The position numbers were made by a program, and so were the translations under genes. 64,000 bases of DNA from positions 28,027 to 92,026 of the IMG/VR virus record IMGVR_UViG_3300046740_000431, one strand, 5' to 3'. The stretch comes from a virus. The notes beneath the pieces are model-generated. The model did no database searches. It was not told the origin of the DNA and saw only the letters and a list, made by a program, of their open reading frames with translations. Of this stretch, positions 1 to 64,000 are shown in pieces. Each line of letters begins with the position of its first letter. The stretch's first letter is position 1.

Positions 1-63
1 TTACAGCCGGCTTGCGCGCGATGCCGAGGGGCGTAGACGTTGGCCTTGCGGCCCAAGAGATGA

Positions 64-97
64 CCAGCCGGGGTTTCCCCGTTGGTTCCCCGGCTGG
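64..97 (-). terminator. Strong hairpin 3' of tRNA-Met
   Basis: A perfect 10-bp inverted repeat (CCAGCCGGGG / CCCCGGCTGG) with a 14-base loop lies 9 bases beyond the 3' end of the tRNA, which is read leftward. It has no T-tract, so it is either a factor-dependent terminator or an RNA-processing hairpin. Sequence symmetry is certain; the role is inferred. Confidence 0.6.
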
Positions 98-105
98 TTC
101 TGTCG

Positions 106-179
<74 letters not shown>

Positions 180-347
180 GGTGACGTTGTAGCCGTGGGG
201 AGGCGAGATGTCCAGCTCGAGGCCAGGCAGGACGCGGGTCGTAGGCGCTCACGCGACACCAAGCGTCCAGCCGCCGCCGGTCCGCTACGTCGGTGATGTC
301 GCGGTGAGCCGACGATCCGCCCGCTGGATCAAGATCCAGAACGGGGG

Positions 348-680
348 ATGCGAAACCACGAAGCCCCGGCACGCGGGCCGCACATCGGACCGATCGCCGA
401 CTCACTGCTGCTTCCGCCCTACAAGCCCCAGTCGGATCAACCTCGGTTCCCGTGCACGGCCAGGGTCGTGGTTGCGCGGACGATCCCTGATGAGCACGGC
501 GACCCGATCACCTACCGCGTGCGCACCACCGGCGAGGACTGGTGGTTGAGCGCGACGCTGCGCGGGTTCCGCGCGAGCGCCATGTTGCACACGGTGAGCG
601 AGCGCCGCGCCACGATCTGGATGCTGGCGATCAAGAACGGCATGATCGGGATCGGCGATGCCGGTCAGTGGCCGGCTTGA
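348..680 (+). CDS. Small hypothetical protein
   Basis: An open frame of 110 codons on the strand opposite to its neighbours. The C-terminal two thirds (from VVARTIPDEHGDP through GEDWWLSATLRGF to the end) reads like a real folded protein, with tryptophans and mixed polar and hydrophobic residues, while the first 40 residues are less convincing. A G-rich stretch sits directly before the ATG, so an internal GTG start is possible. It converges on the Cys-rich gene ending at 696. No family recognised. Confidence 0.4.
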   Translation: MRNHEAPARGPHIGPIADSLLLPPYKPQSDQPRFPCTARVVVARTIPDEHGDPITYRVRTTGEDWWLSATLRGFRASAMLHTVSERRATIWMLAIKNGMIGIGDAGQWPA

Positions 681-695
681 CGGCGACGTCGGCGG

Positions 696-899
696 TCAGG
701 CTCTGACGAAGTCGCCGCTTCGATATTCGCCGTGATCGAAGCCCTCGTGCCGCACCCCACCGTGCGAGACCAGCCCGTCGTCCTGGTAGCACCGACATCC
801 GCCCTTCTCGACCTCGTCGCACCGGCAGCCCGGCCAGCGCGGAACCTGCGGAGCGCGCGGCGTCAGGTCGAGCTGGCCTTCGCGGACCCGGCCGCTCAC
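696..899 (-). CDS. Small Cys-rich protein downstream of terminase
   Basis: Starts with GTG that overlaps the terminase stop as GTGA, so it is translationally coupled to the large terminase. It encodes 67 residues with a CRC...CRC pattern spaced by 8 residues in the middle, which suggests a small metal-binding fold. The remainder is polar and His/Asp-rich. Function unknown; its position at the end of the packaging operon suggests a packaging or DNA-handling accessory. Confidence 0.65.
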   Translation of the reverse strand: MSGRVREGQLDLTPRAPQVPRWPGCRCDEVEKGGCRCYQDDGLVSHGGVRHEGFDHGEYRSGDFVRA

Positions 900-2407
900 G
901 TTCGCCGCCGTCTCGAGGTGACGCCAGCCGGGGCCGCCGCCATGCGCGCGCCCTCGCGAGCGATCCACGTGGCCATGAGCCGATCCCCTGTGTGGCTCTT
1001 GGGGTCGTAGCGGAGCATCTCGTCGAGCAGCTTGCGGACCTCGGCGTTCATCGACGCCTGGAGCATCTGCGGCCCGAGGCGGGCGGCGCCGCGGTTAGGG
1101 ATGATCCACTTCCCGGCGGAGAACTCGATCGCGAGCGACTCGATCCCGTAGCTCGGATCGTACTTGTTCTTCCCCGTGTAGAACGCCTTGACCGGGACCG
1201 CGGTCTGGTCGTTGACGAACTGCTTGAGCATCCGCTGCTGGCCGTTGCTCTCGACGACCACGAGGGAGTTGTAGCGCTGGTTCACGTCCTTGATGCGCGA
1301 GACGATCTCGGGGCCTCCCCAGCGCCCGGCCTCGATGTTGAGCAGCTGGCGCGCCTGGTCCTTCTCGCGCACCGCGATCGTCACCAGGGCCGTCTCGTCG
1401 CCCGTCGTCGCCTTGGTCACCGCCAGGTCGACGCCGGTCACCGTGCGGTATCCCGCGGGGACCACGACCAGCGAATAGGCGAGCTCGATGCCGTCCCCGT
1501 TGAGGAGCGCCGCGCGCAGGTAGTCGAGCTTGAAGCGCCGGTCCGCGTCGGCGACCGGGTCGCAGAACAGCGAGCGCCGGGACTCGATGGGGCCGCGGTC
1601 CTCGATCGCCTTCTCGATGCGCTCGAGCGGCCACACCGACGGCCAGCTGGAGACCCCGTCCTGCAGCACGGGGTACTTGCGGGCGAAGGTGTTCGCCTCC
1701 GCCGCGTAGCGGTGCATGGCGTCGTCGGGGTGCCAGGCGTTGCCGATGAACCAGAGCCTGCCGTGTGCCGTGCGCCGCCCCTCGATCGTGCTCTTGAGCC
1801 AGCCGTAGTACTTCTCGCGCAGGTGGTCGCTGTGCGTGTTCACCGCGTCGAGGTAGTCGTCGATGATGATCAGGTCGTAGCGGCCGCCGAGCACGGATCC
1901 GCCGAACCCGGCCGCCTGGACCGTCGGATCCTTCGAGCGCGTGGCGCGCCGGACGATGAAGGCGTCCGCCTGCCACATCCCGGTGGTGTCGCTCTTGTCG
2001 GGCACGACGCCCGGGAAAACCATCCGGTACTCGATGGAGTTCTCGATGTAGTTCTTGATCGACTTGACGATCTTCTTCGGCCCGCCGGCGGCGCTCGCCA
2101 GGATCAGGATGCGGATGTTCGGGTTCCGGCCGATCTCCCAGAGCGTCCGGCCGACCGAGATCCCCGAGGTCTTCCCGGCCTCGGTGTGGGTCCAGATGAC
2201 CACGCGCGGGTGCTTGTCGAGGACGTCGTGCCAGTCCTCGTGCATCGGCGCGAGCTCGATGGGTAGGTTGGTCTCCTCGTCGCGGAGCACGAATTGGCAG
2301 AACACCACCGGGTCCGTGCGCGAGACCTCGGCGAGCTTGGCGAGCGCCGGCCCCAGCGTCTGCGCGGCCGCGATGGCCTTCGCGTGCGGCCGGGTGTCAG
2401 TTCGCAT
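896..2407 (-). CDS. terL: Terminase large subunit
   Basis: A 503-residue DNA-packaging motor. An ATPase half carries a Walker A-like HTEAGKTS (about residues 74-81) and Walker B DLIIIDD (178-184). The nuclease half has the first catalytic acid in TGVDLAVTK (about 326) and a second acidic strand VVVESNG (about 380). Length and domain order match phage TerL proteins. It overlaps the upstream small-subunit gene by 11 bases and the downstream Cys-rich gene by 4. It would pump DNA into the prohead at the portal and cut concatemers. Confidence 0.93.
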   Translation of the reverse strand: MRTDTRPHAKAIAAAQTLGPALAKLAEVSRTDPVVFCQFVLRDEETNLPIELAPMHEDWHDVLDKHPRVVIWTHTEAGKTSGISVGRTLWEIGRNPNIRILILASAAGGPKKIVKSIKNYIENSIEYRMVFPGVVPDKSDTTGMWQADAFIVRRATRSKDPTVQAAGFGGSVLGGRYDLIIIDDYLDAVNTHSDHLREKYYGWLKSTIEGRRTAHGRLWFIGNAWHPDDAMHRYAAEANTFARKYPVLQDGVSSWPSVWPLERIEKAIEDRGPIESRRSLFCDPVADADRRFKLDYLRAALLNGDGIELAYSLVVVPAGYRTVTGVDLAVTKATTGDETALVTIAVREKDQARQLLNIEAGRWGGPEIVSRIKDVNQRYNSLVVVESNGQQRMLKQFVNDQTAVPVKAFYTGKNKYDPSYGIESLAIEFSAGKWIIPNRGAARLGPQMLQASMNAEVRKLLDEMLRYDPKSHTGDRLMATWIAREGARMAAAPAGVTSRRRRT

Positions 2408-3065
2408 CGCCGGCCGGGGTCGGCGGGATCTCGTCGTGGCCCTGGTCGTCGTCGACCTCGACGGCGCTCGCGTCTACCACTGGCGGCGGGACCGGCGAAC
2501 TCGCGAGCGACTTCCTCCGCTGGGCCAGCTCGATGGTCGCCTGGGCGTGGGCGACGATGCGCGCGGCTTCCTCGGCCGATGCCGGCTCGATTCCGGTGGG
2601 GAGGAGGAGCGATCCGTCGTAGGCGTAGGCGCCGTCGATCCTGGCGATCTTGTCGGCCGCTGCCACCGCCGCGGTGATCAGCTGCGCCGCCTTGCTCTTG
2701 TTGGTGTCGTCCATCGCCAGCTTGGCCGCACGCTGGAACATCATGGTCAGCATCGCGCGGGTGCGCGCCTGCTTCCGGTTCTTGGGCGCCGCGACCTCAC
2801 CGTCGAGCGTCTCGAGCGCCCCGTTGAGGGCGGTCCTGGCCGCGGTGCGGCCGCATGCCCAGGTCTTCGGCTTACCGTCCGGGTTGGTGCCGGTGTGCTC
2901 CAGCCAGGTGATCACCTGGTCCGGGGAGTAGCCGAGGCCGAGCATCTCGCGAGCTCCGGCGAGGGCTAGCGCCTTCTGGGTGGCCTTCGGGACCGGGGCG
3001 GCGGGCGCCGGCAGCGCTGGGTCCGGCGGCCCGCTGGGCGTCTCGTCATCGGCCACATCTGGCAC
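2397..3065 (-). CDS. Putative terminase small subunit
   Basis: 222 residues lying directly upstream of and overlapping the large terminase. It has a Pro/Ala-rich N-terminus, a helical middle with a possible HTH (GYSPDQVITWLEHTG), a second helical region rich in Ala/Lys, and an acidic disordered tail. This architecture and location are typical of small terminase subunits that recognise pac/cos DNA. No motif is diagnostic, so the call rests mainly on context. Confidence 0.65.
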   Translation of the reverse strand: MPDVADDETPSGPPDPALPAPAAPVPKATQKALALAGAREMLGLGYSPDQVITWLEHTGTNPDGKPKTWACGRTAARTALNGALETLDGEVAAPKNRKQARTRAMLTMMFQRAAKLAMDDTNKSKAAQLITAAVAAADKIARIDGAYAYDGSLLLPTGIEPASAEEAARIVAHAQATIELAQRRKSLASSPVPPPVVDASAVEVDDDQGHDEIPPTPAGDAN

Positions 3066-3095
3066 GATATCACGGGCCGCGTCGGATAACGGAGG

Positions 3096-3464
3096 TCAGT
3101 ACGGGATGGCCACCGCCATCGCCTGGACGACAGCCAGGAAGATGTCGTCCTTCGCTCGCTGCTCGGGTGGGAGCTGCGCATACGGGACGATACACGGGTG
3201 CTCCTTGGTGTCGGCGTTCTTGACCGGACCGTGCTTCCATCCGTCGGCTTGCTTGTTCCTGACCCATGACTCGTGCAGCTGCTCGGGCGTGTCGCCGACG
3301 AGCACGCGGGCCACGCCGTCGAGCGCGCTCGTGCGCTGCCACGCGGGCGCTTCGTCCCACCCGACCTGCGAGGTGTCGCCCATGGCGATGCAGTAGGCGC
3401 GATTGGCCTCGTGCGCGGCGCGCGCGCACGCGGTGAGGCGATGATCGATCTGTGTGTTCTCCAT
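3096..3464 (-). CDS. RyR-domain protein
   Basis: A 122-residue protein starting MENTQIDHR. The second half carries the pattern of the ryanodine-receptor RyR domain: HESWVRNKQADGW, then a K-rich turn, HPCIVPYAQLP and KDDIF. Single RyR domains are recurrent in phage genomes, and comparative genomics has linked them to nucleotide-derived ligands in conflict systems. It lies between the terminase genes and the SLOG gene. The start is the ATG at 3464; upstream in-frame sequence is compositionally non-coding. Confidence 0.75.
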   Translation of the reverse strand: MENTQIDHRLTACARAAHEANRAYCIAMGDTSQVGWDEAPAWQRTSALDGVARVLVGDTPEQLHESWVRNKQADGWKHGPVKNADTKEHPCIVPYAQLPPEQRAKDDIFLAVVQAMAVAIPY

Positions 3465-3499
3465 CGACGGCACGCTATCACGGGCGTGCCCGGTAAAGG

Positions 3500-3892
3500 T
3501 CACACCAGATCGTCGGAGACCAGCTGGTCGGCGCTGCGCCAACCCTGCCCGCGCGCGCCGCCAGCCAGCACCCATGCCACAACCGGCACCGCGTCGATCG
3601 CCACCTTACCGTAGGGCGGCGCGCCGTCGTCGAACACGTACAGCTCGACAGGCGGGACGCCGAGCGCCCGGGCATCGGCGATCCCGAAGTAGCGGAACGC
3701 GCCGCGATCGGCGATCTCGGCGAGCTCGCGCTCGACCGCTCTCGTGCACGTCGCCATCAGGTCGGCGGTGAGATCTCGACCGGCGTACGGTGTCATCGCG
3801 TGGACCGCGCAGAACCTGACCAGCTGGTCGAGCGGTCCGCGCGCCAGATCCCGGCGGCCACGCGCCAGCTTGCGCCTGATCGTCGAGATCAC
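3500..3892 (-). CDS. Hypothetical protein coupled to SLOG gene
   Basis: 130 residues starting with GTG that overlaps the stop of the SLOG gene (GTGA). An Arg-rich N-terminus is followed by a helical segment (LDQLVRFCAVHAM, AVERELAEIADRG) and a beta-like C-terminal half (VELYVFDDGAPP, AIDAVPVVAWVLAGG). No family recognised. Coupling suggests it is made with the SLOG protein. Confidence 0.7.
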   Translation of the reverse strand: MISTIRRKLARGRRDLARGPLDQLVRFCAVHAMTPYAGRDLTADLMATCTRAVERELAEIADRGAFRYFGIADARALGVPPVELYVFDDGAPPYGKVAIDAVPVVAWVLAGGARGQGWRSADQLVSDDLV

Positions 3893-4296
3893 TTCGGCCG
3901 CTTCCCCGGCCGCCACGGGAACACCTCGACCGGCTTGTGGCGGGCCACCATGCGGATGCACATGTCCGCGGTCCCGCTCGAGCGAGCGTCCCAGAACAGC
4001 AGCGCCGCGTCTCCGATCTCGGCCATCTGCCGGTTGCGCATCTTGGGGGCCAGCCACTTGCTGTGCTGGGAGATCATCCGGGGCGTGATCGGGCAGGGGA
4101 TCACCACTTTGCCGCGGGCCTCCGCCCAGGCCTTGCCGCAGAGGTCGGCGCCGCGAGCCAGCCCGCAGACCACGTGGGTCCACTCGCCGGGGACCCAGAG
4201 CAGACCAGTCGGATCGAGCTTGGAGATCGTCTCGTCGATCTCCTCGATCGACGGGTAGACGGTCTGGCTTCCGGCGATGATGACCGAGCGTATCAC
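3889..4296 (-). CDS. SLOG-family (DUF2493-like) protein
   Basis: 135 residues with the Rossmann-like SLOG fold of phage DUF2493 proteins: an initial strand SVIIAGSQTV, the glycine-rich ligand loop VVCGLARGADLCG (about residues 43-55), an Arg-Asn helix start MRNRQMAEIGDAALLFWD, and the SSGTADMC loop (about 106-113). The family is predicted to bind nucleotide-derived ligands; SLOG proteins occur in both defence and counter-defence settings. GTG start overlaps the upstream gene's stop. Confidence 0.85.
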   Translation of the reverse strand: MIRSVIIAGSQTVYPSIEEIDETISKLDPTGLLWVPGEWTHVVCGLARGADLCGKAWAEARGKVVIPCPITPRMISQHSKWLAPKMRNRQMAEIGDAALLFWDARSSGTADMCIRMVARHKPVEVFPWRPGKRPK

Positions 4297-4577
4297 TTTG
4301 GTAGCCTATCAAGCCTGTTGATTGCCTGGGACCGCGTTATCCAGGCATCACCGGTCCACACGCGACATCGGCACCCGCCCGGATCTGCAGCTCGTCCGCT
4401 GCTGTGTGGACACGTCGCACTGTCGGCGAACAGGATCGAGTCCCACGGGGCGAACACGCTGCCACGCATCCTGAACACTGGCTCCCATCCCTCGCCGGAC
4501 ACGTCCCTGTCCCAAAGCACGGCTGCAAGAGGAAATTTGTCGCCGACCTCGCTGATAGTCATGCCGCTCTGGTTCAC
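4293..4577 (-). CDS. Hypothetical protein
   Basis: 94 residues starting at GTG in a GTGA overlap with the deaminase stop; an ATG five codons later is an alternative. Several Trp and Cys residues (ATCPHS, GGCRCRVW) suggest a compact beta-rich fold, possibly with a bound metal. Ends in a GTGA overlap with the SLOG gene. No family recognised. Confidence 0.65.
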   Translation of the reverse strand: MNQSGMTISEVGDKFPLAAVLWDRDVSGEGWEPVFRMRGSVFAPWDSILFADSATCPHSSGRAADPGGCRCRVWTGDAWITRSQAINRLDRLPK

Positions 4578-5185
4578 GCCGACTTGCTCTTGGCACCCTC
4601 GAGCGAGCGCCGGTGGAACTCCTCAGCGGTGTAGCGGCGCCATGCCGGCTTGGAGATACGACATGGCATCGTAGCTGGCCCTCGGCCGATGCGGTGGACG
4701 CCGTCAGCGACGAATGCAACTCCTGCCTCGCAGAGGCCGCAGCGAACGGATTCCTCGTACAACCACACCTCGGCGATGAACCCGACGTCGAGGATCATCC
4801 CTGAGCACGACGGGCACGACGGTGGCCCGCCTGGCATCACGAGGCCGTCAGTGCCGATCTTGACGTGCACTAGGCCGCAGCTGCCGGGAAGCGGCGGACC
4901 ACCGTAGGCCGGCGGCGTGAGCATCGCCTCGTGGATCGCGCGGACCTCGGCGTGCTGGCAGATCGAGCCGCACCGCTTGCGGCAGTCATCGGTCCCGGTG
5001 CAACGGAAGTCTCCGGGCGGGCCGTTGTACCCACCACCCTTGCACGTCGCGAAGCGCTCGAGCGTGAACACCGAGGCGCCGCGGTTGCTCTTGATGCAGC
5101 CACCTGACCTCTGCCTGCCCTGGCGGGCTTCCTCCTCGGCGCGCGAGATCGAGTCACTTGGCGGTCTCGGTGATTTGTCGTTCAT
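4574..5185 (-). CDS. Cytidine/dCMP deaminase-fold protein
   Basis: 203 residues with the zinc-dependent deaminase signature: QHAEVRAIHEAM supplies His78 and the catalytic Glu80, and SCPSCSGM supplies Cys124 and Cys127 as the other zinc ligands. A Cys-rich N-terminal insert (CKGGGYN, CTGTDDCRKRCGSIC, residues 48-76) and a second C-terminal CGLC suggest an additional zinc site. The substrate could be dCMP, a free nucleoside or nucleic acid. dCMP deaminase with the dUTPase at 25877 would make a pyrimidine-pool route. Confidence 0.82.
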   Translation of the reverse strand: MNDKSPRPPSDSISRAEEEARQGRQRSGGCIKSNRGASVFTLERFATCKGGGYNGPPGDFRCTGTDDCRKRCGSICQHAEVRAIHEAMLTPPAYGGPPLPGSCGLVHVKIGTDGLVMPGGPPSCPSCSGMILDVGFIAEVWLYEESVRCGLCEAGVAFVADGVHRIGRGPATMPCRISKPAWRRYTAEEFHRRSLEGAKSKSA

Positions 5186-5215
5186 GGCCCGCCAATCTAC
5201 AGCGAGCCGCGGAGA

Positions 5216-5593
5216 TCAGCGAGCGAGATCCTCGACCTCGATCACGATGGCGTCGAGGTCGTCGTCGATCACCTCGATCACTCGACCGCCCGGATCGTGA
5301 TCGTCGCCCACGTCCTCGATCTTGCCGAGCTCGGCGACCAGGAACCTGGCGAGCGCGTCGACGTCACCGTCGCTCACCCCGCGGGGACCGCGGCGCACGA
5401 TCTCGCTGGCGATCCAGCGTGCCTCGGCGCGTCCGGGTGTCGGCCTGATGCTGTAGGGCTTTGTCACGGGCTCGGGGAGCACGACCGTGTGCGACTCGGT
5501 CTCGAACTCACCTGACACCACCGACAGCCGGCGGTTGTAGGATCTGGTCTCGATGTCCGGGACCGCCGGCGGCGGGTCGTCCGGGGTCCTCAC
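5216..5593 (-). CDS. Hypothetical acidic protein
   Basis: 125 residues beginning with GTG coupled (GTGA) to the upstream gene. N-terminal part carries SYNRRLSVVSGEFETESHTV, then a helix ARWIASEIVRRG followed by DVDALARFLVAELG. The last 30 residues are strongly acidic with repeats of IEV/IDDD. No family recognised. Confidence 0.6.
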   Translation of the reverse strand: MRTPDDPPPAVPDIETRSYNRRLSVVSGEFETESHTVVLPEPVTKPYSIRPTPGRAEARWIASEIVRRGPRGVSDGDVDALARFLVAELGKIEDVGDDHDPGGRVIEVIDDDLDAIVIEVEDLAR

Positions 5594-5850
5594 CGCAGAC
5601 CGATGGAGTAGATCCCGGCCAGCGCACAGGCGTCGCGGTCCGGCTCGAACGGACGCCACTGGCCGGGCGGCTGCTTGTCGGCCTGGTCGGCGCTACGCCA
5701 GAACACCTCGAGCTCCGTCTCGGCCCGCTCCGCCCTCGAGATCGCCGCGTCCCGCTCGGCGATCAGCGTGGCGATCGGCGAGGACGGGAAGCTCTCGATC
5801 GCGGACGCCCCGGTGCTGATCCCGCCAAGCGTGATGTCGTCGGTCGTCAC
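5590..5850 (-). CDS. Small hypothetical protein with helical core
   Basis: 86 residues, GTG start in a GTGA overlap. A central alpha-helical, probably coiled-coil segment (IATLIAERDAAISRAERAE) is followed by QPPGQWRPFEPD and a hydrophobic end ALAGIYSIGLR. No family recognised; translationally coupled to both neighbours. Confidence 0.6.
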   Translation of the reverse strand: MTTDDITLGGISTGASAIESFPSSPIATLIAERDAAISRAERAETELEVFWRSADQADKQPPGQWRPFEPDRDACALAGIYSIGLR

Positions 5851-6191
5851 TGGATCCCGCCCGCCTCGCGCACCATGCGATCGAACTCGTCCTCGTGCTT
5901 GGCACAGAAGACCGGCTCCTCGTGACCGGCCTTGGCCAGCTCGGCCTCGCACCCCGGCTCCCTGCACAAACCGAGGTCGGCGCGGGCGACGTGGAGCTTG
6001 CCGTCGATCGCCCGCTGACACACCCCGGCCGGGTCGAGCAGGATGGCGGCATCGCCGATCAGGTCGGCCTCGGCGGCGACCAGCGAGTCTGGAGCGTCGC
6101 TGTCGAGCAGCTGCTGCAGGCGCGCCACCCGCGTGACGATCAGACCCCTCGCGTGAGCTTCGATCTTCCCCATGCCAAAGACCGTACACAC
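5847..6191 (-). CDS. Small protein with CxxxxC / CxxH zinc motif
   Basis: 114 residues. The GTG at 6191 is preferred because AGGGGA lies about 6 bases upstream; an ATG six codons later (MGKIEAHARG) is an alternative. N-terminal helix (RVARLQQLLDS) leads to LCREPGCEAELA and VFCAKHEDEF, four potential zinc ligands. Similar small zinc-finger proteins are common in phages as regulators. First gene of the leftward segment ending at 696; the next genes upstream are on the plus strand. Confidence 0.65.
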   Translation of the reverse strand: MCTVFGMGKIEAHARGLIVTRVARLQQLLDSDAPDSLVAAEADLIGDAAILLDPAGVCQRAIDGKLHVARADLGLCREPGCEAELAKAGHEEPVFCAKHEDEFDRMVREAGGIQ

Positions 6192-6260
6192 GAGAATCCC
6201 CTAAGTCAACCACCAGGTATCAGCTTGACCATTGGTGCACGCGGACACACCATCCTTGGC

Positions 6261-6404
6261 ATGGCCCAACCATGTTGCCGATGCCGGGAATCACCCGCCC
6301 TGGCCAACTCTTCGATGTGCCGCTCCTGTTGGCAGGGTTGGTGGTGCGCGGTCGCCGACCTGTCGCGTCTCAGGATCTCCGAGCGGAGGTCGGCCGAGTC
6401 GTGA
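6261..6404 (+). CDS. Cys/Trp-rich micro-protein
   Basis: 47 residues on the plus strand, opposite to neighbours. Composition is striking: PCCRCRE, MCRSCWQ, GWWCAVADL. Two CxC/CxxC pairs suggest a zinc ribbon. The TGA overlaps the GTG of the following lipoprotein gene (GTGA), which supports both genes being real and coupled. Function unknown. Confidence 0.6.
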   Translation: MAQPCCRCRESPALANSSMCRSCWQGWWCAVADLSRLRISERRSAES

Positions 6405-6823
6405 GGGTAGCCGCGCTGGTCGTCGCGCTCGCTGGATGCTCCGGCACGTGGGGATCTGCCAGGCATGGCACAACGGCGGCGATGATCGCGAGCTCGGCGG
6501 CGGTCGCCTGCGACGTCGGCGGGACGATCTGGATGAGCCACAGCGGCAGGTACGACCGGATGAGCGACAGGGGCTACCAGCTCGCGGAGATGAACCCGCT
6601 CCTCGGCCACGAGCCGAGCCCGGCGACGCTCGTCGGGGCTGCCGTCGCGGTGATCGGCCTCAACTACGCCGTGCTAGAGTCGCCGCTACCAGCCTGGGTC
6701 AAGTCCGGCTGGTTCGGCGTGCTGGGCGCGGCAGAGGCGTACACCCTGGCTGGTAACGCTCGGTGGACCGGAGCCTGCGGGGTGGCCTGGACGCACGATG
6801 CCGGGATCTTTCCTGCCAGGTGA
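6401..6823 (+). CDS. Lipoprotein with transmembrane helices
   Basis: 140 residues from a GTG with GGAGG 11 bases upstream. The N-terminus (VRVAALVVALAGC) is a short lipoprotein signal peptide with lipobox LAGC. Two later hydrophobic stretches (TLVGAAVAVIGLNYAVL and SGWFGVLGAAEAYTLAG) look membrane-embedded. The only strand-reversed cassette in this region, so it may be separately expressed, like morons that alter the host envelope or exclude superinfection. That role is inferred. Its 3' end overlaps the convergent gene by 138 bases. Confidence 0.7.
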   Translation: MRVAALVVALAGCSGTWGSARHGTTAAMIASSAAVACDVGGTIWMSHSGRYDRMSDRGYQLAEMNPLLGHEPSPATLVGAAVAVIGLNYAVLESPLPAWVKSGWFGVLGAAEAYTLAGNARWTGACGVAWTHDAGIFPAR

Positions 6824-7114
6824 CAGGGCGTCCGGCAGCGGGATCCCGGCGATCTGCAGGTGATCCCCGGGCGAGAAGTCGTACCGCAGCGGCCTGCCGA
6901 TCTTGAGCTGCGTGGTGCCGGCGCCGAACTCCGTCTCCCATGCGCGGGCCAACCCACGGGCTACGGTCCACGAATCCACTGGGCCGATCGCGTACGCCCG
7001 CGGATCACGCACACGGGCGTCTACGACTCTGACGAGCAGGTACCACTGCTCACCGTGACGGAGCTTGGCTCCTCGTCGTCTGGCGTTTCTGCCCTGCCTT
7101 GATTCAGCGGTCAC
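6686..7114 (-). CDS. Hypothetical protein, C-terminus overlaps convergent gene
   Basis: 142 codons. The first 95 residues look real (LRHGEQWYLLVRVVD, DPRAYAIGPVDSWTVARGLARAWE, YDFSPGDHLQIAGIPLPDAL). The last 45 lie antisense to the plus-strand lipoprotein and have a composition more like a shadow. Either the two genes overlap tail to tail by 138 bases, or one has lost or gained a stop. Located just 3' of a tail-fibre block. Confidence 0.55.
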   Translation of the reverse strand: MTAESRQGRNARRRGAKLRHGEQWYLLVRVVDARVRDPRAYAIGPVDSWTVARGLARAWETEFGAGTTQLKIGRPLRYDFSPGDHLQIAGIPLPDALSPGRKDPGIVRPGHPAGSGPPSVTSQGVRLCRAQHAEPAGLDPGW

Positions 7115-7133
7115 GCGTGCATATTACGCCAGA

Positions 7134-7454
7134 TCACGGCGGCAGGATGCGGAGGGTCTCTGGCACGCGGAACGTCTGGGGCCGTCCGTCGGGCGACAGC
7201 CCGTGGAACAGCACCTCGTAGTCGCCGGGGATGTCGGTCTCGCCCGGCGACCAGTCGTGCCGGAGCTCGCCGACGCTCGACCCGACGGCCGACCCGGTGA
7301 GGATGACCGGCCCCAGGAGCTGGAACGTCAGCGTCCACCCGGTGAAGTCGAACCGGCCATCGATCCCGGTGACATCGGCGAAGTACGCCGGCAGCAAGTC
7401 GCCCTGGGTGATCTCGATCGGGGCGCTCGAGCTGGAGCAGGAGAAGCAGGTCAC
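7134..7454 (-). CDS. Putative virion-associated beta-domain protein
   Basis: 106 residues. After a Cys/Ser-rich start it shows a pattern seen in N-terminal domains of baseplate/fibre-associated proteins: GDLLPAYFADV, WTLTFQLLGPVILTG, then HDWSPGETDIPGDYEVLFHG. Likely a small Ig-like or BppU-N-like beta sandwich. It sits 3' of the large fibre gene and the Acb2 gene. Function inferred from pattern and context only. Confidence 0.6.
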   Translation of the reverse strand: MTCFSCSSSSAPIEITQGDLLPAYFADVTGIDGRFDFTGWTLTFQLLGPVILTGSAVGSSVGELRHDWSPGETDIPGDYEVLFHGLSPDGRPQTFRVPETLRILPP

Positions 7455-7496
7455 GGCGCCCCTACGGTAACACGCCGGGTCGACGCGGTCGTAGGG

Positions 7497-7730
7497 TCAC
7501 TCGTTGCGGGCGATCGACGCGTTCGCCTGCATGACGCAGGTCTCGAGGCTGGTGAGCGCCAGCGACTGCTCGCGCGAGACCGGAGTCTCGGACGCGATCA
7601 GGATCGCCAGCTCGCGGGCCTTGTCGCGGATCGCCTGGTAGCGGGGCAGCTGGTCGTCCTTCGGGGCGTGGTAGACGAACGCGCTGTCGATCTGGGCGGT
7701 GACCTTGTCGGTCGGCGTGTACTTGGGCAT
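7497..7730 (-). CDS. acb2: Acb2-type anti-CBASS cyclic-nucleotide sponge
   Basis: 77 residues. The core matches Acb2/Tad1-hairpin proteins: FVYHAPKDDQLPRYQAIRDK, then KARELAILI, SREQSLALTSLE and ending ANASIARNE. Known Acb2 proteins form hexamers of helical hairpins that bind cyclic di-/trinucleotides and so block CBASS signalling. The window protein has the conserved Y-H-P, R-Y, I-R and ANASIARNE positions. It lies between two virion-structure genes, typical of counter-defence cargo. Activity has not been shown for this copy. Confidence 0.85.
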   Translation of the reverse strand: MPKYTPTDKVTAQIDSAFVYHAPKDDQLPRYQAIRDKARELAILIASETPVSREQSLALTSLETCVMQANASIARNE

Positions 7731-7756
7731 GCGGCGGACGCTACACCGCCGGTCGA

Positions 7757-10516
7757 TCACCGGCCACCCAAGCGCGCCGTCACGACCGGGGAGACCCGCC
7801 TGGCGTGGACGGTCACCGGCGACGATGCGATCCCAGCTGGCTGCACGACCACGTGAGCCACGGCGTCGCCGATCGGCCGGCTCCTGCGCGGCGTGGTGTC
7901 CGGGTAGACCGGCGCCCAAGACATGTCCGGGGCCGGGGCGCTCGGGATGACGGCTTCCGGCGCGGCGGCGCCGCCCTCGCGAACGGGCGAGCGTGCACGG
8001 TCGACGCGAGCCGGGAACGCCGGCAGCCAGGACAGGTCGGGGACCGGTGCGGCCGCGATCGGCAGGAGCGGGTCGACGGCGCCGGCGATGTCGGCGCGGC
8101 GCGCGGGCCGGCGGGCACCGGCATCTGGCAGCCATGCGCTCACCGGCGGAGGAGGGACGAGCACCGGATCGGCCAGGCCGACCACTGCCGCTGGATGCCG
8201 ACGAGTCCGCGCCGTCCGCGTGTCGGTCGGCAACCAGTCGATCGGCGTGGACGGCTGCACGGGCGGCGCGGTCTCGCCACCGGCCGGACCTCGAGCAGCT
8301 CGAGGTGCCCTGTCTGGGTGGTGCGCGGCCCACGTCAGCGGCCCAGCGTTGGTGTCGCTCGGCGGCGCGGTCTCGCCGTCGGTTCGTGCCCGGCGCGGCC
8401 GCGGGGCAGGCTGGTAGACCGGGGCCCAGCTGAGCGGCGTCACGACCGGCGCGGCAACGACGATCGGCTCGACGGCTCCACCCTCGATCCGCGGGCGCGC
8501 GCGGCGCGTCGTCTCGGGTGCCGGGATCAGCCAGTCGAACGGCTGCAGGTCCGCCGAGACGGCCTGGAACGCGAGGAGCGCCATCTGGCCGCCCTCGTTG
8601 AGCCCGCCCTGGGCGCGGAAGCTGTACGTCCCCTTGAGGTCGACGAGCCGCGTGGCGATCTCGACCTGGATGTAGCCATTCGGGTTGACGTCACCCTCGG
8701 CGCACGCCCGGTGGATCTTGGCGAACCCGTCGAGGAACGTGAAGACGTGGTCCTGGTTGACGTCGCCGTTTCCGAAGATGATGGCGACGAGCAGCGCCTT
8801 GGCCGTGGTCGTGACGGTCCCGCTCGTGATGGTGGCCGCGGCACCGTTGGCGCGCTCGACGATGCTCGAGGCCTGCAGGATGGGGGCGTCGAAGATCTCG
8901 AGCCCTGCGATGACGACCTCGTCCTCGTTACCACCGACGTTCCCGATCGACGCCGACCACGTGTGCGCCGTCCCGCCGGCGGCGGAGATCTTCACGGCGA
9001 CGCTTGCCGAAGACCCGGCGAACGCGTCGTAGGGCCGCGGGGTCCCAGGGATGTACGTGTAGACGTTCCCGCGCGCGTCGGTCGCCTGGTTCGGCGACGA
9101 GGCCTGGTCGCCTCGAGCGAAGGCGGCGACGAGCGTCGAGTAGAGCGGCGCGGTGTCAGTCGTCCGCAGGAGCGTGTGCGTCCCGGTGCCTGCGCTCGTG
9201 ATGTCCACGACCGTGCCGGCCTTCGCGAGCGCAGGGGACAGCGCCAGCTTGAGGGTCGTGCCGGTCGGTGCCGCGACGAAGTACGGCGTGACGCCGTCGG
9301 TGTTGCCCGGGAACGTTCCGGTGGTCGCGATCAGGAACGGGCCGGCGCACAGCACCATGCCGTGCGCCGCGGTGGTCAGCGTGTCGGTCGACGCGTCGGC
9401 GGTGAACGTGAGGTCCGTGCCAAACGTGGTGAGCGAACCGCCGGTAAACGCGAGCCCGCTCAGGATGTTCTGGCGCACGGCGGCGCCACCGGTGGTCAGC
9501 CTGGCACCGCCGCCGAACGGAGGAGCGAAGCTGCTCTCGAAGAACGCTCGGCGAGCTCGTGGCGAGCGATCGGCGAACGTCGGCAGCCAGCCGATGCCCG
9601 GCGTGGGAGCCGCCGGCAGCGTGGCCTCGGGCGCGACGTGGCCGCCTACCAGGACCGCCGCTCGAGCTCGTGGCGCGCGGTCCGCGAAGCTCGGCGCCCA
9701 GCTGAGCAGGGGCTCGGTGGGGTTCTGGATCGTCGCCTCGGGACCGGCCATCCCTCCGACGATCGCGGCCGCGCGCGGGCGGGGTGCGCGATCGGGGAAG
9801 GTCGGCGACCACGAGAGCGGCGGCGCGCCGGCGTTGACGTCCGGCGCTTCCGGCTCTACGACGTCCCCGGTGCGCGCGGGCGCCGCGCGGCGAGCTTGGC
9901 GGTCCGGCATGGACGGCAACCACGAGCAGTCGGGGAGCGCGGGGCCAGGCGCAGGCGTCGTCACCGGAGCGGCGAGCACCGACAGCATCAACGCGGCCGC
10001 GGTCACCCGCTGGCGCCCCGGCTCGCCGAACCACGGCATCCACGGGACCTCCGGTGCCGTGTCGTCGATGCTCGAGATCGTGCCGTCGAACGTGAACTGG
10101 TTGGCGGTGAACTGCCCGGACTCGAGCGTCTGGGTCGGGTCGACGTAGGGTCCAGCCGTGGTGAACGCGAACGTCCCGTTCCCGGTGGTCGCGCCGGAGA
10201 TCGTCACCGAGCGCGACGCCGGCCTGGCATCGATGATCACGGTGATCGCCTGCCCGGCCGACCACGTCATCGGCTGCGAGAACACGAGCACGTCGCCCGG
10301 CGTCGTGTAGAGCTCGAGGCTGGCGTCGTCGAGCCAGATCCCGCCGTTCGGCTGGGCGAACAGGCTGTGGAAGTTGCCGCCGGTGAACGCCGTCGACGCC
10401 AGCGTGGGCGTGAACGTGAAGCGCCAGATCCCCGTGTTGATGGCGAGCGCCGTCGAGGCGAAGGTGTTCGCCGCGAACGTCTGCGGCGTCGCCGTCACCC
10501 TGAGCAGCGTGGTCAT
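7757..10516 (-). CDS. Large tail-fibre-like protein with 12 WxP...DRxPRxR repeats
   Basis: 919 residues. Residues 1-150 resemble a lectin-like beta sandwich (FAQPNGGIWLDDASLELY). Two blocks of 32-37-residue repeats (about 156-335, five copies; about 659-895, seven copies) share the pattern [L/I]-x-W-x-P-x-x-x-D-R-x-P-R-x-R followed by a Gly/Ala/Pro/Glu spacer. Between them lies a 300-residue globular beta-rich region. Probably an extended fibre or decoration protein on the virion. It starts at 10516 just 3' of a Cys-rich gene. Confidence 0.75.
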   Translation of the reverse strand: MTTLLRVTATPQTFAANTFASTALAINTGIWRFTFTPTLASTAFTGGNFHSLFAQPNGGIWLDDASLELYTTPGDVLVFSQPMTWSAGQAITVIIDARPASRSVTISGATTGNGTFAFTTAGPYVDPTQTLESGQFTANQFTFDGTISSIDDTAPEVPWMPWFGEPGRQRVTAAALMLSVLAAPVTTPAPGPALPDCSWLPSMPDRQARRAAPARTGDVVEPEAPDVNAGAPPLSWSPTFPDRAPRPRAAAIVGGMAGPEATIQNPTEPLLSWAPSFADRAPRARAAVLVGGHVAPEATLPAAPTPGIGWLPTFADRSPRARRAFFESSFAPPFGGGARLTTGGAAVRQNILSGLAFTGGSLTTFGTDLTFTADASTDTLTTAAHGMVLCAGPFLIATTGTFPGNTDGVTPYFVAAPTGTTLKLALSPALAKAGTVVDITSAGTGTHTLLRTTDTAPLYSTLVAAFARGDQASSPNQATDARGNVYTYIPGTPRPYDAFAGSSASVAVKISAAGGTAHTWSASIGNVGGNEDEVVIAGLEIFDAPILQASSIVERANGAAATITSGTVTTTAKALLVAIIFGNGDVNQDHVFTFLDGFAKIHRACAEGDVNPNGYIQVEIATRLVDLKGTYSFRAQGGLNEGGQMALLAFQAVSADLQPFDWLIPAPETTRRARPRIEGGAVEPIVVAAPVVTPLSWAPVYQPAPRPRRARTDGETAPPSDTNAGPLTWAAHHPDRAPRAARGPAGGETAPPVQPSTPIDWLPTDTRTARTRRHPAAVVGLADPVLVPPPPVSAWLPDAGARRPARRADIAGAVDPLLPIAAAPVPDLSWLPAFPARVDRARSPVREGGAAAPEAVIPSAPAPDMSWAPVYPDTTPRRSRPIGDAVAHVVVQPAGIASSPVTVHARRVSPVVTARLGGR

Positions 10517-10519
10517 CCG

Positions 10520-10789
10520 CTACCCGCTACCGAGGTACTCGACGCCTCGGAGGAACACGCGGCGGCCCTCCATGCGCTCGAGCTTGGCCTCGAACGGGGT
10601 GCACGGCTTGTCCGCGCACGGCCCGCAGGTGTGCTTGAAGCACAACCGGCAGAACCCGCCCACGTCGGCCGCGGCGGCGCCCGGCGCGATGATCACGACG
10701 TGCTGGCAGTGGCAGCACGTGATCGTGCTCCGCTCCACGGTCGGCGCGTCCGGGTCCGTGATGATCAGCGTGCCGAACTCGCGCGCCAC
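10520..10789 (-). CDS. Cys-rich zinc-binding phage protein
   Basis: 89 residues with TCCHCQHV, FCRLCFKHTCGPCADKPC and KLERMEGRR, which matches a recurrent family of small phage proteins with three CxxC-like pairs found next to tail-fibre genes. Probably one or two zinc sites. Lies 3 bases upstream of the fibre gene and shares its transcript. Role unknown; possibly a fibre assembly factor. Confidence 0.75.
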   Translation of the reverse strand: MAREFGTLIITDPDAPTVERSTITCCHCQHVVIIAPGAAAADVGGFCRLCFKHTCGPCADKPCTPFEAKLERMEGRRVFLRGVEYLGSG

Positions 10790-10793
10790 CGGC

Positions 10794-11246
10794 CTACAGC
10801 TCCTCGATGTAGAGCGTCCCCGTGCACGCGACCGTCGCCGCGGTCGGCGTTCGGAGCGCGATCCCGTTGTTGGCGGTCGCCGGGACGACGATCTCGCCGT
10901 CCGGCGCCGGCACCCAGCGGAACGAGGCGCGCTGGTTCAGGCCGAGCGACCAGAGGATCGCGTTGGCGGTCAGCGTCGGATCCACGGTGTGGGCCTGCGC
11001 GGCGTCGAACAGCGCGACGGCGTTGGCCGTGTCGAGCGGCTGCGGCGTCACGGTGGTGCCGGTGCCGACGGTGGTGCAGCGCTGGATCTGCCACAGGAAC
11101 CCGTTGTCCGCGGGGGTGGCCTCGCCGGCCGACACGATCATGTCGTAGAGCCTGAGCCGGCGCGGCGTGGTCGCGTCGGCGGTGACATTGCCCACGCTGA
11201 GGGTGGCGGATGCGGTGCGGGTCAGAGCGACGGAGTAGCGGCCCAT
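10794..11246 (-). CDS. Putative virion/fibre-associated protein
   Basis: 150 residues, beta-rich, starting MGRYSVALTRTASATLSVGN with AAAGGA 7 bases upstream of the ATG. Segments such as RLRLYDMIVSAGEA, FLWQIQRCTTVGTGTT and ASFRWVPAPDGEIV resemble small structural proteins found beside fibre genes. First gene of the short fibre cluster reading leftward. A GC-rich palindrome (CCGGGGCCCCGG) lies upstream at about 11270. Confidence 0.65.
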   Translation of the reverse strand: MGRYSVALTRTASATLSVGNVTADATTPRRLRLYDMIVSAGEATPADNGFLWQIQRCTTVGTGTTVTPQPLDTANAVALFDAAQAHTVDPTLTANAILWSLGLNQRASFRWVPAPDGEIVVPATANNGIALRTPTAATVACTGTLYIEEL

Positions 11247-11318
11247 GATCGTGTCCTTTGTCGTGGGGCCGGGGCCCCGGTGTAGGACAGCGATGATGGG
11301 ACCGCGCTGGCGGGCGCG

Positions 11319-11516
11319 CTACCCCGGTCCGGTGGCCAGCGCCTTCTCGACCTCGTCGCCGAGACCATCGCGCCAGGCTCGGTACCACTGCGGATTCCTG
11401 CCCTGGGCATCGGGTCGCCAGCCGAGCTCGCGGCAATACGCGGTCGCGAGCTTGCCGATCCCGTGGCGAGCGATGAGATCTCTGACGTCTGGCTTCACGC
11501 TGGAACTTTCGAGCAC
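11319..11516 (-). CDS. Small hypothetical protein
   Basis: 65 residues from a GTG that lies inside the 3' end of the upstream gene (22-base overlap). Helical and charged (VRDLIARHGIGKLATAYCREL), with QWYRAWRDGLGDEVEKAL at the end. No family recognised. Confidence 0.55.
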   Translation of the reverse strand: MLESSSVKPDVRDLIARHGIGKLATAYCRELGWRPDAQGRNPQWYRAWRDGLGDEVEKALATGPG

Positions 11517-11770
11517 GGACCTACGTGACCGCTCATCCTGCGACAGACAAAGAACTGCTCGTCTTCAGTCACGGTCGTGGTCCCGCAGATCGACGGGTAC
11601 CCGATGCCGAGGTCAACCGAGATCTGGTGGTTCTGCCACCGCGGCCACGTTGACCGCTCGAGATCCCTGGCAGCCATAGCCTCCGACCGGCGCGCCGCGA
11701 CAGCAGATCTCGCCTGCGCTGGCGTCGGCCGCCGCGGTGCCCGGCGCAGCTTGCGGCTCGCGTTGCTCAC
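11495..11770 (-). CDS. Small basic protein
   Basis: 91 residues, GTG start in a GTGA overlap with the membrane-protein gene. The N-terminal half is Arg-rich (SRKLRRAPRRPTPAQARS), the C-terminal half has YPSICGTTTVTEDEQFFVCRRMSGHVGPC, a Cys-containing beta-type module resembling small zinc or disulfide-bound domains seen in phage proteins. Function unknown. Confidence 0.6.
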   Translation of the reverse strand: MSNASRKLRRAPRRPTPAQARSAVAARRSEAMAARDLERSTWPRWQNHQISVDLGIGYPSICGTTTVTEDEQFFVCRRMSGHVGPCSKVPA

Positions 11771-12009
11771 GGCTGCTCCATTGGCCTGCTGTGGATCTCC
11801 TTGTTGCTGCGGTCGATCTCCTCCTTCATCTTGCCGATGAACACCCGCCTCTGATCGGCGTTCTCGGGGATGTGGTCGAGCGCCGCGCGGCCCAGCGCGG
11901 AGACCCGCATCTCGGCCAGCACGCGGCGCGTGAGCCAAGTAACGCGGAGCGTCTGCCAAATGGCGAGTGCGCCGGTGAACAGGGTGCAAACGATGCTGAC
12001 CAGCGTCAT
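11767..12009 (-). CDS. Small membrane protein with one TM helix
   Basis: 80 residues. A hydrophobic N-terminal helix (TLVSIVCTLFTGALAIW) is followed by a basic, then coiled-coil-like cytoplasmic region (IGKMKEEIDRSNKEIHS). ATG in an ATGA overlap with the preceding small membrane gene. Together they could be a holin/spanin-like accessory pair, but the main lysis genes are at 44763-46782, so this is uncertain. Confidence 0.65.
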   Translation of the reverse strand: MTLVSIVCTLFTGALAIWQTLRVTWLTRRVLAEMRVSALGRAALDHIPENADQRRVFIGKMKEEIDRSNKEIHSRPMEQP

Positions 12010-12128
12010 GACGTCCTGTGGTCCTCTCCGTAGTCGTTGGGCTGCTGGCTGGGAGATCCCGGCCAGGCGTTGAGGTTCGCGTAGGCGACCAGGAACACCC
12101 AGGCGCCGGCCACGAGACACCAGGTCAA
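12006..12128 (-). CDS. Very small membrane protein
   Basis: 40 residues from a TTG start that overlaps the methyltransferase stop (TTGA), with GAGGG 6 bases upstream. The N-terminal 20 residues (TWCLVAGAWVFLVAYANL) form one transmembrane helix, followed by a polar tail. Its stop overlaps the ATG of the next membrane gene. The two-sided coupling supports it being real. Confidence 0.55.
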   Translation of the reverse strand: MTWCLVAGAWVFLVAYANLNAWPGSPSQQPNDYGEDHRTS

Positions 12129-14164
12129 GCTGCCCTCGCGTACTCGATCGTGCGGATCGCAGCCATGCCGACGGCGCGCGCGAGCTGCGGAGGCACGCTG
12201 TTTCCGACGCATTTGATCTGCGCGGTTTTGGTGAGCGGCTTCCCGCGGAACAGCAGCTCGATCTTGTAGCTCGGCGGGAAGCCCTGGCAGAGGAACAACT
12301 CGCGCGCCGTGAGCATGCGGAACCCGATGTCGACGAGGACCCACTGCACGCCGTCAATCTCGAGGACGATCGGCGCGTCGTAGCCCAGGAACCTGGCCAC
12401 GCGCATCGCCCGCTCGCTGACCTCGAGCTCCATGGTGAGCGTGACCAGCGCGAAGCGATCCCGGGTGTCGATGGTCGACAGCGGCTTGGCGAGCGACTCC
12501 GGCCCGCTCTCGCCGTTGTAGCGGATCAGGTACGCGGCGGTCATCGCGTGATGCGTGCCGGACGCCGAGATCGTGTCCAGCGGCTCCTCGACGGCGTGGC
12601 TCGACGCGGCCACGTGCGCGTCGCTCGTCCCGCGCAGCTTTAGCAGGTTGAGCATGGCCACCGAGTGGTGGTCGCGCTGGGTGATCGTGCCGATCGGCGC
12701 GTTCATTCGCTGGCCGCCAGCGAAGCCGCCCTCGCGCTCGCCGTAGTTCTTGACCAGCACGGGCATCGCCAGTCCGTGCTTCTGGGTGCCGACGATAGTC
12801 CCGATCGGCTTCTGGGCGTCGTAGACGCGGGGCTCCTGCGCCTTCGTGGTCTCGGTGGCTCCTCGCTCGCCGTTCGAGCGATGGACGAGGTACGGGGTCG
12901 CCACCGCCAGGCGCCTTGAGGTGTCGATCGTCGAGAGCGGTTCGTCTGGCCGCTGACCGCGCGCCTCGCCGTCGCGCTGGCCGTTGTACCGGACGACCAC
13001 GGGCGCTGCCACGGCGTGCTCGCCGCGCTTCGACGTCATGATCGTGGTGAGCGGCACGTCGGCGTTTTGCGCGTCGTTGCCGCCGCCGCCGTACGTCTTC
13101 GCCTTGAGCACGAGCGGCGACACGACGCCGTGGCCGTCGCGGTTGCCGCAGATCGTCCGCATCGGCTCGTCCACGCTCGAGACGCGAACGTCCGTCCCGC
13201 CCTTGTCGCCGTAGGACGTCGGCACAATGAACGGGCGACCGGCACCGAACACGAAGCGCTCGATCCCGGCCCGGATCCGCGCGAGCGTCTTCTCGGCGAG
13301 CGCCTTTGCCCGCTCGAAGATCGAGGGGCACTCGATCGACCAGTCGATGCACTCGGCCGCGGTTCGCCACGGCTTCGCCCGGTTCGGGCCGTGCGTGGGC
13401 TCTGGCCACACGGCCGGGTTGTCGCTGGCGATCAGCACGAACCGCTTCCGGCTCGTCGGCGCGCCGTAGTCGCTCGCCTTCAGGACGCGGTACGAGACGT
13501 GCCGGTAGTACTTCCCGAGCCTCGAGATGAACGCGTTGAACAGCGACCCGATGCGCGCCTTGATCGGCCGCATGAAGTTGCAGTTCTTGAGGCACTTCGG
13601 GCGCCGCTTCCCGCTCTTGGTATCCGTCCCCCGCCGCGCGGCGAGCTCGTCGCTGCACCCGTTCGAGTGGCAGCGGTGGAGCGGACCCCACTTCATGAAC
13701 GGCTCGACGTTCTCGAGCGACATCACGCGCGGCCTGACCGCCGACGCTGCCCACGAGACCGCGATCCAGGCGAGCCCGCGCACCTTGGTCGCTTCCTTGT
13801 CGAGCGGCCCGCCCTTGGCCTGCGAGAAGAAGATGCACGTAGGCGAGAAGTGCGCGTAGGCGATCCGCTTCCCGCCGCTCGCCGCGACCGGGTCGACCTT
13901 CACGATGTCCTCGCAGAACACCCGGCACCTGGGGTTGTTCTCCTCGTACATGGCCAGCGCGGCCGCCCAGTGGTTCACCGCGATCGTCGGTGCCCGGCGC
14001 TCGATGCCGAGTTCCTCGTACGCCCACCTCATGCCCAGGCTCGCGCCTCCACCGCCGGCGAAGTTGTCGGCGTCTGGCTCGTCGGGATCTACCCAGACGC
14101 GGAGCGGCGGAGCGCTGGCCGGCTCACCGTCGCAGAACAGCTGCAGCTGAGGTCTCACCTTCAC
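12125..14164 (-). CDS. DNA cytosine-C5 methyltransferase with tandem-repeat recognition region
   Basis: 679 residues. Motif I is NFAGGGGASLGM (about 34-45), motif IV SPTCIFFSQAKGG with catalytic Cys110, motif VI ENV (151), motif VIII SRKRFVLIA (238-246), motif X GNSVPPQLA near the C-terminus. Cys-rich insert at 165-195 (CHSNGC, CLKNC). Between about 330 and 600, where the target-recognition domain lies, there are about seven 35-40-residue repeats built on EPxxTI...HxxA...VxxNG. It methylates cytosine in DNA, likely to protect phage DNA. GTG start. Confidence 0.93.
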   Translation of the reverse strand: MKVRPQLQLFCDGEPASAPPLRVWVDPDEPDADNFAGGGGASLGMRWAYEELGIERRAPTIAVNHWAAALAMYEENNPRCRVFCEDIVKVDPVAASGGKRIAYAHFSPTCIFFSQAKGGPLDKEATKVRGLAWIAVSWAASAVRPRVMSLENVEPFMKWGPLHRCHSNGCSDELAARRGTDTKSGKRRPKCLKNCNFMRPIKARIGSLFNAFISRLGKYYRHVSYRVLKASDYGAPTSRKRFVLIASDNPAVWPEPTHGPNRAKPWRTAAECIDWSIECPSIFERAKALAEKTLARIRAGIERFVFGAGRPFIVPTSYGDKGGTDVRVSSVDEPMRTICGNRDGHGVVSPLVLKAKTYGGGGNDAQNADVPLTTIMTSKRGEHAVAAPVVVRYNGQRDGEARGQRPDEPLSTIDTSRRLAVATPYLVHRSNGERGATETTKAQEPRVYDAQKPIGTIVGTQKHGLAMPVLVKNYGEREGGFAGGQRMNAPIGTITQRDHHSVAMLNLLKLRGTSDAHVAASSHAVEEPLDTISASGTHHAMTAAYLIRYNGESGPESLAKPLSTIDTRDRFALVTLTMELEVSERAMRVARFLGYDAPIVLEIDGVQWVLVDIGFRMLTARELFLCQGFPPSYKIELLFRGKPLTKTAQIKCVGNSVPPQLARAVGMAAIRTIEYARAA

Positions 14165-14751
14165 GGGGTCTCCAGCGTAGCCCTGGCCGCGACGTATCGA
14201 CCGTCGGCGGCCAGCTCGTCGGCCTCGAAGTTGGACACCAAGATCTCGACGAGATCCCGGGTTGCGGTCTCGAGCTCCCGGATCCGCTCGAGCAGCTCGC
14301 AGATCTCGCCCTCGCGCAGCAGGAGCTCATCGCAGACCACGCGCGTGCTCTCGTCACCGGCGCCACGGCCGCGGAGATCCGCCACCGCAGCTGAGACCAT
14401 GCCGGCCCTGGAGCGCAGCGCCTCGTACGTGAGCGACGAGATCCCGTCACCTGCACGGGGGATCATACCGTATGTAGATCCCTCCGGTTGGATCCCCTCT
14501 CCTTGGCAGGCAAGGCAGGCGCCGGTCCCGCGGCAGGTCCGGCACATCGCCGCGAGCCAGAGGCAGTCGGGCAGGTGGTCCACCGCGTAGGCAGCCGTAC
14601 CCTGCGTGACGGGAACCCCGGCGCAGCGGCACAGCTCCGACGGGTGCTCGCCGCCGGAGACCTTCGGCCAGACGAACGGCTTGGGCTCTGGCGCGAGCAG
14701 CATCCTCCACGCGCGGCGCTGCTGGCGTAGGAACGTCGCGATCCGCCTCAT
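14161..14751 (-). CDS. DnaJ-type zinc-finger protein with coiled coil
   Basis: 196 residues. N-terminal basic segment, then CRTCRGTGACLACQGEG: two consecutive CxxCxGxG units like the DnaJ zinc domain, but no J domain. The C-terminal 90 residues are a heptad-rich coiled coil (GEICELLERIRELETATRDL). ATGA overlap upstream, GTGA overlap with the methyltransferase downstream. Could be a small chaperone-like or nucleic-acid-binding protein; function unknown. Confidence 0.75.
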   Translation of the reverse strand: MRRIATFLRQQRRAWRMLLAPEPKPFVWPKVSGGEHPSELCRCAGVPVTQGTAAYAVDHLPDCLWLAAMCRTCRGTGACLACQGEGIQPEGSTYGMIPRAGDGISSLTYEALRSRAGMVSAAVADLRGRGAGDESTRVVCDELLLREGEICELLERIRELETATRDLVEILVSNFEADELAADGRYVAARATLETP

Positions 14752-15266
14752 CCTCCGACCTCGACCGCCGACGACGACTGCTCTGCACTGCGGGGTGCAG
14801 GATCGGCGTTGGTCACCGGGATCTCGATGGGCAGAACCTCCTCCCTCCGTCGACGACGACCGATCGGTCCCGTCTGGAACCCAACCAGGATGCTGTGCTG
14901 TTCTCGCACCCAAGAAACGCTGAGATCCTGGATTGTGCCAGAAAGTACTAGGTCCCCAATCCGCTGGAGTACGTTGGCGACTGCCCTCCTGCGCTGCACC
15001 TCCGGCTCGGCGAACGACACCGCGCCGTGCTTGAGTGCGCGGCGGATCTCGCGGAGCGACCGGTCGGCGACCACATCGGCGTCGAGGTCGTGCTCGGCAA
15101 CGCTCTGCTGGCGGAGCACGCGCTTGGCGGCGTCGTGCCAGGCCAGGTCGTCCATGGTGATGCCGACGGCGTGTTGGCCGGCGAGGTTGGTGATCCTGAC
15201 CTCCTCGATCGGGATCTCGAGGGTGATCAGGATGTCCTGGTCGTTGATGACGTGGGAGGTCTTCAC
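14748..15266 (-). CDS. Hypothetical protein
   Basis: 172 residues, GTG start (GTGA overlap). Contains beta-like ILITLEIPIEEVRITNLAG, then a helical domain DDLAWHDAAKRVLRQQS, SLREIRRALKHGAVS and a basic RRRRREE run. Ends with an acidic/Ser-rich tail. No family recognised; packed between two coupled genes. Confidence 0.65.
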   Translation of the reverse strand: MKTSHVINDQDILITLEIPIEEVRITNLAGQHAVGITMDDLAWHDAAKRVLRQQSVAEHDLDADVVADRSLREIRRALKHGAVSFAEPEVQRRRAVANVLQRIGDLVLSGTIQDLSVSWVREQHSILVGFQTGPIGRRRRREEVLPIEIPVTNADPAPRSAEQSSSAVEVGG

Positions 15267-15499
15267 GTGATCTCCGGCGTCTGGTGGAGCGCCCTGGTCG
15301 CAGCGAGCTCGGCGTCGATTGCGTCGGACTCGGCCCGCGAGGCGCGGTCGTGTTCGAGCTTAGCGGCCTCGAGCCGGCGATCGGCGTCGTGTCGCGCGGA
15401 GCCGGCCTCGTAGCGGGCGCGGACCGCAGCCTCGAACGCCTTGAGCGTACCCACCGTGACGGTGACGGTGCGATGGTCGTCTGCGTTGAACTTCTTCAC
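15263..15499 (-). CDS. Small coiled-coil protein
   Basis: 78 residues, GTG start in a GTGA overlap with the deoxyribosyltransferase-like gene. After a beta-like start (VTVTVGTLKAFEAAV) almost the entire protein is a charged coiled coil rich in Ala, Arg, Glu and Asp (DADRRLEAAKLEHDRASRAE). Function unknown. Confidence 0.6.
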   Translation of the reverse strand: MKKFNADDHRTVTVTVGTLKAFEAAVRARYEAGSARHDADRRLEAAKLEHDRASRAESDAIDAELAATRALHQTPEIT

Positions 15500-15945
15500 G
15501 AGGGGATCGGCTCCCCGAGCCCGAAGCTCGACAGGATGCGGGCGAAGGCCTCTTCGTCCGTGGAGTACTCGGCGCCCAGCGCGCAGAACACGCTCTGCCT
15601 GGTGTCCCCGCTGAACACCAGCTGGCGGGCCCCACCGTAGGCGAAGCCGATCTCCGCCCAGGCGCCGCGGGTGGCGAGGTCGGGGTAGGCCTTGGGCGGG
15701 ACCAGGAACCACACGGTCAGCGCGGTCGCCGCCTCGGAAAGGCACTCGAGCGCGACGCGGCGGCGCTGCACTGGCGGCCAGCTGTCGGGGTTCGCCGCGC
15801 CGGCCTGCTCGATGCTGTCGATCCACGATGCCATGGCGTCAACGCCGGCCTGGCGGAGCCGGTCACGCCAGCGCTTGGCCCGCTCGATCTCCGCCGACGA
15901 CGCGGCGACGTACACCTTCGGTCCTGAAACTTTCTCTCGTGCCAT
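15496..15945 (-). CDS. Nucleoside 2-deoxyribosyltransferase-like protein
   Basis: 149 residues from an ATG with GGAGG 5 bases upstream. The N-terminal strand-loop KVYVAASSAEIERAKRWRDR, the central WIDS, and GAWAEIGFAYGGARQLVFSG match the nucleoside 2-deoxyribosyltransferase fold (Rossmann-like; strand with A-S-S, later G-x-x-x-E-I-G helix). These enzymes cleave or exchange the base of deoxynucleosides. The catalytic Glu is probably in AWAEIG. In phages they fit nucleotide salvage or nucleotide-signal removal. Confidence 0.78.
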   Translation of the reverse strand: MAREKVSGPKVYVAASSAEIERAKRWRDRLRQAGVDAMASWIDSIEQAGAANPDSWPPVQRRRVALECLSEAATALTVWFLVPPKAYPDLATRGAWAEIGFAYGGARQLVFSGDTRQSVFCALGAEYSTDEEAFARILSSFGLGEPIPS

Positions 15946-16019
15946 CTGGTCCTCCGCTCGGCCATGCGAGCTGCGAAAACCACGGTTGCATATCCGGGTG
16001 TGGCACGTCAATCACCGGG

Positions 16020-16772
16020 TCAGTGCTGTGGGTAGGTTACGCAGTGCACGCGGCCGTCCCAGCATGCCCGGCACTCGCCGCACTTGTTGTCCCTGGTCTC
16101 CACGGCGCGGCACTCGATGGACCCACGACCCTCGACCACGCGCACGCCGCTCGAGCTGTACGGGACGCTGGAGACCGCGCTGACGGGGATCCCGGCGAGC
16201 TCGGCGGGCAGCACGGGCTCCGAGTCGATCATGTGCGCGGAGAGCCGCACCGTGAGGTTGCCCGGGATCTCGCGACCGGCCAGGTACTCCCTGACCACCT
16301 CGTACTCCCTGGTGGGCAGCCAGTGCCTGACGCCCGGCGTTCTTCGGCAGACCTCGACGATGTTCTCGAGGTGCCAGAGGCCCTGTAGATCCCCGCTGTC
16401 ATGCCACCGGAACCAGTCGTGCGGCGGCCTGCAGGCGCTCGAGATCAGCTTGACCATCGCCTCGACCCAGAGCGGGTGGTGGATGCCGTTCCACCTGCGC
16501 CGGTGGCCCTCGAGCAGCGGGCGCCAGGTCCGGTACCAGTCGGTCATGGCGTAGCAGCCGGAGCACACCGAGCCAGGGACGCCGCGGAGCTTGCCGCCGG
16601 TCTGGCAGCGCTGGGCCGAGATCCCGTAGCTGTAGCCCGGCATCTTCGACGGGTGTCCGAGCGATCCAGCGATGGCCGTGGCCACCTTCCTGGTCATCGG
16701 CCCGCTGTAGTCGTGGGGGATCGCCGTCGCCTCCGTGAACTCGCGGACGACGGGCAGCGAGCCGCGGCGCAC
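16020..16772 (-). CDS. Gp88-family phage protein
   Basis: 250 residues matching the phage Gene 88 family: KMPGYSYGISAQRCQTGGKL, GSVCSGCYAM, FRWHDSGDLQ, HWLPTREYE and a late Cys cluster (DNKCGECRACW). The two Cys clusters suggest a metal or Fe-S site. Function of the family is not established. GTG start directly abuts the upstream stop, with GGAGG 7 bases upstream. A second protein with related features (Gp37/Gp68-like) is at 30502. Confidence 0.85.
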   Translation of the reverse strand: MRRGSLPVVREFTEATAIPHDYSGPMTRKVATAIAGSLGHPSKMPGYSYGISAQRCQTGGKLRGVPGSVCSGCYAMTDWYRTWRPLLEGHRRRWNGIHHPLWVEAMVKLISSACRPPHDWFRWHDSGDLQGLWHLENIVEVCRRTPGVRHWLPTREYEVVREYLAGREIPGNLTVRLSAHMIDSEPVLPAELAGIPVSAVSSVPYSSSGVRVVEGRGSIECRAVETRDNKCGECRACWDGRVHCVTYPQH

Positions 16773-17069
16773 CTACCCTCCGCCGGAATCGCCGAGGTCG
16801 ACGTAGCCGATGGACCGGAGCTCGCGCCTGGCCTGCTGCCGGTTGACCCGTCGGAACCTGCGGGTCATCGCGCGCGCCGCCGACTCTCCGCGGTGCCACG
16901 GCCGCCAGTGGTCCGCGGCGTGGGTGTGTCCGTTGATGATCCCCGGGTCGTCGCCGAATACGGCGCCCGGGATCTCAACCCACCTGAACCACAGAGAGTC
17001 GGAGCCGTCCATCCTGACGATGCCGTCGAGGCGCGGCGTCACGGCGTCGATCCTATCGATGTTGGTCAT
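16773..17069 (-). CDS. Hypothetical protein
   Basis: 98 residues beginning MTNIDRIDAV at an ATGA overlap. Carries SDSLWFRWVEIPGAVFGDD, GHTHAADHWRPWH and a basic helix RRFRRVNRQQARREL. The HTH...H pattern could bind metal. No family recognised. Confidence 0.65.
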   Translation of the reverse strand: MTNIDRIDAVTPRLDGIVRMDGSDSLWFRWVEIPGAVFGDDPGIINGHTHAADHWRPWHRGESAARAMTRRFRRVNRQQARRELRSIGYVDLGDSGGG

Positions 17070-17284
17070 CGGGTGTGGTCCGCCGGGTAGATGCGGTTGA
17101 CGCGCTTCCCGCCGGCGGCTTCGTGGACGCTGGCGTCGAGCTCGTGGTCGAGCAGCCGACCGACCGAGTACTCCGCCGACTTGCTCTGCGATGCGTGCTC
17201 CTGGCACTGCTCGACCATGACCCACCCATCGAGCTCGGGATCGTACGCCTCCGAGCAGCCGCAGCCGCGGACGACAGCGCTCAC
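17066..17284 (-). CDS. Small protein with early Cys pair
   Basis: 72 residues, GTG start (GTGA overlap). RGCGCSEAYDPELDGWVMVEQC at the N-terminus gives four Cys/His ligands together with EQCQEH, so a small zinc module is likely. The remainder is polar, ending KRVNRIYPADHTR. No family recognised. Confidence 0.65.
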   Translation of the reverse strand: MSAVVRGCGCSEAYDPELDGWVMVEQCQEHASQSKSAEYSVGRLLDHELDASVHEAAGGKRVNRIYPADHTR

Positions 17285-17730
17285 GGGCGGGCCGCCAGGA
17301 ACTCAGCCACGGCCGCGTTGGCGCCGCTGATGACCGCCTCCGCGGACTCGGCCATGCCGTGCTGCTCCACCACCGCGGCGAGAGCCTGGCGGCTCCACCC
17401 GACGATCACGCCGTAGAGCCAGGAGTCCGTGGGGTTCTTGGACCAGTCGCGCTGGTCGGTCGACATCGCGGTGATCAGCGAGGCGATGGCGATGTGGAGA
17501 ACTGGGAGAGATCCCCTGATGTCGTCCTGTGCGTCAGCCCGCTGCCGGTCGTACTCCGGCATCTGAGCCTTGGCTTGCTCGTCATGTGCGGAGCGAAGCT
17601 CGAGAAGCTCAGAGACGGCATTCTGGAGATCTGCTCGCATCTTCCTGACGCGATCGAGAAGATCTCCAGGACCACCGTGTTCGTCGACTCCCAGGGCACT
17701 CGCCAGAGCTTCGGTTGCTGAGCTTTCCAT
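17281..17730 (-). CDS. Hypothetical helical protein
   Basis: 149 residues from ATG 17730, chosen because GGAGG lies 5 bases upstream. N-terminal half is a coiled coil (VRKMRADLQNAVSELLELRS); the rest is helical with a hydrophobic stretch (VLHIAIASLITAM, WLYGVIVGWSRQALAAV). The RBS abuts the 3' end of the tRNA-like gene, so the tRNA would have to be processed off the same leftward transcript. Confidence 0.7.
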   Translation of the reverse strand: MESSATEALASALGVDEHGGPGDLLDRVRKMRADLQNAVSELLELRSAHDEQAKAQMPEYDRQRADAQDDIRGSLPVLHIAIASLITAMSTDQRDWSKNPTDSWLYGVIVGWSRQALAAVVEQHGMAESAEAVISGANAAVAEFLAARP

Positions 17731-17740
17731 GTTCCCTCCG

Positions 17741-17834
17741 TGCACCAGGCGGGGCTCGAACCCGCGACCTTCGCAGCCGGACCGGAGGTATGACGCTCCG
17801 ACCGCGGACGCTCTACCGTCTGAGCTACCGGTGC
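17741..17834 (-). tRNA. Aberrant tRNA-like gene with about 21 extra bases
   Basis: Acceptor GCACCGG/CTGGTGC, D arm GCTC-AGACGGTA-GAGC and T arm GCGGG-TTCGAGC-CCCGC are all perfect, but the interval between D and T arms is 44 bases instead of about 23 for a class I tRNA. No canonical 5-bp anticodon stem with 7-base loop is found. GAGCGTC occurs twice, 8 bases apart, suggesting an internal duplication. Could be a decayed tRNA, one with an insertion in the anticodon region, or a class II tRNA with odd folding. Confidence 0.6.
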
Positions 17835-17919
17835 ATACGACGCAGGAGAATTCCTGCGCCGGGCGCCCGCGGCCGCCACGCCGAGTCGCGCCAGGGGTGG
17901 CGCGGCGGGAACATCGAGA

Positions 17920-18033
17920 TCACCGGACCGCCAAGCTCCACAGCACGACTGCCAGTGGCATCACGAGCAACCACAACAGGAGGAGGATACCTGCGCTTCC
18001 GCAGGCGTCAGGCTTGTTTCGTCCGATCGGCAT
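17920..18033 (-). CDS. Very small membrane protein
   Basis: 37 residues from an ATG, reading MPIGRNKPDACG and then a single long hydrophobic helix (ILLLLWLLVMPLAVVLWSLA) with a positively charged end. The hydrophobic stretch over 20 residues is unlikely by chance in this GC-rich sequence. No clear Shine-Dalgarno. Function unknown. Confidence 0.42.
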   Translation of the reverse strand: MPIGRNKPDACGSAGILLLLWLLVMPLAVVLWSLAVR

Positions 18034-18065
18034 CAGGCGATAATGCGGGCGTAGAGCGTGAAATG

Positions 18066-18338
18066 TCAAGCATCGCCTAACGCCTCGGCCAGCCGCTCGC
18101 GCTCGAAATTCGGCCTCGCTTCTCGGTCAACCTGGCGGATCCCGGCGAGCAGGTTGTAGCTGGGACGGGTCTTCGCCTCCCCGGTGCTGGCGTCCATCAT
18201 GGTCACCGCGACCACGCGGAGACGAGATCTCATGTCGCGAGCTGCCGAGATCGCCTCATCGACCAGGAGGTCGACGGACTGGTATCGCTGGCCGGTGTCG
18301 AGCACCACCTCGACGATGAACGGGCCGCAGGACTTCAC
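18066..18338 (-). CDS. Hypothetical protein
   Basis: 90 residues, GTG start. Alternating hydrophobic strands (FIVEVVLDTGQRYQ, RLRVVAVTMMD) and helices suggest a small alpha/beta fold. Located 3' of the collagen-like fibre gene. No family recognised. Confidence 0.62.
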   Translation of the reverse strand: MKSCGPFIVEVVLDTGQRYQSVDLLVDEAISAARDMRSRLRVVAVTMMDASTGEAKTRPSYNLLAGIRQVDREARPNFERERLAEALGDA

Positions 18339-18371
18339 CAGATCGACTATGCGGCGCCCGCCCGCAAACGG

Positions 18372-19556
18372 TCAAGCCAGGAGCTGCTCGACCTGGGCGC
18401 CCGACAGCGTGGCGTTGCTGACCAGCGTGAGCACCGGGGACCCCGCATCGGTAACGGTTTCGAGCATCACCCACCACCCGGCTGGCACGAATCCGCCGAT
18501 CGCGTTGCCGTTCCCGGTCTTGTTGGCGATGGCGACGCCGAGCCCGAGGTTGTACTCGACCTCGCAGCAGCTCGGCTGAACCGTCGTAGATCCCGCGGTC
18601 GGTCCCATGCGGAACTGCACGCGACCCTTGTGGTTGCCGGCCAATGACGCCGTCACGGATGCCGACGCGCGGTAGGAGACGATCGACGGGGCTGTCGGCG
18701 ATACCTGGAAAGCGGTGTTGAGCACGCGCGCGGCGACTCCGCCGGTGATCCCGGGGAGCTGGGCAGTGACGGAGCCGAACCCGGCGCCAGCTGGTCCAGT
18801 TGCGCCGGTAGCCCCGGTGTTGCCCTGTGGTCCGGTTGCCCCGGTGGCCCCCTGCGCTCCGGTCATCCCCTGAGTGCCGGTGGCACCCTGCGGACCAGTC
18901 GCACCCTGTGGGCCAGTCGATCCGGCTGGGCCAGTCAACCCCTGCGGACCTTGGGCTCCGGTCGCGCCGGCAGTTCCAGTGAGGCCCTGCGGGCCTTGCA
19001 CGCCGGTGGAACCTGGAATCCCTGCTGCCCCGGTCAACCCCGTCGCGCCGGTGTCGCCCTTCGCGCCAGCCGGTCCTGCGGTGCCCTGGATCCCCTGCAT
19101 CCCGGTCTGCCCCGTTGCCCCGGTCGCGCCCTGGGCGCCGGCCGGGCCGGTGGCGCCGGCTGGTCCCTGCGGCCCGGTCGCTCCGGCGTCACCCTTCGGG
19201 CCCTGCGGGCCGACGGCACCGACAGCTCCGGCCGGGCCGGTGGTGCCGGCTGCACCCTGGGATCCGGTGGCGCCCTGCGGACCGGTGGCGCCGACCTGGC
19301 CAGGAGATCCCGTTGCTCCGGTTGGCCCCTGAGGTCCAGCCGCTCCCTGGGCTCCTGTCGGTCCAGCTGGTCCGGCTGGCCCCTCGATGGTCATCCACGC
19401 GGTGTCGCTGTTGTCGGCGGTCTTTACTTCGAGGTGCGGGACGTTCGACCCGTCCACCCAGACGCACAGCCTACCGGTTGGGCCCGTGAACCCGTTGCCG
19501 GGCTGCTGGGGGTTGTTGGGGGTGATCCAGATCGTTGGCATCGGGACGTCGGACAT
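18372..19556 (-). CDS. Collagen-like tail fibre protein
   Basis: 394 residues. The first 58 form an attachment domain ([24 protein letters not shown]). Residues 59-258 are about 66 uninterrupted Gly-X-Y triplets rich in GPQ, GAT and GPA, predicted to form a collagen triple helix. The last 135 residues are a beta-rich globular tip. Such proteins are trimeric phage fibres. The ATG at 19556 starts MSDVPMP; the frame upstream is not coding-like. Confidence 0.88.
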
Positions 19557-19602
19557 CGTGCGGTGATACGCCACGGACCGACACCACACCACGTCTAAGT
19601 TG

Positions 19603-19926
19603 CTACGGCTCCCACGTCGCGCCAGGCACGACGTCGAAGGCCTTGGCGTAGGCCTTGCCGTCGCTCGGCGTCGCGCCGGCGCCAGCCGAGATCGCAGCGG
19701 CGCGCTGAGCGGCCGACAGGGCGATGTACGTGACGGTGGATCCGGTCGACGGGGTCCTGACGTCCGCGATCTGCGCGCCGATGGTCGCGAGGTTCGCCGT
19801 CAGGAAGTCCTGCAGAGCAGGAAGCGACGTGTCGCTCACCATGTGACACCAGTCGTCACCGACGACGCCTGGAGGGTGGAAGTCGGTCGCGGAATGCGTG
19901 GATACGGGGCCGATGTAGATGGTCAC
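19603..19926 (-). CDS. DUF4031-like protein
   Basis: 107 residues. MTIYIGPV at the start and [16 protein letters not shown] (about 26-41) match the pattern of DUF4031 proteins (short first strand, then W-x-H-M-x-S-D-T), found in phages and bacteria. The remainder diverges. Function of the family unknown. It lies directly upstream of the collagen-like fibre gene. Confidence 0.6.
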
Positions 19927-20714
19927 ACCGGGATCGGTATCACGTTGCCGGCGTCGTCGACCTGAAACCCGTCCGCGATCTCTGCCGTGGCCCTCGCAAC
20001 GATGACGGCGCGCGCGAGAGCTGCTTCCTGGTCGTGCCGCTCGAGCTCGCCGAGCAGGTCTACGAGCTTCATGATCTTCTCGAGGGTAGCCCTCTGCCTC
20101 CGCGGAGTCGCCGCGCAGGCGGCGAACAGGCGCAGGATCTCTTGGTTGATCCCGAGGACAGCCTGCTCGACTTCGTCAACCCGTGAACTCGCCTGCGCCT
20201 GTGCACGCTCGGCCTGGCACTTCATGCAACCGGGGTCGCAGTCTCCGCGCTGGCCCGTCCCACCTGGCCCGTGCTTCATGCGTAGATCTCGGCCGGTTTC
20301 GCCAGGGAAGAAACCGGCCGCGCGCAGCTTGTTCAACTTCTCGAACATCCTTGGCGGCTCCGTGCTCCGCTCGATCTCCTCTCGGACGATCTGTCGGATG
20401 TTGACCGCCGACTCGACGCCTTGTGCTCGAAGATCTCGCAGTTCGCGAAGCGCGGCCGCCGTCATCCACCCTGCATCTCCGGTCGCGTAGTGCTTCAGCA
20501 TCTTGTCGATGGCGGAGTCGGACAGCTTGGCCGGCTTCTGCGCCAGCTCGTCAAGCCTCCGCTTCGCCCTGGCCGCGAGATCTCCAACTGCCGCAAGGCA
20601 ACTCAGGCAGTCCACCAGGTCAACGCACGTGGTTGCGTTCTCCGTTGGCGACCCGCTCCCGCAGTAGCGCTCGAGTCCGCCGAACCCGTCTCCGAGTAGA
20701 TGTGTAGTTGCCAT
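19923..20714 (-). CDS. Hypothetical protein with Cys clusters and coiled coil
   Basis: 263 residues. The ATG at 20714 is preferred because AAGGAAG lies 4 bases upstream; an ATG at 20738 overlaps the previous stop (ATGA) and is an alternative. CVDLVDCLSCLA near the N-terminus and DCDPGCMKCQ in the middle suggest zinc binding. The C-terminal half is helical (EEIERST, VDEVEQAVLGINQEILRLF) and ends with a short beta segment. No family recognised. Confidence 0.62.
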   Translation of the reverse strand: MATTHLLGDGFGGLERYCGSGSPTENATTCVDLVDCLSCLAAVGDLAARAKRRLDELAQKPAKLSDSAIDKMLKHYATGDAGWMTAAALRELRDLRAQGVESAVNIRQIVREEIERSTEPPRMFEKLNKLRAAGFFPGETGRDLRMKHGPGGTGQRGDCDPGCMKCQAERAQAQASSRVDEVEQAVLGINQEILRLFAACAATPRRQRATLEKIMKLVDLLGELERHDQEAALARAVIVARATAEIADGFQVDDAGNVIPIPV

Positions 20715-20734
20715 TGTCTTCCTTGTTGTTGATG

Positions 20735-21166
20735 TCATGCGCTTTTTCGGTGCGTGTCGTGGCATCCAGAACAGCGGCATCCGTGGGTAGCCGCTCCGTG
20801 CGCCGCGCCGTTGATGCAGAGCTTGAGCAGGCGCAGCTTGTCTCGCCGGTGCTGCGCGAGCAGCCGCTGGGTCTGGTCTGACTTGTACCGGCGTGCCATC
20901 GGGCTCGATGCGTCCTCGATCGCGGTCGACCCGGACTGGCCCACCGCCCACGGCGTAGGGCTGCCCTCTCGCCTGACCAGGTACCCGGCCTTCGCCATCC
21001 TGCCGAGCTGGCCGTTCATCCACCTGACCAGCGCGTCGGGTTGCAGCCTCGACCTTGGCATCACCGCGGCAACGATCTGATCGGCGGTAGAGATCCCGGC
21101 CAGGCTCACCGCCCTCAGGATCGCGGTCCACGTGGTCCCGATCCGGGCAGATCTCCGTTGCCTCAT
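20735..21166 (-). CDS. Winged-helix-like DNA-binding protein
   Basis: 143 residues with AAAGGA 3-8 bases upstream of the ATG. Residues 15-70 resemble a winged helix: STADQIVAAVMPRSR then WMNGQLGRMAKAGYLVRREG. The C-terminal third is basic with GCRCSGCHDTH, a possible zinc site. May be a regulator of this gene cluster. No specific family assigned. Confidence 0.62.
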   Translation of the reverse strand: MRQRRSARIGTTWTAILRAVSLAGISTADQIVAAVMPRSRLQPDALVRWMNGQLGRMAKAGYLVRREGSPTPWAVGQSGSTAIEDASSPMARRYKSDQTQRLLAQHRRDKLRLLKLCINGAAHGAATHGCRCSGCHDTHRKSA

Positions 21167-21174
21167 GGGTCCTT

Positions 21175-21789
21175 TTATCGTCGCTTACCCGTGAATGTCA
21201 ACGAACGTCCGGCCGGCTGTGGATAAGGCACCAGGAACGGAGCTCGCCAGATCGCGGCCGCCGATGAGATCCCGGACTCGATGGCCTGCGGCACGATGGC
21301 GACCGGGACGCCGGCAGCCAGCGCAGCGGCAACGTCAGGGCGTCCTGTGAGAAGCGGATCGGTCATCGCGACCACTGCGTCGGCGCGCTGCGCCAGCGCA
21401 GCGGCGGCCTCGGCCTTCATATGGTGGGGCTCGGTCCTGACGAGGTACGGGGACACAGCGAAGATCCCCATGGTCTCGAGCCAGGATGCGTGCTGGCAAC
21501 CCTGCGCCGCCCAGTCCCCTGGCCACGCCAGGTAGACCACCAGCGGGATTCCGAGCGCCGCCAGCGCGGCCGGCGCGATCCTCACCTGGCGAGGCGCCAT
21601 GGCGCTCGCGCGGGCGCCGGATAGCATGTGCCCGTCGGCCGTCGCCCGGCGGACCATCTGCACGGTGGCGGCCGGGCTCCTGCCCGTGGCCTTGGCGATC
21701 TCGACCGCCACCGGAGGCCGGTGGAGCTCTATGGCGAGGCGCTGGACCTGGCGAAGCCACGAAGCTCGGCGCGCCGGGATCAGCTTCAC
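21175..21789 (-). CDS. Hypothetical protein with N-terminal HTH
   Basis: 204 residues, GTG in a GTGA overlap with the helicase stop. Residues 10-60 look like an HTH (PPVAVEIAKATGRSPAATVQ then MVRRATADGHML). The rest is alpha/beta with Ala-rich strands: IPLVVYLAWPGDW, VVAMTDPLLTGRPDVAAALA, VPVAIVPQAIESGISS. This could be a ligand-binding Rossmann-like domain. No family recognised. It ends the Mom/helicase cluster. Confidence 0.65.
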   Translation of the reverse strand: MKLIPARRASWLRQVQRLAIELHRPPVAVEIAKATGRSPAATVQMVRRATADGHMLSGARASAMAPRQVRIAPAALAALGIPLVVYLAWPGDWAAQGCQHASWLETMGIFAVSPYLVRTEPHHMKAEAAAALAQRADAVVAMTDPLLTGRPDVAAALAAGVPVAIVPQAIESGISSAAAIWRAPFLVPYPQPAGRSLTFTGKRR

Positions 21790-23525
21790 GCCGGCCTCGC
21801 CTTCCTGCGCAGCACGTCCTCGGCGAGCCGCCTGATGTGGTCGTCGGCTGCGCCTTTGAACTCCGGCATGCCGGACGCGTCGGGGTTCAGGAGGTAGTGC
21901 GACTGGGCCTCCTTGATGCCGAGCACGTCGGAGATCACCGGGTCGCTGCCCTCGTCGGCGAGCGGGACGTAGATCGTCACCGGCTGGGTCTGCCCATCGC
22001 GGTGCAGGCGGCCGATGTCCTGGTGGATCACCTGCGGTGACCAGTCGAGCTCTCCGATGACGCCAGTCCTGCACACGGACTGGAGGCCATCGAGCCCGGC
22101 GCCGGCGCGCAGCGAGATGATCAAGACCTGGGCATCACCCTCGACGAACCGCTTCCTGGCCGCGTCCTTCTGGCCTTCGCTCTGCTTCCCGGTGTAGAGC
22201 GCGTACCGGATCGGCGTCGTGTGGCGCTCGAACGAGTCGGCCCACAAGCTGTAGACCTCGTGGTGCCAGCCGAACAACACGACCTTGTCGCCGCCGTCGA
22301 CCAGCATGCGGACCAGGTCAGCCACCGCGCCGGCCTTTGCGATCCCGGTGGCCTGTCGGAGCCTCCAGTCGAGCTCTCCGGCGCTCTGCATCCGTTCGGT
22401 CGGTGACCCGATCCTGTCGAGCACCCGGCGCGCGAGCTCGGCGACGTCGGCGGACGCCTTGTTGATCGCGTCCGGGTCGCACTCGACGGCGTGCCTCACC
22501 ACCGTGAGCTCCGGGATCTCGCGGCCGACGTCCTTCCGGGTGCGCCGGATCATCAATCCGCTCTCGCGCAGGTAGCTGCCGAGCGCCGCGGGGTCCTGGA
22601 CCGACGCCTTGCCGTCCTGCCCCGGCGGGCCTCCGCACCACTCGTCGTAGAACTCCTTGTGCGTGCCGAGCTGCCCAGGCGCGATCACCTCCATCACGTT
22701 GAAGATCTCGTTGCCGTAGTTGTAGACCGGCGTCGCCGTGAGCCCGATCCGCAGGTCGGCGGCCTGCGCGAGCGCCACGCCGGCCGCGTACTTCTTCGTC
22801 CCCGCGTGCCTGAATTCCTGCGCCTCGTCCATGATCACCGTGCGGGCCACGCCGGCCAGCGACTCCACCCAGCCGTGGAGCTTGTGGTAGTTGATCAAGA
22901 GCACATCGGGCACGCTCTTGCTCCTGACCATCGAGCGGCGCTTGGTGACCGGGTCCCGCTCCATGCGGATGTCCGTGAACGGGTACGGCTGGGCCTTGCG
23001 GATCCGATGGACGCGCAGCTTCGGCGCGAAGCGCGCGAGCTCGCGCTCCCACTGCCTGGTGAGGTGGGTCATCGTGATCACAACGGCGGGCAGGGTTCCG
23101 GGCGCCGTGAGCGCGCAGATCGCGGTGACCGTCTTGCCGGTCCCGAGGTCGTCGGCGATGAGCAGGTTACCGGTGCGCAGCGCGAGGTCGGCGCCGAGCC
23201 GCTGGTACTCGCGGGCCGGCAGCGCGAGCTCGAACGCGCGCGGCACGTAGTCGGCCATGTCGATCGCCTCGATGGCCGCGAGCTTCGCTTCCTGCTCGCC
23301 GATCAGCGACCGGAACTTCGCCTCGGACTTGGCGTCGACCTCGAGCGGGTGCCTCTCGCGGAACCAGTCGAGGTCGTAGGCGTGCTCCGGGGTCGCGGAG
23401 AGCTTGAACACCCCGGCCCGGTACCGCTGCGCGCCGCCGAACAGCCTCCGCAGCCGGATGCTCACGTGTGCCGGCGCGGTGATGATGAGCTGGTCGTCTT
23501 CGATTCGGATTGCGCCTGGGGTCAC
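21786..23525 (-). CDS. SNF2-type DNA helicase/ATPase
   Basis: 579 residues from a GTG overlapping the Mom-like gene's stop. Superfamily 2 motifs are all present: Q-like LPAREYQRLG, Walker A ADDLGTGKT (124-132), motif II DEAQ (232-235), motif III LTATP (261-265), and motif VI QDIGRLHRDGQ near 490-500. Length matches minimal SNF2/SSL-type phage helicases. It probably uses ATP to remodel or translocate on double-stranded DNA. Coupling to the Mom-like gene suggests a joint role. Confidence 0.9.
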   Translation of the reverse strand: MTPGAIRIEDDQLIITAPAHVSIRLRRLFGGAQRYRAGVFKLSATPEHAYDLDWFRERHPLEVDAKSEAKFRSLIGEQEAKLAAIEAIDMADYVPRAFELALPAREYQRLGADLALRTGNLLIADDLGTGKTVTAICALTAPGTLPAVVITMTHLTRQWERELARFAPKLRVHRIRKAQPYPFTDIRMERDPVTKRRSMVRSKSVPDVLLINYHKLHGWVESLAGVARTVIMDEAQEFRHAGTKKYAAGVALAQAADLRIGLTATPVYNYGNEIFNVMEVIAPGQLGTHKEFYDEWCGGPPGQDGKASVQDPAALGSYLRESGLMIRRTRKDVGREIPELTVVRHAVECDPDAINKASADVAELARRVLDRIGSPTERMQSAGELDWRLRQATGIAKAGAVADLVRMLVDGGDKVVLFGWHHEVYSLWADSFERHTTPIRYALYTGKQSEGQKDAARKRFVEGDAQVLIISLRAGAGLDGLQSVCRTGVIGELDWSPQVIHQDIGRLHRDGQTQPVTIYVPLADEGSDPVISDVLGIKEAQSHYLLNPDASGMPEFKGAADDHIRRLAEDVLRRKARPA

Positions 23526-24322
23526 GCGGTCCTCCAGAACTTCGGGTACGGCAACGCGGCCGCGGTCAACACCTCGCGCCGGCGGCGCCGATCGAGGCTC
23601 CAGAGGTATCGGTGATTGCCGTGGTGCCGCAGCGGCCGGGTCAGGAGCGGGCGCCATCGCCGCAGCCACGCCGCTGCGTCCTCATCGGGCCCGAGCCGGT
23701 CCGCGCCCCAGCGCTCGAGCGCGGCCGCCGCGTAGCGCCACCCGACATCGCGGCACGTCAGCTTGCTCATCGCGCGCCTGCTCAGCACGGTGCCGTCGGG
23801 GAGCAGCCGCAGCGTCGACGGGTTGGTGCGGCCGACGTACCGGCCGTTGGTGGCGCAGTAGATCGTGCCGAGGTGGCCCGGGAACACCATCGCGCCAGCC
23901 GCGCTGGTCCGCGCGACCGGATCGGCGCAGCTCGCGACCGCGGTCACCCGGCCGCGCAGCGCGGAGAAGCACCGCGCGAGGAACCAGCTCTCGCCGTTGC
24001 CCGGCACGCTGTCGACGAGCACGAAGCGCCCGAGGTCGACCGCCTCGCGCGGATCGAGCGTGGGCCACACCGCTCGGTGCGCCGCGCCGGACGCGCCGAC
24101 CGAGAACACCGCCACGCCAGCGAGCTCGCCGCGCTGGTACAGCCCGAACCGGAACCGCGCCGCGCACCATGTTCCGCTGTAGTGGTGGTGTTCGACGAAC
24201 GCCCGCGGCCGCGCGTCGTCGGCGAACTCGACGACGTCGTACGCGGACGGCCGGATCAGCTCGCCGCTGGGCCGCCGGGACTCGCGGCGCTCGGTCCAGC
24301 GCTGGACGAAGTCGGTGATCAC
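23522..24322 (-). CDS. Mom-like DNA-modification protein (GNAT fold)
   Basis: 266 residues. After a polar N-terminus the pattern follows Mu Mom relatives: HHHYSG (about 45-50), FGLYQRGELAGVAVFSVG, LGRFVLVDSVPGNGESWFLARCF, VASCADPVART and IYCATNGRYVGRT. Mom makes a carbamoylmethyl-type adenine in phage DNA that resists restriction. Conserved positions include the HYS, the R/D strand and A-D-P. C-terminal part is Arg-rich. Similarity is at pattern level; substrate here is unproven. Confidence 0.75.
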   Translation of the reverse strand: MITDFVQRWTERRESRRPSGELIRPSAYDVVEFADDARPRAFVEHHHYSGTWCAARFRFGLYQRGELAGVAVFSVGASGAAHRAVWPTLDPREAVDLGRFVLVDSVPGNGESWFLARCFSALRGRVTAVASCADPVARTSAAGAMVFPGHLGTIYCATNGRYVGRTNPSTLRLLPDGTVLSRRAMSKLTCRDVGWRYAAAALERWGADRLGPDEDAAAWLRRWRPLLTRPLRHHGNHRYLWSLDRRRRREVLTAAALPYPKFWRTA

Positions 24323-24359
24323 CGGACGCCCATGGCTGCACCGAGACCGTCGAGACTGC

Positions 24360-24803
24360 TCACGACGTCCTCAGCGCGATCACGCGGAACGGCTTTCCAC
24401 CGATGGTTGAGTCGCGCTGGTTGCCAAGCGGGCCGGTGAGCTTGCGGGTCAGCTGCGCCGACGTCGTCACGACGATCACGGCGTCGACGTCCTGCATCGT
24501 CGCGTAGCGCTGGACCTGGCGCTCGACCGCCGCGGCTGATCCGCCGAGCTTGAGCTCCAGCACGACGTTGATCCGGCGCGCGACGTCTGGGGCCACGCGG
24601 ACGTGGACAAGGATGTCGAACCGCCCGCCGTGGATCGCGACCTCGCGCTCGAAGCTGACCCCGCGGTCGGCCAGCGTTCCCTGGATCCGCTCGGTGAGCG
24701 CGATCGACACCTGATCCTGCAGCTCCGCCTCGTCGCGAACCCGGAACACGTACCCGGCCAGCGCGTCGAAGACGAGCCTAATCGCTTCCTCGGTGGTGAT
24801 CAT
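24360..24803 (-). CDS. PD-(D/E)XK nuclease-fold protein
   Basis: 147 residues. GGRFDILVHV followed by NVVLELKLGG supplies the D...E-x-K active-site pattern (Asp at about 62, Glu-x-Lys about 82-84), with helix AAVERQVQRYA after it and VIVVTTS strand. This resembles restriction-like or phage nuclease domains. It lies between the Mom-like gene and a Cys-rich gene, with ATGA overlap upstream. Could be a DNA nuclease, or a catalytic partner of the helicase and modification genes. Confidence 0.78.
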   Translation of the reverse strand: MITTEEAIRLVFDALAGYVFRVRDEAELQDQVSIALTERIQGTLADRGVSFEREVAIHGGRFDILVHVRVAPDVARRINVVLELKLGGSAAAVERQVQRYATMQDVDAVIVVTTSAQLTRKLTGPLGNQRDSTIGGKPFRVIALRTS

Positions 24804-25063
24804 CCGAAATCCTCGACGTACTCGATGATGACCCTGAAGTTCAAACAGCCGGTGGGGCGGAATGTTTTGATGGCGTACGCGATGAACTTCTCGCGCTGCT
24901 CGGACGACTCGCGCCTCAGACGACGAACGACATCATCCTCGCTGGCACAGGCACCGAGACGCCGCATTCTACCGGCGAAGAACTCGTCGATTTTAGACAC
25001 CGCTCTCGCCAGATCAGCGTCGATCTGACACCCGATGCACGATCCGCACTTTTTGATCATCAT
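24800..25063 (-). CDS. Small Cys-rich protein
   Basis: 87 residues from ATG at 25063 (ATGA overlap, GAGGT 4 bases upstream). KKCGSCIGCQID near the N-terminus is a likely zinc ribbon half, then a charged helical middle (VSKIDEFFAGRMRRLGACAS, RRLRRESSEQREKF) and a beta-like end NFRVIIEYVEDFG. Coupled to the nuclease gene. No family recognised. Confidence 0.62.
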   Translation of the reverse strand: MMIKKCGSCIGCQIDADLARAVSKIDEFFAGRMRRLGACASEDDVVRRLRRESSEQREKFIAYAIKTFRPTGCLNFRVIIEYVEDFG

Positions 25064-25629
25064 GGTGACCTCACAGGGATCCATCCGCGCCGACCGCCGA
25101 TCGACACCACCGCACCCTTGGTCTCCAGCCGGCGGAGAATGTCGGCCACCGTGACAGCCGGGATCCCGAGCCCGTCGGTCAGCTCGCGGTGCAGCGGCGG
25201 CATGCCGTAGAGCTCCACGTACCGGTACAGCCACGCGAAGACACGCCACTCGTTGGGCGCCAGGTAGATCGGATCCGGCGTCTCCGCGATCGGCGCCGGT
25301 GTCGCTGCGGGCGCCGAGATCGACCGCACCGGGAACTCGTCGGAGAACTCACCGGCGAGCGCGCGCTGGGCCAGGCTCTCGATGTCCCAGCTGACCGAAG
25401 CGTGTCCGGGAACCCGGCGCAGCGCGTCCACCAGGTCGAGCTTCGGCCGCGGAGAGCCGGCCCGGATGTCGTGGTAGTCGCCGCAGAGCACGGAGAGGGC
25501 GATCCTTGCCATCGCCAGGCGGGTCGGCTTCGCTGCGTCGCCTGCTGAGCTGGAGCGCTCGACCAGGGCGCTGACCTCGGCGTAGAGCCGGGCGGTCGCG
25601 GACCCGAGCTTCGCTTCCACCGCGGGCAT
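25060..25629 (-). CDS. LexA-like winged-helix protein
   Basis: 189 residues. The C-terminal 65 residues form a winged helix like the LexA DNA-binding domain: WLYRYVELYGMPPLHRELTD, LGIPAVTVADILRRLETKGA, then a wing GGRRGWIPV. The N-terminal helical half is unrelated. No S24 peptidase is present. Probably a transcription regulator of the modification cluster. Start ATG immediately follows the upstream stop. Confidence 0.75.
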   Translation of the reverse strand: MPAVEAKLGSATARLYAEVSALVERSSSAGDAAKPTRLAMARIALSVLCGDYHDIRAGSPRPKLDLVDALRRVPGHASVSWDIESLAQRALAGEFSDEFPVRSISAPAATPAPIAETPDPIYLAPNEWRVFAWLYRYVELYGMPPLHRELTDGLGIPAVTVADILRRLETKGAVVSIGGRRGWIPVRSP

Positions 25630-25845
25630 CTAGTTGGCGCCCTTGGCGACCGTAATCGATCCGTCCGGTCCGCGACGAAGACCGCCAGCCTTGAGATAGG
25701 CGTCCATCTGCTTCCCGGGCATGTCAACGAACATGATCCGGTGGCCGTCCTCGAAGATCACGCCTTCGATGAGCTTCGAGCCGTCCGGCCGGTCCATCAC
25801 GACCCACCCCCAGTCGTCGCGCGCGCATGAGTACCCTCGGGTCAT
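25630..25845 (-). CDS. Small hypothetical protein
   Basis: 71 residues: DDWGWVVMDRPDGSKLIEGV, HRIMFVDMPGKQMDAYLKAG and GPDGSITVAKG. Alternating strands with one helix. Positioned between the dUTPase and the LexA-like regulator. No family recognised. Confidence 0.6.
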   Translation of the reverse strand: MTRGYSCARDDWGWVVMDRPDGSKLIEGVIFEDGHRIMFVDMPGKQMDAYLKAGGLRRGPDGSITVAKGAN

Positions 25846-25876
25846 CCAGTCATTTAGCGGGCACGGACCGCAAAAG

Positions 25877-26638
25877 TCAACGCGTACCGGTCGACCCGAG
25901 CCCGCCGGCGCCGCGCTCGGTCGGCGTCAGGTCCGCGACGTCGACTACCTCGAGCTCGGGCAGCGCGATGCGCTGAAACACCATCTGGGCGACCCGATCG
26001 CCGATGGACACGTGGATCGCGTGCCCGCCGACGTTGGCCGCGATCACCCAGCACTCCCCGCGGTAGTCGCTGTCGATCGTGGCAAGATGCACCCACAAGC
26101 CACGCGTGGCCAGGCCTGACCGCGGGCGGATGTGCGCTTCCATCCCGAGCGGGATCTCCAGGTGCAGCCCGGTCCTGATCTTCACGATCTGGCCTACCGC
26201 GACGAGGCATCCCTCGATGGCTCGCACGTCGTACCCGGACGCCCCCGAGCTCGCGCGCTTCGGCATGACGGCGCCGTCCGCGAGCGAGATCCGAATGCTG
26301 TCCGCGGTCGGCGGCGCCTGGCGCTGGTAGCGCTTGATGCGCTCGGAGAGCTGCCCGGCGAGCTCGTCGGCGATGGCCAGGTGGTCGGCGCCGACCGAGT
26401 CGACCTCGAAGCGAGCGCCGATCGTCGGGCACGCCCACAGCGGGCGATCGACCATCGCCGCGCTCGCGAAGACCACGACGTGCGTGGGCCCGGCGGTCTG
26501 CAGCGGCAACGCCGACAGGTTCCCGGCGTACCAGCCGTCCGGGATGTTGCCGTTGACGCCGGCCACGATGTGCGGCCCGCACGAGCCGTTGATCTCGGCG
26601 ACCAGCTTGCTTACGGGGTCTCGGCGGTCCGTGCTCAT
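25877..26638 (-). CDS. dut: dUTPase with extra N-terminal domain
   Basis: 253 residues from an ATG with AGGAGG 5 bases upstream. The C-terminal 140 residues hold all five trimeric dUTPase motifs: I GASGYDVRA (132-140), II RPRSGL (171-176), III ATIDSDYRGE (186-195), IV RVAQ (215-218), V RGAGGLGSTG (242-251). It hydrolyses dUTP to dUMP. Residues 1-110 are an additional alpha/beta domain (HIVAGVNGNIPDGWYAGNLS, THVVVFASAAMV) not found in standard dUTPases. Confidence 0.93.
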   Translation of the reverse strand: MSTDRRDPVSKLVAEINGSCGPHIVAGVNGNIPDGWYAGNLSALPLQTAGPTHVVVFASAAMVDRPLWACPTIGARFEVDSVGADHLAIADELAGQLSERIKRYQRQAPPTADSIRISLADGAVMPKRASSGASGYDVRAIEGCLVAVGQIVKIRTGLHLEIPLGMEAHIRPRSGLATRGLWVHLATIDSDYRGECWVIAANVGGHAIHVSIGDRVAQMVFQRIALPELEVVDVADLTPTERGAGGLGSTGTR

Positions 26639-26901
26639 CTCATCCTCCTTGCTTGTTCGTCCGCGTTCGGCAGCGCCAGGTATTGGAATCCGCCGATGTA
26701 GTGAGCGTCCCAGGCATCGCGCTGGCACCACACCGGCGACCTCGGCCTGCCTGACCATGTCCGCGGCCGCTGCGAAGCGTGCGCCTTGGCCGCCGGAGAT
26801 CTTGCAGCTGGGCGCGTCCTGACGGCGGCCCGTACCCGAACGCCTTCGACCACGATCTGGACGCTGGTCCCGTCGGGCATGAACATGATCACGCGCCTCA
26901 T
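26635..26901 (-). CDS. Small basic hypothetical protein
   Basis: 88 residues from ATG 26901 (ATGA overlap). N-terminal strand IMFMPDGTSVQIVVEGVRV, a basic Arg/Ala-rich middle, and WCQRDAWDAHYIGGFQYLAL near the end. Ends overlapping the dUTPase start. The middle composition is ambiguous, so boundaries are less certain. No family recognised. Confidence 0.5.
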   Translation of the reverse strand: MRRVIMFMPDGTSVQIVVEGVRVRAAVRTRPAARSPAAKAHASQRPRTWSGRPRSPVWCQRDAWDAHYIGGFQYLALPNADEQARRMR

Positions 26902-27200
26902 CGCTGGCACCACACGCTGTGCGCGGAGACGTGCGGCGTCGCTCCACCGGTACAGTAGATGCGTCCGACCAGCACGCGCTCGTCGAACGGCGTGGTGTCC
27001 GGGTGGCCGTGCGTCCCATCCGCCTCCGGGCTACCGCCCGGCGCCGGGCGCATCGCGAACTCGCCGGCCGGGCGGACCTCGCCGGCTCCGACGCCGTCCA
27101 TGTACCAGCCGGGCGCCGTGTGCCACGCCACCGGGCGCGCAGCCAAGCACCACAGCTGCAGCGCGATGCTCGCGATCAGGCAGGCGACCTCGGTCAGCAC
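26898..27200 (-). CDS. Hypothetical protein, possibly signal-anchored
   Basis: 100 residues from a GTG inside the previous stop region. N-terminus LTEVACLIASIALQLWCLAAR is hydrophobic and could be a membrane anchor or signal. The rest is polar with Pro/Gly and His (GTHGHPDTTPFDERVLVG, ATPHVSAHSVW). No family recognised. Confidence 0.5.
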   Translation of the reverse strand: MLTEVACLIASIALQLWCLAARPVAWHTAPGWYMDGVGAGEVRPAGEFAMRPAPGGSPEADGTHGHPDTTPFDERVLVGRIYCTGGATPHVSAHSVWCQR

Positions 27201-27718
27201 GCCTTCCCCCACCGCGACCTCGTCGAGCACACGGCGCACGACGTCCAGCCGATCGCGTGCCTGCAGACCCAGTCCTCGCCGGGGAAGAGATCGCGCCACG
27301 CCTTCCACACCGGAGACGCCGTCATGTCGAAGGCCAGCGCGGCGGCGTCGAGGCTGCAACGCACCAGCTTGGCGTACCGGGCGGCGCAGCGCGACTTCGT
27401 GGTGATGTGCCAGCCGAGCTCGCGGAATTCTCGACGGTTGAGCACCAGCGTCCCGTGCCCGGACCGCGCCGATCGCCCGCCGTCTCGTCTTTCTCGCGCC
27501 GCCGGTGAGCTGCTCGCGCCGCGCCGGATGACCAAGCGCCAGGTCGCCGACCTCGTGCACCGGGTTCGCCACGGCGCGACGTTGCCGGCTCCCAGGTCAG
27601 CGCCTTGTGCGGTCGCTCCTTGCCGGACGTGTCCGCCCCCTACTGAAGCTTGCGCGTGGGGCCTGGTTTGTCTTCTACCTGGCTCCCCGCCGTCTCGAAA
27701 CTTGATTGCGGCCGTCAC
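27194..27718 (-). CDS. Hypothetical basic protein
   Basis: 174 codons from GTG 27718 (GTGA overlap). The C-terminal half looks real: TLVLNRREFRELGWH, CAARYAKLVRCSLDAAALAF, WKAWRDLFPGEDWVC. The N-terminal 80 residues are Gly/Arg-rich and may be partly disordered or a mis-called start. Several Cys near the end. No family recognised. Confidence 0.5.
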   Translation of the reverse strand: MTAAIKFRDGGEPGRRQTRPHAQASVGGGHVRQGATAQGADLGAGNVAPWRTRCTRSATWRLVIRRGASSSPAARERRDGGRSARSGHGTLVLNRREFRELGWHITTKSRCAARYAKLVRCSLDAAALAFDMTASPVWKAWRDLFPGEDWVCRHAIGWTSCAVCSTRSRWGKAC

Positions 27719-28104
27719 GCCTCGCCTCGGATCTCTCGGAGCTTGACCTCGAGCTTGGCGCGATGCTCGTAAGCTTCGGCGATCCGCTCCTCGATGGTCG
27801 CTCGAGCGGTCTCCAGCCGGACGATGTCAGCGCTGATTGCGTCGCGCGCCTCACGAACCGCCGCCGCCTCGGAGATGTTCTCCTCTGACCTGCCCGGCGC
27901 CGGCCGCGCCATCGAGACCGCATCGGTGATCCGCGGCACGAGCGAGCTGGACTTCGCCTTGGTCAGGACGTGGCCGACGGCGGCGTGCGAGGTCCCGGCC
28001 GCTCGCGCGACGTCGGCGATCGAGAGGCCGGCGTCCTTCATCCTCGCGATGACGCTCGAGCGCCACTCCTCGGTGACCGGGTGATCGGAGATCGCGTGGA
28101 TCAC
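27715..28104 (-). CDS. HTH regulator with coiled coil
   Basis: 129 residues, GTG start in a GTGA overlap. Residues 15-60 carry a helix-turn-helix (LSIADVARAAGTSHAAVGHV, then LTKAKSSS) of the Cro/CI or MarR-like class; the C-terminal half is a long coiled coil (RLETARATIEERIAEAYEHR) for dimerisation. Likely a phage transcription regulator. Confidence 0.78.
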   Translation of the reverse strand: MIHAISDHPVTEEWRSSVIARMKDAGLSIADVARAAGTSHAAVGHVLTKAKSSSLVPRITDAVSMARPAPGRSEENISEAAAVREARDAISADIVRLETARATIEERIAEAYEHRAKLEVKLREIRGEA

Positions 28105-28640
28105 GTTGACCTCGCCGTGAACGTGTACGCGTGGACCATCGGGTTGTTCTCGACCTGGTCAGGCCATCGGTGAATCGTGTCCCACGCGGCAAGGTAGGAC
28201 GCCTGCGGGTCCTCGTGGGAGACGCCCGCGAGGTGAGCGCAGCGGAAGATCTCGGCGCCGTCGAGCTGGCCGTCGATGACCTCGATGCCCTCAGCCCACG
28301 CGTCGGACGCGGTGATCTCGCGGAGCCGCTGGGTGCGGACCTCGGCGATCGTGATGTGGTACCGCGCCGCCCACCCCGGCATGAACAGCGGGATACGCCA
28401 CTTCCGCTGCGTCGGATCGGCCGTCCCGTCGTCCTGGTCCTGTCGGTAGAGCACGGCGCCGCGCTCCTCTTGGTACAGGTACTCGTTGCCGCCGACGTAG
28501 TCCCACGCCTCCTTCGCGTAAAGCGTCTCGCCTACCTTGTAGCGCGGAGACGCGCCGTTCTTGGCCACTCGCCTGGTCTGCGTCTTCACCCGGCGCTTGA
28601 GCCCGAGGATCGACTCGGCCGTGAAGATGATGCCCTTCAC
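28101..28640 (-). CDS. ASCH-domain protein
   Basis: 179 residues with the phage ASCH pattern: IIFTAESILGLKRRVKTQTRR at the start, then KVGETLYAKEAWDY, ITIAEVRTQRLREIT and DAWAEGIE, SYLAAWDTIH near the end. ASCH (PUA-like) proteins bind RNA or modified nucleosides; some are ribonucleases or amidohydrolases. Coupled to both neighbours by GTGA overlaps. Two more ASCH-derived genes lie at 28924-30098. Confidence 0.82.
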   Translation of the reverse strand: MKGIIFTAESILGLKRRVKTQTRRVAKNGASPRYKVGETLYAKEAWDYVGGNEYLYQEERGAVLYRQDQDDGTADPTQRKWRIPLFMPGWAARYHITIAEVRTQRLREITASDAWAEGIEVIDGQLDGAEIFRCAHLAGVSHEDPQASYLAAWDTIHRWPDQVENNPMVHAYTFTARST

Positions 28641-28924
28641 GGCAACCCCATGGCGTCGGCGATCAGGTTGCCGAGGAGAGCACGGCTGTAGCGATCAGCG
28701 ATCGTCGTGACCGCCGGCCGCGTAGAGCACCCGGCGCATGTCTCAGGCGCGGCGCAGACGGCGGTTGCCTGCGCGCCGGTGGTCGCGGCGACGTGGCGGA
28801 CGATCTCGTCCACGAACAGCTGGCGCTTGAGCTTCCTCCGCGGTCTCGAGATCGCGCGCTTCTCGCGCTGCTCGCGGAGCGCGATGGCCCGAGCGGCGGT
28901 CTCCTTGCTGGTGGACCGGCGCAT
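28637..28924 (-). CDS. Small basic protein
   Basis: 95 residues, start overlapping the ASCH stop (TGATG). The N-terminal half is strongly basic (ARAIALREQREKRAISRPRR), then a helical region FVDEIVRHVAATTGAQ and a CAAPETCAGC Cys cluster. Likely nucleic-acid binding, but unassigned. Confidence 0.62.
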   Translation of the reverse strand: MRRSTSKETAARAIALREQREKRAISRPRRKLKRQLFVDEIVRHVAATTGAQATAVCAAPETCAGCSTRPAVTTIADRYSRALLGNLIADAMGLP

Positions 28925-29436
28925 CAGATCCGCACCTGCGCGGCGACAGCGAGCTCGACATCAGGCGGCAACGTCCAGAAGCCGAGCGCGCCGCGGCACG
29001 GCACCGGCTTGGCCAGCGCGCGGACGTCGCGCAGTACGTAGCCGACTGGGCCGAAGAACCACCGGCGCTGCTCGCCGAGGTGGCGATCGATCTCGTTTGC
29101 GAGCAGACCGGTCGAGTCGAACACGATGCTGTCGATCGTGGCGACCGCGATCACCGCGCTGGTGATGCGGGACAGCCGGTACCACCGTTGCCACTCGGTC
29201 TGCTCTGGATCTCCCCATCCATGAAACATCCGGTTCGCCTCGGTGGGGCCATCGGAGACGCCGACGATCTCCTTGATGCGATCGTAGACCGACTCGTCGA
29301 TCTCGCGGCTCGCGTGGATCGCGAACGGCTTCCCGAAGTCGACCGCATTGATCATTTTACGCGGGCGGTTCTCGACCAGCTTCACCGAAGAGGCCACCAA
29401 GCCGGCCCATGGTTGCGTTAGCGTCAGCGCCCTCAT
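28924..29436 (-). CDS. ASCH-domain protein (intact copy)
   Basis: 170 residues from an ATG with AGGAGA upstream. Begins RALTLTQPWAGLVASSVKLV, the typical start of the ASCH Q-P-W-A family, followed by ENRPRKM, KPFAIHASREID, ITSAVIAVATIDSIV, WFFGPVGYVLRDV and GALGFWTLP. ATGA overlap with the endonuclease gene. RNA- or nucleoside-binding in the family; function here unknown. Confidence 0.85.
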   Translation of the reverse strand: MRALTLTQPWAGLVASSVKLVENRPRKMINAVDFGKPFAIHASREIDESVYDRIKEIVGVSDGPTEANRMFHGWGDPEQTEWQRWYRLSRITSAVIAVATIDSIVFDSTGLLANEIDRHLGEQRRWFFGPVGYVLRDVRALAKPVPCRGALGFWTLPPDVELAVAAQVRI

Positions 29437-30098
29437 CGCGAGCTCTCCTGAAGATATTTGATTGCCGAGCGCAAGTGTACGACGTCGTCTCGGAATACTC
29501 CGATTCCGGTGTTGCACCGGTAGCATAGGAGACCGCGAACGATGCCGGTGACGTGATCGTGATCCACGTGAAACCGACGCGGTGACTCGGTGGATAGGAG
29601 TCGGCAGATCGCGCACCGACCTCCCTGATTGACGAGCATCTCGTCGTATCGCTCGATGGTGAGTCCGAATTTCTTACGAAGGTGATGTCCCCAGCGCTGT
29701 CGATCCCACTCCTTGGGGTGCTGGGCAGCCCACGCCTTCGACTTCGCGGTCACGCACCTCTTGCAGATGTTTCCAGCTTCCTTGCCAGCGCTCATTTCGC
29801 CAGGAAGCTTGACATCGCAGCACACGCGGCATGTCGTGCGTGCCGCTTCGCGTAGAGGATTCAGGTGATCCGACCGGTAAGCGACGCGCGCGGCTCGCTT
29901 GGTATCCGCCGGCTCACTTCGCACCCATCCACAGGAACAAGCTACACGCAGACCGCCTGGTGGCGCACGGCGTGAAACAGTGAACTCACCGATCGACGTG
30001 TACGACATCGCGTGACCAGCTAGCACGACCGGACCAAGCGGCTTGATGCCGCTTGCCACGATCCCGGCCCACGGCTGGGTCAGCGTGAGCGCGCGCAT
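29433..30098 (-). CDS. Endonuclease VII-like protein with ASCH-derived N-terminus
   Basis: 221 residues. It starts MRALTLTQPWAGIVASGIK, nearly identical in protein to the next ASCH gene's start, but the DNA has diverged at synonymous sites. After about 22 residues it switches to a Cys-rich stretch (ACSCGWVRSE, CRVCCDVKLP, ICKRCVTAK) and an endonuclease VII/HNH core: CAICRLL...FHVDHDHVTG...GLLCYRCNTGIG. Recombination endonuclease VII-family enzymes cut branched or specific DNA; mobile copies act as homing endonucleases. Start ATG overlaps the previous stop (TGATG). Confidence 0.85.
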   Translation of the reverse strand: MRALTLTQPWAGIVASGIKPLGPVVLAGHAMSYTSIGEFTVSRRAPPGGLRVACSCGWVRSEPADTKRAARVAYRSDHLNPLREAARTTCRVCCDVKLPGEMSAGKEAGNICKRCVTAKSKAWAAQHPKEWDRQRWGHHLRKKFGLTIERYDEMLVNQGGRCAICRLLSTESPRRFHVDHDHVTGIVRGLLCYRCNTGIGVFRDDVVHLRSAIKYLQESSR

Positions 30099-30505
30099 CA
30101 CGCAGCCTCTGGAAGTCGGTAGGTCCCAGGGGCGCCGGGCTCCATCAGGCGAGCCAGGCTACGGAGCGCGCATACCGTGGTGTGCGGCCTGAGCTGCGCC
30201 GTGTAGTCGTGCAGCCAGATCGCGCCGTTCACGAGCATGACGCGGCAGAACAGGCAGAAGACGTCGACGCGTTCCGGGGTCCCGACGATCCGTGCGGTGT
30301 CCGGGTTTCCGTCGTAGAACAGCCACGCCGAAGATGCCGGGCAGCCGCGGTGCTTGAACCTGTAGTCCTGCAGCGCGAGCGCAACCAAATCCATGATCTC
30401 GGCGTCGCGCGGGTTGGCGCGCCCGCTGGATACCAGGTCGAGCGCGGTGATCGCGTGCGGTCGAGCGCGCTCGATCGCACCCTGCCTTGTTCGCGCGCCC
30501 TTCAC
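30098..30505 (-). CDS. Hypothetical protein
   Basis: 135 residues, GTG start (GTGA overlap). Helical N-terminus (RARPHAITALDLVSSG, IMDLVALALQDYRFK), then a beta-rich half WLFYDGNPDTARIVG, VDVFCLFCRVMLVN and CALRSLARLME. CLFC may bind a metal. No family recognised. Confidence 0.65.
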   Translation of the reverse strand: MKGARTRQGAIERARPHAITALDLVSSGRANPRDAEIMDLVALALQDYRFKHRGCPASSAWLFYDGNPDTARIVGTPERVDVFCLFCRVMLVNGAIWLHDYTAQLRPHTTVCALRSLARLMEPGAPGTYRLPEAA

Positions 30506-31569
30506 GCTTCCACCTCTGGGAACTCGAGGTGCTGGACGCCGTCGAGGTACGGCATCTCCACGACGCCGCCAGGCTTCCTCTTGGACCCGCTGCCGACCAG
30601 CACCGTGCATAGACCACCGCTGTCGTCTGACCGCGATCCCTCTTCGGTCATCTGCTTCAGGAAGAACGCGGTGCCCGTATGCTTACACTGGTTTCGTAGC
30701 CACCTGACCCACAGCGAATCGAGCGGCCTCGCCGCTGCGCCGCTCTCGCACCCGACAATGACCCAGCCGATCCCGTCAGGGTGTAGCCAGTGCCCGTAGG
30801 AGCGTTCGGCATCGCACTCGACGCACCACGGCGTCGCGCCATCGTCGGCAACGCACCATTCGGCTGGTCCGTGGTTCCGGTCGTCGCAGCGCGGCAGGTC
30901 GAGATCGACCTCGCCGAGCAGCGGCTCACAGCTCAGGAACCGAACTGCGGCCGGCGTCGCGAGAAGGTCTGGGATGCGCTCCTCGGCGGCGTCCTGGTTC
31001 TCAACCGAGACGCCGAGCCATACGTTAGGCAGCGGCCACCCGTTGTCGAGGCCACGACTTGGGATTGAGTCCACGACACCGTCGAGTGCATATAGTGCGG
31101 CGTTCTCGATTAGCTCTCTCGGTGGCAAAGCCGGCCTCGCAAGCAGAGCGCGCCCGGTCGGGTTCGCCCACGCGAACCACTCGCGCATCCGCTTCGGGCG
31201 CTTCGTGAGCACCTGGAAGGTGTGCTGCGGACAGGCCGCCATGACCCCGAATACGGCGGCGATCTGCTCGTTCGTGAACGCGTCGAAGAACAGGTCGCTC
31301 ATCGAGTCGACGAAGATTTTGCGCGGTGCCCGCCATCGCAGCGGCATAGCTAGCGCGTCGGTGTCAAACAGCCCCTCTCCGGTCCAACACGGGTCGCCGC
31401 CTGGCCCGAGCTTCACTAGGCTGTCGTACTTCGTGGGTTTGCCCTTGGCCATGCGCACGATCCGAGCGGCCTGGTGCTTCGCGTAGCAGTTGCGACACCC
31501 AGGCGAGACCTGCGCGCACCCCTTCGTAGGGTTCCACGTCTCGCCGGTCCAGGAGATCTTCGTCGGCAT
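30502..31569 (-). CDS. Phage Gp37/Gp68-family (DUF5131) protein
   Basis: 355 residues. WTGETWNPTKGCAQVSPGCRNCYA is the family start (C-x6-C-x2-C), then SMSDLFFDAFTNEQIAAVF, FQVLTKRPKRM, LPNVWLGVSVENQ, RFLSCEPLLG and WVIVGCESG. This pattern has been compared to radical-SAM-like folds; Cys at the N-terminus may bind an Fe-S cluster. Exact chemistry is unknown. A TGATG overlap links it to the upstream gene. Confidence 0.88.
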   Translation of the reverse strand: MPTKISWTGETWNPTKGCAQVSPGCRNCYAKHQAARIVRMAKGKPTKYDSLVKLGPGGDPCWTGEGLFDTDALAMPLRWRAPRKIFVDSMSDLFFDAFTNEQIAAVFGVMAACPQHTFQVLTKRPKRMREWFAWANPTGRALLARPALPPRELIENAALYALDGVVDSIPSRGLDNGWPLPNVWLGVSVENQDAAEERIPDLLATPAAVRFLSCEPLLGEVDLDLPRCDDRNHGPAEWCVADDGATPWCVECDAERSYGHWLHPDGIGWVIVGCESGAAARPLDSLWVRWLRNQCKHTGTAFFLKQMTEEGSRSDDSGGLCTVLVGSGSKRKPGGVVEMPYLDGVQHLEFPEVEA

Positions 31570-31886
31570 CAGTCCTGCTCCCTGACTACCTGCCTGCAGC
31601 AGTCGCACCTTTGCTCAACTCCGATGGTAGCTACCGTTCTTTCGTCGAAAAGAACCACCAACCGAACCGACCGGATCCAGAGATCCGGATCGGGATCCGG
31701 CGGCGAGAACTCGACGATCACGCGCCTGGGGTCGTCCCAGAACTCGGTGTCACCGATCGTCACGAGCGACTTCGGATCTTGGCGGTATCGATCACTCGCG
31801 ATCGACATGGCGACGTCGAGCGACGGGATTCCGCGCATGGTCGCGCTGTATCCGTCGTGCAAGTAGAAGGTCTGGAACCTGATCAT
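31569..31886 (-). CDS. Small hypothetical protein
   Basis: 105 residues from an ATG overlapping the sigma-like gene's stop. RFQTFYLHDGYSATMRGI, SIASDRYRQDPKSLV, a Pro/Asp turn PPDPDPDLW, and CDCCRQ at the end. A small mixed alpha/beta protein. No family recognised. Confidence 0.63.
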   Translation of the reverse strand: MIRFQTFYLHDGYSATMRGIPSLDVAMSIASDRYRQDPKSLVTIGDTEFWDDPRRVIVEFSPPDPDPDLWIRSVRLVVLFDERTVATIGVEQRCDCCRQVVREQD

Positions 31887-32881
31887 CAGTCCTGCTCCCT
31901 CAGGTCTCGGATCGACAGTCCGTAACCGGCCAGTCCCTCGTTGAACTTCCGCATCGCCATCGACTCGACCTGCCGAACTCGCTCGCGCGAGACGAACATC
32001 TTCTGGGCGATCTCCTCGAGCAACGCCTCGTGATCGTTCGCGGCGCGAGCCCCGTCGAGACGCGCGATCTCGTCGATCAGGCACGACGGCACGGCCTTCT
32101 CGGGGTCGTCTGTCGGCGAGTCGAACCACCGCTCGATGGCGTCCTCTGCCTCGTCGAGGAACTTGGTATCGAGGGCGCCCTCCTTACGCGGCCCAGCCAG
32201 CTCGAGGGTGTCTGGGATCTTGCGATAGACCTGAGTGTACGTGCTCGGCACCGGGCGAGCTGACGCCACGATCGCGGCCGCGCGCTCGCGGGCACCCGCG
32301 AGCATCTTGTCGACGCGCGTCTTGACGGCGGCGCACCGCGTCGCGTGGCGTTCGGTTGCTTCCGGCGTGGCGGCGCCTCGCTTGGGCGCCTGCTTCGCGA
32401 GGGCGGCCCGGATCTCCGATGCTCTCCTCTGGGAGGCGGCCACCACGGACGCGGCGCTGGCCTTCGCCCTGGCTACACGCCGCTCGGCCGCCCGCTCGGC
32501 CCTGGCGCGAGCTGCCGGTGACCGCTCGTCCATGTCCCGCTCCCACGCCGTGGCGATCTCGCGAGCTCGCTCCGCGCTCCCCAGCGGGCCGAGCGCGTAG
32601 ATCAGCTGGCGGCCGTCACCTCCGCGCGCCGGCGGCAGCCGGACCTCGACGTACCACACCGCCGTGTGATCGAACTCGTGCTTATCGGCGACGGTGCGCT
32701 CGGCCCCGGCGTAGCGCTTCGATGGCGCGTTGATCACCACCGAGCCGTCGTCGAGCACGTCGAGCAGGAGGTTGAACCGACACGACATCCACGGGCACGG
32801 GCGCGGCCCGGTGCGGCAGTCGCCCACGGTCTCCGGTCGCTTCAGATCGATCACGGGAAGATGCACGGCGTTCCTCACCAT
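31886..32881 (-). CDS. Sigma-70 region 4-type DNA-binding protein
   Basis: 331 residues. CPWMSCRFNLLLDVLDDG (about 30-50) resembles the N-terminal motif of phage/myxobacterial sigma-like proteins. A long Ala/Arg-rich helical middle follows, and the C-terminal 45 residues (LLEEIAQKMFVSRERVRQVE then AMRKFNEGL) are a sigma-70 region 4 HTH that would contact a -35 element. Regions 2 and 3 are not apparent. It may act as a phage transcription factor. Confidence 0.78.
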   Translation of the reverse strand: MVRNAVHLPVIDLKRPETVGDCRTGPRPCPWMSCRFNLLLDVLDDGSVVINAPSKRYAGAERTVADKHEFDHTAVWYVEVRLPPARGGDGRQLIYALGPLGSAERAREIATAWERDMDERSPAARARAERAAERRVARAKASAASVVAASQRRASEIRAALAKQAPKRGAATPEATERHATRCAAVKTRVDKMLAGARERAAAIVASARPVPSTYTQVYRKIPDTLELAGPRKEGALDTKFLDEAEDAIERWFDSPTDDPEKAVPSCLIDEIARLDGARAANDHEALLEEIAQKMFVSRERVRQVESMAMRKFNEGLAGYGLSIRDLREQD

Positions 32882-32883
32882 GG

Positions 32884-33510
32884 CTACAGCAGCGCCTCCT
32901 GCGCGGACGGCCTGGGCGGAGACCAGACCCCGAGGCCGAGCATCGTCTCGAGCACCCACGCCTCGTGGGCGTGGACCTGGCGGGCGTGGATGACCACCCC
33001 AGTCCACCCCTTCTGGGCAGCGTAGACCTTCGAGATCTTGGTGACCGTGAACTGAGAATCGTCCTCTGCGAGCGCTCCGGTGAGCCCGTCCGCGACGGCG
33101 CGGGCGATCTTGTCGTCGTCCGGCTTCACCGTGGGGAACAGCATCCGCTTGCCGTCGGCGGACAGATCGCCGCCAGTGGTCCAGTGTCCGCCCGGCCTCG
33201 CCAGCACGAACACCATCGCGAGCGATACGGCGCCAGGACGAGCGACCAGTCGCTGCGCGGCGGCGTTACGCGCGCTGATCGACCTGACGCGGATCAGCGC
33301 CTGCCACGCCTCGAGCTCCTTGCCGCCCTGGTCGGTCACGGAGACCCCGACGATGGTTCCGCCGAAGCACGAGCGTCCGCGGCACGACTTCCCTGGCTTG
33401 CAGTCGCTGCACTTGCCGCGTGCGATCGGAAACCCGGACATGTTGCCCTTGGCGACCGGGGTGCCCTCGACCACGAACCGGACGTCGAGCATGGACGGAG
33501 GCGTCGTCAC
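32884..33510 (-). CDS. rusA: RusA-family Holliday junction resolvase
   Basis: 208 residues. The core TVKPDDDKIARAVADGLTGA and AEDDSQFTVTKISKVYA holds the catalytic Asp residues and the conserved D-D-x-x-V pattern of RusA. An unusual Cys-rich insert (CSDCKPGKSCRGRSC, about 34-48) lies near the N-terminus. It would cut four-way junctions in replicated DNA. Starts with GTG, GTGA overlap. Confidence 0.88.
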   Translation of the reverse strand: MTTPPSMLDVRFVVEGTPVAKGNMSGFPIARGKCSDCKPGKSCRGRSCFGGTIVGVSVTDQGGKELEAWQALIRVRSISARNAAAQRLVARPGAVSLAMVFVLARPGGHWTTGGDLSADGKRMLFPTVKPDDDKIARAVADGLTGALAEDDSQFTVTKISKVYAAQKGWTGVVIHARQVHAHEAWVLETMLGLGVWSPPRPSAQEALL

Positions 33511-33839
33511 GAGACGGCAACGCCTCCATCGTCATCGTCATTCGTAGTCGATGATTCGGACGCCGCCGCGCTCTTGTCGCGCTCGACGCAGACGGTCGGC
33601 TTGTCCTTGATGCGGGCCTGGCGCGGCTTCCCGTCGGAGTCCACGTACTTGTGAACGGTCAGGCCGACCGACTGCATCGCGGTCAGGAGGGCGGTCTGAG
33701 CGTTTCGCTTCCGCTCGTTGAGCGTGGCGATCTCTCCGGTGATCGCCCGCAGATCCTCGGCTGGTTCCTCGATATCCGGCCGCTCTACGCGGCTCATCCC
33801 CGGCGCCGGCAGATCCTCTTGCTTCTTCGGTCTTCCCAT
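33507..33839 (-). CDS. Hypothetical protein
   Basis: 110 residues with AGGAGA upstream of the ATG (spacing 5). Charged N-terminus, a coiled-coil ITGEIATLNERKRNAQTALL, then VHKYVDSDGKPRQARIKDKP and a Ser/Asp-rich tail. May be a small DNA-binding or nuclease-associated protein near RusA. No family recognised. Confidence 0.62.
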   Translation of the reverse strand: MGRPKKQEDLPAPGMSRVERPDIEEPAEDLRAITGEIATLNERKRNAQTALLTAMQSVGLTVHKYVDSDGKPRQARIKDKPTVCVERDKSAAASESSTTNDDDDGGVAVS

Positions 33840-33848
33840 GTCGATCTC

Positions 33849-34499
33849 CTACTTCGGTGGCAGCTGATTTCCGACGGCATCCCACCCAGGGCGACGTCGA
33901 CGAGCGAACAGCTCGAGGTTTGGACCGTCCATGCCGACGAGCGGGTGGACGATCTTCGAGAAGAACTCCGGCGGCTTCGCGCTATGGACGTAGTCGCCGG
34001 CCTTGATGCGCCGAACGCGGCCGCGCGAATCGGTGGCTGGGTTGCCTTCTTCGTCGAGAAGGACGCGGCCGATCTCCAGATCTCCGACCTGGTACGTCGG
34101 GACGGCAGCCGGGAACGTGGACCTGACGGCGTTGCTCTGGATCAGGTCAGACGCTGAGCCGCGCACGCAGATCAACGCCGTCTCGTGGGAGCCTCGAACG
34201 GTTCTACCCATCCCGAACCACGGCAGCCCGTTCTTGGTGATCTTGTTCCAGACCACCTCTGAGAGGTCCCGGAACCCCCATGCCCTGGCGACGTCGAGCG
34301 CGTCGCGCTGCATCGAGGAGAGTCGCCACAGGAACAGGATCGCCGTGCTGGCGACCTGGACTTCGAGCGTCGAGAGGTACGCCTCGATCGCCGTGGTCGT
34401 CATCACCGGGTACTGGTGAGCCGCTCCGCGCGTGTCGCCGGGCAACTTGTCCTTCGGGGCCCATGGAGGGTCGGCGACGATGACGCGATACGGCTTCAT
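33849..34499 (-). CDS. MT-A70-family adenine methyltransferase
   Basis: 216 residues. DPPW at residues 10-13 is the MT-A70 catalytic motif, followed by FLWRLSSMQRDALDV, WNKITKNGLPWFGMG and RGSHETALICVRG. The last part KPPEFFSKIVHPLVG and LELFARR completes the family pattern. It would methylate N6 of adenine in DNA. ATGA overlap upstream with the D12 methyltransferase. Confidence 0.92.
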   Translation of the reverse strand: MKPYRVIVADPPWAPKDKLPGDTRGAAHQYPVMTTTAIEAYLSTLEVQVASTAILFLWRLSSMQRDALDVARAWGFRDLSEVVWNKITKNGLPWFGMGRTVRGSHETALICVRGSASDLIQSNAVRSTFPAAVPTYQVGDLEIGRVLLDEEGNPATDSRGRVRRIKAGDYVHSAKPPEFFSKIVHPLVGMDGPNLELFARRRRPGWDAVGNQLPPK

Positions 34500-35464
34500 G
34501 TAGTCCTCGTGAACAGGTCTCGCTGACCTTCTACTGGCAGGCAGTGAGGCGAGAACCAGATCCGCTCTTTGGCCGACGACCAGGATGCGCTGTTACCCTT
34601 CCAGGCAACGCAGGTCCACGTGGCCGGCATATGCGGTCCGTGCTCGGTGTCCCAGCCGCAGAGCGCGATCCGCAGAGCGGGGTTGTCGCCGTTCTCGAGC
34701 GCCCACGTTCTCGCCGCTGCGGAAAGATCTGGATCGTCCTCGCGGTAGAGACGCTTTTCGCGCTCGTCGTGGGCGTACGGTGAATCAAGCAGCACGCCGC
34801 ACGGGGTCATCCCGTGTGCGGTGTCGATGCCAAGCGTCGACCGGCCGAGCACGCGCATCCAGTCGCCGCAGCAGATCCTGACGCCTCGCAGGCGATCGGA
34901 TAGTGCTCCGAACAGGTCAGCAAGCGGCGGCGCGCCGGTTCGGTGCACGCCCTTGCCGCGATGGGTGAGCGGCTTTTTGCGGCTCGGTGCGTGGATGCCG
35001 TGGCCCGGCGTGCCGACCTTCGGAAGGCAGCGGTGCAGCGCAAGTCGTTCGTCGGCAGAGCACCACCCGTTGCCGATCCACGTGCAGATGCCCCAGACCC
35101 ACCAGCCGGCGATCTTCGAGTCGGAGTACTCGGGGTCGGCGATGAGCTTGTCGAGCAGGGACGGTACCTGCGCAACGAGCCACAGGTGCCGCGCGTGAAG
35201 ATCTGCCTCATTGACCGGCCAGTCAGCCCAGTTCGCTACTTCATCAGGCGTCGCGCGCGTCGCGCGCCAGAAGTTCGCGATCAGGCCGTCCTTGTCGTTG
35301 GCGGTCTCGACCTTGCCGGGTCCGCCGGGCCGCGCGAGCAACGTGGCGAGGCTGCCGGCGAACGGCTCAACGTAGTTCGGCACGTCGCCGAACGCTCGCC
35401 AGATCAGCGATGCAGCGCGGCTCTTGCCACCGAACCACGGGAAAGGCGCGCGCAAGTCGCTCAC
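34496..35464 (-). CDS. D12-class DNA adenine methyltransferase
   Basis: 322 residues. PFPWFGGKSRAA (8-19) and YVEPFAGS (31-38) are the FxGxG-like SAM-binding motif of the Dam/D12 group. The catalytic motif is GVLLDSPYAHD, where DSPY replaces DPPY. Dam relatives often target GATC. ATGA coupling to both neighbours places it in the replication operon. Confidence 0.9.
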   Translation of the reverse strand: MSDLRAPFPWFGGKSRAASLIWRAFGDVPNYVEPFAGSLATLLARPGGPGKVETANDKDGLIANFWRATRATPDEVANWADWPVNEADLHARHLWLVAQVPSLLDKLIADPEYSDSKIAGWWVWGICTWIGNGWCSADERLALHRCLPKVGTPGHGIHAPSRKKPLTHRGKGVHRTGAPPLADLFGALSDRLRGVRICCGDWMRVLGRSTLGIDTAHGMTPCGVLLDSPYAHDEREKRLYREDDPDLSAAARTWALENGDNPALRIALCGWDTEHGPHMPATWTCVAWKGNSASWSSAKERIWFSPHCLPVEGQRDLFTRTT

Positions 35465-36999
35465 CTGACGTGCCAGTCCCCTGCGTCGTCGAATCGGCGC
35501 GCGAAGTCGTCACCCATCGACTGCTGACCTCGCGGCCCCGCCGAGCGCAGGTTGAGCGCCGCTGCGTACTCGAGCTCGGTGTCGTACAAGGCGTGCGATT
35601 TTACGTCCCAGAACATCCTAATGTCAATTTGTCCCTCTCCGTTGTTGTTCTTCAACACCAGCACGTGGAGATCGCTCTGGCTGTTCACGAGCCGGCCGGT
35701 CGCGTCTTTCTTGAGCGGCTCGTACATCCACGGCCGGTGGAGCGCCACGATCAGCTTGCCGGCCATGTCGGCAGCTCCGGTGTCGCGGATGTCCGAGATC
35801 CGCGGCCGCTTGTCGTCGCGCCTCTCCACCTCGCGGTTCAGCTGCGCGAAGATCGCCACGGCGATCTGTTCCTCTTGGGCGAAGTCGCTGAGCACGGCGC
35901 AGACGTGGGAGAGCCCCTCGTCTCGGCTCCTCGCGTGCGCGGGCTGCGGGAACTTCTGCAGGTAGTCGACGATCAGCTGGCCGTACGGCTTCTGCCCCCG
36001 GTGCCGGCGGACCAGGTTCTCGCGGCGGACCCTGCGGACCAGCGCCTCGACGGTCATCCCGGCTGCCGGCAGCAGGCTCTCGGTTCGGGCCGCACGCATC
36101 GCCGCGACGGCTGACTCGACGGCCTCGAGCTCCTCTGCCTTCACGCGCCTGGCGCGGAGCAGCTCGGTACTGACGTGGCTCTCCTGGCCGATGGCACGGA
36201 GGCCGAACGAGGTCTTCCCGTCCTCGTAGGTGGCGAGGAGCGAGTCGATTCCTGCGATGCGCTTCGACGATCGTGCCAGGTGCATCGCCACCGTCGTCTT
36301 CCCGCACCCCGGTCGGGCGATCCAGATCGCCGGCTCGCCGATCGGGTTGCCTCCGGTCTTCAGGTCGAGCGTCGCGATCCCCGTAGGCACCCCGGAGAAC
36401 ACGTCCTTGCCGGCCGCCTTCGCATCCATGTCCGCGCGCAGCTTGGCCGCTTCCTCGGCCATCAGGGCGCCCATCTCGAAGATCGGCCGCTCGTCGCCGG
36501 TCGCCACCGAGAGCAGCGCCACGGTCACGTCGTGCACGAGCTGCTCGCCCTCGATGCCGTCACCCTCGGCCTCCTGGAGCACGGCGCCGATCATCATGCG
36601 GACGTCGCGCGTGATCCGGTGCTTGCGGATGATCTGCGCGTACGCCTCGACGTTGTCGACCGTCGGCACGCGGAGCGTGAGCTCGCCGAGGAACGCGACC
36701 CCGCCGATCGCGTCGAGCTTGCCGGCCTTCTCGATCTCGTTCTCGAGCGTGACGAAGTCGATCGGCATCCGCGCCGCCTCGAGGTTGCGGATGGCCTGGA
36801 ACACAACCTTGTGGCGGTTGTCGTAGAAGTCCTCGACCTCGATGGTGTCGATGAGCGCCAGCGCGTCGTTGCGCAGGATCACGCCGCCGAGAATCGAGGC
36901 CTCGGCATCACCGTTGTGCGCGAGCTGGCCGCGGTACGGATCTGCAGCTGCAGGGGTGTCGCGGCGGCCGCGGTCGTCTCGCTTGCGATCTCGGCTCAC
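35461..36999 (-). CDS. dnaB: Replicative DNA helicase
   Basis: 512 residues. The N-terminal DnaB domain (about 24-130) includes EASILGGVILRNDAL and IDFVTLENEIEK. The C-terminal RecA-like ATPase has Walker A RPGCGKTT (229-236), Walker B LIVDYLQ (about 345), and REVERR...RPRISDIRDTGA. Hexameric 5'-3' helicase that unwinds the fork. The upstream gene is coupled (GTGA) and probably is the loader/initiator. Confidence 0.95.
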   Translation of the reverse strand: MSRDRKRDDRGRRDTPAAADPYRGQLAHNGDAEASILGGVILRNDALALIDTIEVEDFYDNRHKVVFQAIRNLEAARMPIDFVTLENEIEKAGKLDAIGGVAFLGELTLRVPTVDNVEAYAQIIRKHRITRDVRMMIGAVLQEAEGDGIEGEQLVHDVTVALLSVATGDERPIFEMGALMAEEAAKLRADMDAKAAGKDVFSGVPTGIATLDLKTGGNPIGEPAIWIARPGCGKTTVAMHLARSSKRIAGIDSLLATYEDGKTSFGLRAIGQESHVSTELLRARRVKAEELEAVESAVAAMRAARTESLLPAAGMTVEALVRRVRRENLVRRHRGQKPYGQLIVDYLQKFPQPAHARSRDEGLSHVCAVLSDFAQEEQIAVAIFAQLNREVERRDDKRPRISDIRDTGAADMAGKLIVALHRPWMYEPLKKDATGRLVNSQSDLHVLVLKNNNGEGQIDIRMFWDVKSHALYDTELEYAAALNLRSAGPRGQQSMGDDFARRFDDAGDWHVR

Positions 37000-38099
37000 A
37001 GGTTCTCCGGGGTCAGGGTGCGGAACTCGCGAGCGGCTGTCGGGTCTGGCCGGCCGTCAGGTCCGCGCGCCGTCCTGGTCTTGGCGCGCCGGCGCGCCGT
37101 CTGGATGCGATCCCACTTCTCGACGAGCGCGCCTGGGCTCTCGACCTCGAAGCGCGCCTCTGACTGCTGTCCGTGAAACACCCAGTGGACCGTCCTGGCG
37201 ATCTCGGTCCAGGCGTCCGCCTCCGTGGTCTCGGGCTGGGCGTTGGCCATGGCGCGGTGGACCGTCCGGTGGAGCCGGCGGAACGCGTCGGCCCACGCCA
37301 GCCTGCGGCCGGTCCTCGCCTCCCTGTCCCAGGGCACCGTACCGACCACGGCCGAGGGGTGCTCAGCCAAGACCGCACCCCTCAGGTAGTCGGCCGCCGC
37401 GAATGCGCGCTCTGAAATGTTCGCCGCTGCCTGCTTCGTGGTCGGCTGGTCGTGGTCGGCTGGCTTCGTTTCGTCCGCCCAAATGACCAGGGCGTCCTGG
37501 GTCTGGACAGTTGATCTTCTAGGATCTCGGGAGGTTGAAGATCTAAGATCAGAGATCAGATCCGGATCTTCGGAGGATCTCAGGAGATCTTGATAGGACG
37601 GATCTGTGGTTTCGGGCACTTGCGAAATAGTCCAAATGTCCGGTTTAATGTCCGGTTTAATGTCCGGCGGGGGTCCGTACGGAAAATGTGTCAAATGATC
37701 GGATCCATGCCCCTTGGATGGTGATCCAGTGGGCATCGGACTGGCGTTTTCGCCTGTAGTTCCGGCCTGTAGCAGTACCGGCATGGGTGACGAGTAAAAT
37801 GGTCGGCTGTCTCGAAGCACGATCTGGGTGATCCCACCCCTCCCACGCTGTCCCCAGATCTCGCAGAACCCGGACTGCTCCAGTGCCGTGAGCAGCCTGA
37901 CCACGCTGGACCTGCTCACCCGATGCTGGTGAGCGATCCCGTCGATGGTTGCCGAGTACCTGGGGGATCCGTCCCGGATCTCCGCCACCGAGATCAACCA
38001 CATCGCCATGCGAACGTGTTCAGGACGCAGGCGCCACCAGGCGGCGCCCTCGCTCATCGTAGCCCGCAGCCACTCTGCGGCGTTCACGGGCCATCGCAC
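36996..38099 (-). CDS. Replication initiator/organizer-like protein
   Basis: 367 residues from GTG 38099; ATG 38057 is an alternative. N-terminus is a winged helix (YSATIDGIAHQHRVSRSSVV, then RLLTALEQSG). Residues 100-215 are a low-complexity linker including PDIKPDIKPDI, encoded by the DNA repeats. The C-terminal 130 residues are helical (AWADAFRRLHRTVHRAM, WTEIARTVHWVFHG). Position immediately before DnaB fits an initiator/helicase-loader like phage O-type proteins. Function inferred. Confidence 0.75.
   Translation of the reverse strand: MRWPVNAAEWLRATMSEGAAWWRLRPEHVRMAMWLISVAEIRDGSPRYSATIDGIAHQHRVSRSSVVRLLTALEQSGFCEIWGQRGRGGITQIVLRDSRPFYSSPMPVLLQAGTTGENASPMPTGSPSKGHGSDHLTHFPYGPPPDIKPDIKPDIWTISQVPETTDPSYQDLLRSSEDPDLISDLRSSTSRDPRRSTVQTQDALVIWADETKPADHDQPTTKQAAANISERAFAAADYLRGAVLAEHPSAVVGTVPWDREARTGRRLAWADAFRRLHRTVHRAMANAQPETTEADAWTEIARTVHWVFHGQQSEARFEVESPGALVEKWDRIQTARRRAKTRTARGPDGRPDPTAAREFRTLTPENL
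37513..37604. promoter_or_regulatory. Cluster of ten GATC sites inside the initiator gene
   Basis: GATC occurs at 37513, 37523, 37540, 37547, 37554, 37559, 37565, 37576, 37586 and 37601, ten in 92 bases where chance gives about one per 256. Three more follow at 37697, 37702 and 37722. It lies in the AT-richer linker-coding stretch. Similar density occurs in E. coli oriC. With a Dam-class methyltransferase nearby this is a candidate replication origin/methylation control region. Confidence 0.6.
37635..37667. repeat. Tandem 12-bp repeats (iteron-like)
   Basis: Two full copies and one partial copy of AATGTCCGGTTT stand head to tail, 31 bases after the GATC cluster. On the minus strand they encode PDIK-PDIK-PDI. 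Lambda-type phages place iterons inside the initiator gene as origin sites, so these are candidate initiator-binding sites. Only 2.75 units, so chance amplification is possible. Confidence 0.6.
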
Positions 38100-38329
38100 T
38101 GTGACGGGTTCAGCGTCTTAGCAAATCCCCGAGTCTTGTCCGCCGGATCCCAGCCAGGAAACCGTGGCGTGTGTGGACTCGGGAACTTGATGAGGCGCTG
38201 ATACCGTGACGTCCTGGCGGGGACCATCTCTCAGCGGATACCGGATCCGCGAGACGCAGTGCAAGGCATTTTGCGGCTCATTCGTGCGAATCAGCCACAC
38301 CGCGCGGGGCACACATGAGGCAAAATCGC
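38100..38329. promoter_or_regulatory. Non-coding gap, likely promoter/operator region for replication operon
   Basis: About 230 bases without a convincing gene, with lower GC bias than flanking sequence. It contains a 12-base dyad ATTCG-TG-CGAAT at 38280-38291. No consensus -35/-10 pair is obvious. Since the replication operon begins at 38099 and the repressor-like gene ends at 38330, a leftward early promoter and operator are expected here. Confidence 0.4.
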
Positions 38330-38653
38330 CTACGTGAGATCCCTCACCCAGTGCTCGAGATCGACCGCTCCATCGGTTGCCATCCTGACCAAGAGGATGG
38401 TCTTCGGATGAGGCCAGTGCCGGGCGTTGACGGCGTCGGTGAGGGTCTTCGTCTGCGGGCAGTCGTCCTCGGAGAGCCCGACTTTCGGAGCGAGCTCGCG
38501 GAGCTCGGCGGCGAAGTCAGTCACCGTTCGGTTGCGATCCTGGATCCACCTCGCCAGCGTAGTCCTCGGCTTGAGCGGCGGGCGCCCGCGTAGCTTCGGA
38601 GCCGCGGGCGACACCGCCGTCGACTTGACGTGCGCGGTGGATTTGCGTGCCAT
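38330..38653 (-). CDS. Small repressor-like protein
   Basis: 107 residues. Basic N-terminal arm (ARKSTAHVKSTAVSP, LRGRPPLKPRTTLARW) then a helical domain TVTDFAAELRELAPKVGLSE, KTLTDAVNARHWPHPKTILL and MATDGAVDLEHWVRDL. This looks like a Cro/CI-type or similar small DNA-binding protein that reads leftward from the divergent promoter opposite the recombination genes. Could be the immunity repressor or early regulator. Confidence 0.65.
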   Translation of the reverse strand: MARKSTAHVKSTAVSPAAPKLRGRPPLKPRTTLARWIQDRNRTVTDFAAELRELAPKVGLSEDDCPQTKTLTDAVNARHWPHPKTILLVRMATDGAVDLEHWVRDLT

Positions 38654-38759
38654 GCACGACAAGCTACGCAAGCGGCGATCCACCGACAAGGATCCATTAT
38701 CCGAGCGTCTCGGCAAATCGCTGGACACGGCGAGAGCGCGTGGTGTAGAGCTTTTCCGT
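38654..38759. promoter_or_regulatory. Divergent promoter/operator region
   Basis: About 106 bases between the repressor-like gene (start 38653, leftward) and the exonuclease start at 38760. Read as codons it would use several codons rare in this genome (CTA, TTA, CCA, GTA), which argues against an N-terminal extension. CGACAAG occurs at 38657 and 38684, 27 bases apart, overlapping the repressor start, possible operators. A GATAAT-like hexamer lies on the minus strand near 38698. Confidence 0.45.
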
Positions 38760-39878
38760 ATGGAAATCACCAACGCGTCCGGTGGCCGGACGCACGCGGT
38801 CGCCGGGCGTAGCCACCTGGTCGCGGTCGACCTCGACCCGGAAGAGGATCGCGAGGCCTGGCTCGAGTCCCGCCGGCAAGGGCACGGCGGCAGCGACGTA
38901 GCCAAGATCGTCGGAGAGCATCCGACGGAGGGCCCCATTGATGTGTTTCTGGCCAGCACCGGGGCCAGCGTCGGATTCGCCGAGAACGAGCGCACCAGAG
39001 GAGGGCGGTTCCTGGAGCCGTTCGTGATCGACTGGTTCGCGACCGGGTCCCCGGCCTGGCCACGCACCGGCGGCCAGTTCCGGGTCGTGAAGCCGCCGAG
39101 CGTCTACCACCGCGACCGGCCGTGGCAGCGGGGTAGCGCAGACGGACTGGGCTACTACCCCGAGGTGATCGCCCACCTTGGCGACGGCGTCGACCTCCTG
39201 CGTAGCATGGTCGCGCCGAGCTTCATGCTCGAGGTGAAGACCCACGGCTGGCTGGGGTCGCGCGGGTACAACCTCGACGACGAGGACAGCCCGCTGATCT
39301 CCGTGCCGCCCGACAAGCGGATCCAGTGCGCGTGGTACATGGCGCTCTACGACGTCGACCTCGCGTTCTTGGCCGCGCTGGTGGACACCCACCTGCGCCG
39401 AACCTTCGCGATCCCGCGCGACCGAGACCTCGAGGCGATGCTGCTCGAGGAGGTCGACACGTTCCGCCGCCGGTACATCCTCACCGGCGAGCCGCCGCCG
39501 CCGGACGGCAGACCGTCGTATCGCGAGTACCTGCGCGGCCGGTTCAAGACCCACGGCGCCGAGCTGGTGTCATCCACGCCTGCCGTCGACCTCGCCGTCG
39601 AGACGCTGATCGCGCTCAAGCGAGACGAGAAGCAGGCAAAGAAAGACCGCGAGCTCGCGGAGCAGACCATCAAGGCTTGCATCGGAGACCAGGAGGGGGT
39701 CAGGACCGCTCACGGCGTGGTGACCTGGCGCTCGCAGCCGAGCGGCAAGCTCCGATCGAAGGAGGCGCTGGCCGAGCTCTACGCGGTAGCCGGCTGGACC
39801 GACGACGAGATCTCCGCGTTCGAGGAGCGCCACAAGCTTCCCGATAACCGCGTGCTTAGAACCCCGACCATCAAGTAA
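38760..39878 (+). CDS. YqaJ-type viral exonuclease
   Basis: 372 residues. REAWLESRRQGHGGSDVAKI (about 33-53) is the YqaJ/lambda-exonuclease motif, FMLEVKTHGWLG supplies the catalytic E-x-K, and IQCAWYMALYDVDLAFLAAL is the following helix-strand. The C-terminal domain is helical. It would degrade one strand of duplex DNA to create 3' overhangs for the downstream RecT. The ATG at 38652 in frame is an alternative but less likely start. Confidence 0.88.
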   Translation: MEITNASGGRTHAVAGRSHLVAVDLDPEEDREAWLESRRQGHGGSDVAKIVGEHPTEGPIDVFLASTGASVGFAENERTRGGRFLEPFVIDWFATGSPAWPRTGGQFRVVKPPSVYHRDRPWQRGSADGLGYYPEVIAHLGDGVDLLRSMVAPSFMLEVKTHGWLGSRGYNLDDEDSPLISVPPDKRIQCAWYMALYDVDLAFLAALVDTHLRRTFAIPRDRDLEAMLLEEVDTFRRRYILTGEPPPPDGRPSYREYLRGRFKTHGAELVSSTPAVDLAVETLIALKRDEKQAKKDRELAEQTIKACIGDQEGVRTAHGVVTWRSQPSGKLRSKEALAELYAVAGWTDDEISAFEERHKLPDNRVLRTPTIK

Positions 39879-39891
39879 GGACACAGACCAC

Positions 39892-41043
39892 ATGCAACAG
39901 AAGTCACCAACGCCACCGCCAGCTCCACCCGGACCGCTGTTCAGCCCGTCGGGACTCACCGTGGGGCCGACCGGCGACATGGTGTCCGGCACGCCCAACC
40001 GGGATCCAATGCCGACGCAGGGGCCCGGAAGCGCCGCCGGTGAGGTCGGAGACAAGAGCGCCGCGAAAGCGTTCTCCGATGGCTCGCAGGCGGCAGAAGG
40101 AATCGCACGCGCCGACGCCGGTGACGCCGACCAGCCGCCCGCCGCATCGACATCTCCGCGCCAGGATCAGCCAGCTGGGCAGCCCACCCAGGCTCGCACC
40201 CCGGTCTCCTTCGAGCCCACCAACGCCGACGAGATGTACCGCTACGCGAAGATGCTGGCCGGCTCTACGCTGCTCCCTCGCGGGTTCTACGACCGCGACG
40301 ACAAGGAACGAAAAAATCCGAGGATCGCCGACGTTCACTTCGTCCTTATCAAGGGTCAGGCGCTGGGGCTCCACCCGCAGGTCGCGATCGGCAACATCAA
40401 CGTCATCGAGGGGAAGGCGGAGATCGGAGCTACGCTGATGGTAGCGCTCTGCCTGCGCTCTGGGCTGTGCGAGTACTTCGAGCTCGTCAAGAGCGACGAG
40501 AGGTCGGCCACCTTCGTCACCAAGCGAGTCGGCGGCCGGCGCGAGATCGAGTTCTCCTACTCGATCGAGGAGGCCGAGCAGATGGGGCTCCTTGACAAGG
40601 GCAGCACTCAATGGGCCAAGGAGAACAACCAGTGGCGTAAGCAGCCGCGCACCATGTTGCGGAGACGGTGTCAAACCGCCCTGGCCCGCGAGGTCTACCC
40701 AGATATCGTGATGGGGCTCTACGACCACGACGAGCTCGCCGAGATGCGCGACCGCGAGCTGGCGCTCGGCATCAACCCGGCCACGGTGATCGCGATGAAC
40801 GGGATCGCCGCCGCGCCGCATCCTGCGCTGGCCGAGCGCTCGGAGCCCGACCTGTTCGCCAAGGCGGCCGCGGGCGCCGTCGACGCGTTCAAGCACGCCT
40901 ACCCGAGCGCCGCCGACCCGCTCAAGCAACGCATGGCCGAGCGCAGGGAGATCAGCCTCCGCAGGTGCTCGCTGTGCCAGACCCCGCTCGATCCGCGCGA
41001 TACCGATCCGTGCATCGCGTGCCGGCCAGACGACCGAGAGTAA
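39892..41043 (+). CDS. recT: RecT-type single-strand annealing protein
   Basis: 383 residues. A disordered Pro/Ala-rich N-terminus (about 1-100) is followed by the RecT core: YAKMLAGSTLLPRGF, FVLIKGQALGLHPQVAIGNI, GATLMVALCLRSGLCEYF, EQMGLLDKGSTQWAKENNQW and MLRRRCQTALAREVYPDI. The C-terminus has CSLCQTPLD...DPCIAC, a zinc-ribbon-like tail. It pairs complementary strands together with the exonuclease at 38760. Confidence 0.9.
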   Translation: MQQKSPTPPPAPPGPLFSPSGLTVGPTGDMVSGTPNRDPMPTQGPGSAAGEVGDKSAAKAFSDGSQAAEGIARADAGDADQPPAASTSPRQDQPAGQPTQARTPVSFEPTNADEMYRYAKMLAGSTLLPRGFYDRDDKERKNPRIADVHFVLIKGQALGLHPQVAIGNINVIEGKAEIGATLMVALCLRSGLCEYFELVKSDERSATFVTKRVGGRREIEFSYSIEEAEQMGLLDKGSTQWAKENNQWRKQPRTMLRRRCQTALAREVYPDIVMGLYDHDELAEMRDRELALGINPATVIAMNGIAAAPHPALAERSEPDLFAKAAAGAVDAFKHAYPSAADPLKQRMAERREISLRRCSLCQTPLDPRDTDPCIACRPDDRE

Positions 41044-41085
41044 CAAGTAGCTACCACCGCCAGAGGCGGTAACCAGAAAGGCATC

Positions 41086-42606
41086 ATGGCAGCGCAAGAA
41101 ATCCAGCAGATTCGTGGAGCCCACCTCCACATCCCAGATCATCACCATCGCCAGTGCTGGGGGGATATGCCGTCGCTTCGCGACAGCATTCTCTCTGAAG
41201 GGGTCTTGGTACCGCTCGAGGTTCGCAAGAGGAAGGAGGGTGGTTACTGGATCGTCTGGGGGGTCCGCCGGTTCAAGGCTGGCGGGATGGCTGAGCTCAA
41301 GACGTTCCCCTGCATCGTCGTCGACATCGACGAAGAAGAGGCGATGTCCAGGCAGTTCGCCGAGAACCGAGACCGGGAAGGGCACCATCCGCTCGACGTC
41401 GCCCTTTACTGCGGCGATTTCGCCAACCAAGGCAGGGATCACAACTGGATCGCCAAGCGGCTCCACCTAAAGAAGCGTGACGTCGTGCAGAAGCTCCGGC
41501 TGCTCGCGCTCTCCCCGGCAGCGCGGAAGGCGTTCGTCGCTGGCAAGTTCGACGAGGACGCGGCGGTCGCGCTCACCACGACCAGCGACCCGGCGAAGCA
41601 GGCCGACGTGCTGGCCGCGCTCGACGCGGGATCGCTTCAGGCCGAAGAGATCGTCGGGTACATCCGGCGGACGTTCACGGCGCCGCTCGACGACGTCCCG
41701 TGGCGGGTGAGCGACGAGAAGCTCGTCGCGAAGGCCGGGGCGTGCGGGCCGTGCCCGAAGAGATCGGACGTACAGCGCGACATGTTCCCGAGGGAATCGA
41801 CCGGCCTCCGCTGCCTCGACGTCGACTGCTGGCGCTCGAAGATGGAGGCGACGTGGAAGATCGAGCTGGCCCGCCCCGGGGTCGTGTTGTTCGACCAGCA
41901 GACCGACTCGGTGTTCGCGGTCACCGACAGCAGGCCGAGCGTCATCAGGTCGTCCGGCATGGTCGATGCCGACGTCGCGTGCCCGCACATGACGACCACG
42001 AGGACGTGGCGCGAGGCGGTCTTCTCCGCCCTCCCCGAGGGCGCGGAGCCGCCCACGGTCTACCTGGCCAGAGACCAGGACGGCCGGCCCAGGTTCCTGA
42101 TGCGCGAGGCCACGGTCTCGAGGATCGTGAAGCGCTCGCCGGGCGCGCGGCGCGATCAGGATGACGACGCGCCGGCCAAAACACCGGCGGGCGCGCAGCC
42201 GAGCCCGGCGGGTGACGCTGGCGCGACGTCGCGGCGTGCCGAGAACCGCATCCGGCGATCGATGATCCAGACGTTCGCCGAGCGCGTGGTGTCTGGAGAT
42301 CACGACACCTGGGCGTGGGTGGTCGACCGCATGCTCGACGGCGCTACGCCGAGGTCCCTGTCCGCCGCGGCCGACCTGCTCGAGGACTCGATCCGTGGGC
42401 TCGACCAGGACGGCCTCACCGCCAAGGGCGGCCTGGCCGCGCTGGCCGCTACCGCCAATCGCCAGGCGCGCCGCGTGGCGACGGCGATCATGATCTTCGA
42501 GGAGGCCGACGTCGTCGGCGAGATCTCCGAGTCGCTCCACGCGCTCGCCAAGTCGTGCGATCTCGACCTGGCGACGATCGAGCGCGAGATCAGGTCCCCA
42601 GCGTGA
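41086..42606 (+). CDS. ParB-domain protein
   Basis: 506 residues. The N-terminal 130 residues follow ParB-like folds: SILSEGVLVPLEVRKRKEGG, WIVWGVRRFKAGGMAELKTF, MSRQFAENRDREGHHPLDVA, then HNWIAKRLHLKKRDVVQKLR as a HTH. The middle contains Cys-rich segments (CGPCPKRSDV, CLDVDCW), a linker, then a helical C-terminal domain. ParB-like phage proteins act in DNA binding or have nuclease/CTPase activity. Not paired with a ParA. Confidence 0.85.
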   Translation: MAAQEIQQIRGAHLHIPDHHHRQCWGDMPSLRDSILSEGVLVPLEVRKRKEGGYWIVWGVRRFKAGGMAELKTFPCIVVDIDEEEAMSRQFAENRDREGHHPLDVALYCGDFANQGRDHNWIAKRLHLKKRDVVQKLRLLALSPAARKAFVAGKFDEDAAVALTTTSDPAKQADVLAALDAGSLQAEEIVGYIRRTFTAPLDDVPWRVSDEKLVAKAGACGPCPKRSDVQRDMFPRESTGLRCLDVDCWRSKMEATWKIELARPGVVLFDQQTDSVFAVTDSRPSVIRSSGMVDADVACPHMTTTRTWREAVFSALPEGAEPPTVYLARDQDGRPRFLMREATVSRIVKRSPGARRDQDDDAPAKTPAGAQPSPAGDAGATSRRAENRIRRSMIQTFAERVVSGDHDTWAWVVDRMLDGATPRSLSAAADLLEDSIRGLDQDGLTAKGGLAALAATANRQARRVATAIMIFEEADVVGEISESLHALAKSCDLDLATIEREIRSPA

Positions 42607-43145
42607 CCACCGAGCTTCTCGGCGCGAGCAGGATCGACGGGCCCGCCGCCTGCTCGAAGATCCTGCTCGTCGGTGAGCTCAATCCGTACGGGGCCGAGGC
42701 CAGGTACGCGCTCTACCACGAGCCACGCCAGGCGGCCGGCTTCCGGCTCCAGCACAAAATCCTCGGCGTCAACGCTCGCCACACCTACCTGCCGATGTGG
42801 CGCACCAACCTGTGCGCCGGGTCGTGGCAGAGCGACGAAGCGGCGAAGCGCGCATCCACGCTGACCGGGCCTGGCGCGCCTTGGAAAGTCGTCGTGATGC
42901 TCGGGGTGAAGGTCGTCAAGGCGTTCAGCGGGATCTCGGTCATCGGCAAGCTCGAGATGTTCTCGAGCGTCACCGTCGAGGTGTCCAGCAAGCCGGTGAT
43001 GACCTTCGTCGCGCTTCCGCACCCGAGCGGAAGGAACACGATCTGGAACGGCAAGGGCGCCGTCCAACTCGCACGCCGGCTGCTCGCCGCGGCTGCGCCT
43101 GACATCCACTGGGGCGAGATCGACACGACCACAGGAGAGCCATGA
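42603..43145 (+). CDS. Uracil-DNA-glycosylase-fold protein
   Basis: 180 residues, GTG start in a GTGA overlap. ILLVGELNPYGAE (about 20-32) and ALPHPSGRNTIWN (137-149) are the two end motifs of the UDG superfamily (G-E-x-N-P and H-P-S-G-x-N). The intervening TNLCAGSW and VVVMLGVKVVKAF fit the core. Whether it excises uracil, another base, or is a phage-modified variant is unknown. In this genome it could relate to the dUTPase and modified bases. Confidence 0.75.
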   Translation: MTTELLGASRIDGPAACSKILLVGELNPYGAEARYALYHEPRQAAGFRLQHKILGVNARHTYLPMWRTNLCAGSWQSDEAAKRASTLTGPGAPWKVVVMLGVKVVKAFSGISVIGKLEMFSSVTVEVSSKPVMTFVALPHPSGRNTIWNGKGAVQLARRLLAAAAPDIHWGEIDTTTGEP

Positions 43146-43393
43146 GCGAGCAACCCGACACCACCACAACCACCACGCCTCCGCCGGCGCCGCCGGACAC
43201 CCTCACGCAGAGACAGCAGCAGGTCGCGATCCTGCTCGCGCTCGGTCGCAACCACCACGAGATCGCGACCGAGATCGGCTGCGGGGTCAAGACCGTCGAC
43301 ACCCACCGCGCATCGGTCCTGTCCAGGCTCAAGCTTCGCAACAACGTCGAGCTCGCCCGGCATGCGCTGCGCGAGGGGTGGGTTACGCTGTGA
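43142..43393 (+). CDS. LuxR/GerE-type HTH protein
   Basis: 83 residues. A Thr/Pro-rich N-terminus is followed by LTQRQQQVAILLALGRNHHE, then IATEIGCGVKTVDTHRASVL and SRLKLRNNVELARHA, a complete LuxR-type HTH with no sensor domain. Probably a transcription regulator of the late or recombination operon. ATGA overlap upstream. Confidence 0.9.
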   Translation: MSEQPDTTTTTTPPPAPPDTLTQRQQQVAILLALGRNHHEIATEIGCGVKTVDTHRASVLSRLKLRNNVELARHALREGWVTL

Positions 43394-43400
43394 CGCAGCC

Positions 43401-43829
43401 ATGAAGCGCGGCGGTCCCATCAAGCGGAGCCCGATGCGTCGTCGGCGCGGCTCGACAAAGTACAGCCGGCGCGAGCGCGACCTCGAGCGGATGGCTTGGA
43501 TCAAGACGCTGCCGTGCGCGATCGGCGGCAACAGAACCAACCAATCAGCGGTGGCCGCTGAGCTGTGGCTTGGGCCACCACCTGACCGCTGCAGGCGGGC
43601 GGTCGAGGCTCACCACGCCGGAGAGCACGGGCTCGGCGCGAAGCCTGACGACGACACCTGCATCCCGCTCTGCGACCACCACCACGACGCGCTGACCGAC
43701 CGCCGCGGCGTGTTCTCCGGGTGGCAGAAGTACGGCCTGAAGATCTGGGAGCTCGCGGTTGTCGCCCACTACCAGGCCATGTACGCGGCGCGGTCAAGCT
43801 CCGGTGACGTCGGAGATCCGACATGGTAG
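43401..43829 (+). CDS. HNH-like nuclease (DUF968-like)
   Basis: 142 residues. Basic N-terminus (IKRSPMRRRRGSTKYSRRER), then CRRAVEAHHAGEHGLGAKPD and CIPLCDHHHDALTDRRGVF, which matches the Cys/His arrangement of phage DUF968/NinG-like HNH nucleases. Likely handles recombination intermediates with the exonuclease and annealing protein. Start ATG lies after the LuxR-like gene's stop with a short gap. Confidence 0.8.
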   Translation: MKRGGPIKRSPMRRRRGSTKYSRRERDLERMAWIKTLPCAIGGNRTNQSAVAAELWLGPPPDRCRRAVEAHHAGEHGLGAKPDDDTCIPLCDHHHDALTDRRGVFSGWQKYGLKIWELAVVAHYQAMYAARSSSGDVGDPTW

Positions 43830-44770
43830 GCGTCCCGTGGATCGGCCTGTCTTCGATCGTCGCGCCGATGCGCAGGCTCGTGGCTGCCGCGCCCGCCGCG
43901 CTTCCTCTCCGCGAGCGCGCGGCATGGGTTGCCGGCGAGCACTTCGGGTATGACGTTCTCGCGTCAGATCCGTCGGCGATCAACATCGGCGCCCTGGCCG
44001 TCGTGTCGAACGCGGCGCCGCCGCTGTACCAGTGCAGGCCGTCGGCATCCCGCGTCGTGCACGACACGGATCTCCATTCGATCCCAGGCGAGGCTCCGCC
44101 GCTCCTGCGTTCCGCCGGCATCATCGAGGCGCGCCGGCCGGAGACCGGGGAGCGGCTATGGGGCGACGTCGCATCGCTCGGCTGGTACCCGATCGCGGCC
44201 GCGGACCGCGGCGCGGGCGCCCTGCTCGACGCCATCATGCTGGTCGGCCTGAGCTACCCAGACGGCGCGATCGTGGCGAGCTGGATGCCGGCGTGGACCG
44301 GTGAGGATCTCGCCGAGCAGCTGCCGTACCCGGACGTGCAGAGCTCGCTGATCGACGCCCTCGACCTCGCCGCGCACACCGAGTTCGCTCGGCAGGCTGC
44401 GCGCTACCTGATCGTGTTCGGCCTGCTCGAGAAGATCGAGGACGGGCCGCTCCGCTTCGAGATCGACAAGCGCACCAGGGTCAGGGCAGTGCGCACGCGC
44501 GACCTCTCAGCCAAGGGCCACGTCGCCGGTCCTGTGATGCCACGCCAGGACCCGGTCACAGCGCTCGACCCGCGCGCTCGAGCGCTGGCCGACACGATGG
44601 TGCGCGGCCACCTCAAGCGGGTGCGCGTCGGCGCCGGGCGCGAGCGCATCCGATGGGTCTACGTCGAGGCGTATGGGTCGCGCCGGTGGATGGCTCCGCG
44701 CTGGACCGTGGAGCGCGACCACTCGGCAGGCGGGCTCGCCAACAGCTCGCTGATCTACCGGCCTACCTGA
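43823..44770 (+). CDS. Hypothetical 315-residue protein
   Basis: Last gene of the plus-strand operon; its ATG overlaps the previous stop and its end overlaps the convergent endolysin by 8 bases. Helical N-terminus, a beta-rich middle (AIVASWMPAWTGEDLAEQLP), helical HTEFARQAARYLIVFGLLEK, and the C-terminal RGHLKRVRVGAGRERIRWVY motif, a V-x-GH-x-K...W pattern seen in several phage and plasmid proteins, among them the AcrVA2 family. No function is established; the Acr link is a weak pattern match only. Confidence 0.6.
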   Translation: MVGVPWIGLSSIVAPMRRLVAAAPAALPLRERAAWVAGEHFGYDVLASDPSAINIGALAVVSNAAPPLYQCRPSASRVVHDTDLHSIPGEAPPLLRSAGIIEARRPETGERLWGDVASLGWYPIAAADRGAGALLDAIMLVGLSYPDGAIVASWMPAWTGEDLAEQLPYPDVQSSLIDALDLAAHTEFARQAARYLIVFGLLEKIEDGPLRFEIDKRTRVRAVRTRDLSAKGHVAGPVMPRQDPVTALDPRARALADTMVRGHLKRVRVGAGRERIRWVYVEAYGSRRWMAPRWTVERDHSAGGLANSSLIYRPT

Positions 44771-45416
44771 TCAGGTACAGCTCGGGGTCCATCGGCGAGT
44801 ACGAATCGGTCGGCGACACCTCGAAGTGGCAGTGAGAACCGTCGGAGTCGAGCGGGTTGTCTCCGACGATGCCGAGCGGCTGCCCGACCTCGACGACCTG
44901 CCCGACGGTCACGACCAGCGAGGAGAGGTGAAAGCACCCTGATCGTATGCCGTTGCCGTGGTCGATCCAGACCGCTCCGCCAGTCGGGGTCATCGCCGCG
45001 AACGTGACGCGACCGCGGGCCGCCGATTGCGCGTACGTCCCCGTTGGCACGACCCATCGCGGGGTTCCGTCAGCGTTGCGCCCTTCGGCCCCGTGGTCGC
45101 CAGCGGCTGCCGGAAGGTCGCCGGTCTTCCATGGGTAGAAGAAGTCACACCCGTAGTGTCCCGGGCGATCGGGCGGACGGAACCCGCTGGTGATCACCGC
45201 GCGGCGCCCGTCCGCCAGCGCAGGAAGCGGGCAGTGCAGGAACGCGGCCGGGCGGAACGTGGCCGTGATGCTCGCGATCGTAGCCGGACCAGCCATGCCG
45301 TCGACCTCGAGCGGAGGATGGGCAGCCTGCCAAGCGCGCACGAGCTCCGTTACGTGCTCTGGAGTCAGGTGTCCGGCATGCAGCTGGTCAACGTTGTAGT
45401 CGCGGGCGGAGGTCAC
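44763..45416 (-). CDS. Endolysin with peptidoglycan-binding and M23 peptidase domains
   Basis: 217 residues, GTG start in a GTGA overlap. An N-terminal peptidoglycan-binding-like domain (LTPEHVTELVRAWQAAHPPL then GPATIASI) is followed by an M23 metallopeptidase: HYGCDFFYP supplies His87 and Asp91, CFHLS supplies a His (about 163), and HCHFEV supplies His195 and His197. It would cleave the peptide bridges of host peptidoglycan at lysis. Confidence 0.92.
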   Translation of the reverse strand: MTSARDYNVDQLHAGHLTPEHVTELVRAWQAAHPPLEVDGMAGPATIASITATFRPAAFLHCPLPALADGRRAVITSGFRPPDRPGHYGCDFFYPWKTGDLPAAAGDHGAEGRNADGTPRWVVPTGTYAQSAARGRVTFAAMTPTGGAVWIDHGNGIRSGCFHLSSLVVTVGQVVEVGQPLGIVGDNPLDSDGSHCHFEVSPTDSYSPMDPELYLIR

Positions 45417-46189
45417 CTTGCGACCGCCTCGTGCCACTCGACTCCGGGCCACTGCTGCCTGAGCTGCTCGAGCATGATCTCGCCCTGGTCGGCGACGGCC
45501 AGGGCGCCTTGGACTGCCGGCTGCTTCGCCTGCCACGCGCGGACGAACGCGAGCGCGGCGCAGTACCCGTCCTTCTTTCCGTGAGCCAGCGCGGTCGCCT
45601 CGAGCTCAGGCCAGGCAATGTGGCCGAGCTTGAGCACCGAGAGCAGCGCCTGCGCGCCGAGCTCGGCGACCACCGCGACCAGCGCCGGCGCGTCGGCCTT
45701 TCCGCACTCGATCACCGCCGTCTTGGCGGCCGCCGGGATCTTCGACACGGCAGCGCACGACATCTGCGAGATCCCCATCACGAGAACCGCCAGCATGGCG
45801 ATCTTGGACCCGGCGGTGATCCGGGCCTGCGGCAGCGCCGCCGGGGCGGTCGGCGGATCCTTGGGCAGTAACCCGCCGCGCGCCGCGGCGAGCAGCGCGA
45901 GCGCGGCGTCGTCCATCCTGGCCAGGGTGTCACGCGCGCGGTCGTCGAGCGTGTTCTTGGTTCGCGGCGCGATCACGCCGAGCACGATCCTGCCGCCGCG
46001 CAGCACGGACTCGAGGCCGCCGATCGCGGCGAGCACGATCACCAACCAGGGGACGTCGACGCCGGGCGGAGCCGCCTGGGCGCCGGTATCGGCGTGCGCG
46101 ATTGCCCTGAACAGGATCATGGTCAGCGCGATCACGCCGAAGAAGAGGGCAGCCATGGTGACGCGAGATGGGGAGCGGTCGGTGATCAT
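45413..46189 (-). CDS. Putative holin/spanin-type membrane protein
   Basis: 258 residues with hydrophobic helices at about 13-32 (MAALFFGVIALTMILFRAIA), 47-66, and a third near 130-145 (IAMLAVLVMGISQMSC), which looks like an internal signal/lipobox. The rest is helical. It precedes the endolysin and follows a coiled-coil membrane gene, so it fits a holin and/or spanin role. The long fusion of two such parts is unusual. Confidence 0.65.
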   Translation of the reverse strand: MITDRSPSRVTMAALFFGVIALTMILFRAIAHADTGAQAAPPGVDVPWLVIVLAAIGGLESVLRGGRIVLGVIAPRTKNTLDDRARDTLARMDDAALALLAAARGGLLPKDPPTAPAALPQARITAGSKIAMLAVLVMGISQMSCAAVSKIPAAAKTAVIECGKADAPALVAVVAELGAQALLSVLKLGHIAWPELEATALAHGKKDGYCAALAFVRAWQAKQPAVQGALAVADQGEIMLEQLRQQWPGVEWHEAVAR

Positions 46190-46782
46190 TGAGATAGTCC
46201 TTTGTCGTCGAGGTGGAGGTACGAGGTGTCCAGCTGCAGGCGCCGCCCGAGCTGGATTCTGATTTCGTGGAGCTCGGAGTCGATGCGGTCAACGGCCTTC
46301 TCGAGGGCCTGGAGCCTGACGACGTCGCCGCCGTGGGACTCGGCCCGGTTGAGGATGCCGGACGCGATGGTGCCGACGCCGCCGGCCAGCGTGACCACGG
46401 CCGCGATCACCATCTTCTGGGCAGATCGCATCTTGGCCTCGGTGGCGTCGAGCCTGGCCTCGATCTTGTCGGCGATCTCCTTCGGGGACCTCAGCACCGC
46501 CTCGTAGTCGCGCCCCCGCTGCCGGTTCTCGCTGCGCTCCTTGCTGAGCGCGACGGCCAGCTTGGCGACGTCGAAGACGGTGGCGGGGTCGTTGCCGTTC
46601 CGGGTCGACTGCCTGACCACGGCGCGAGCGCGGTCGTCGGGGTCCCGATCGAAGAGGTCGAACGGAGAGGTGACCTCTTCGATCGCGTCCTGGACCCGGC
46701 TCGCCTCCGTGCGGCGGCGCCTGGATTCGGACTGGAGATCCCGGTCGATCCCGGTCTGGGTGCGCTTGGGTCGTTCTTCCAT
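46186..46782 (-). CDS. Membrane-associated lysis accessory (i-spanin or holin-like)
   Basis: 198 residues: charged N-terminal half (VTSPFDLFDRDPDDRARAVV), one transmembrane helix near 124-143 (MVIAAVVTLAGGVGTIASGI), then a coiled coil (LQALEKAVDRIDSELHEIRI). Its topology fits an inner spanin or class III holin. ATGA overlap with the holin/spanin-like gene. The exact role is unresolved. Confidence 0.6.
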   Translation of the reverse strand: MEERPKRTQTGIDRDLQSESRRRRTEASRVQDAIEEVTSPFDLFDRDPDDRARAVVRQSTRNGNDPATVFDVAKLAVALSKERSENRQRGRDYEAVLRSPKEIADKIEARLDATEAKMRSAQKMVIAAVVTLAGGVGTIASGILNRAESHGGDVVRLQALEKAVDRIDSELHEIRIQLGRRLQLDTSYLHLDDKGLSQ

Positions 46783-46789
46783 GATGGCC

Positions 46790-47194
46790 TCACAGGTAGT
46801 TGTTGCCGAGCGCGCTGGGCGCGAGCTCGAGAGCGGACAGCGGGACCAGGCACGACCTGCCAGCTGCCCGGATCGCCCACAGGTCGAACGTCCCGCGCTG
46901 GGGGGCCAGCGCCTTCGTCATGCTCCCAGAGAACACGATCCTGTTGTCGCGCCCCGACGGGGTCGAGCGGACGGCGAACAGCTGGCGGATGGGCCGCGCC
47001 GCCGTGCGCCCGACGAGAACAAGGAATTCGCCGGACGTCAGCGTGATCTCGCCGCCGACAGGGTCGGTGATCGAGATCTGCAGGGTGGCGTCCTCGCTCA
47101 CGACGAGGTGGAGCGGGCGACGCTGGTCAGTCAGGATGCCAGGGCCGAATGGCCTGGTCCCGTCGTCGAGCACGACGCGCCAGTGGGTGAGCAC
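46790..47194 (-). CDS. Small virion-associated beta protein
   Basis: 134 residues from GTG 47194. A beta-rich sequence (THWRVVLDDGTRPFGPGILT, LHLVVSEDATLQISITD, EFLVLVGRTAARP, IVFSGSMTKALAPQRG) resembling small fibre-tip or fibre-chaperone-associated proteins found just after Gly-rich fibre genes. Ends with LVPLSALELAPS. Function inferred from context. Confidence 0.6.
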   Translation of the reverse strand: MLTHWRVVLDDGTRPFGPGILTDQRRPLHLVVSEDATLQISITDPVGGEITLTSGEFLVLVGRTAARPIRQLFAVRSTPSGRDNRIVFSGSMTKALAPQRGTFDLWAIRAAGRSCLVPLSALELAPSALGNNYL

Positions 47195-47237
47195 GAATCC
47201 ATCGTATGTGCGTTGCTGGAACGTGCGCCAGGTAGGC

Positions 47238-48689
47238 TCAGGCGTACTCGTCGATGAACCCGAGACCGCCGCCGCCGCCGCCGCCGGCCACCGATGTCGC
47301 GGTGTTGCCGGACGCACCACCACCACCGCCGCCGCCGCCGATCGATCCGGCGTTGCCAGCGACGCTGGACGTGTTCTGCACGACCGCCGGAGCTGCTCCT
47401 CCGCCGAGCGGGGTTGACCCGCCGCCGCCGCCCACACCGGACACCGTTCCGGCCTGTCCAGTACCGCCTGGGCGATAGAACAGGATGTCGGTCGCCGTCG
47501 AGCCGGCCTGCGGAGCGAGGGGCCCTGACGGGATCGTCGTCGTGTTGTTGGCCGCCCGACCGCCGGTCCCGCCCTTGACGATGAAGGTCACGCCGTTGAT
47601 CACGAACGACGTGTCGCCGCCGGTGGCGCCCGGGTTGTTGCCGGCAGCTCCGCCAGCGCCGCCCGCTCCGATGATCACCGCCCCGCCTGTGATCCCGGCC
47701 GGGTTCACGACCCTGTGCTCGGCGTAGAACCCGGAGTTCCCGCCGGCGGCGCCGCCGTTGGTCAGCACGCCGCCGCCGCCGCCGCCGCCCGCCGCCATCC
47801 TGAGGATTACCTCCAGAGTGCCCGGCGTGGGCACGTACGTCGTGTTAGCCGCGAAACGCTGGCGGTTGAGACGCCGGCCAGGGACGTTGATCGTCAGCGC
47901 GTCCTGCCCGTCGATCCTCCACCTGTACGTTCCGCCAGACGCGGACAACACGACCCCGATCACGCGCGGCGTGGTGCCCGGGGTGAGCGACGGGGATCCG
48001 GTGTTGCCGAGGTATACGGGATCCCCGACCGCCGGAGACCCCGCGGGCGCCACGGGCGAGATCCCGAACATCCTCACGATCACGAGCTTGCCCGCGCCGA
48101 CGTCGCCAGGCGTCACGCCGTCGACCAGGAACCCGACCCGGCCGGACACCAGGACGGTTCCGAGCGCCTGCGTGATCGTCATCGCCTCGAACTGCGCCTG
48201 GGTGCCGACGTTGACCTGGGAGATCCCGGACAGCTTGACCATGGTGCCAGGCGAGATCCCGCCAGGCGTCATCGCGATCTGGAGGTTGCCGTCGACCGAC
48301 GCGTGCAGCGTGCGAGCGGAGATGCGGTTGAGTGCGAGCGCCCAACCCTTGACCGATCCCGTCTCGAGCGTCTCCCCGGCAGCCGGGATCCTCTCCTTCG
48401 TGCGGGTGTCGAGCACCGACACCGCGGCCGTCTGGATCGCCTCGGTGCCGGACAGCGCGTTGACCACGAGGCGGATCTGGTAGGTACCCTCCTTGGTCGG
48501 CGTGAAGCTCGGGTTCTCGATCGCCGCGTTGCTAAGGACATCGGCTGTCCCCTCTGGCTGATCGGTGATCGACCACGCGTAGGTCAGCTCGCCGCCCTCG
48601 TCGTCGTTCGAGAGCAGCACCGTGGACGAGATCGCGACGTTCGCCGCCGTCGCGTCAGCGCCGTTGATCTGGATCTTCGCGCGGGCCAT
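47238..48689 (-). CDS. Tail fibre with Ig-like domain and polyglycine tip
   Basis: 483 residues. N-terminal 100 residues look like an Ig/PKD domain (LTYAWSITDQPEGTADVLSN, GTYQIRLVVNAL). A middle beta region follows. The C-terminal 170 residues are Gly-rich with long Gly runs (AAGGGGGGGV, GAGGAGGAAG, GVGGGGGS, GGGGGGGGAS), like receptor-binding tips made of polyglycine-II helices. This is probably the receptor-binding fibre of the contractile tail. Confidence 0.85.
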   Translation of the reverse strand: MARAKIQINGADATAANVAISSTVLLSNDDEGGELTYAWSITDQPEGTADVLSNAAIENPSFTPTKEGTYQIRLVVNALSGTEAIQTAAVSVLDTRTKERIPAAGETLETGSVKGWALALNRISARTLHASVDGNLQIAMTPGGISPGTMVKLSGISQVNVGTQAQFEAMTITQALGTVLVSGRVGFLVDGVTPGDVGAGKLVIVRMFGISPVAPAGSPAVGDPVYLGNTGSPSLTPGTTPRVIGVVLSASGGTYRWRIDGQDALTINVPGRRLNRQRFAANTTYVPTPGTLEVILRMAAGGGGGGGVLTNGGAAGGNSGFYAEHRVVNPAGITGGAVIIGAGGAGGAAGNNPGATGGDTSFVINGVTFIVKGGTGGRAANNTTTIPSGPLAPQAGSTATDILFYRPGGTGQAGTVSGVGGGGGSTPLGGGAAPAVVQNTSSVAGNAGSIGGGGGGGGASGNTATSVAGGGGGGGLGFIDEYA

Positions 48690-48695
48690 GGGACC

Positions 48696-49877
48696 TCAGT
48701 ACGAGAGCTGGACGGTTGCGTTGAACACGACGTTCTCCAGCTTCGCGTCCGTGGTGGAGGCGGCGCCCGCCGCGTTGCGGAGGGACAGCCGACCGTTCGC
48801 GTTGAAGACCTGCACGTAGCTCGTGCCGATGCCGCAGGAGATCCCGGCGGCGGCCATAGCGGTCTGCTGGCTCGAGTCGACGGCCTGGACGCCGGTGTCG
48901 ATCTGGTTCACGTATAGGGTCTCGCCGGACCCGAGCGAGGCACCGAGGTTGTCCTTCACGTTCACCGACAGCTGCTGCGTGACGCGCAGGATCTGTCCTC
49001 CGGTGATGAACAGGTTGAAGTCGCCGCGCTGGCCGCCGATGACCGGGGCGACCGCGACGTCGAAGCCTGGGGGGGATACGCAGTCGAGGATCGTGGCGGT
49101 CTGTGCGCCGGCGCCGCCATTCCACTGCACCCGGAACCGAACCGACACCGTGGTCATGCCGTTGGCCGAGAGCACGACCCGCCGATCCACGATGTTCAGT
49201 CCGGTGATCGAGGTCGTGCTGCTGCTGACGAGGATCTCGGCGAGCTTCACGTAGCCGGCCGTCGTGGCCGGGACGAGCCCGGGGTTGGCGGCGGTCCCGA
49301 CCTTGTAGCTGAGCCCAGCGGTCGATGCCGCCGGGCTGGCAACGATCCCGGTGTCGCCGTCCTGGCCGTAGCTCAGCGTCTTGAAGAACACGTGGTCGAG
49401 GAACGACACGGTGCCCGTGTCGAGCTGTCGCCGAGGGATGGCGTTGGTGAGCCGGCGGTCGGTGCGGACCTCGACGATGTCGATGCGCGAGTTGGGCCCG
49501 GCCGGCGCGGCCGGCACCGGGAAGGTCACCGGCGCGAGCAGCGAGAGCGGCTTGAACGGGGAGAGGTCGTTGACCTGCTCGAGGTCCGGGATGCCCAGGT
49601 TGCTGACGACGTCGACCGGGTCGTGGCGGAACCCGATCCCTGGCGTCACGACCACCGTCATCGCGGCCGGGCTGGATGGGAGCACGCGGAAGCCGTCGGC
49701 GATCATGCCAGACAGCGGGCCGATCGCCGAAGAGGTGTTCGAGGTCCGCGGGGACAGCAGCACGCGGGCGAGCTCGCGGATCGTGCGGAAGATCTGCGAC
49801 TGCACCTGGTTGAGGTCGCCGGAGGATGGGCGCTCACGGAGCCCGATGTTCGTCTGATCGAAAGGTGCGTCTGCCAT
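48696..49877 (-). CDS. Baseplate/tail fibre-base protein
   Basis: 393 residues. N-terminal RPSSGDLNQVQSQIFRTIRE and GFRVLPSSPAAMTVVVTPGI are found in fibre-network or baseplate wedge proteins; the middle is RIDIVEVRTDRRLT, and the C-terminal part is beta-rich. Lies between the J-like/gpI-like baseplate genes and the polyglycine fibre, fitting a connector. No specific family assigned. Confidence 0.7.
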   Translation of the reverse strand: MADAPFDQTNIGLRERPSSGDLNQVQSQIFRTIRELARVLLSPRTSNTSSAIGPLSGMIADGFRVLPSSPAAMTVVVTPGIGFRHDPVDVVSNLGIPDLEQVNDLSPFKPLSLLAPVTFPVPAAPAGPNSRIDIVEVRTDRRLTNAIPRRQLDTGTVSFLDHVFFKTLSYGQDGDTGIVASPAASTAGLSYKVGTAANPGLVPATTAGYVKLAEILVSSSTTSITGLNIVDRRVVLSANGMTTVSVRFRVQWNGGAGAQTATILDCVSPPGFDVAVAPVIGGQRGDFNLFITGGQILRVTQQLSVNVKDNLGASLGSGETLYVNQIDTGVQAVDSSQQTAMAAAGISCGIGTSYVQVFNANGRLSLRNAAGAASTTDAKLENVVFNATVQLSY

Positions 49878-49878
49878 G

Positions 49879-51018
49879 TCACAGCTCCTGGATGGTGATC
49901 ACGACGAAGACCCCGGCGGCCTTGATCGAATCGAGTAGCGCGTAGAGGCCGGCGAAGAACTCCTCGAGCCCGAAGTCGCGCCCGTCGTACGCCGGGGCCC
50001 GCGCCGGCGGGGCTAGCGTGTCGGGCACGTCGTACGCGGACAGCGCGCGGGTCGCCGCGGACGACGGGATCCCTACGTCATCCCCGTCCGGGTCGTCATA
50101 GGCGAACCCGTAGTCGGCAATGGCCGGCGGCATCGCGACCTCGACGATGAACGCGCCGAGGTAGTCGCTCTCGCCGAGGTACCGGTTGCGGATCGGAGAC
50201 GCCGGGCGCGGGTCGTCGTAGGCGAACAGCGTGGAGTCGAACGGCTCGCCGGGCAGCGGTCCTGCGTCGGGGGCGTCGTAGCACTCCTGGTACTCGTGCC
50301 TCCACGTCTCGATCCGGCGCCAGAACAGGCCGGGGAAGCGGCGGAAGTAGTTCGTGAGCTGCCGCATGATCGCAGCCGGCGAGACCGTGTCCGGGAGGGT
50401 CCTGATTCTGGTCTGGTAGCTCTGGTCACCTTCGCCGGGCTGCCTTGGGAGCTCGCGCTCTGAGCCCAGCACGTCGAGCGTGGCCGGTCGCCCGAGCCCA
50501 TCCGCGTCAGCGTCGTTCCTCACCCTGATCGACGGGTCCCAGAACACCGGGCTCTGCAGCGGAAGGTCGATGGTGTCGAGCTCGCCAGGCCAGGAGACGC
50601 CCTGTGGGTCGACGAACGGCCCCTTGATGTTCCACTCGTAGCCGTAGCCCAGCGCCTGAGCGGTCCCGGACGCCTGCAGCGCGCCGGCACTGAACGCCAC
50701 GTTCGAGAGCAACCGGAAGCCCTGCCCGCCGCGGCTGGCGCGCACGACCGTCCCGGCCAGCATGACGCCAGCTCCGGCGGCCGCGTTGCCGCGGTAGAAC
50801 GTCGCCGGCACGGTCGCCAGCACGCCGCCGCGCGCGGTCAGGATGTGGACGTCGCGGTCGAAGTTAACGACAGCCGACGAGCAGCGGGCCCCGACAGCGG
50901 CGGCCGCCTGGTACAGCTCGTAGCCAGGCCCGACGTCGCGCAGCGGCGCGAGATAGGAATCCGGGATCGCGCGGCCGATCGCGGCGAGCAGCTGGTCCTG
51001 TGTCAGCGGAACGAACAT
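49879..51018 (-). CDS. Baseplate wedge protein (gpI-like)
   Basis: 379 residues following the J-like gene with a TGATG overlap. LLAAIGRAIPDSYLAPLRDV, a beta-rich middle (GGVLATVPATFYRGNAAAGA, VVRASRGGQGFRLLSNVAFS), and an acidic C-terminal half ending in LEEFFAGLYALLDSIKAAGV. Order J then I is classic for P2-like baseplates, but the sequence is larger and divergent. Role inferred from order. Confidence 0.65.
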   Translation of the reverse strand: MFVPLTQDQLLAAIGRAIPDSYLAPLRDVGPGYELYQAAAAVGARCSSAVVNFDRDVHILTARGGVLATVPATFYRGNAAAGAGVMLAGTVVRASRGGQGFRLLSNVAFSAGALQASGTAQALGYGYEWNIKGPFVDPQGVSWPGELDTIDLPLQSPVFWDPSIRVRNDADADGLGRPATLDVLGSERELPRQPGEGDQSYQTRIRTLPDTVSPAAIMRQLTNYFRRFPGLFWRRIETWRHEYQECYDAPDAGPLPGEPFDSTLFAYDDPRPASPIRNRYLGESDYLGAFIVEVAMPPAIADYGFAYDDPDGDDVGIPSSAATRALSAYDVPDTLAPPARAPAYDGRDFGLEEFFAGLYALLDSIKAAGVFVVITIQEL

Positions 51019-52208
51019 CAGACGTTCGTCGCCTGGCTCTGGAGGGTCGCCTGGCTGTCGGTGGTGACCAGCGCGAGCGACGTCGCCAGCTTCTGGTACG
51101 GGCTCGTCGGGATCAGCGGGCCAACCGGGGAGGCCACCTCGTCGCCGAAGACGTCGATCCCGCTCACGCTGCGCAGGAGCGTGGGGACGACCGCCGGATC
51201 GAACGTCGTGCCCGGCTTGCTGCCGTTGATCAGCTGGACGACCAGCGTCCGCGCGAACAGCGCCACGGCGTCCGGGTTGGTCACGGTGGCCTGGAAGCGG
51301 AGGCGCAACACGACCGAGATCAGGCGAACCTGCGCGACCACGACGCGGACCGGAATCCCGTCAGCGCGGAACTCGTCGAGCGCGGCCGACACGACCTGGG
51401 CGAACGCCTGGCTCTTGACCTCGTAGGTCGGGACCGCTACCCCCTGCTTCACCAGCGCGTCGGTGAACCCGTCGGAGATCACCAGCGTTACCGATCGCGT
51501 GGGGAACCCGAACGACTGCAGCGACTCGATCGCCACGGCACGCACCACGCCGGGCACCGCGAGCGCGCCGGTCTCGATCGCCCCCTTGGTGCCGCGGCGC
51601 GCGGCGACGAAGAACAGCCTGATGCGCGTCTTGAAGTCGTCGTCGCTCTCGACGGTCGCCCCGCCGGCTGCGGCCTCCGGGTTGGTGACGGCGAGCCCGG
51701 CCGGCGCGCCGGGCACCGAGGAAGTCAAGTTGATGATCTTGCCGCTGGCCACGTTCTGGTCGAGCCCGGCGAGCGTGGACCTCGCGAGCACCTGGATCGG
51801 CCCGATTCCGCCGAGCGGGAACGGCGTGGCGACGACGGTGCGGAACTCCTGGCCCGTACCGGTCGCGCCGCGCGTCCCGGCGGGAATCGTGAACGCAACC
51901 GGAGATGCCGTCGGGAACGAGAACGCCAGGTAGACGAACGACGGCGCCGCCGGCTTCTTCTGGAGCGTGTATCGGTCCCACGCCCAGCGCTCGAGCTTCG
52001 CTCCGAACGCCGAGTCGAGCCACACACCCTCCTCCACCGCGGCGAGCTGGCCGATGACCTCCTCGCCGACGACCGCCGTCGCGTAGCCGTGGATGTTCGA
52101 GTCGGAGCCGTCGCGGTCGACCGCGTTGACCGTGAGCCGCTGGCTCCGCGACACCGCCTCGTCGCGGAACACGCGGAACAGATCTCCGGCCTTCGGGAAG
52201 TCGGGCAT
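51018..52208 (-). CDS. Baseplate J-like protein
   Basis: 396 residues. Patterns ESDDDFKTRIRLFFVAARRG, TKGAIETGALAVPGVVRAVA and the long beta/alpha middle are characteristic of baseplate J/gp47 proteins that form the wedge ring. It follows the gp25-like gene and precedes the gpI-like gene. Confidence 0.85.
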   Translation of the reverse strand: MPDFPKAGDLFRVFRDEAVSRSQRLTVNAVDRDGSDSNIHGYATAVVGEEVIGQLAAVEEGVWLDSAFGAKLERWAWDRYTLQKKPAAPSFVYLAFSFPTASPVAFTIPAGTRGATGTGQEFRTVVATPFPLGGIGPIQVLARSTLAGLDQNVASGKIINLTSSVPGAPAGLAVTNPEAAAGGATVESDDDFKTRIRLFFVAARRGTKGAIETGALAVPGVVRAVAIESLQSFGFPTRSVTLVISDGFTDALVKQGVAVPTYEVKSQAFAQVVSAALDEFRADGIPVRVVVAQVRLISVVLRLRFQATVTNPDAVALFARTLVVQLINGSKPGTTFDPAVVPTLLRSVSGIDVFGDEVASPVGPLIPTSPYQKLATSLALVTTDSQATLQSQATNV

Positions 52209-53069
52209 TCACATCTCCACGATCCGGCCGGCGACGGCCCCCATGCGCATGTTGATCGTCGTGCCGCCCGAGGCCTGGATCGCCAGCTGGATCACGGCCA
52301 CGCCGCTGCGGTCGAGCATCCCGTGCGCGACCGCGCGGGCGACGTCGGGCTCCTGTTCTGCCTGCTGCTCGATGTCGCGCAGGATCGTCTGCAGGTCCCC
52401 GCCGCTCGAGATCGGCTCCTTCTCGGCGATGAGCACCCCGTACTCGGGGAGATGACGGAACGAGCCGCGCCTGGTGTTCATGCGGCGCAGCACGAGCTTC
52501 CTGGTGAGCGGGACGCCGGCCTCGGTCGTGAAGTCGCCATCGTCGGAGATCTGCAGCGTCCCGGCGGCGCCGAGCCCGCGGTCGAGCTGGAACGGCGGGT
52601 TCGCGAGATCGCGGTCTCGGAAGTCCTCGGCCCGCGCTCGCTCAACGGGATCCATCGTCTGGACGACGCCGTCGAAGTCCGCGCTATTGGGCAGCGTCAC
52701 TGCGAAGCCGTCGACCGACAGCAGACCGACGGCGGTCACCGTGTGGCGATCGAGGTGGTCGCCGAGCGCGTCGAGCGTCACCAGGTCGACGGAGGTCGCG
52801 TCGTGCATCGAGGCCGCGATCACCACGATCGCCTGGCCCATGGTGTCGTTCTGCACCGTCCAGGTCAGCGGGTTGAGCGCGTCACCGGTCGAGAACTCAT
52901 CGCTGTGCAGCGGCTCTGCACTGAGCAGGACGCGAACGCCGTGCGTGGAGATCGCGAATGCGCCGGCCACCGTGATGGTGGTCGGGCTGCTGCCGTACGC
53001 CCCGAGCCCATACGGGCTGCTACCGAATCCCACGACTGCGATGATCCCGGCGAGATCACCGACGGGCAA
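52209..53069 (-). CDS. gp25-like baseplate wedge protein
   Basis: 286 residues from a TTG start. The C-terminal half has TRRGSFRHLPEYGVLIAEKE, SGGDLQTILRDIEQQAEQEP and DVARAVAHGMLD, matching gp25/gpW-type wedge proteins. The N-terminal half (FGSSPYGLGAYGSSPTTITV, LTWTVQNDTMGQAIVVIAAS) is an extra domain. Start codon TTG is weakly supported. Confidence 0.7.
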   Translation of the reverse strand: MPVGDLAGIIAVVGFGSSPYGLGAYGSSPTTITVAGAFAISTHGVRVLLSAEPLHSDEFSTGDALNPLTWTVQNDTMGQAIVVIAASMHDATSVDLVTLDALGDHLDRHTVTAVGLLSVDGFAVTLPNSADFDGVVQTMDPVERARAEDFRDRDLANPPFQLDRGLGAAGTLQISDDGDFTTEAGVPLTRKLVLRRMNTRRGSFRHLPEYGVLIAEKEPISSGGDLQTILRDIEQQAEQEPDVARAVAHGMLDRSGVAVIQLAIQASGGTTINMRMGAVAGRIVEM

Positions 53070-53075
53070 GGCCGG

Positions 53076-53690
53076 TCACTTCGTGGTCGACAGCTGCGAG
53101 CAACCGGGCGTCACCGCGGGCGTCGTGGCGACCAGCGACGTCGCGGCAGACGGGCCAGCGGTGACGCCTGGGACCTGGTGGATGTGAGTGTTGTAGTCGC
53201 CCGTGATGAAGGCGTCGAGATCGCTTCGCCTGACGATCGGATCATCCGCGTCGTCTCCGCCGTGCCGGATCTTCCCGCCGCCGCGCGCCTCGAGGACGAT
53301 GTCGCCGCCGCCCTGGACGATGATCCGCACGTTCTGTCCTGGCTTGACCACGAGCACCACGTCGTCGGGGTTGTCGATCACGTCGTCCGGCGGCGGGTCG
53401 CCCTCGTCCCACACGGCCCCGACCACACGAGCTCCGGCGTTGAAGACGCCGTCGGGGACCGCGAGCAGCACGGTCTGATCGAGGTCGACGGGGAGATGCA
53501 GGCCGTAGCCTGGGCCTCCGTACGGCGGTGACACCGCGGCTGTTTCCGGGACCCCGTCAACCGTGATGACGTCGACGTGGATGCCTTTCTCGGTCACGTC
53601 TACCGCCGTGACGATCCCGAGGTCGACGAACTTCCGCGGGTCGATCCGCGGCCGCGAAATTGCGTTGGCGAGCTTGGCTACGTCGGTCAT
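53076..53690 (-). CDS. Baseplate spike/puncturing protein (gpV/gp45-like)
   Basis: 204 residues. N-terminal OB-like strand set (GIVTAVDVTEKGIHVDVITV), QTVLLAVPDGVFNAGARVVG, then the beta-helix tip with NTHIHQVPG near residue 170. The HxH motif coordinates iron at the tip of contractile spikes. Location before the gpD-like hub supports a puncturing role. Confidence 0.85.
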   Translation of the reverse strand: MTDVAKLANAISRPRIDPRKFVDLGIVTAVDVTEKGIHVDVITVDGVPETAAVSPPYGGPGYGLHLPVDLDQTVLLAVPDGVFNAGARVVGAVWDEGDPPPDDVIDNPDDVVLVVKPGQNVRIIVQGGGDIVLEARGGGKIRHGGDDADDPIVRRSDLDAFITGDYNTHIHQVPGVTAGPSAATSLVATTPAVTPGCSQLSTTK

Positions 53691-55810
53691 TTGTTCCTCG
53701 GTCTGGTCGGCCTGGTGTCCGGCGTCACCGGGGCCGGCCCGAGCGTGCCGTCGAACAGGTTGAGGTGTGGGAGGACGGTGGCTGCGTTGTTCGCGGTGGT
53801 CCCGGTTCCGGTCGGGACCGGCGTTCGCTTCGGCCCCTTGGGGTCGACGTTGGCTTTCTTGCCGCCGCCGGCGACCTTCACCGGTCGTGTCCGCACCCCG
53901 GACGGGCTGGGCGACGCGACGTCAGAAACCGCAGGCTCGAAGTGTCGCGGGATCACGTAGTTCTGGAACTGCAGAGACGTCTTGACTCCCTTGTCCCAGT
54001 CGAAGGTGACACCCACGACCTGGTAGTAGCGGATGACCTCGCGGATCGCGCCGCGCGACAACCCGACTAGCGCGCGCGCCAGGGCCAGGTCCCCGAGGAT
54101 CGTGTGCAGCTGGTCGACCTCCTGCGCGAACGTCAGGCGGGCGAGGTTGTTGACGTCGGCCGCGATCGGAAGCGACGCCTGGAGCGCGCTCGCGTCCGTG
54201 ACGAACTCGATCGGCTCGAGCGGCCTGAGGCGCAGTAGGTCCGGGTCGTCGTTGCTACCTCCGAAGCTAGCCAGGTTCCCGGTCTCGGCGGTCCCGCCGG
54301 TCTCCCCGCGGCCCATCTCCTCGTAGATGCCTCGGGCGATCTGGGTCAGCTGGTCGACCGACCTGATCCCCCACATGGGCACGCGCAGGAGCTCGGATTC
54401 CGCCTTCGCCTCCGCCGCTCCTGACCCGGCCGGCGGCCACTGCCCGAAGATCAGGCGTTGCTTCCCCTGCGCGCGGTCGTCGAACGAGATCGTCTGCACC
54501 GTGGGGACGATGGTCACGCCACCGAACTTGCGCTGGACCTTGATGCGCTTGATCTCGCGACCGAGCACGAGCCGCCGGACCCTGACCTGTTCGGACCCGA
54601 CCTGTCTCGACTTCCCGTTCGCGAACGGCGCCGGGATCTTGGAGCCCGGGTCGACGATGTCGAAGATCCGATGGATTGGGCGGATCCAGAGCATCGAGCC
54701 GATGATGTGCGGCATCGCCCCGACGAGCTCGCAGTAGTTGGTGATGAGGTCCCAGTAGGTCGCCTTGCCGCCATTCTCCGGCGTCGACTGGGTCGCCTTG
54801 TCGCCGGTTGCTACGCCAGCGGCGCCGCCACTCGCCTCCTTGGTCTTCGCGGTGGGCGAGGATGCCGCCTTCGCGCGCACGGCGGTCATGCCGTCTACCG
54901 TGCCCGGCGACGGGACGATGCCGTTCGGCCACTCGGTCTCGTTGGTGGCGACCGTGAGTCGGAACCCGTGCTCGAACGGGATGGTCTGGAGGAGGTCCGC
55001 GATCACGTCATTGATCGGCTGGTCGAGCTTCACCTTGGCGACCTGCGCGGCGACGTACTTGGTATCCAGCAGGATGGCGCGGATCTCGCGGCCCTCGATG
55101 GTGATCGTGGCGCCGTTCTCCCCGTGGTCGACGTCCCACGTGTCGGCGGTTGCGTAGAAGAGGAGCGTGCCCTCGTTCACGTCCTTCCGGCCGGTGAACG
55201 GATCGATCATGTCGGTGGTGGTCTTGAGGATCGACAACGGCCGTCCGTCCTCGTCGACGGCGCCGCGCATGCCGCGCGCGAAGTCCTCGGCGCTCACTGC
55301 ACCCAGGTGGATCTCGACGCCGACCGCGCGCATGAGCTGCGGGTCGATCGGGAACTCCACGTAGTCGAAGGTCAGCGAGAAGGTCGGCGCCGAGCGCGGA
55401 TGTGGGAGCGTGAACGTCCCCTTCTTCGGCACCCGGTTGGCGATCACGGTGAAGCCGTCCGTACCGAACGTGAGCGGCTCGATCTCGGTGCGCGGGATGT
55501 TGGAGCTCGTGCGCTGGGAGGTGGCGCCGGCGCCGGGCGTCAGCGCGTTGGACGGCAGCGTCAGGTCGGCGGCGGCGAGCGCCCGGTTGTCGAGCGCGCG
55601 GCGCGGCCGGTGCTTTCCTGTGTCGCTGACGCGCGGCGCGCTGTCGCCCTGGGTCGTGCTCGTGCCCAGGATGCGCGCCTCCTGGGTCTGCGCCGTCAGC
55701 GCGTCGAACGAGATCTCGTCGCGGGGCTTCTGGATCTGGAGCGCCTCGTCGAAGCGGATCACCAGCTTGACGACGCACGACGGGTACCACGACAGGTCGA
55801 TGCCGCTCAC
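53687..55810 (-). CDS. Baseplate hub (gpD-like) protein
   Basis: 707 residues from a GTG overlapping the LysM gene stop. SGIDLSWYPSCVVKLVIRFD, TFGTDGFTVIANRVPKKGTF, AVGVEIHLGAVSAEDFARGM and ATITIEGREIRAILLDTKYV fit late-control gpD/gp27-type hub domains. The C-terminal 100 residues are Pro/Gly-rich. A large, divergent hub connecting tube and spike. Confidence 0.8.
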   Translation of the reverse strand: MSGIDLSWYPSCVVKLVIRFDEALQIQKPRDEISFDALTAQTQEARILGTSTTQGDSAPRVSDTGKHRPRRALDNRALAAADLTLPSNALTPGAGATSQRTSSNIPRTEIEPLTFGTDGFTVIANRVPKKGTFTLPHPRSAPTFSLTFDYVEFPIDPQLMRAVGVEIHLGAVSAEDFARGMRGAVDEDGRPLSILKTTTDMIDPFTGRKDVNEGTLLFYATADTWDVDHGENGATITIEGREIRAILLDTKYVAAQVAKVKLDQPINDVIADLLQTIPFEHGFRLTVATNETEWPNGIVPSPGTVDGMTAVRAKAASSPTAKTKEASGGAAGVATGDKATQSTPENGGKATYWDLITNYCELVGAMPHIIGSMLWIRPIHRIFDIVDPGSKIPAPFANGKSRQVGSEQVRVRRLVLGREIKRIKVQRKFGGVTIVPTVQTISFDDRAQGKQRLIFGQWPPAGSGAAEAKAESELLRVPMWGIRSVDQLTQIARGIYEEMGRGETGGTAETGNLASFGGSNDDPDLLRLRPLEPIEFVTDASALQASLPIAADVNNLARLTFAQEVDQLHTILGDLALARALVGLSRGAIREVIRYYQVVGVTFDWDKGVKTSLQFQNYVIPRHFEPAVSDVASPSPSGVRTRPVKVAGGGKKANVDPKGPKRTPVPTGTGTTANNAATVLPHLNLFDGTLGPAPVTPDTRPTRPRNK

Positions 55811-57198
55811 GACGAGGTACCTGCGTTGGGCACGAAGATCATCGTGCCGGCCGGAGGGCTCACCGTGTCGAGCGCGTTGTAGCGCCGCAGCCGCTCCCAG
55901 TCCTCCGAGTTGCCGTACCACTCGAGCGCCACGTCTCGGAGGTCTTGCTGGTCGCGCAGCACGACCACACCGACGGAATCAGCCTCGAGCTGCCGGAGCG
56001 CCGCGAAGCGCTGGCGCGCCGCCACGTGGCGCATCTTGCGCGCGAGCTGGACCGCAGCGCGATTCTGGCAGGCGGCGGCGATGGACGCGCCCGGGTCGGA
56101 GTTGATCAGGGAGTCGGCGAGCCTGCCCGAGCGCCCGAGGTCGATGTCCGAGAGCGCATCGCGCGAGAACGCGTCGGGCGTGATCGAAGTTGGGTCCTGC
56201 GCCGCCAGCATCGCCGGGTAGACGACGCCGTCGAGCGTGTCGATCAGCTGCTGCGCCTGGTCGCGAACGTACGTCGCGATCGTGGTGGCGCGGCGGAGCG
56301 AGTCCGTCGTGTCCGAGATCGCCGAGATCCGCGTCTCGATGGCGTCGCCGATCCCGGACACGGCGCCCTCGATCGTGCCGATGAGACCGTCGATCGCGTC
56401 CGCGAACGACGGGTCGAGGTCGTCGATGCCGTCGAAGTTGGTCCCGTCGTGCAGGTCCGTAGCCGCCGATCTGAACTCCGAGGCCAATCCGGTCAGCGTC
56501 GTCCGCGCCGGCGAGGGCAGTCCGGTGCGCTCGTCTCGCGACATCCACTTGAAGGTGGCCTTCCACACGACGTCGTGGAGGTCGATCCAGTCCTGCTCGA
56601 AGGTGGTCAGCCGACCGGTCCTTCGGAGGTGTGCCCACTGCACCCGGAGCGGTCGCCCGCTGTAGGCGATGTCCTCGAACAGCTCGGCGAGGTCGCGCGC
56701 CGTGAGCAGGCTGCTCGTGACCGATAGCGGGCTATCTGCCGGGACCGACACCCCGTCCGGTACGAAGTCCTGCAGGATCGCCTGGGGCCCGCCGGAGACG
56801 TCGCCGAGAAAGCGGTCCTTCCACGCCCCGTTCATCTCGGTCGGCATCTCGCGACCGCCGAGCACGGTCTGGTTGATCCTCGGGTATCCGGTGTACTCGC
56901 CTTCGTCGATCCGCTGCTCGGAGGTGAACTTGAGGCTTCCCTTGTAGGGCAACGCGCGGCCGCTCAGCTGGATGATGCGGCCGTGCCCGGTCAACTCCGT
57001 GATCACCAGCGGCGGGTTGTCGGATCCTGCCTGCGCGATGGCCTCGGCGAGGGTCAGGTTCCGGTTGCCCGGTGCCCGAACCACGGTGAGCACGGGCGCC
57101 CCGACCCCGATAGCGCGGCCGATGGAGACGTTCGGCACCCTCGGTGTCTGGCGCTGCGCCGTTGCCTTCCCGATGGTGACCTGTGGGATCTTCGGCAT
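55807..57198 (-). CDS. LysM-domain baseplate hub protein
   Basis: 463 residues. N-terminal beta domain (LTVVRAPGNRNLTLAEAIAQ, PPLVITELTGHGRIIQLSGR), middle helical region, and a C-terminal LysM-like motif (VVVLRDQQDLRDVALEWYGN, WERLRRYNALDTVSPPAGTM). Phage proteins with this LysM act as hub or tube-initiating proteins near the tape measure. Follows the tape measure directly. Confidence 0.82.
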   Translation of the reverse strand: MPKIPQVTIGKATAQRQTPRVPNVSIGRAIGVGAPVLTVVRAPGNRNLTLAEAIAQAGSDNPPLVITELTGHGRIIQLSGRALPYKGSLKFTSEQRIDEGEYTGYPRINQTVLGGREMPTEMNGAWKDRFLGDVSGGPQAILQDFVPDGVSVPADSPLSVTSSLLTARDLAELFEDIAYSGRPLRVQWAHLRRTGRLTTFEQDWIDLHDVVWKATFKWMSRDERTGLPSPARTTLTGLASEFRSAATDLHDGTNFDGIDDLDPSFADAIDGLIGTIEGAVSGIGDAIETRISAISDTTDSLRRATTIATYVRDQAQQLIDTLDGVVYPAMLAAQDPTSITPDAFSRDALSDIDLGRSGRLADSLINSDPGASIAAACQNRAAVQLARKMRHVAARQRFAALRQLEADSVGVVVLRDQQDLRDVALEWYGNSEDWERLRRYNALDTVSPPAGTMIFVPNAGTSS

Positions 57199-57201
57199 GG
57201 G

Positions 57202-58845
57202 TCACCGGAACGAGAACAGCGGGCGAACCCCGGAGTCGAGCCGGCGCTCGCCCAGGCGAGCGAGATCGTCACCGAACGCCACGGCCACGCGCCCGCCGTC
57301 GATCCCTGGTGGGAAGTTGTTGTTGATCTCGAACTTGCTGCCCCTGAAGTCCTGATACGTGCCGGCGCCCGCCGCGCTCGCGGTGCCGCGCTTGCCGTCG
57401 TCGGCGGCTGAGCTCGCGCCGTTGAGGTCGATCTTGTCGATGCTGACCCCGGGAAGCTTGTTGATCAGCCCGATCACCTTGTTGACGATCCAGATGATCG
57501 CGTCCATCACGGCGTTGATCACGTCGCCGAGGAAGCCGATGTACTTGACGATGATCAGGATCTGAAACAGGAGCGCCCCGGCGAAGACGCTCACGATCGG
57601 CTTGATCGCTTCCCACAGCTTCCCGAGCACGGCGATCACCTTGGTGATGATCCCGCGCCCGGTCTCGACGATCCCGCCGAACGCCTTCACGAACATGTCG
57701 CGGATGCCCCACACGTTTCGCTTGAGCATCTCGAACGCCACGATCAGGACCGTGATCACCGCGCCGATGATCCCCAGGCGTCCGGCGACCGTGCTGATGA
57801 TCCTGATGATGGGACCTCCGGCGGTCGCGAACATGCCGATCCCGGGGTTGGCTGCTTTGGCGGCGAAGAAGTCCATCCCGCCGGCCGCGCCGGCGCGGCG
57901 CTCCATGAACCCCATAGCGCCGCTGAACAGCTGCTTCCCTCGACCGACGATCCCCATCTTCTCCGACGAGACCAGGTTGACGGCCTTCGAGGCGATCAGC
58001 AGCGCCAGGTACGTCTTCGCGGCCTTGACCACGAGGTCCATGTGGCTCGACAGCCCCTTGCCGATCGCGGCTACGACCGGGCCGATGTCGTCGAACATGC
58101 TCTTGATGGCCTGCAGGGACGCGGTGATCGCCGGGATCAGGTTCTTGTAGAACACGCCGATCAGGTCACCGAACGCGTCGCCGAGCTCGCGCCTGACCTG
58201 GAGCATCTGCCGGTAGCTCTCGAGCGTGGCGTCGTTGATCGCGTCGGCGCCCGCGATCGTGTCGTCCTGGATAGCCTTGAGCTTGTCGGGGCCCTGCTTG
58301 AGCATCGACATCATCGCCGCGGCCTGCGACCTGGGTAGGCCGAACCCCTGGATCATCTCGTTGATGTCGAGCTTCCCGTCGACGGCCGCCTTCGACAGCG
58401 CGACGATCCGCTTCTCGGGCCCATCCTTGATCGAGACCCCGAGGTCTTTGTACAGCTTGTTCAGCTTCTGGGTGGTGGCACCGACGCCGGCCATCCCGTC
58501 CTCGAGCTTGGCGCCCTTCGCGGTCATCGACGTGATGATCCGCTCGGCAGATCCCATCTCGATGCCGGAGAGCTCGAACATGTCGAACAGCGAGTGCGCC
58601 TTCTCGGCCGCCAGGCCGGTCATGTCGTGCACGCGCATGACGGCCTGGTAGAGCTGGTCGACGTCGTGGACCCCTTCGGCGATCTTCCACATCCCAGCGA
58701 TCCCGCTGGCGGCGCCGACGATCTCGCCGAGCCCGTGGAATGACGCCATGACGTTCTTCGCGGACTTCGCGAGCATGCTGAGCTTGCTCGCGGCAGCGTC
58801 CGCGCCGTCGATGACGATCTTTTCCCTGAGCTCTACCTCGCTCAT
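57202..58845 (-). CDS. Tail tape measure protein
   Basis: 547 residues. Helical N-terminus with SKLSMLAKSAKNVMASFHGL, Met/Ala-rich helices, then several hydrophobic membrane-like segments (IRIISTVAGRLGIIGAVITV, FAGALLFQILIIVKYIGFLG, AVMDAIIWIVNKVIGLINKL) and a polar C-terminus. Short for a tape measure, implying a tail of modest length. It follows the frameshifted chaperone, as expected. Confidence 0.88.
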   Translation of the reverse strand: MSEVELREKIVIDGADAAASKLSMLAKSAKNVMASFHGLGEIVGAASGIAGMWKIAEGVHDVDQLYQAVMRVHDMTGLAAEKAHSLFDMFELSGIEMGSAERIITSMTAKGAKLEDGMAGVGATTQKLNKLYKDLGVSIKDGPEKRIVALSKAAVDGKLDINEMIQGFGLPRSQAAAMMSMLKQGPDKLKAIQDDTIAGADAINDATLESYRQMLQVRRELGDAFGDLIGVFYKNLIPAITASLQAIKSMFDDIGPVVAAIGKGLSSHMDLVVKAAKTYLALLIASKAVNLVSSEKMGIVGRGKQLFSGAMGFMERRAGAAGGMDFFAAKAANPGIGMFATAGGPIIRIISTVAGRLGIIGAVITVLIVAFEMLKRNVWGIRDMFVKAFGGIVETGRGIITKVIAVLGKLWEAIKPIVSVFAGALLFQILIIVKYIGFLGDVINAVMDAIIWIVNKVIGLINKLPGVSIDKIDLNGASSAADDGKRGTASAAGAGTYQDFRGSKFEINNNFPPGIDGGRVAVAFGDDLARLGERRLDSGVRPLFSFR

Positions 58846-58846
58846 T

Positions 58847-59119
58847 TCATCTCTTCCTGGCGGCTTCCGCCTGCTTGCGCTCCTCTTCGAGGAGCTCGTG
58901 AACCTGGTCGGCCCAGGACAACAGGGTGACGGTCGGCTCGTGCTGGGCTTCGGTGGCCGGCTGCCGGCCGTAGCGCGAGAGGTACATCAGGAGGCGGTCG
59001 ACGTTGCGGGCGTACTCGGCGGGCGTCCGGTACATCTTCGCCAGGCGAAGCGAGTACAGGACGCCGAATGGGATGAGCGGCCGACGGGTTACGCCCGGAT
59101 CCGTCGGCTCTTGATAAAA
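58847..59119 (-). CDS. Tail assembly chaperone GT extension, reached by -1 frameshift
   Basis: Frame -1 relative to the upstream chaperone, open from the slip site to a TGA just before the tape-measure ATG. The fused reading is ...STARSF / YQEPTDPGVTRRPLIPFGVL..., followed by LRLAKMYRTPAEYARNVDRL and a coiled-coil tail ending EERKQAEAARKR. There is no good independent start. The product would be a longer G-T protein that binds the tape measure. Confidence 0.7.
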   Translation of the reverse strand, partial: FYQEPTDPGVTRRPLIPFGVLYSLRLAKMYRTPAEYARNVDRLLMYLSRYGRQPATEAQHEPTVTLLSWADQVHELLEEERKQAEAARKR

Positions 59120-59538
59120 CTCCGAGCGGTCGACGCGTTCGGGACGGCGATGTCGGAGTACGCCTGGATCGTGAGCTGGCGGAGCTTCGGGTGCATCTGG
59201 GCCCACAGCTCCTCGCTGGAGCCGTCGTGCTGGTGAACCTCGATGTACTCGCCGGTCTCGTTGATCACGCCGGCGATGGACCGGCGCGCCAGCTGGTAGG
59301 CCAGGTCGATCGACTCGGTGCCAGACGCGGTGGTCGCCGCCTTCTCCTCGAGCGGCGTGAGGAGCTTGAGGCAGATCGTGCGGATCGATCCGAAGCTCGT
59401 GGTGACGTAGCTGAGCAGCCGCTCCTCGTCGTCCGGCACGTCGTACTCGGCGATCGTGCGCGGCCGCGGCGCGGCGTCGATGAGCCCTGGAATGGGCCCG
59501 GGGCGGGCGCCGTTGCCGGTGCGGTTGTGGTTAGCCAT
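59089..59538 (-). CDS. Tail assembly chaperone (G)
   Basis: 149 residues from ATG 59538 with AAGGA upstream. Helical protein with DVPDDEERLLSYVTTSFGSI, RTICLKLLTPLEEKAATTAS and ESIDLAYQLARRSIAGVINE, ending SFIKSRRIRA. Located between tube and tape measure, where gpG lies. The AGT-TTT-ATC codons 8 triplets before the stop allow -1 slippage into the T frame. Confidence 0.8.
   Translation of the reverse strand: MANHNRTGNGARPGPIPGLIDAAPRPRTIAEYDVPDDEERLLSYVTTSFGSIRTICLKLLTPLEEKAATTASGTESIDLAYQLARRSIAGVINETGEYIEVHQHDGSSEELWAQMHPKLRQLTIQAYSDIAVPNASTARSFIKSRRIRA
59113..59121 (-). other. Candidate -1 frameshift site T TTT A
   Basis: On the coding strand the bases read AGT TTT ATC, with TTTT at 59116-59119. 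The Phe codon can shift back to TTT, giving TTT TAT CAA in the -1 frame. The codons before are not a full X XXY YYZ heptamer. It lies about 8 codons before the zero-frame stop, the usual position in chaperone genes. Confidence 0.55.
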
Positions 59539-59588
59539 GTTGGATCCTTCTGCCGGCTGGGGTCCGCGGCCGGCGCGCAGGTAGAATG

Positions 59589-60023
59589 TCAGCGCGAGAC
59601 GATGCGGCCGTTCTCGGCCTCCCACGACAGGGTCATCTTGCCGTAGTCGGTGCGCGAGCCGAACGACATCGGGACGTCGGAGAAAAAGACGTTGGGGACA
59701 TTGATGATCGCACGGTCTCCGTCGGGGAACTGGAGGGTCGACTTGATGCCGATCTGGGTTGTGATCGCCCGGTTCTGCGCGCGGGCCTGGATCGCCTGGA
59801 CCAGCGTCAGGGCGTCGCTGTTCTCCATGTCGATCTCGATCTTCCCGGAGAGCCCCTCGAAGAAATCGTCTTTCCGGGGAGAGGTCTCGCCGATGTACTC
59901 CTCGGTCTTGATCGAGAACTTCCAGTTCACGTCGAAGCTCCGCACCGCCGTGATCGTCTTGATCGGGGTTCGGTCGACCACGATGGTCACCGACGTGTCC
60001 TGGCCTGCGATTCTTTGGTCCAT
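59589..60023 (-). CDS. Tail tube protein
   Basis: 144 residues with AGGAG 9 bases before the ATG. RIAGQDTSVTIVVDRTPIKT, the tube-like AVRSFDVNWKFSIKTEEYIG, KIEIDMENSDALTLVQAIQA and the C-terminal SFGSRTDYGKMTLSWEAENG match P2/Mu-like tail tube proteins. Position after the sheath is as in myovirus tail operons. Confidence 0.88.
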   Translation of the reverse strand: MDQRIAGQDTSVTIVVDRTPIKTITAVRSFDVNWKFSIKTEEYIGETSPRKDDFFEGLSGKIEIDMENSDALTLVQAIQARAQNRAITTQIGIKSTLQFPDGDRAIINVPNVFFSDVPMSFGSRTDYGKMTLSWEAENGRIVSR

Positions 60024-60048
60024 GGTGGTGGGCTCCTAAAACGACGAA

Positions 60049-60089
60049 GGCGCACGCCGCGCGGTTGGTGTTCCGCTTCGGTGTGCGCC
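60049..60089 (-). terminator. Hairpin upstream of tube gene
   Basis: GGCGCAC (60049-60055) and GTGCGCC (60083-60089) pair around a 27-base loop. On the leftward transcript it is followed after 7-10 bases by GTTTTAG and then the tube's Shine-Dalgarno. It may be a weak terminator or an mRNA processing/stability element giving the tube mRNA a separate level. Weakly supported. Confidence 0.4.
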
Positions 60090-60179
60090 CTATCCCTGCT
60101 CGGAAGAGTGGTGTGGCGACGTCGGCCGGACGACCCGGCCTGAGATCACGCTACGTCGCCACGGCGACGAGCGGCAAGG

Positions 60180-60542
60180 TCACTGCGGCTGGACGGTGGC
60201 GAGCTCGCTGAGGATCCCGGTCGCGTCCGTGCCACCGTCCCGGATGATCGAGATCCGGGATCGGAACCCAGGGTTCGCGGTCTGGTCGAGCACGTTCCGC
60301 TCGACGCCGATCGCGGCGACCGGGAACGGCGGCATGCCTGGCAGGAGGAAGTGACTGCCGGGGCCGAGCACCGTGGCCGCGTCGGCGCCGGACGACCCGG
60401 CCGTCACGACTCGGAACCAGAGCCCGGCCCCCCGCGCGGTGAGCCAGTACTGCCGGCGAGGGGACATACTGAGGCCGATCTCCACCGCGCCAGCGCCCGC
60501 GGTGGTCGCGCTTGCCGAGTCCGCTGCTGATACGAACGCCAT
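60180..60542 (-). CDS. Virion-associated protein of tail
   Basis: 120 residues, beta-rich: AVEIGLSMSPRRQYWLTARG, AGLWFRVVTAGSSGADAATV, GSHFLLPGMPPFPVAAIGVE and RSRISIIRDGGTD. Found between sheath and tube. Possibly a decoration or tail-completion protein. No family recognised. Confidence 0.65.
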   Translation of the reverse strand: MAFVSAADSASATTAGAGAVEIGLSMSPRRQYWLTARGAGLWFRVVTAGSSGADAATVLGPGSHFLLPGMPPFPVAAIGVERNVLDQTANPGFRSRISIIRDGGTDATGILSELATVQPQ

Positions 60543-60557
60543 GATCCGATCCCTTCC

Positions 60558-62558
60558 TCAGCCCGAGAGCTGAGCGATGTTGAGCACGCCGTAGCCGACG
60601 CTCGCCTGCTGCACGATGGTGTTGGCGATCAGGAGCATCTCGACGCTGTACTGGACGACGAACACCCCGGCGTTGCCGAGCTGCTCGGTGTTGCCACCTA
60701 CTGCGTCGACCGTGTAGCCGCGGATGCGCGCCGCCGTCGTGTTGTTGGGCGAGAGCAGCCCGTCGAAGTAGTCGTGAATCGCGCCGACGATGTCATCCTT
60801 CAGGGCCTCGGTCAGCACCTCCTTCGAGAACGGCGCGAGGAACGATGCGACGTTGTCCTCGACGAAGAACGAGAACCTGCGCGTGTAGATCTCCTTCTCG
60901 CCGGCGAGGAGCGAGCGCGTCACGCCGGACTGGAAGATCATGCCGCTGTCGCGGTCGAGCCGCGGCGCCATGACGCCCTTGGCGCGCAGCTGCGTGTACT
61001 GCCCGATCCCAAGCCCGCTCACGTTGCGCTGGATCGAGAACGCCGACGACATGATCGTCTTGACCGGGTCTCTGGCCTGGCCAGGGTTTCGCTCGGGCGC
61101 CAGCTGGCTCAGGATCGCGGCGTCCCAGCTCGTGGACGGCGTGTCGATCTGGCCGTTCTTGTAGAGCAGGCCGTCCGCGCCCTTGACGTTGGTGCCGACG
61201 GCCTGCGGGATGAACGTCATCACGCCAGGCCAGTTGTAGATCCCCTCGCGCGCTCGGTGCGCCCCGGCGCCAGGGGCGGCGTCCCCGAGCACGGTAGACA
61301 GCGAGGTGGTATCGAGCGGCGGGGCGAACAGCCAGAGGCGGCCGATCCCGGTCTGCTTCTGGGCGGCCACGTGCGCCGTGCCCTTGGTGTCGATGTTGGC
61401 CGACGACCGCGCCGACCACACGTGCGTGATCTCGCGCTCCGGCAGGTCGTCATCGATCAGCGCGTCGATCGCGAGCCCGTAGAGCACGTCGAGCTCGGCG
61501 GTAGATCCGATGTTTGGCGTCTGCACGTTGGCGGTGAACACGATCCCCGTGGTCGGGTCGGTCTTCATGGCGAGGCCGGACAGCGGGTCAGCGCTGAGCG
61601 CGGTGAGCGCCGGCGGTGCCACGGTCGGGGTGACGGTGGTCGCGGCCGCGATCGTGGCGTCCAGGGGGCGCATCGGGACCAGGTAGCTACCAGCCGCCGC
61701 CAGCGCGAGCTCGCCGCCGGTGTCTGCCGTGTCGCCGGTGTGGATCCGCCACGGCAGCGCCGCGGCGGTGGTCCAGTCGAAGGACGCTCCGCTCTGCTTC
61801 TCGATCGAGAGCGCGACGTCGCTGGTCACGCCCTGGACTCGGTACGTGTCGGCGTTGGCTCCGAGCCCGGCGGCGCCGCCGATCACGCCAAGCACCAGCG
61901 CGTCGCCGACGCGAACGCCAAGCGTGCCGTCCGGTCGCACGACGGTCAGGAACCCGCCGCCGGCGGATCCGAACGACTGGGTGGCCGCCGGTGCGCCGGC
62001 CGCGGTGACGGCGCCGTCGACGCCTGTCTTGAACTCCGGCGGCGCCGAGAACTGGACGCGAGCGGCGGTGCGCACGCGGTTGTTGCCGGACTTGAACTCG
62101 CGACCGGCGGGCACGGTCGCGCCGGACAACGGGACGACCGGGACCGGGCTCGTCGCGCTGGCGTTGGTCGGAAGCTTGCGCCACAGCCGGGCCCCGCGGC
62201 TCGATGCGAGGTTGATCGGGACCACGACGAGCCGAGAGAACGCCTTGTTCTGGAGCTCGACGAACCCGTTGCCGTGGTCGCCGCCGAACTCCCCGATCGT
62301 CTCGTCCCAGCCGCCGAGCTTGTCGGCCTGGTCCTGCGCGCCGAAAACCTCCGTGGGCTGCGGCCGCGTGGTGATGACGCCGCTGGCGTCGATCGCGATG
62401 CCGAGCGTGCAGTCCGCGAACTCGCCTACGAGGCAGGCGACCCCCGAACTGACCCCGCCGATCTGCCCGGTCGGCGCCTGGTCGACGGTCACGACGCCCT
62501 CGATCTGAGCGAGGACATCGACACCCGGGAACTGGCTGAATCGTCTGGTGAAACCCAT
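60558..62558 (-). CDS. Contractile tail sheath protein
   Basis: 666 residues from ATG 62558 with GAGGA 6 bases upstream. N-terminal FPGVDVLAQIEGVVTVDQAP, the middle containing repeats of beta domains, and the C-terminal domain VMTFIPQAVGTNVKGADGLL, NPGQARDPVKTIMSSAFSIQ and FSFFVEDNVASFLAPFSKEV are typical of myovirus sheath proteins. The C-terminal domain connects neighbouring subunits. It establishes the contractile tail. Confidence 0.92.
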   Translation of the reverse strand: MGFTRRFSQFPGVDVLAQIEGVVTVDQAPTGQIGGVSSGVACLVGEFADCTLGIAIDASGVITTRPQPTEVFGAQDQADKLGGWDETIGEFGGDHGNGFVELQNKAFSRLVVVPINLASSRGARLWRKLPTNASATSPVPVVPLSGATVPAGREFKSGNNRVRTAARVQFSAPPEFKTGVDGAVTAAGAPAATQSFGSAGGGFLTVVRPDGTLGVRVGDALVLGVIGGAAGLGANADTYRVQGVTSDVALSIEKQSGASFDWTTAAALPWRIHTGDTADTGGELALAAAGSYLVPMRPLDATIAAATTVTPTVAPPALTALSADPLSGLAMKTDPTTGIVFTANVQTPNIGSTAELDVLYGLAIDALIDDDLPEREITHVWSARSSANIDTKGTAHVAAQKQTGIGRLWLFAPPLDTTSLSTVLGDAAPGAGAHRAREGIYNWPGVMTFIPQAVGTNVKGADGLLYKNGQIDTPSTSWDAAILSQLAPERNPGQARDPVKTIMSSAFSIQRNVSGLGIGQYTQLRAKGVMAPRLDRDSGMIFQSGVTRSLLAGEKEIYTRRFSFFVEDNVASFLAPFSKEVLTEALKDDIVGAIHDYFDGLLSPNNTTAARIRGYTVDAVGGNTEQLGNAGVFVVQYSVEMLLIANTIVQQASVGYGVLNIAQLSG

Positions 62559-62569
62559 GTTTGTCCTCG

Positions 62570-63292
62570 CTATCCGTGTCCGATAGTGCCTCTCACGATC
62601 GGGCGGGCCAAGGGCAGGAGGTGGACGCGGTACACGGGGCACCATGACTGCAGCCGCATGACCAGCGGCCACACCGCGGCCTGGGCGGTACCCGTGGCGT
62701 CCGGCTGCTGGCCGCTGACGAGGCAGTACTCGGCGACGGCGCCGTGGTAGCGGGGGAGCGCGAGCCGGAACCCGGCGCGCCATTCCACCGGCGAGAACGC
62801 GTCCTCGAGCATGCGGCGAACGCCGGTCCGCTGGATCTTGTCTTCGCACATCACCGTCACCGTCACCTCGTTGAGCTTGTAGAACGAGGTGCACACGAGC
62901 GTGATCACCTTGCCGTTTGCCTCGTCGGGGCCGATGGTAATCGGCCGGCTGTGGTTGACGCCGGTCTCGGTGTCGTAGCTGCCAACCTCGATCGAGTTCA
63001 CCACGGCGCTCGGGGCAGGCACCGACCCGTCGTCGTGATCCGCCCAGTCGGTGACCACGCGGCTCAGGGCGACGCTGCGGCCGGCGATCCCTCCGTCGAG
63101 CCCGGCGACGTACGAGGCGAGCCCGTGCACGATGGCGGTGTGGACATCGTGGTCGGAGCGGGCAGAGAGCGGGTGCTCCTGCTTCGGGACGCGGATCAGG
63201 ACTGAGCCGTCGGGGTCAGGCGTGCGGACCCCGCCGTCGTCCTCGAAGTAGGGTTGTTCGCGGAGTACTCGATCGTCGTCGCAAGTCGTCAT
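62570..63292 (-). CDS. Tail protein upstream of sheath
   Basis: 240 residues from ATG 63292 (ATGA overlap). A polar N-terminus (CDDDRVLREQPYFEDDGGV), HTAIVHGLASYVAGLDGG, then beta-rich VITLVCTSFYKLNEVTVTVM, VEWRAGFRLALPRYHGAVAE and SWCPVYRVHLLPLARP. Location just before the sheath suggests a tail terminator or tube-capping role. No family assigned. Confidence 0.65.
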   Translation of the reverse strand: MTTCDDDRVLREQPYFEDDGGVRTPDPDGSVLIRVPKQEHPLSARSDHDVHTAIVHGLASYVAGLDGGIAGRSVALSRVVTDWADHDDGSVPAPSAVVNSIEVGSYDTETGVNHSRPITIGPDEANGKVITLVCTSFYKLNEVTVTVMCEDKIQRTGVRRMLEDAFSPVEWRAGFRLALPRYHGAVAEYCLVSGQQPDATGTAQAAVWPLVMRLQSWCPVYRVHLLPLARPIVRGTIGHG

Positions 63293-64000
63293 CGCATGAT
63301 GGTGGCTCCGCGTCGCCGAGTCGCGCCACCGCCGTCCGTGCTCTCGCCCGCGCGCCAGCCGCGACGCTCGAGCCACTTGGCCAACGACGTCGCGGCCATT
63401 CCGATCGACCTGGCGGCCGGCGTGACGCCGCCGGCGCCGCGGATCGCGGCGAGCCGCTGGCAGGCGTTCTCGATCTCGCCGTGCGACCCGTGCGCGCGCC
63501 TGCGGACCCACGCGATGTCATACTCGGACGTCAGGCCGGCCTCGCGCGCGTACGCGGCGACGACGGCGTCGAGGTCGGCACGGCTGTCGACTGGCTGGAT
63601 CATGATCGGATCGATCTCGTACGGGGCGATCGAGACCCCGAACTCCGACAGCGGCCGGCAGATTATGAGCCTGACCTCGCGCAGCGCTTCTCGGCTGACC
63701 TCGAAGTCCGGCGGCATCCTGCTGCTCAGCATGCAGATCGTCCCGCCGTGGGCGGCAGCCAGCGCTGACGCCGTCGTCCTGTAGCTGATCGGAGCACGCA
63801 CGCTCTCGTGACCCTTGCCGCTGTGCCGCCGCGGGTCGCACATCACGAACGGGCGATCGGTGTTGGATCCGCGTGCTCGATCGATCTCGATGCAGCGCCT
63901 GTGGATGCTGAGGGCGATCCTCGGCAGCCACTCCTCGCCGGCGAGCACGAGCGGCACCACGCGGTGCGTAGAGAGACGCAGCGAACGGGCGGCACGGTCG
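63289..64000 (-). CDS. Sigma-54/Fis-like regulator, cut by window edge
   Basis: At least 237 codons, open to the right edge; the GTG at 63960 is not necessarily the true start because the frame stays coding-like beyond it. HGGTICMLSSRMPPDFEVSR and VRLIICRPLSEFG resemble degenerate parts of a sigma-54 AAA+ domain. The C-terminus ACQRLAAIRGAGGVTPAARS then IGMAATSLAKWLERRGW is a Fis-type HTH. No Walker motifs are seen in the visible part. May regulate the late genes. Confidence 0.68.
   Translation of the reverse strand, partial: DRAARSLRLSTHRVVPLVLAGEEWLPRIALSIHRRCIEIDRARGSNTDRPFVMCDPRRHSGKGHESVRAPISYRTTASALAAAHGGTICMLSSRMPPDFEVSREALREVRLIICRPLSEFGVSIAPYEIDPIMIQPVDSRADLDAVVAAYAREAGLTSEYDIAWVRRRAHGSHGEIENACQRLAAIRGAGGVTPAARSIGMAATSLAKWLERRGWRAGESTDGGGATRRRGATIMR

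Follow-up and report, generated by a model that had tools for sequence, protein, structure and literature searches.

The window, a stretch of 64,000 nucleotides, is part of a 92,026-base contig of an uncultured virus and carries a tail operon on its minus strand. This operon encodes, in order, a sheath-like protein, a 120-aa protein, the tube protein, two overlapping frames designated G and T, the tape-measure protein and baseplate genes including baseplate J. The genes relevant here are the following:

59589..60023, minus strand: presumed tail tube protein, 144 aa, adjoining G upstream (phrog_290 minor tail protein, E 0.01; phrog_12993, E 1.6e-4)
59089..59538, minus strand: G, 149 aa, tail assembly chaperone-like product of normal decoding, from the ATG at 59538 to the TAA ending at 59089 (homologues in relatives; predicted fold)
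58847..59116, minus strand: T extension in the -1 frame, from TAT to TGA, putatively read after a slip on T_TTT
57202..58845, minus strand: tape-measure protein, 547 aa (phrog_991 tail length tape measure, E 3.1e-6)
51018..52208, minus strand: baseplate J protein, 396 aa (PF04865, E 5.2e-19), the query for the first relatives

G and T are located between the tube (60023-59589) and the tape measure (58845-57202), an order that is identical in the relatives L002, L003, L011 and L012, and the ATG of the tape-measure gene lies one base beyond the stop codon of T. The product of 59589..60023 is presumably the tube protein; it is kept at the same position in five relatives at 38-67% identity. The presumed sheath (window 62570-60558) has barely any profile match (phrog_23, E 0.16), and a search of the PDB with this protein gave no convincing match. 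Since the sheath name is weak, it is baseplate J that suggests a contractile tail.

The G protein was modeled poorly when folded alone (pLDDT 48), and a pLDDT of 75 was obtained with six sequences. The solved structures nearest to the predicted G are YqbN (3klu, Z 7.3 over 98 residues) and the HK97 tail assembly chaperone (2ob9, Z 5.1 over 97 residues), which also occupy rows one and four of the Foldseek search of the PDB with E values of 0.3-0.7; nothing in that search reached E <= 0.001, and all Z scores were under 8. In the Foldseek viral library the first named match was the 'Tail assembly chaperone' of Bacillus phage Gemini (E 2.1e-3, prob 1.00), followed in lower rows by other tail assembly chaperones and by Mu FS-gp41 (E 0.49). 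Pfam and PHROGs gave no meaningful match for six G and six T members (best E 0.09), and the best E value of five further G and five further T proteins in PHROGs was 0.024. As chaperone families are very divergent, this lack of profile matches is not decisive. No relatives were found in INPHARED (50,697 phage records) with G, the sheath, the T of L004 and three tube queries, in IMG/VR with G, or in the genome_contigs search with GT and baseplate J. A G profile searched against the PDB retrieved Wzc kinases (E 4e-4), which was judged to be a chance match of coiled or helical sequence and was set aside. Taken with gene position and reading frame, the modest fold matches make a tail chaperone pair the best call for G and T.

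The following elements were located in the overlap of the two frames:

59113..59122, minus strand: slip context G_AGT_TTT_ATC (5' to 3' on the minus strand), near the end of G within CGG AGT TTT ATC AAG AGC
59116..59119, minus strand: T_TTT tetramer, proposed site of the -1 shift, a minimal in-phase Z_ZZN sequence at a place conserved in relatives
59204..59206, minus strand: GTG, the first possible start in the -1 frame, a rival initiation site judged to be unused

From about 59530 the -1 frame runs without a stop beyond the end of G to the TGA ending at 58847, which results in an overlap of 146 codons with G. The reading frames thus agree with the initial annotation, which had G ending at 59089 and an uninterrupted -1 frame running to 58847. 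The interval of 59089-59206 that it gave for the shift is correct at the G end, whereas 59206 is simply the first GTG of the -1 frame and no boundary of a feature. A long -1 frame by itself proves little, because spurious long ORFs are common in the GC-rich DNA of the window. AGT TTT ATC (59121-59113) is the sole T_TTT site in the overlap, the remaining in-phase Z_ZZN sites being C-runs at -384, -72 and -24 nt, and a canonical X_XXY_YYZ heptamer is absent from the 146 codons. Runs of four T or four A are scarce in the window, with 19 and 17 occurrences per 64 kb at a GC content of 68.6%. The predicted slip product GT comprises 230 aa with the junction ...ARS-F-YQEP.... Two tRNA genes are present on the minus strand of the window, for Met (cat, 105-179) and Pro (cgg, 17740-17834), and no tRNA-Phe able to bear on the slip was found in the 64 kb.

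A search with baseplate J identified the relatives L002, L003 and L004 (71, 65 and 52% identical) and then L011 and L012. Both G and a T in the -1 frame are present in all five. At the slip, the window reads AGT TTT ATC, L002 GCT TTT ATG, L003 GTT TTT CTC, L004 GAT TTT CTC, L011 AGT TTT CTG and L012 AGT TTT TTG. An in-frame NNT|TTT is therefore located 27-30 nt before the stop of G in 6/6 phages, and this retention of TTTT at homologous positions supports the slip context proposed for the window. TTT accounts for 0-5.7% of the Phe codons of these GC-rich phages, and the T-ending codon preceding it for 1.6-18.7% of the codons of its amino acid. Given the amino acids and the codon use, the joint chance of TTT and NNT in the six phages is about 10^-17.6 if independence is assumed. 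Among 19,158 codons in other tail genes of the same phages just two in-frame NNT TTT were found, compared with six of six homologous places. Beyond the slip, T shows a coding-like distribution of GC over the codon positions with high third-position GC in all six phages, the value for L012 being just 0.70. By codon usage the frame change falls close to the site, and displacing it 60 nt upstream costs 16-38 log units in 6/6; the optimum of this measure lies 6-42 nt off, with the slip 3-8 log units lower, and TTTT cannot be pinpointed by it because the TTT codon is rare. The weight of the case is carried by conservation. The slip region (59121-59101 in the window, and its counterparts in the relatives) is doubly coding, with F-[LI]-x-S-R in G and F-[SYF]-x-E-P in T both conserved. 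An ORF of 427 aa among the tail genes of L004 (6264-7547) consists largely of collagen-like Gly-X-X repeats and probably encodes a tail fibre.

A wider family was collected by an alignment search with the tube protein, which retrieved 70 loci. Three of these ran off the contig, three had no G ORF and L028 yielded no frame, leaving 63. Addition of the window and L004 gave 65, removal of eight near-duplicates at 90% gave 57, and removal of L079, L082, L084 and L085, whose G candidates were unlinked by blastp and in which the T pattern was not seen, gave 53. The tube loci L026-L095 represent one lineage of uncultured tailed phages whose tail module is unrecognised. All 53 retained non-redundant phages (53/57 before the unlinked loci were removed) contain G and a -1 frame T, with an in-phase slip site located 24-36 nt ahead of the stop of G. 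The G ORF of each locus was picked by eye with a -1 partner favored, and +1 partners are also open in some loci. A canonical X_XXY_YYZ heptamer occurs in 31 of the 53, as U_UUU_UUN (17), G_GGU_UUU (5), A_AAU_UUU (3), G_GGA_AAA (4) or A_AAA_AAG (2). The other 22, including the window, are non-canonical, which bears out the initial remark that its site is not a standard heptamer: 20 contain NNU_UUU without a following UUN, of which seven are G_GNU, and the remaining two contain U_UUC (L031) and G_GUU_UUC (L080). NNT_TTT is kept in 45/53, and the distance from slip to stop is 27 or 30 nt in 44/46 (the 45 NNT_TTT sites and L031).

The place of the shift is confirmed by canonical heptamers that occupy it in relatives, of which U_UUU_UUG in L012 and L052 is the nearest. 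The -1 frame of L049 and L037 opens just 46 and 43 nt before the stop of G, respectively, and the sole Z_ZZN there is g_TCT_TTT or g_GTT_TTT. This indicates that the non-canonical site itself must serve if such -1 slippage occurs. In a distinct clade (L073, L077, L078 and L089) G ends with G_GGA_AAA and has no T-run site, and thus the slip sequence is replaced there while place and frame are retained.

The region downstream of the slip site was analyzed for RNA structures, and the computed fold of the window contains the following elements:

59101..59108, minus strand: 5' arm of a hairpin, GCCGACGG, a perfect 8-bp stem starting 7 nt after TTTT
59088..59100, minus strand: hairpin loop of 13 nt in the computed fold, holding the TAA stop of G
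59080..59087, minus strand: 3' arm, CCGTCGGC, pairing with GCCGACGG
59007..59014, minus strand: possible pseudoknot partner, TACGCCCG, with an 8-bp match to loop bases 59090-59097

A local stem as long as the 8 bp of the window starts in 0.7% of the background 6-nt windows. At a setting of 90 nt the fold of the window has a z of -3.4, which is matched by 1.7% of 118 background windows; it is unremarkable at 60 nt and shorter settings, and the six phages showed no consistent signal at 45 or 60 nt. The setting of 90 nt was selected once the results of nine settings on the six phages were available, and the analysis was then repeated with 47 further loci. These 47 loci, which lay outside the choice of setting, were folded in excess of background (mean z -1.28 against -0.27, p 1.4e-6), and the 16 non-canonical loci among them also had a folding excess (p 0.015). 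Canonical and non-canonical sites did not differ in folding (p 0.31; 53 loci including the first six, with the G_GTT_TTC site of L080 grouped with the canonical ones in these folding comparisons), and there is thus no support for stronger stems at weak sites. Four of the five other phages share the AGCCG at which the folded 5' arm starts, with different partners for this arm; L012 has no stem at the expected place. Double coding of the slip region would by itself preserve the 5' arm. The opening probability at the place of the 5' arm, averaged over the six phages, is mildly unusual (956/50,000 resamplings). The pairing of the hairpin loop with 59007-59014 was equalled by 85/3000 shuffles and 4/330 genomic stretches, and the possible pseudoknot is weak and could be due to chance. 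No Shine-Dalgarno-like element was found about 10 nt upstream of the slip site; the best anti-SD matches of the window fall at the slip site itself, and their positions vary among the six phages.

A programmed -1 ribosomal frameshift at TTTT in a tail assembly chaperone gene is the reading suggested by these sequence comparisons, with a probability of roughly 0.92. The shift in a chaperone pair that had been proposed for the window is supported by gene position, by the -1 frame and slip place observed in all 53 retained phages and by the predicted fold of G. Most ribosomes would finish G. A fraction of those reading TTT at 59118-59116 would slip one base back on T_TTT, with re-pairing of tRNA-Phe at UUU as the key step, and continue in the T frame to produce GT. 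The RNA stem that starts 7 nt past TTTT probably pauses the ribosome. GT probably acts in a lambda-like manner, with its G part on the tape measure and its T part recruiting tube subunits. Re-pairing of the P-site codon AGT on GAG is hardly feasible, so that the site of the window is probably a single-tRNA (Z_ZZN) site. Slippage of a single tRNA-Phe is thus ranked first and is probably the mechanism in the window.

The main alternative is tandem slippage of the P- and A-site tRNAs with imperfect P-site pairing, i.e. a degenerate heptamer, which is possible but would be the less expected outcome. It is favored by the distribution of X_XXU, which is present in 8/28 NNT_TTT sites without UUN and in 0/17 with UUN (Fisher p 0.017); one half of the heptamer thus tends to be present among the 45 NNT_TTT sites, and neither half is found in 20/45. 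Furthermore, the seven G_GNU sites resemble G_GU and G_GA sequences that are described as intermediates in part of PMC5009743. On the other hand, 13 of the 20 bare NNU_UUU sites, including the window, lack a P-site match of this type (t_GCT, c_GAT, g_TCT, c_AGT, g_AGT and others), and the single-base match b0=P1 is equally common in U_UUU_UUN sites (9/17) and in the others (16/28). Canonical and non-canonical forms interchange, with 12 changes on the 53-row tree, and the bare NNU_UUU class is not clustered beyond shuffled labels (11 changes vs 11.8), counts that are rough as the tree was built with a quick method and has 15 open forks. This absence of clustering also argues against tandem slippage. 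Loci with U_UUU_UUN are less GC-rich than the others (median GC 0.587 vs 0.641, p 0.001). The codon following TTT is CTN in 24 of the 28 sites without UUN, and conversion of U_UUU_UUG to U_UUU_CUG is a one-step synonymous change of a Leu codon in G. Loss of the heptamer by GC drift is a simple, if unproven, reading of this pattern. It is conceivable, at slightly less than an even chance, that bare U_UUU drives the chaperone shift of this lineage via re-pairing of one tRNA-Phe, the rest of the heptamer being optional and repeatedly lost and regained, with its loss favored in GC-richer phages.

Separate translation of T from an internal start, without a fusion protein, is very improbable. The GTG at 59206 has a purine-rich GAGGAG two bases upstream, and a start codon is also present near -87/-90 in L002, L003 and L011. 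However, the -87 GTG derives from a conserved Trp codon of G, the candidate T starts of L004 are located elsewhere, and the T frame opens just 34-46 nt before the stop of G in L037, L049, L071, L088 and others. An independent start of T, named in the initial annotation as the observation that would contradict a programmed shift, was examined in L012 in particular: the open T frame has no upstream ATG, GTG or TTG there, the next start lies deep inside T, and codon usage opposes coding in the T frame at that place. Moreover, a separate start would leave the conserved NNT_TTT unexplained.

A shift at another position, e.g. at C_CCG 72 nt upstream, is less probable still. C_CCN is a formal Z_ZZN located in phase at exactly -72 in all of the first six phages. 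However, C_CCG encodes a conserved His-Pro or Asp-Pro of G, and its conservation can be attributed to this constraint on the protein. As stated above, codon usage penalizes a shift 60 nt ahead of TTTT by 16-38 log units, and in at least 10 relatives the T frame is closed before the C_CCG point (open for 34-49 nt). Finally, slippage of RNA polymerase on the T run or a sequencing error, as might be suspected from the homopolymer at the junction, is the least credible explanation, since transcriptional slippage is cited for An with n>7 and Tn with n>8 in part of PMC3711429, so that four T's are too few, and the same arrangement in 53 non-redundant contigs excludes an assembly error.

Programmed ribosomal slippage of the kind proposed for TTTT is known from other tailed phages. 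Xu, Hendrix and Duda reportedly described the G/GT frameshift of lambda and those in the tail assembly chaperones of other dsDNA phages in 2004. The gpG of lambda binds the tape measure, which gpGT connects to the tube protein, at a gpG:gpGT ratio of about 30:1, and in chaperone frameshift pairs generally GT is the minor product and the arrangement is widely conserved despite low sequence similarity (both from sections of PMC5009743). The locus of the window shares with lambda the two overlapping ORFs between tube and tape measure and, as proposed here, a -1 shift near the end of the first ORF; it differs in having no detectable sequence relation (Pfam/PHROGs, 50,697 phage records) and in a site without X_XXY_YYZ. 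Two chaperone frameshifts measured elsewhere reach 6-7%, according to a section of PMC3711429.

Reduced slip sites have precedents. In the passages of PMC5009743 on such sites, Z_ZZN is the minimal -1 site and A_AAG its studied case. A_AAG sites such as that of IS1222 (G_CGA_AAG) would share with the present family the re-pairing of one tRNA on an overlapping identical codon with a mismatched P site, whereas the family of the window uses U_UUU and would involve tRNA-Phe, belongs to tail chaperones and is interchangeable with heptamers in one gene family. Intermediates with G_GU or G_GA listed in the same part of PMC5009743 include gene 10 of phage T7 (G_GUU_UUC) as well as pea enation mosaic virus and dianthoviruses (G_GAU_UUU). 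These are resembled by L003/L027 and L037 (G_GTT_TTT), L004, L040 and L045 (G_GAT_TTT) and L080 (G_GTT_TTC), whereas G_AGT_TTT of the window has no G_G start. A portion of the PRFect paper (PMC10885494) states that most annotated SEA-PHAGES chaperone overlaps lack X_XXY_YYZ and proposes motifs of the type XXNYYYY. Judged by the names of its motifs 'twoonefour', 'twofour' and 'twofive', GGATTTT and GGCTTTT seem to fit, whereas GAGTTTT of the window apparently does not. In contrast to those overlaps, as presented in that portion, the sites described here are supported by conservation in a family and not by annotation. Z_ZZN sites, intermediates and the PRFect motifs are thus already described.

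The present analysis adds a conserved family with recurrent bare U_UUU sites that swap with heptamers. Within the scope of the open-access PMC literature, this is a known kind of recoding in an apparently undescribed chaperone family. Frameshift finders and annotators mostly seek X_XXY_YYZ, and 22 of the 53 family members would be missed by that rule. The slip signature provides a recognisable mark for chaperones whose G and T match no profile. As canonical and reduced sites occur at one fixed place in one gene, natural variants allow the contributions of P-site pairing, second codon and stem to be compared. Should the single-tRNA reading hold, a bare U_UUU would be maintainable by selection for a structural gene, and if bare U_UUU indeed drives the shift, this lineage would represent a natural experiment on the minimal slip site.
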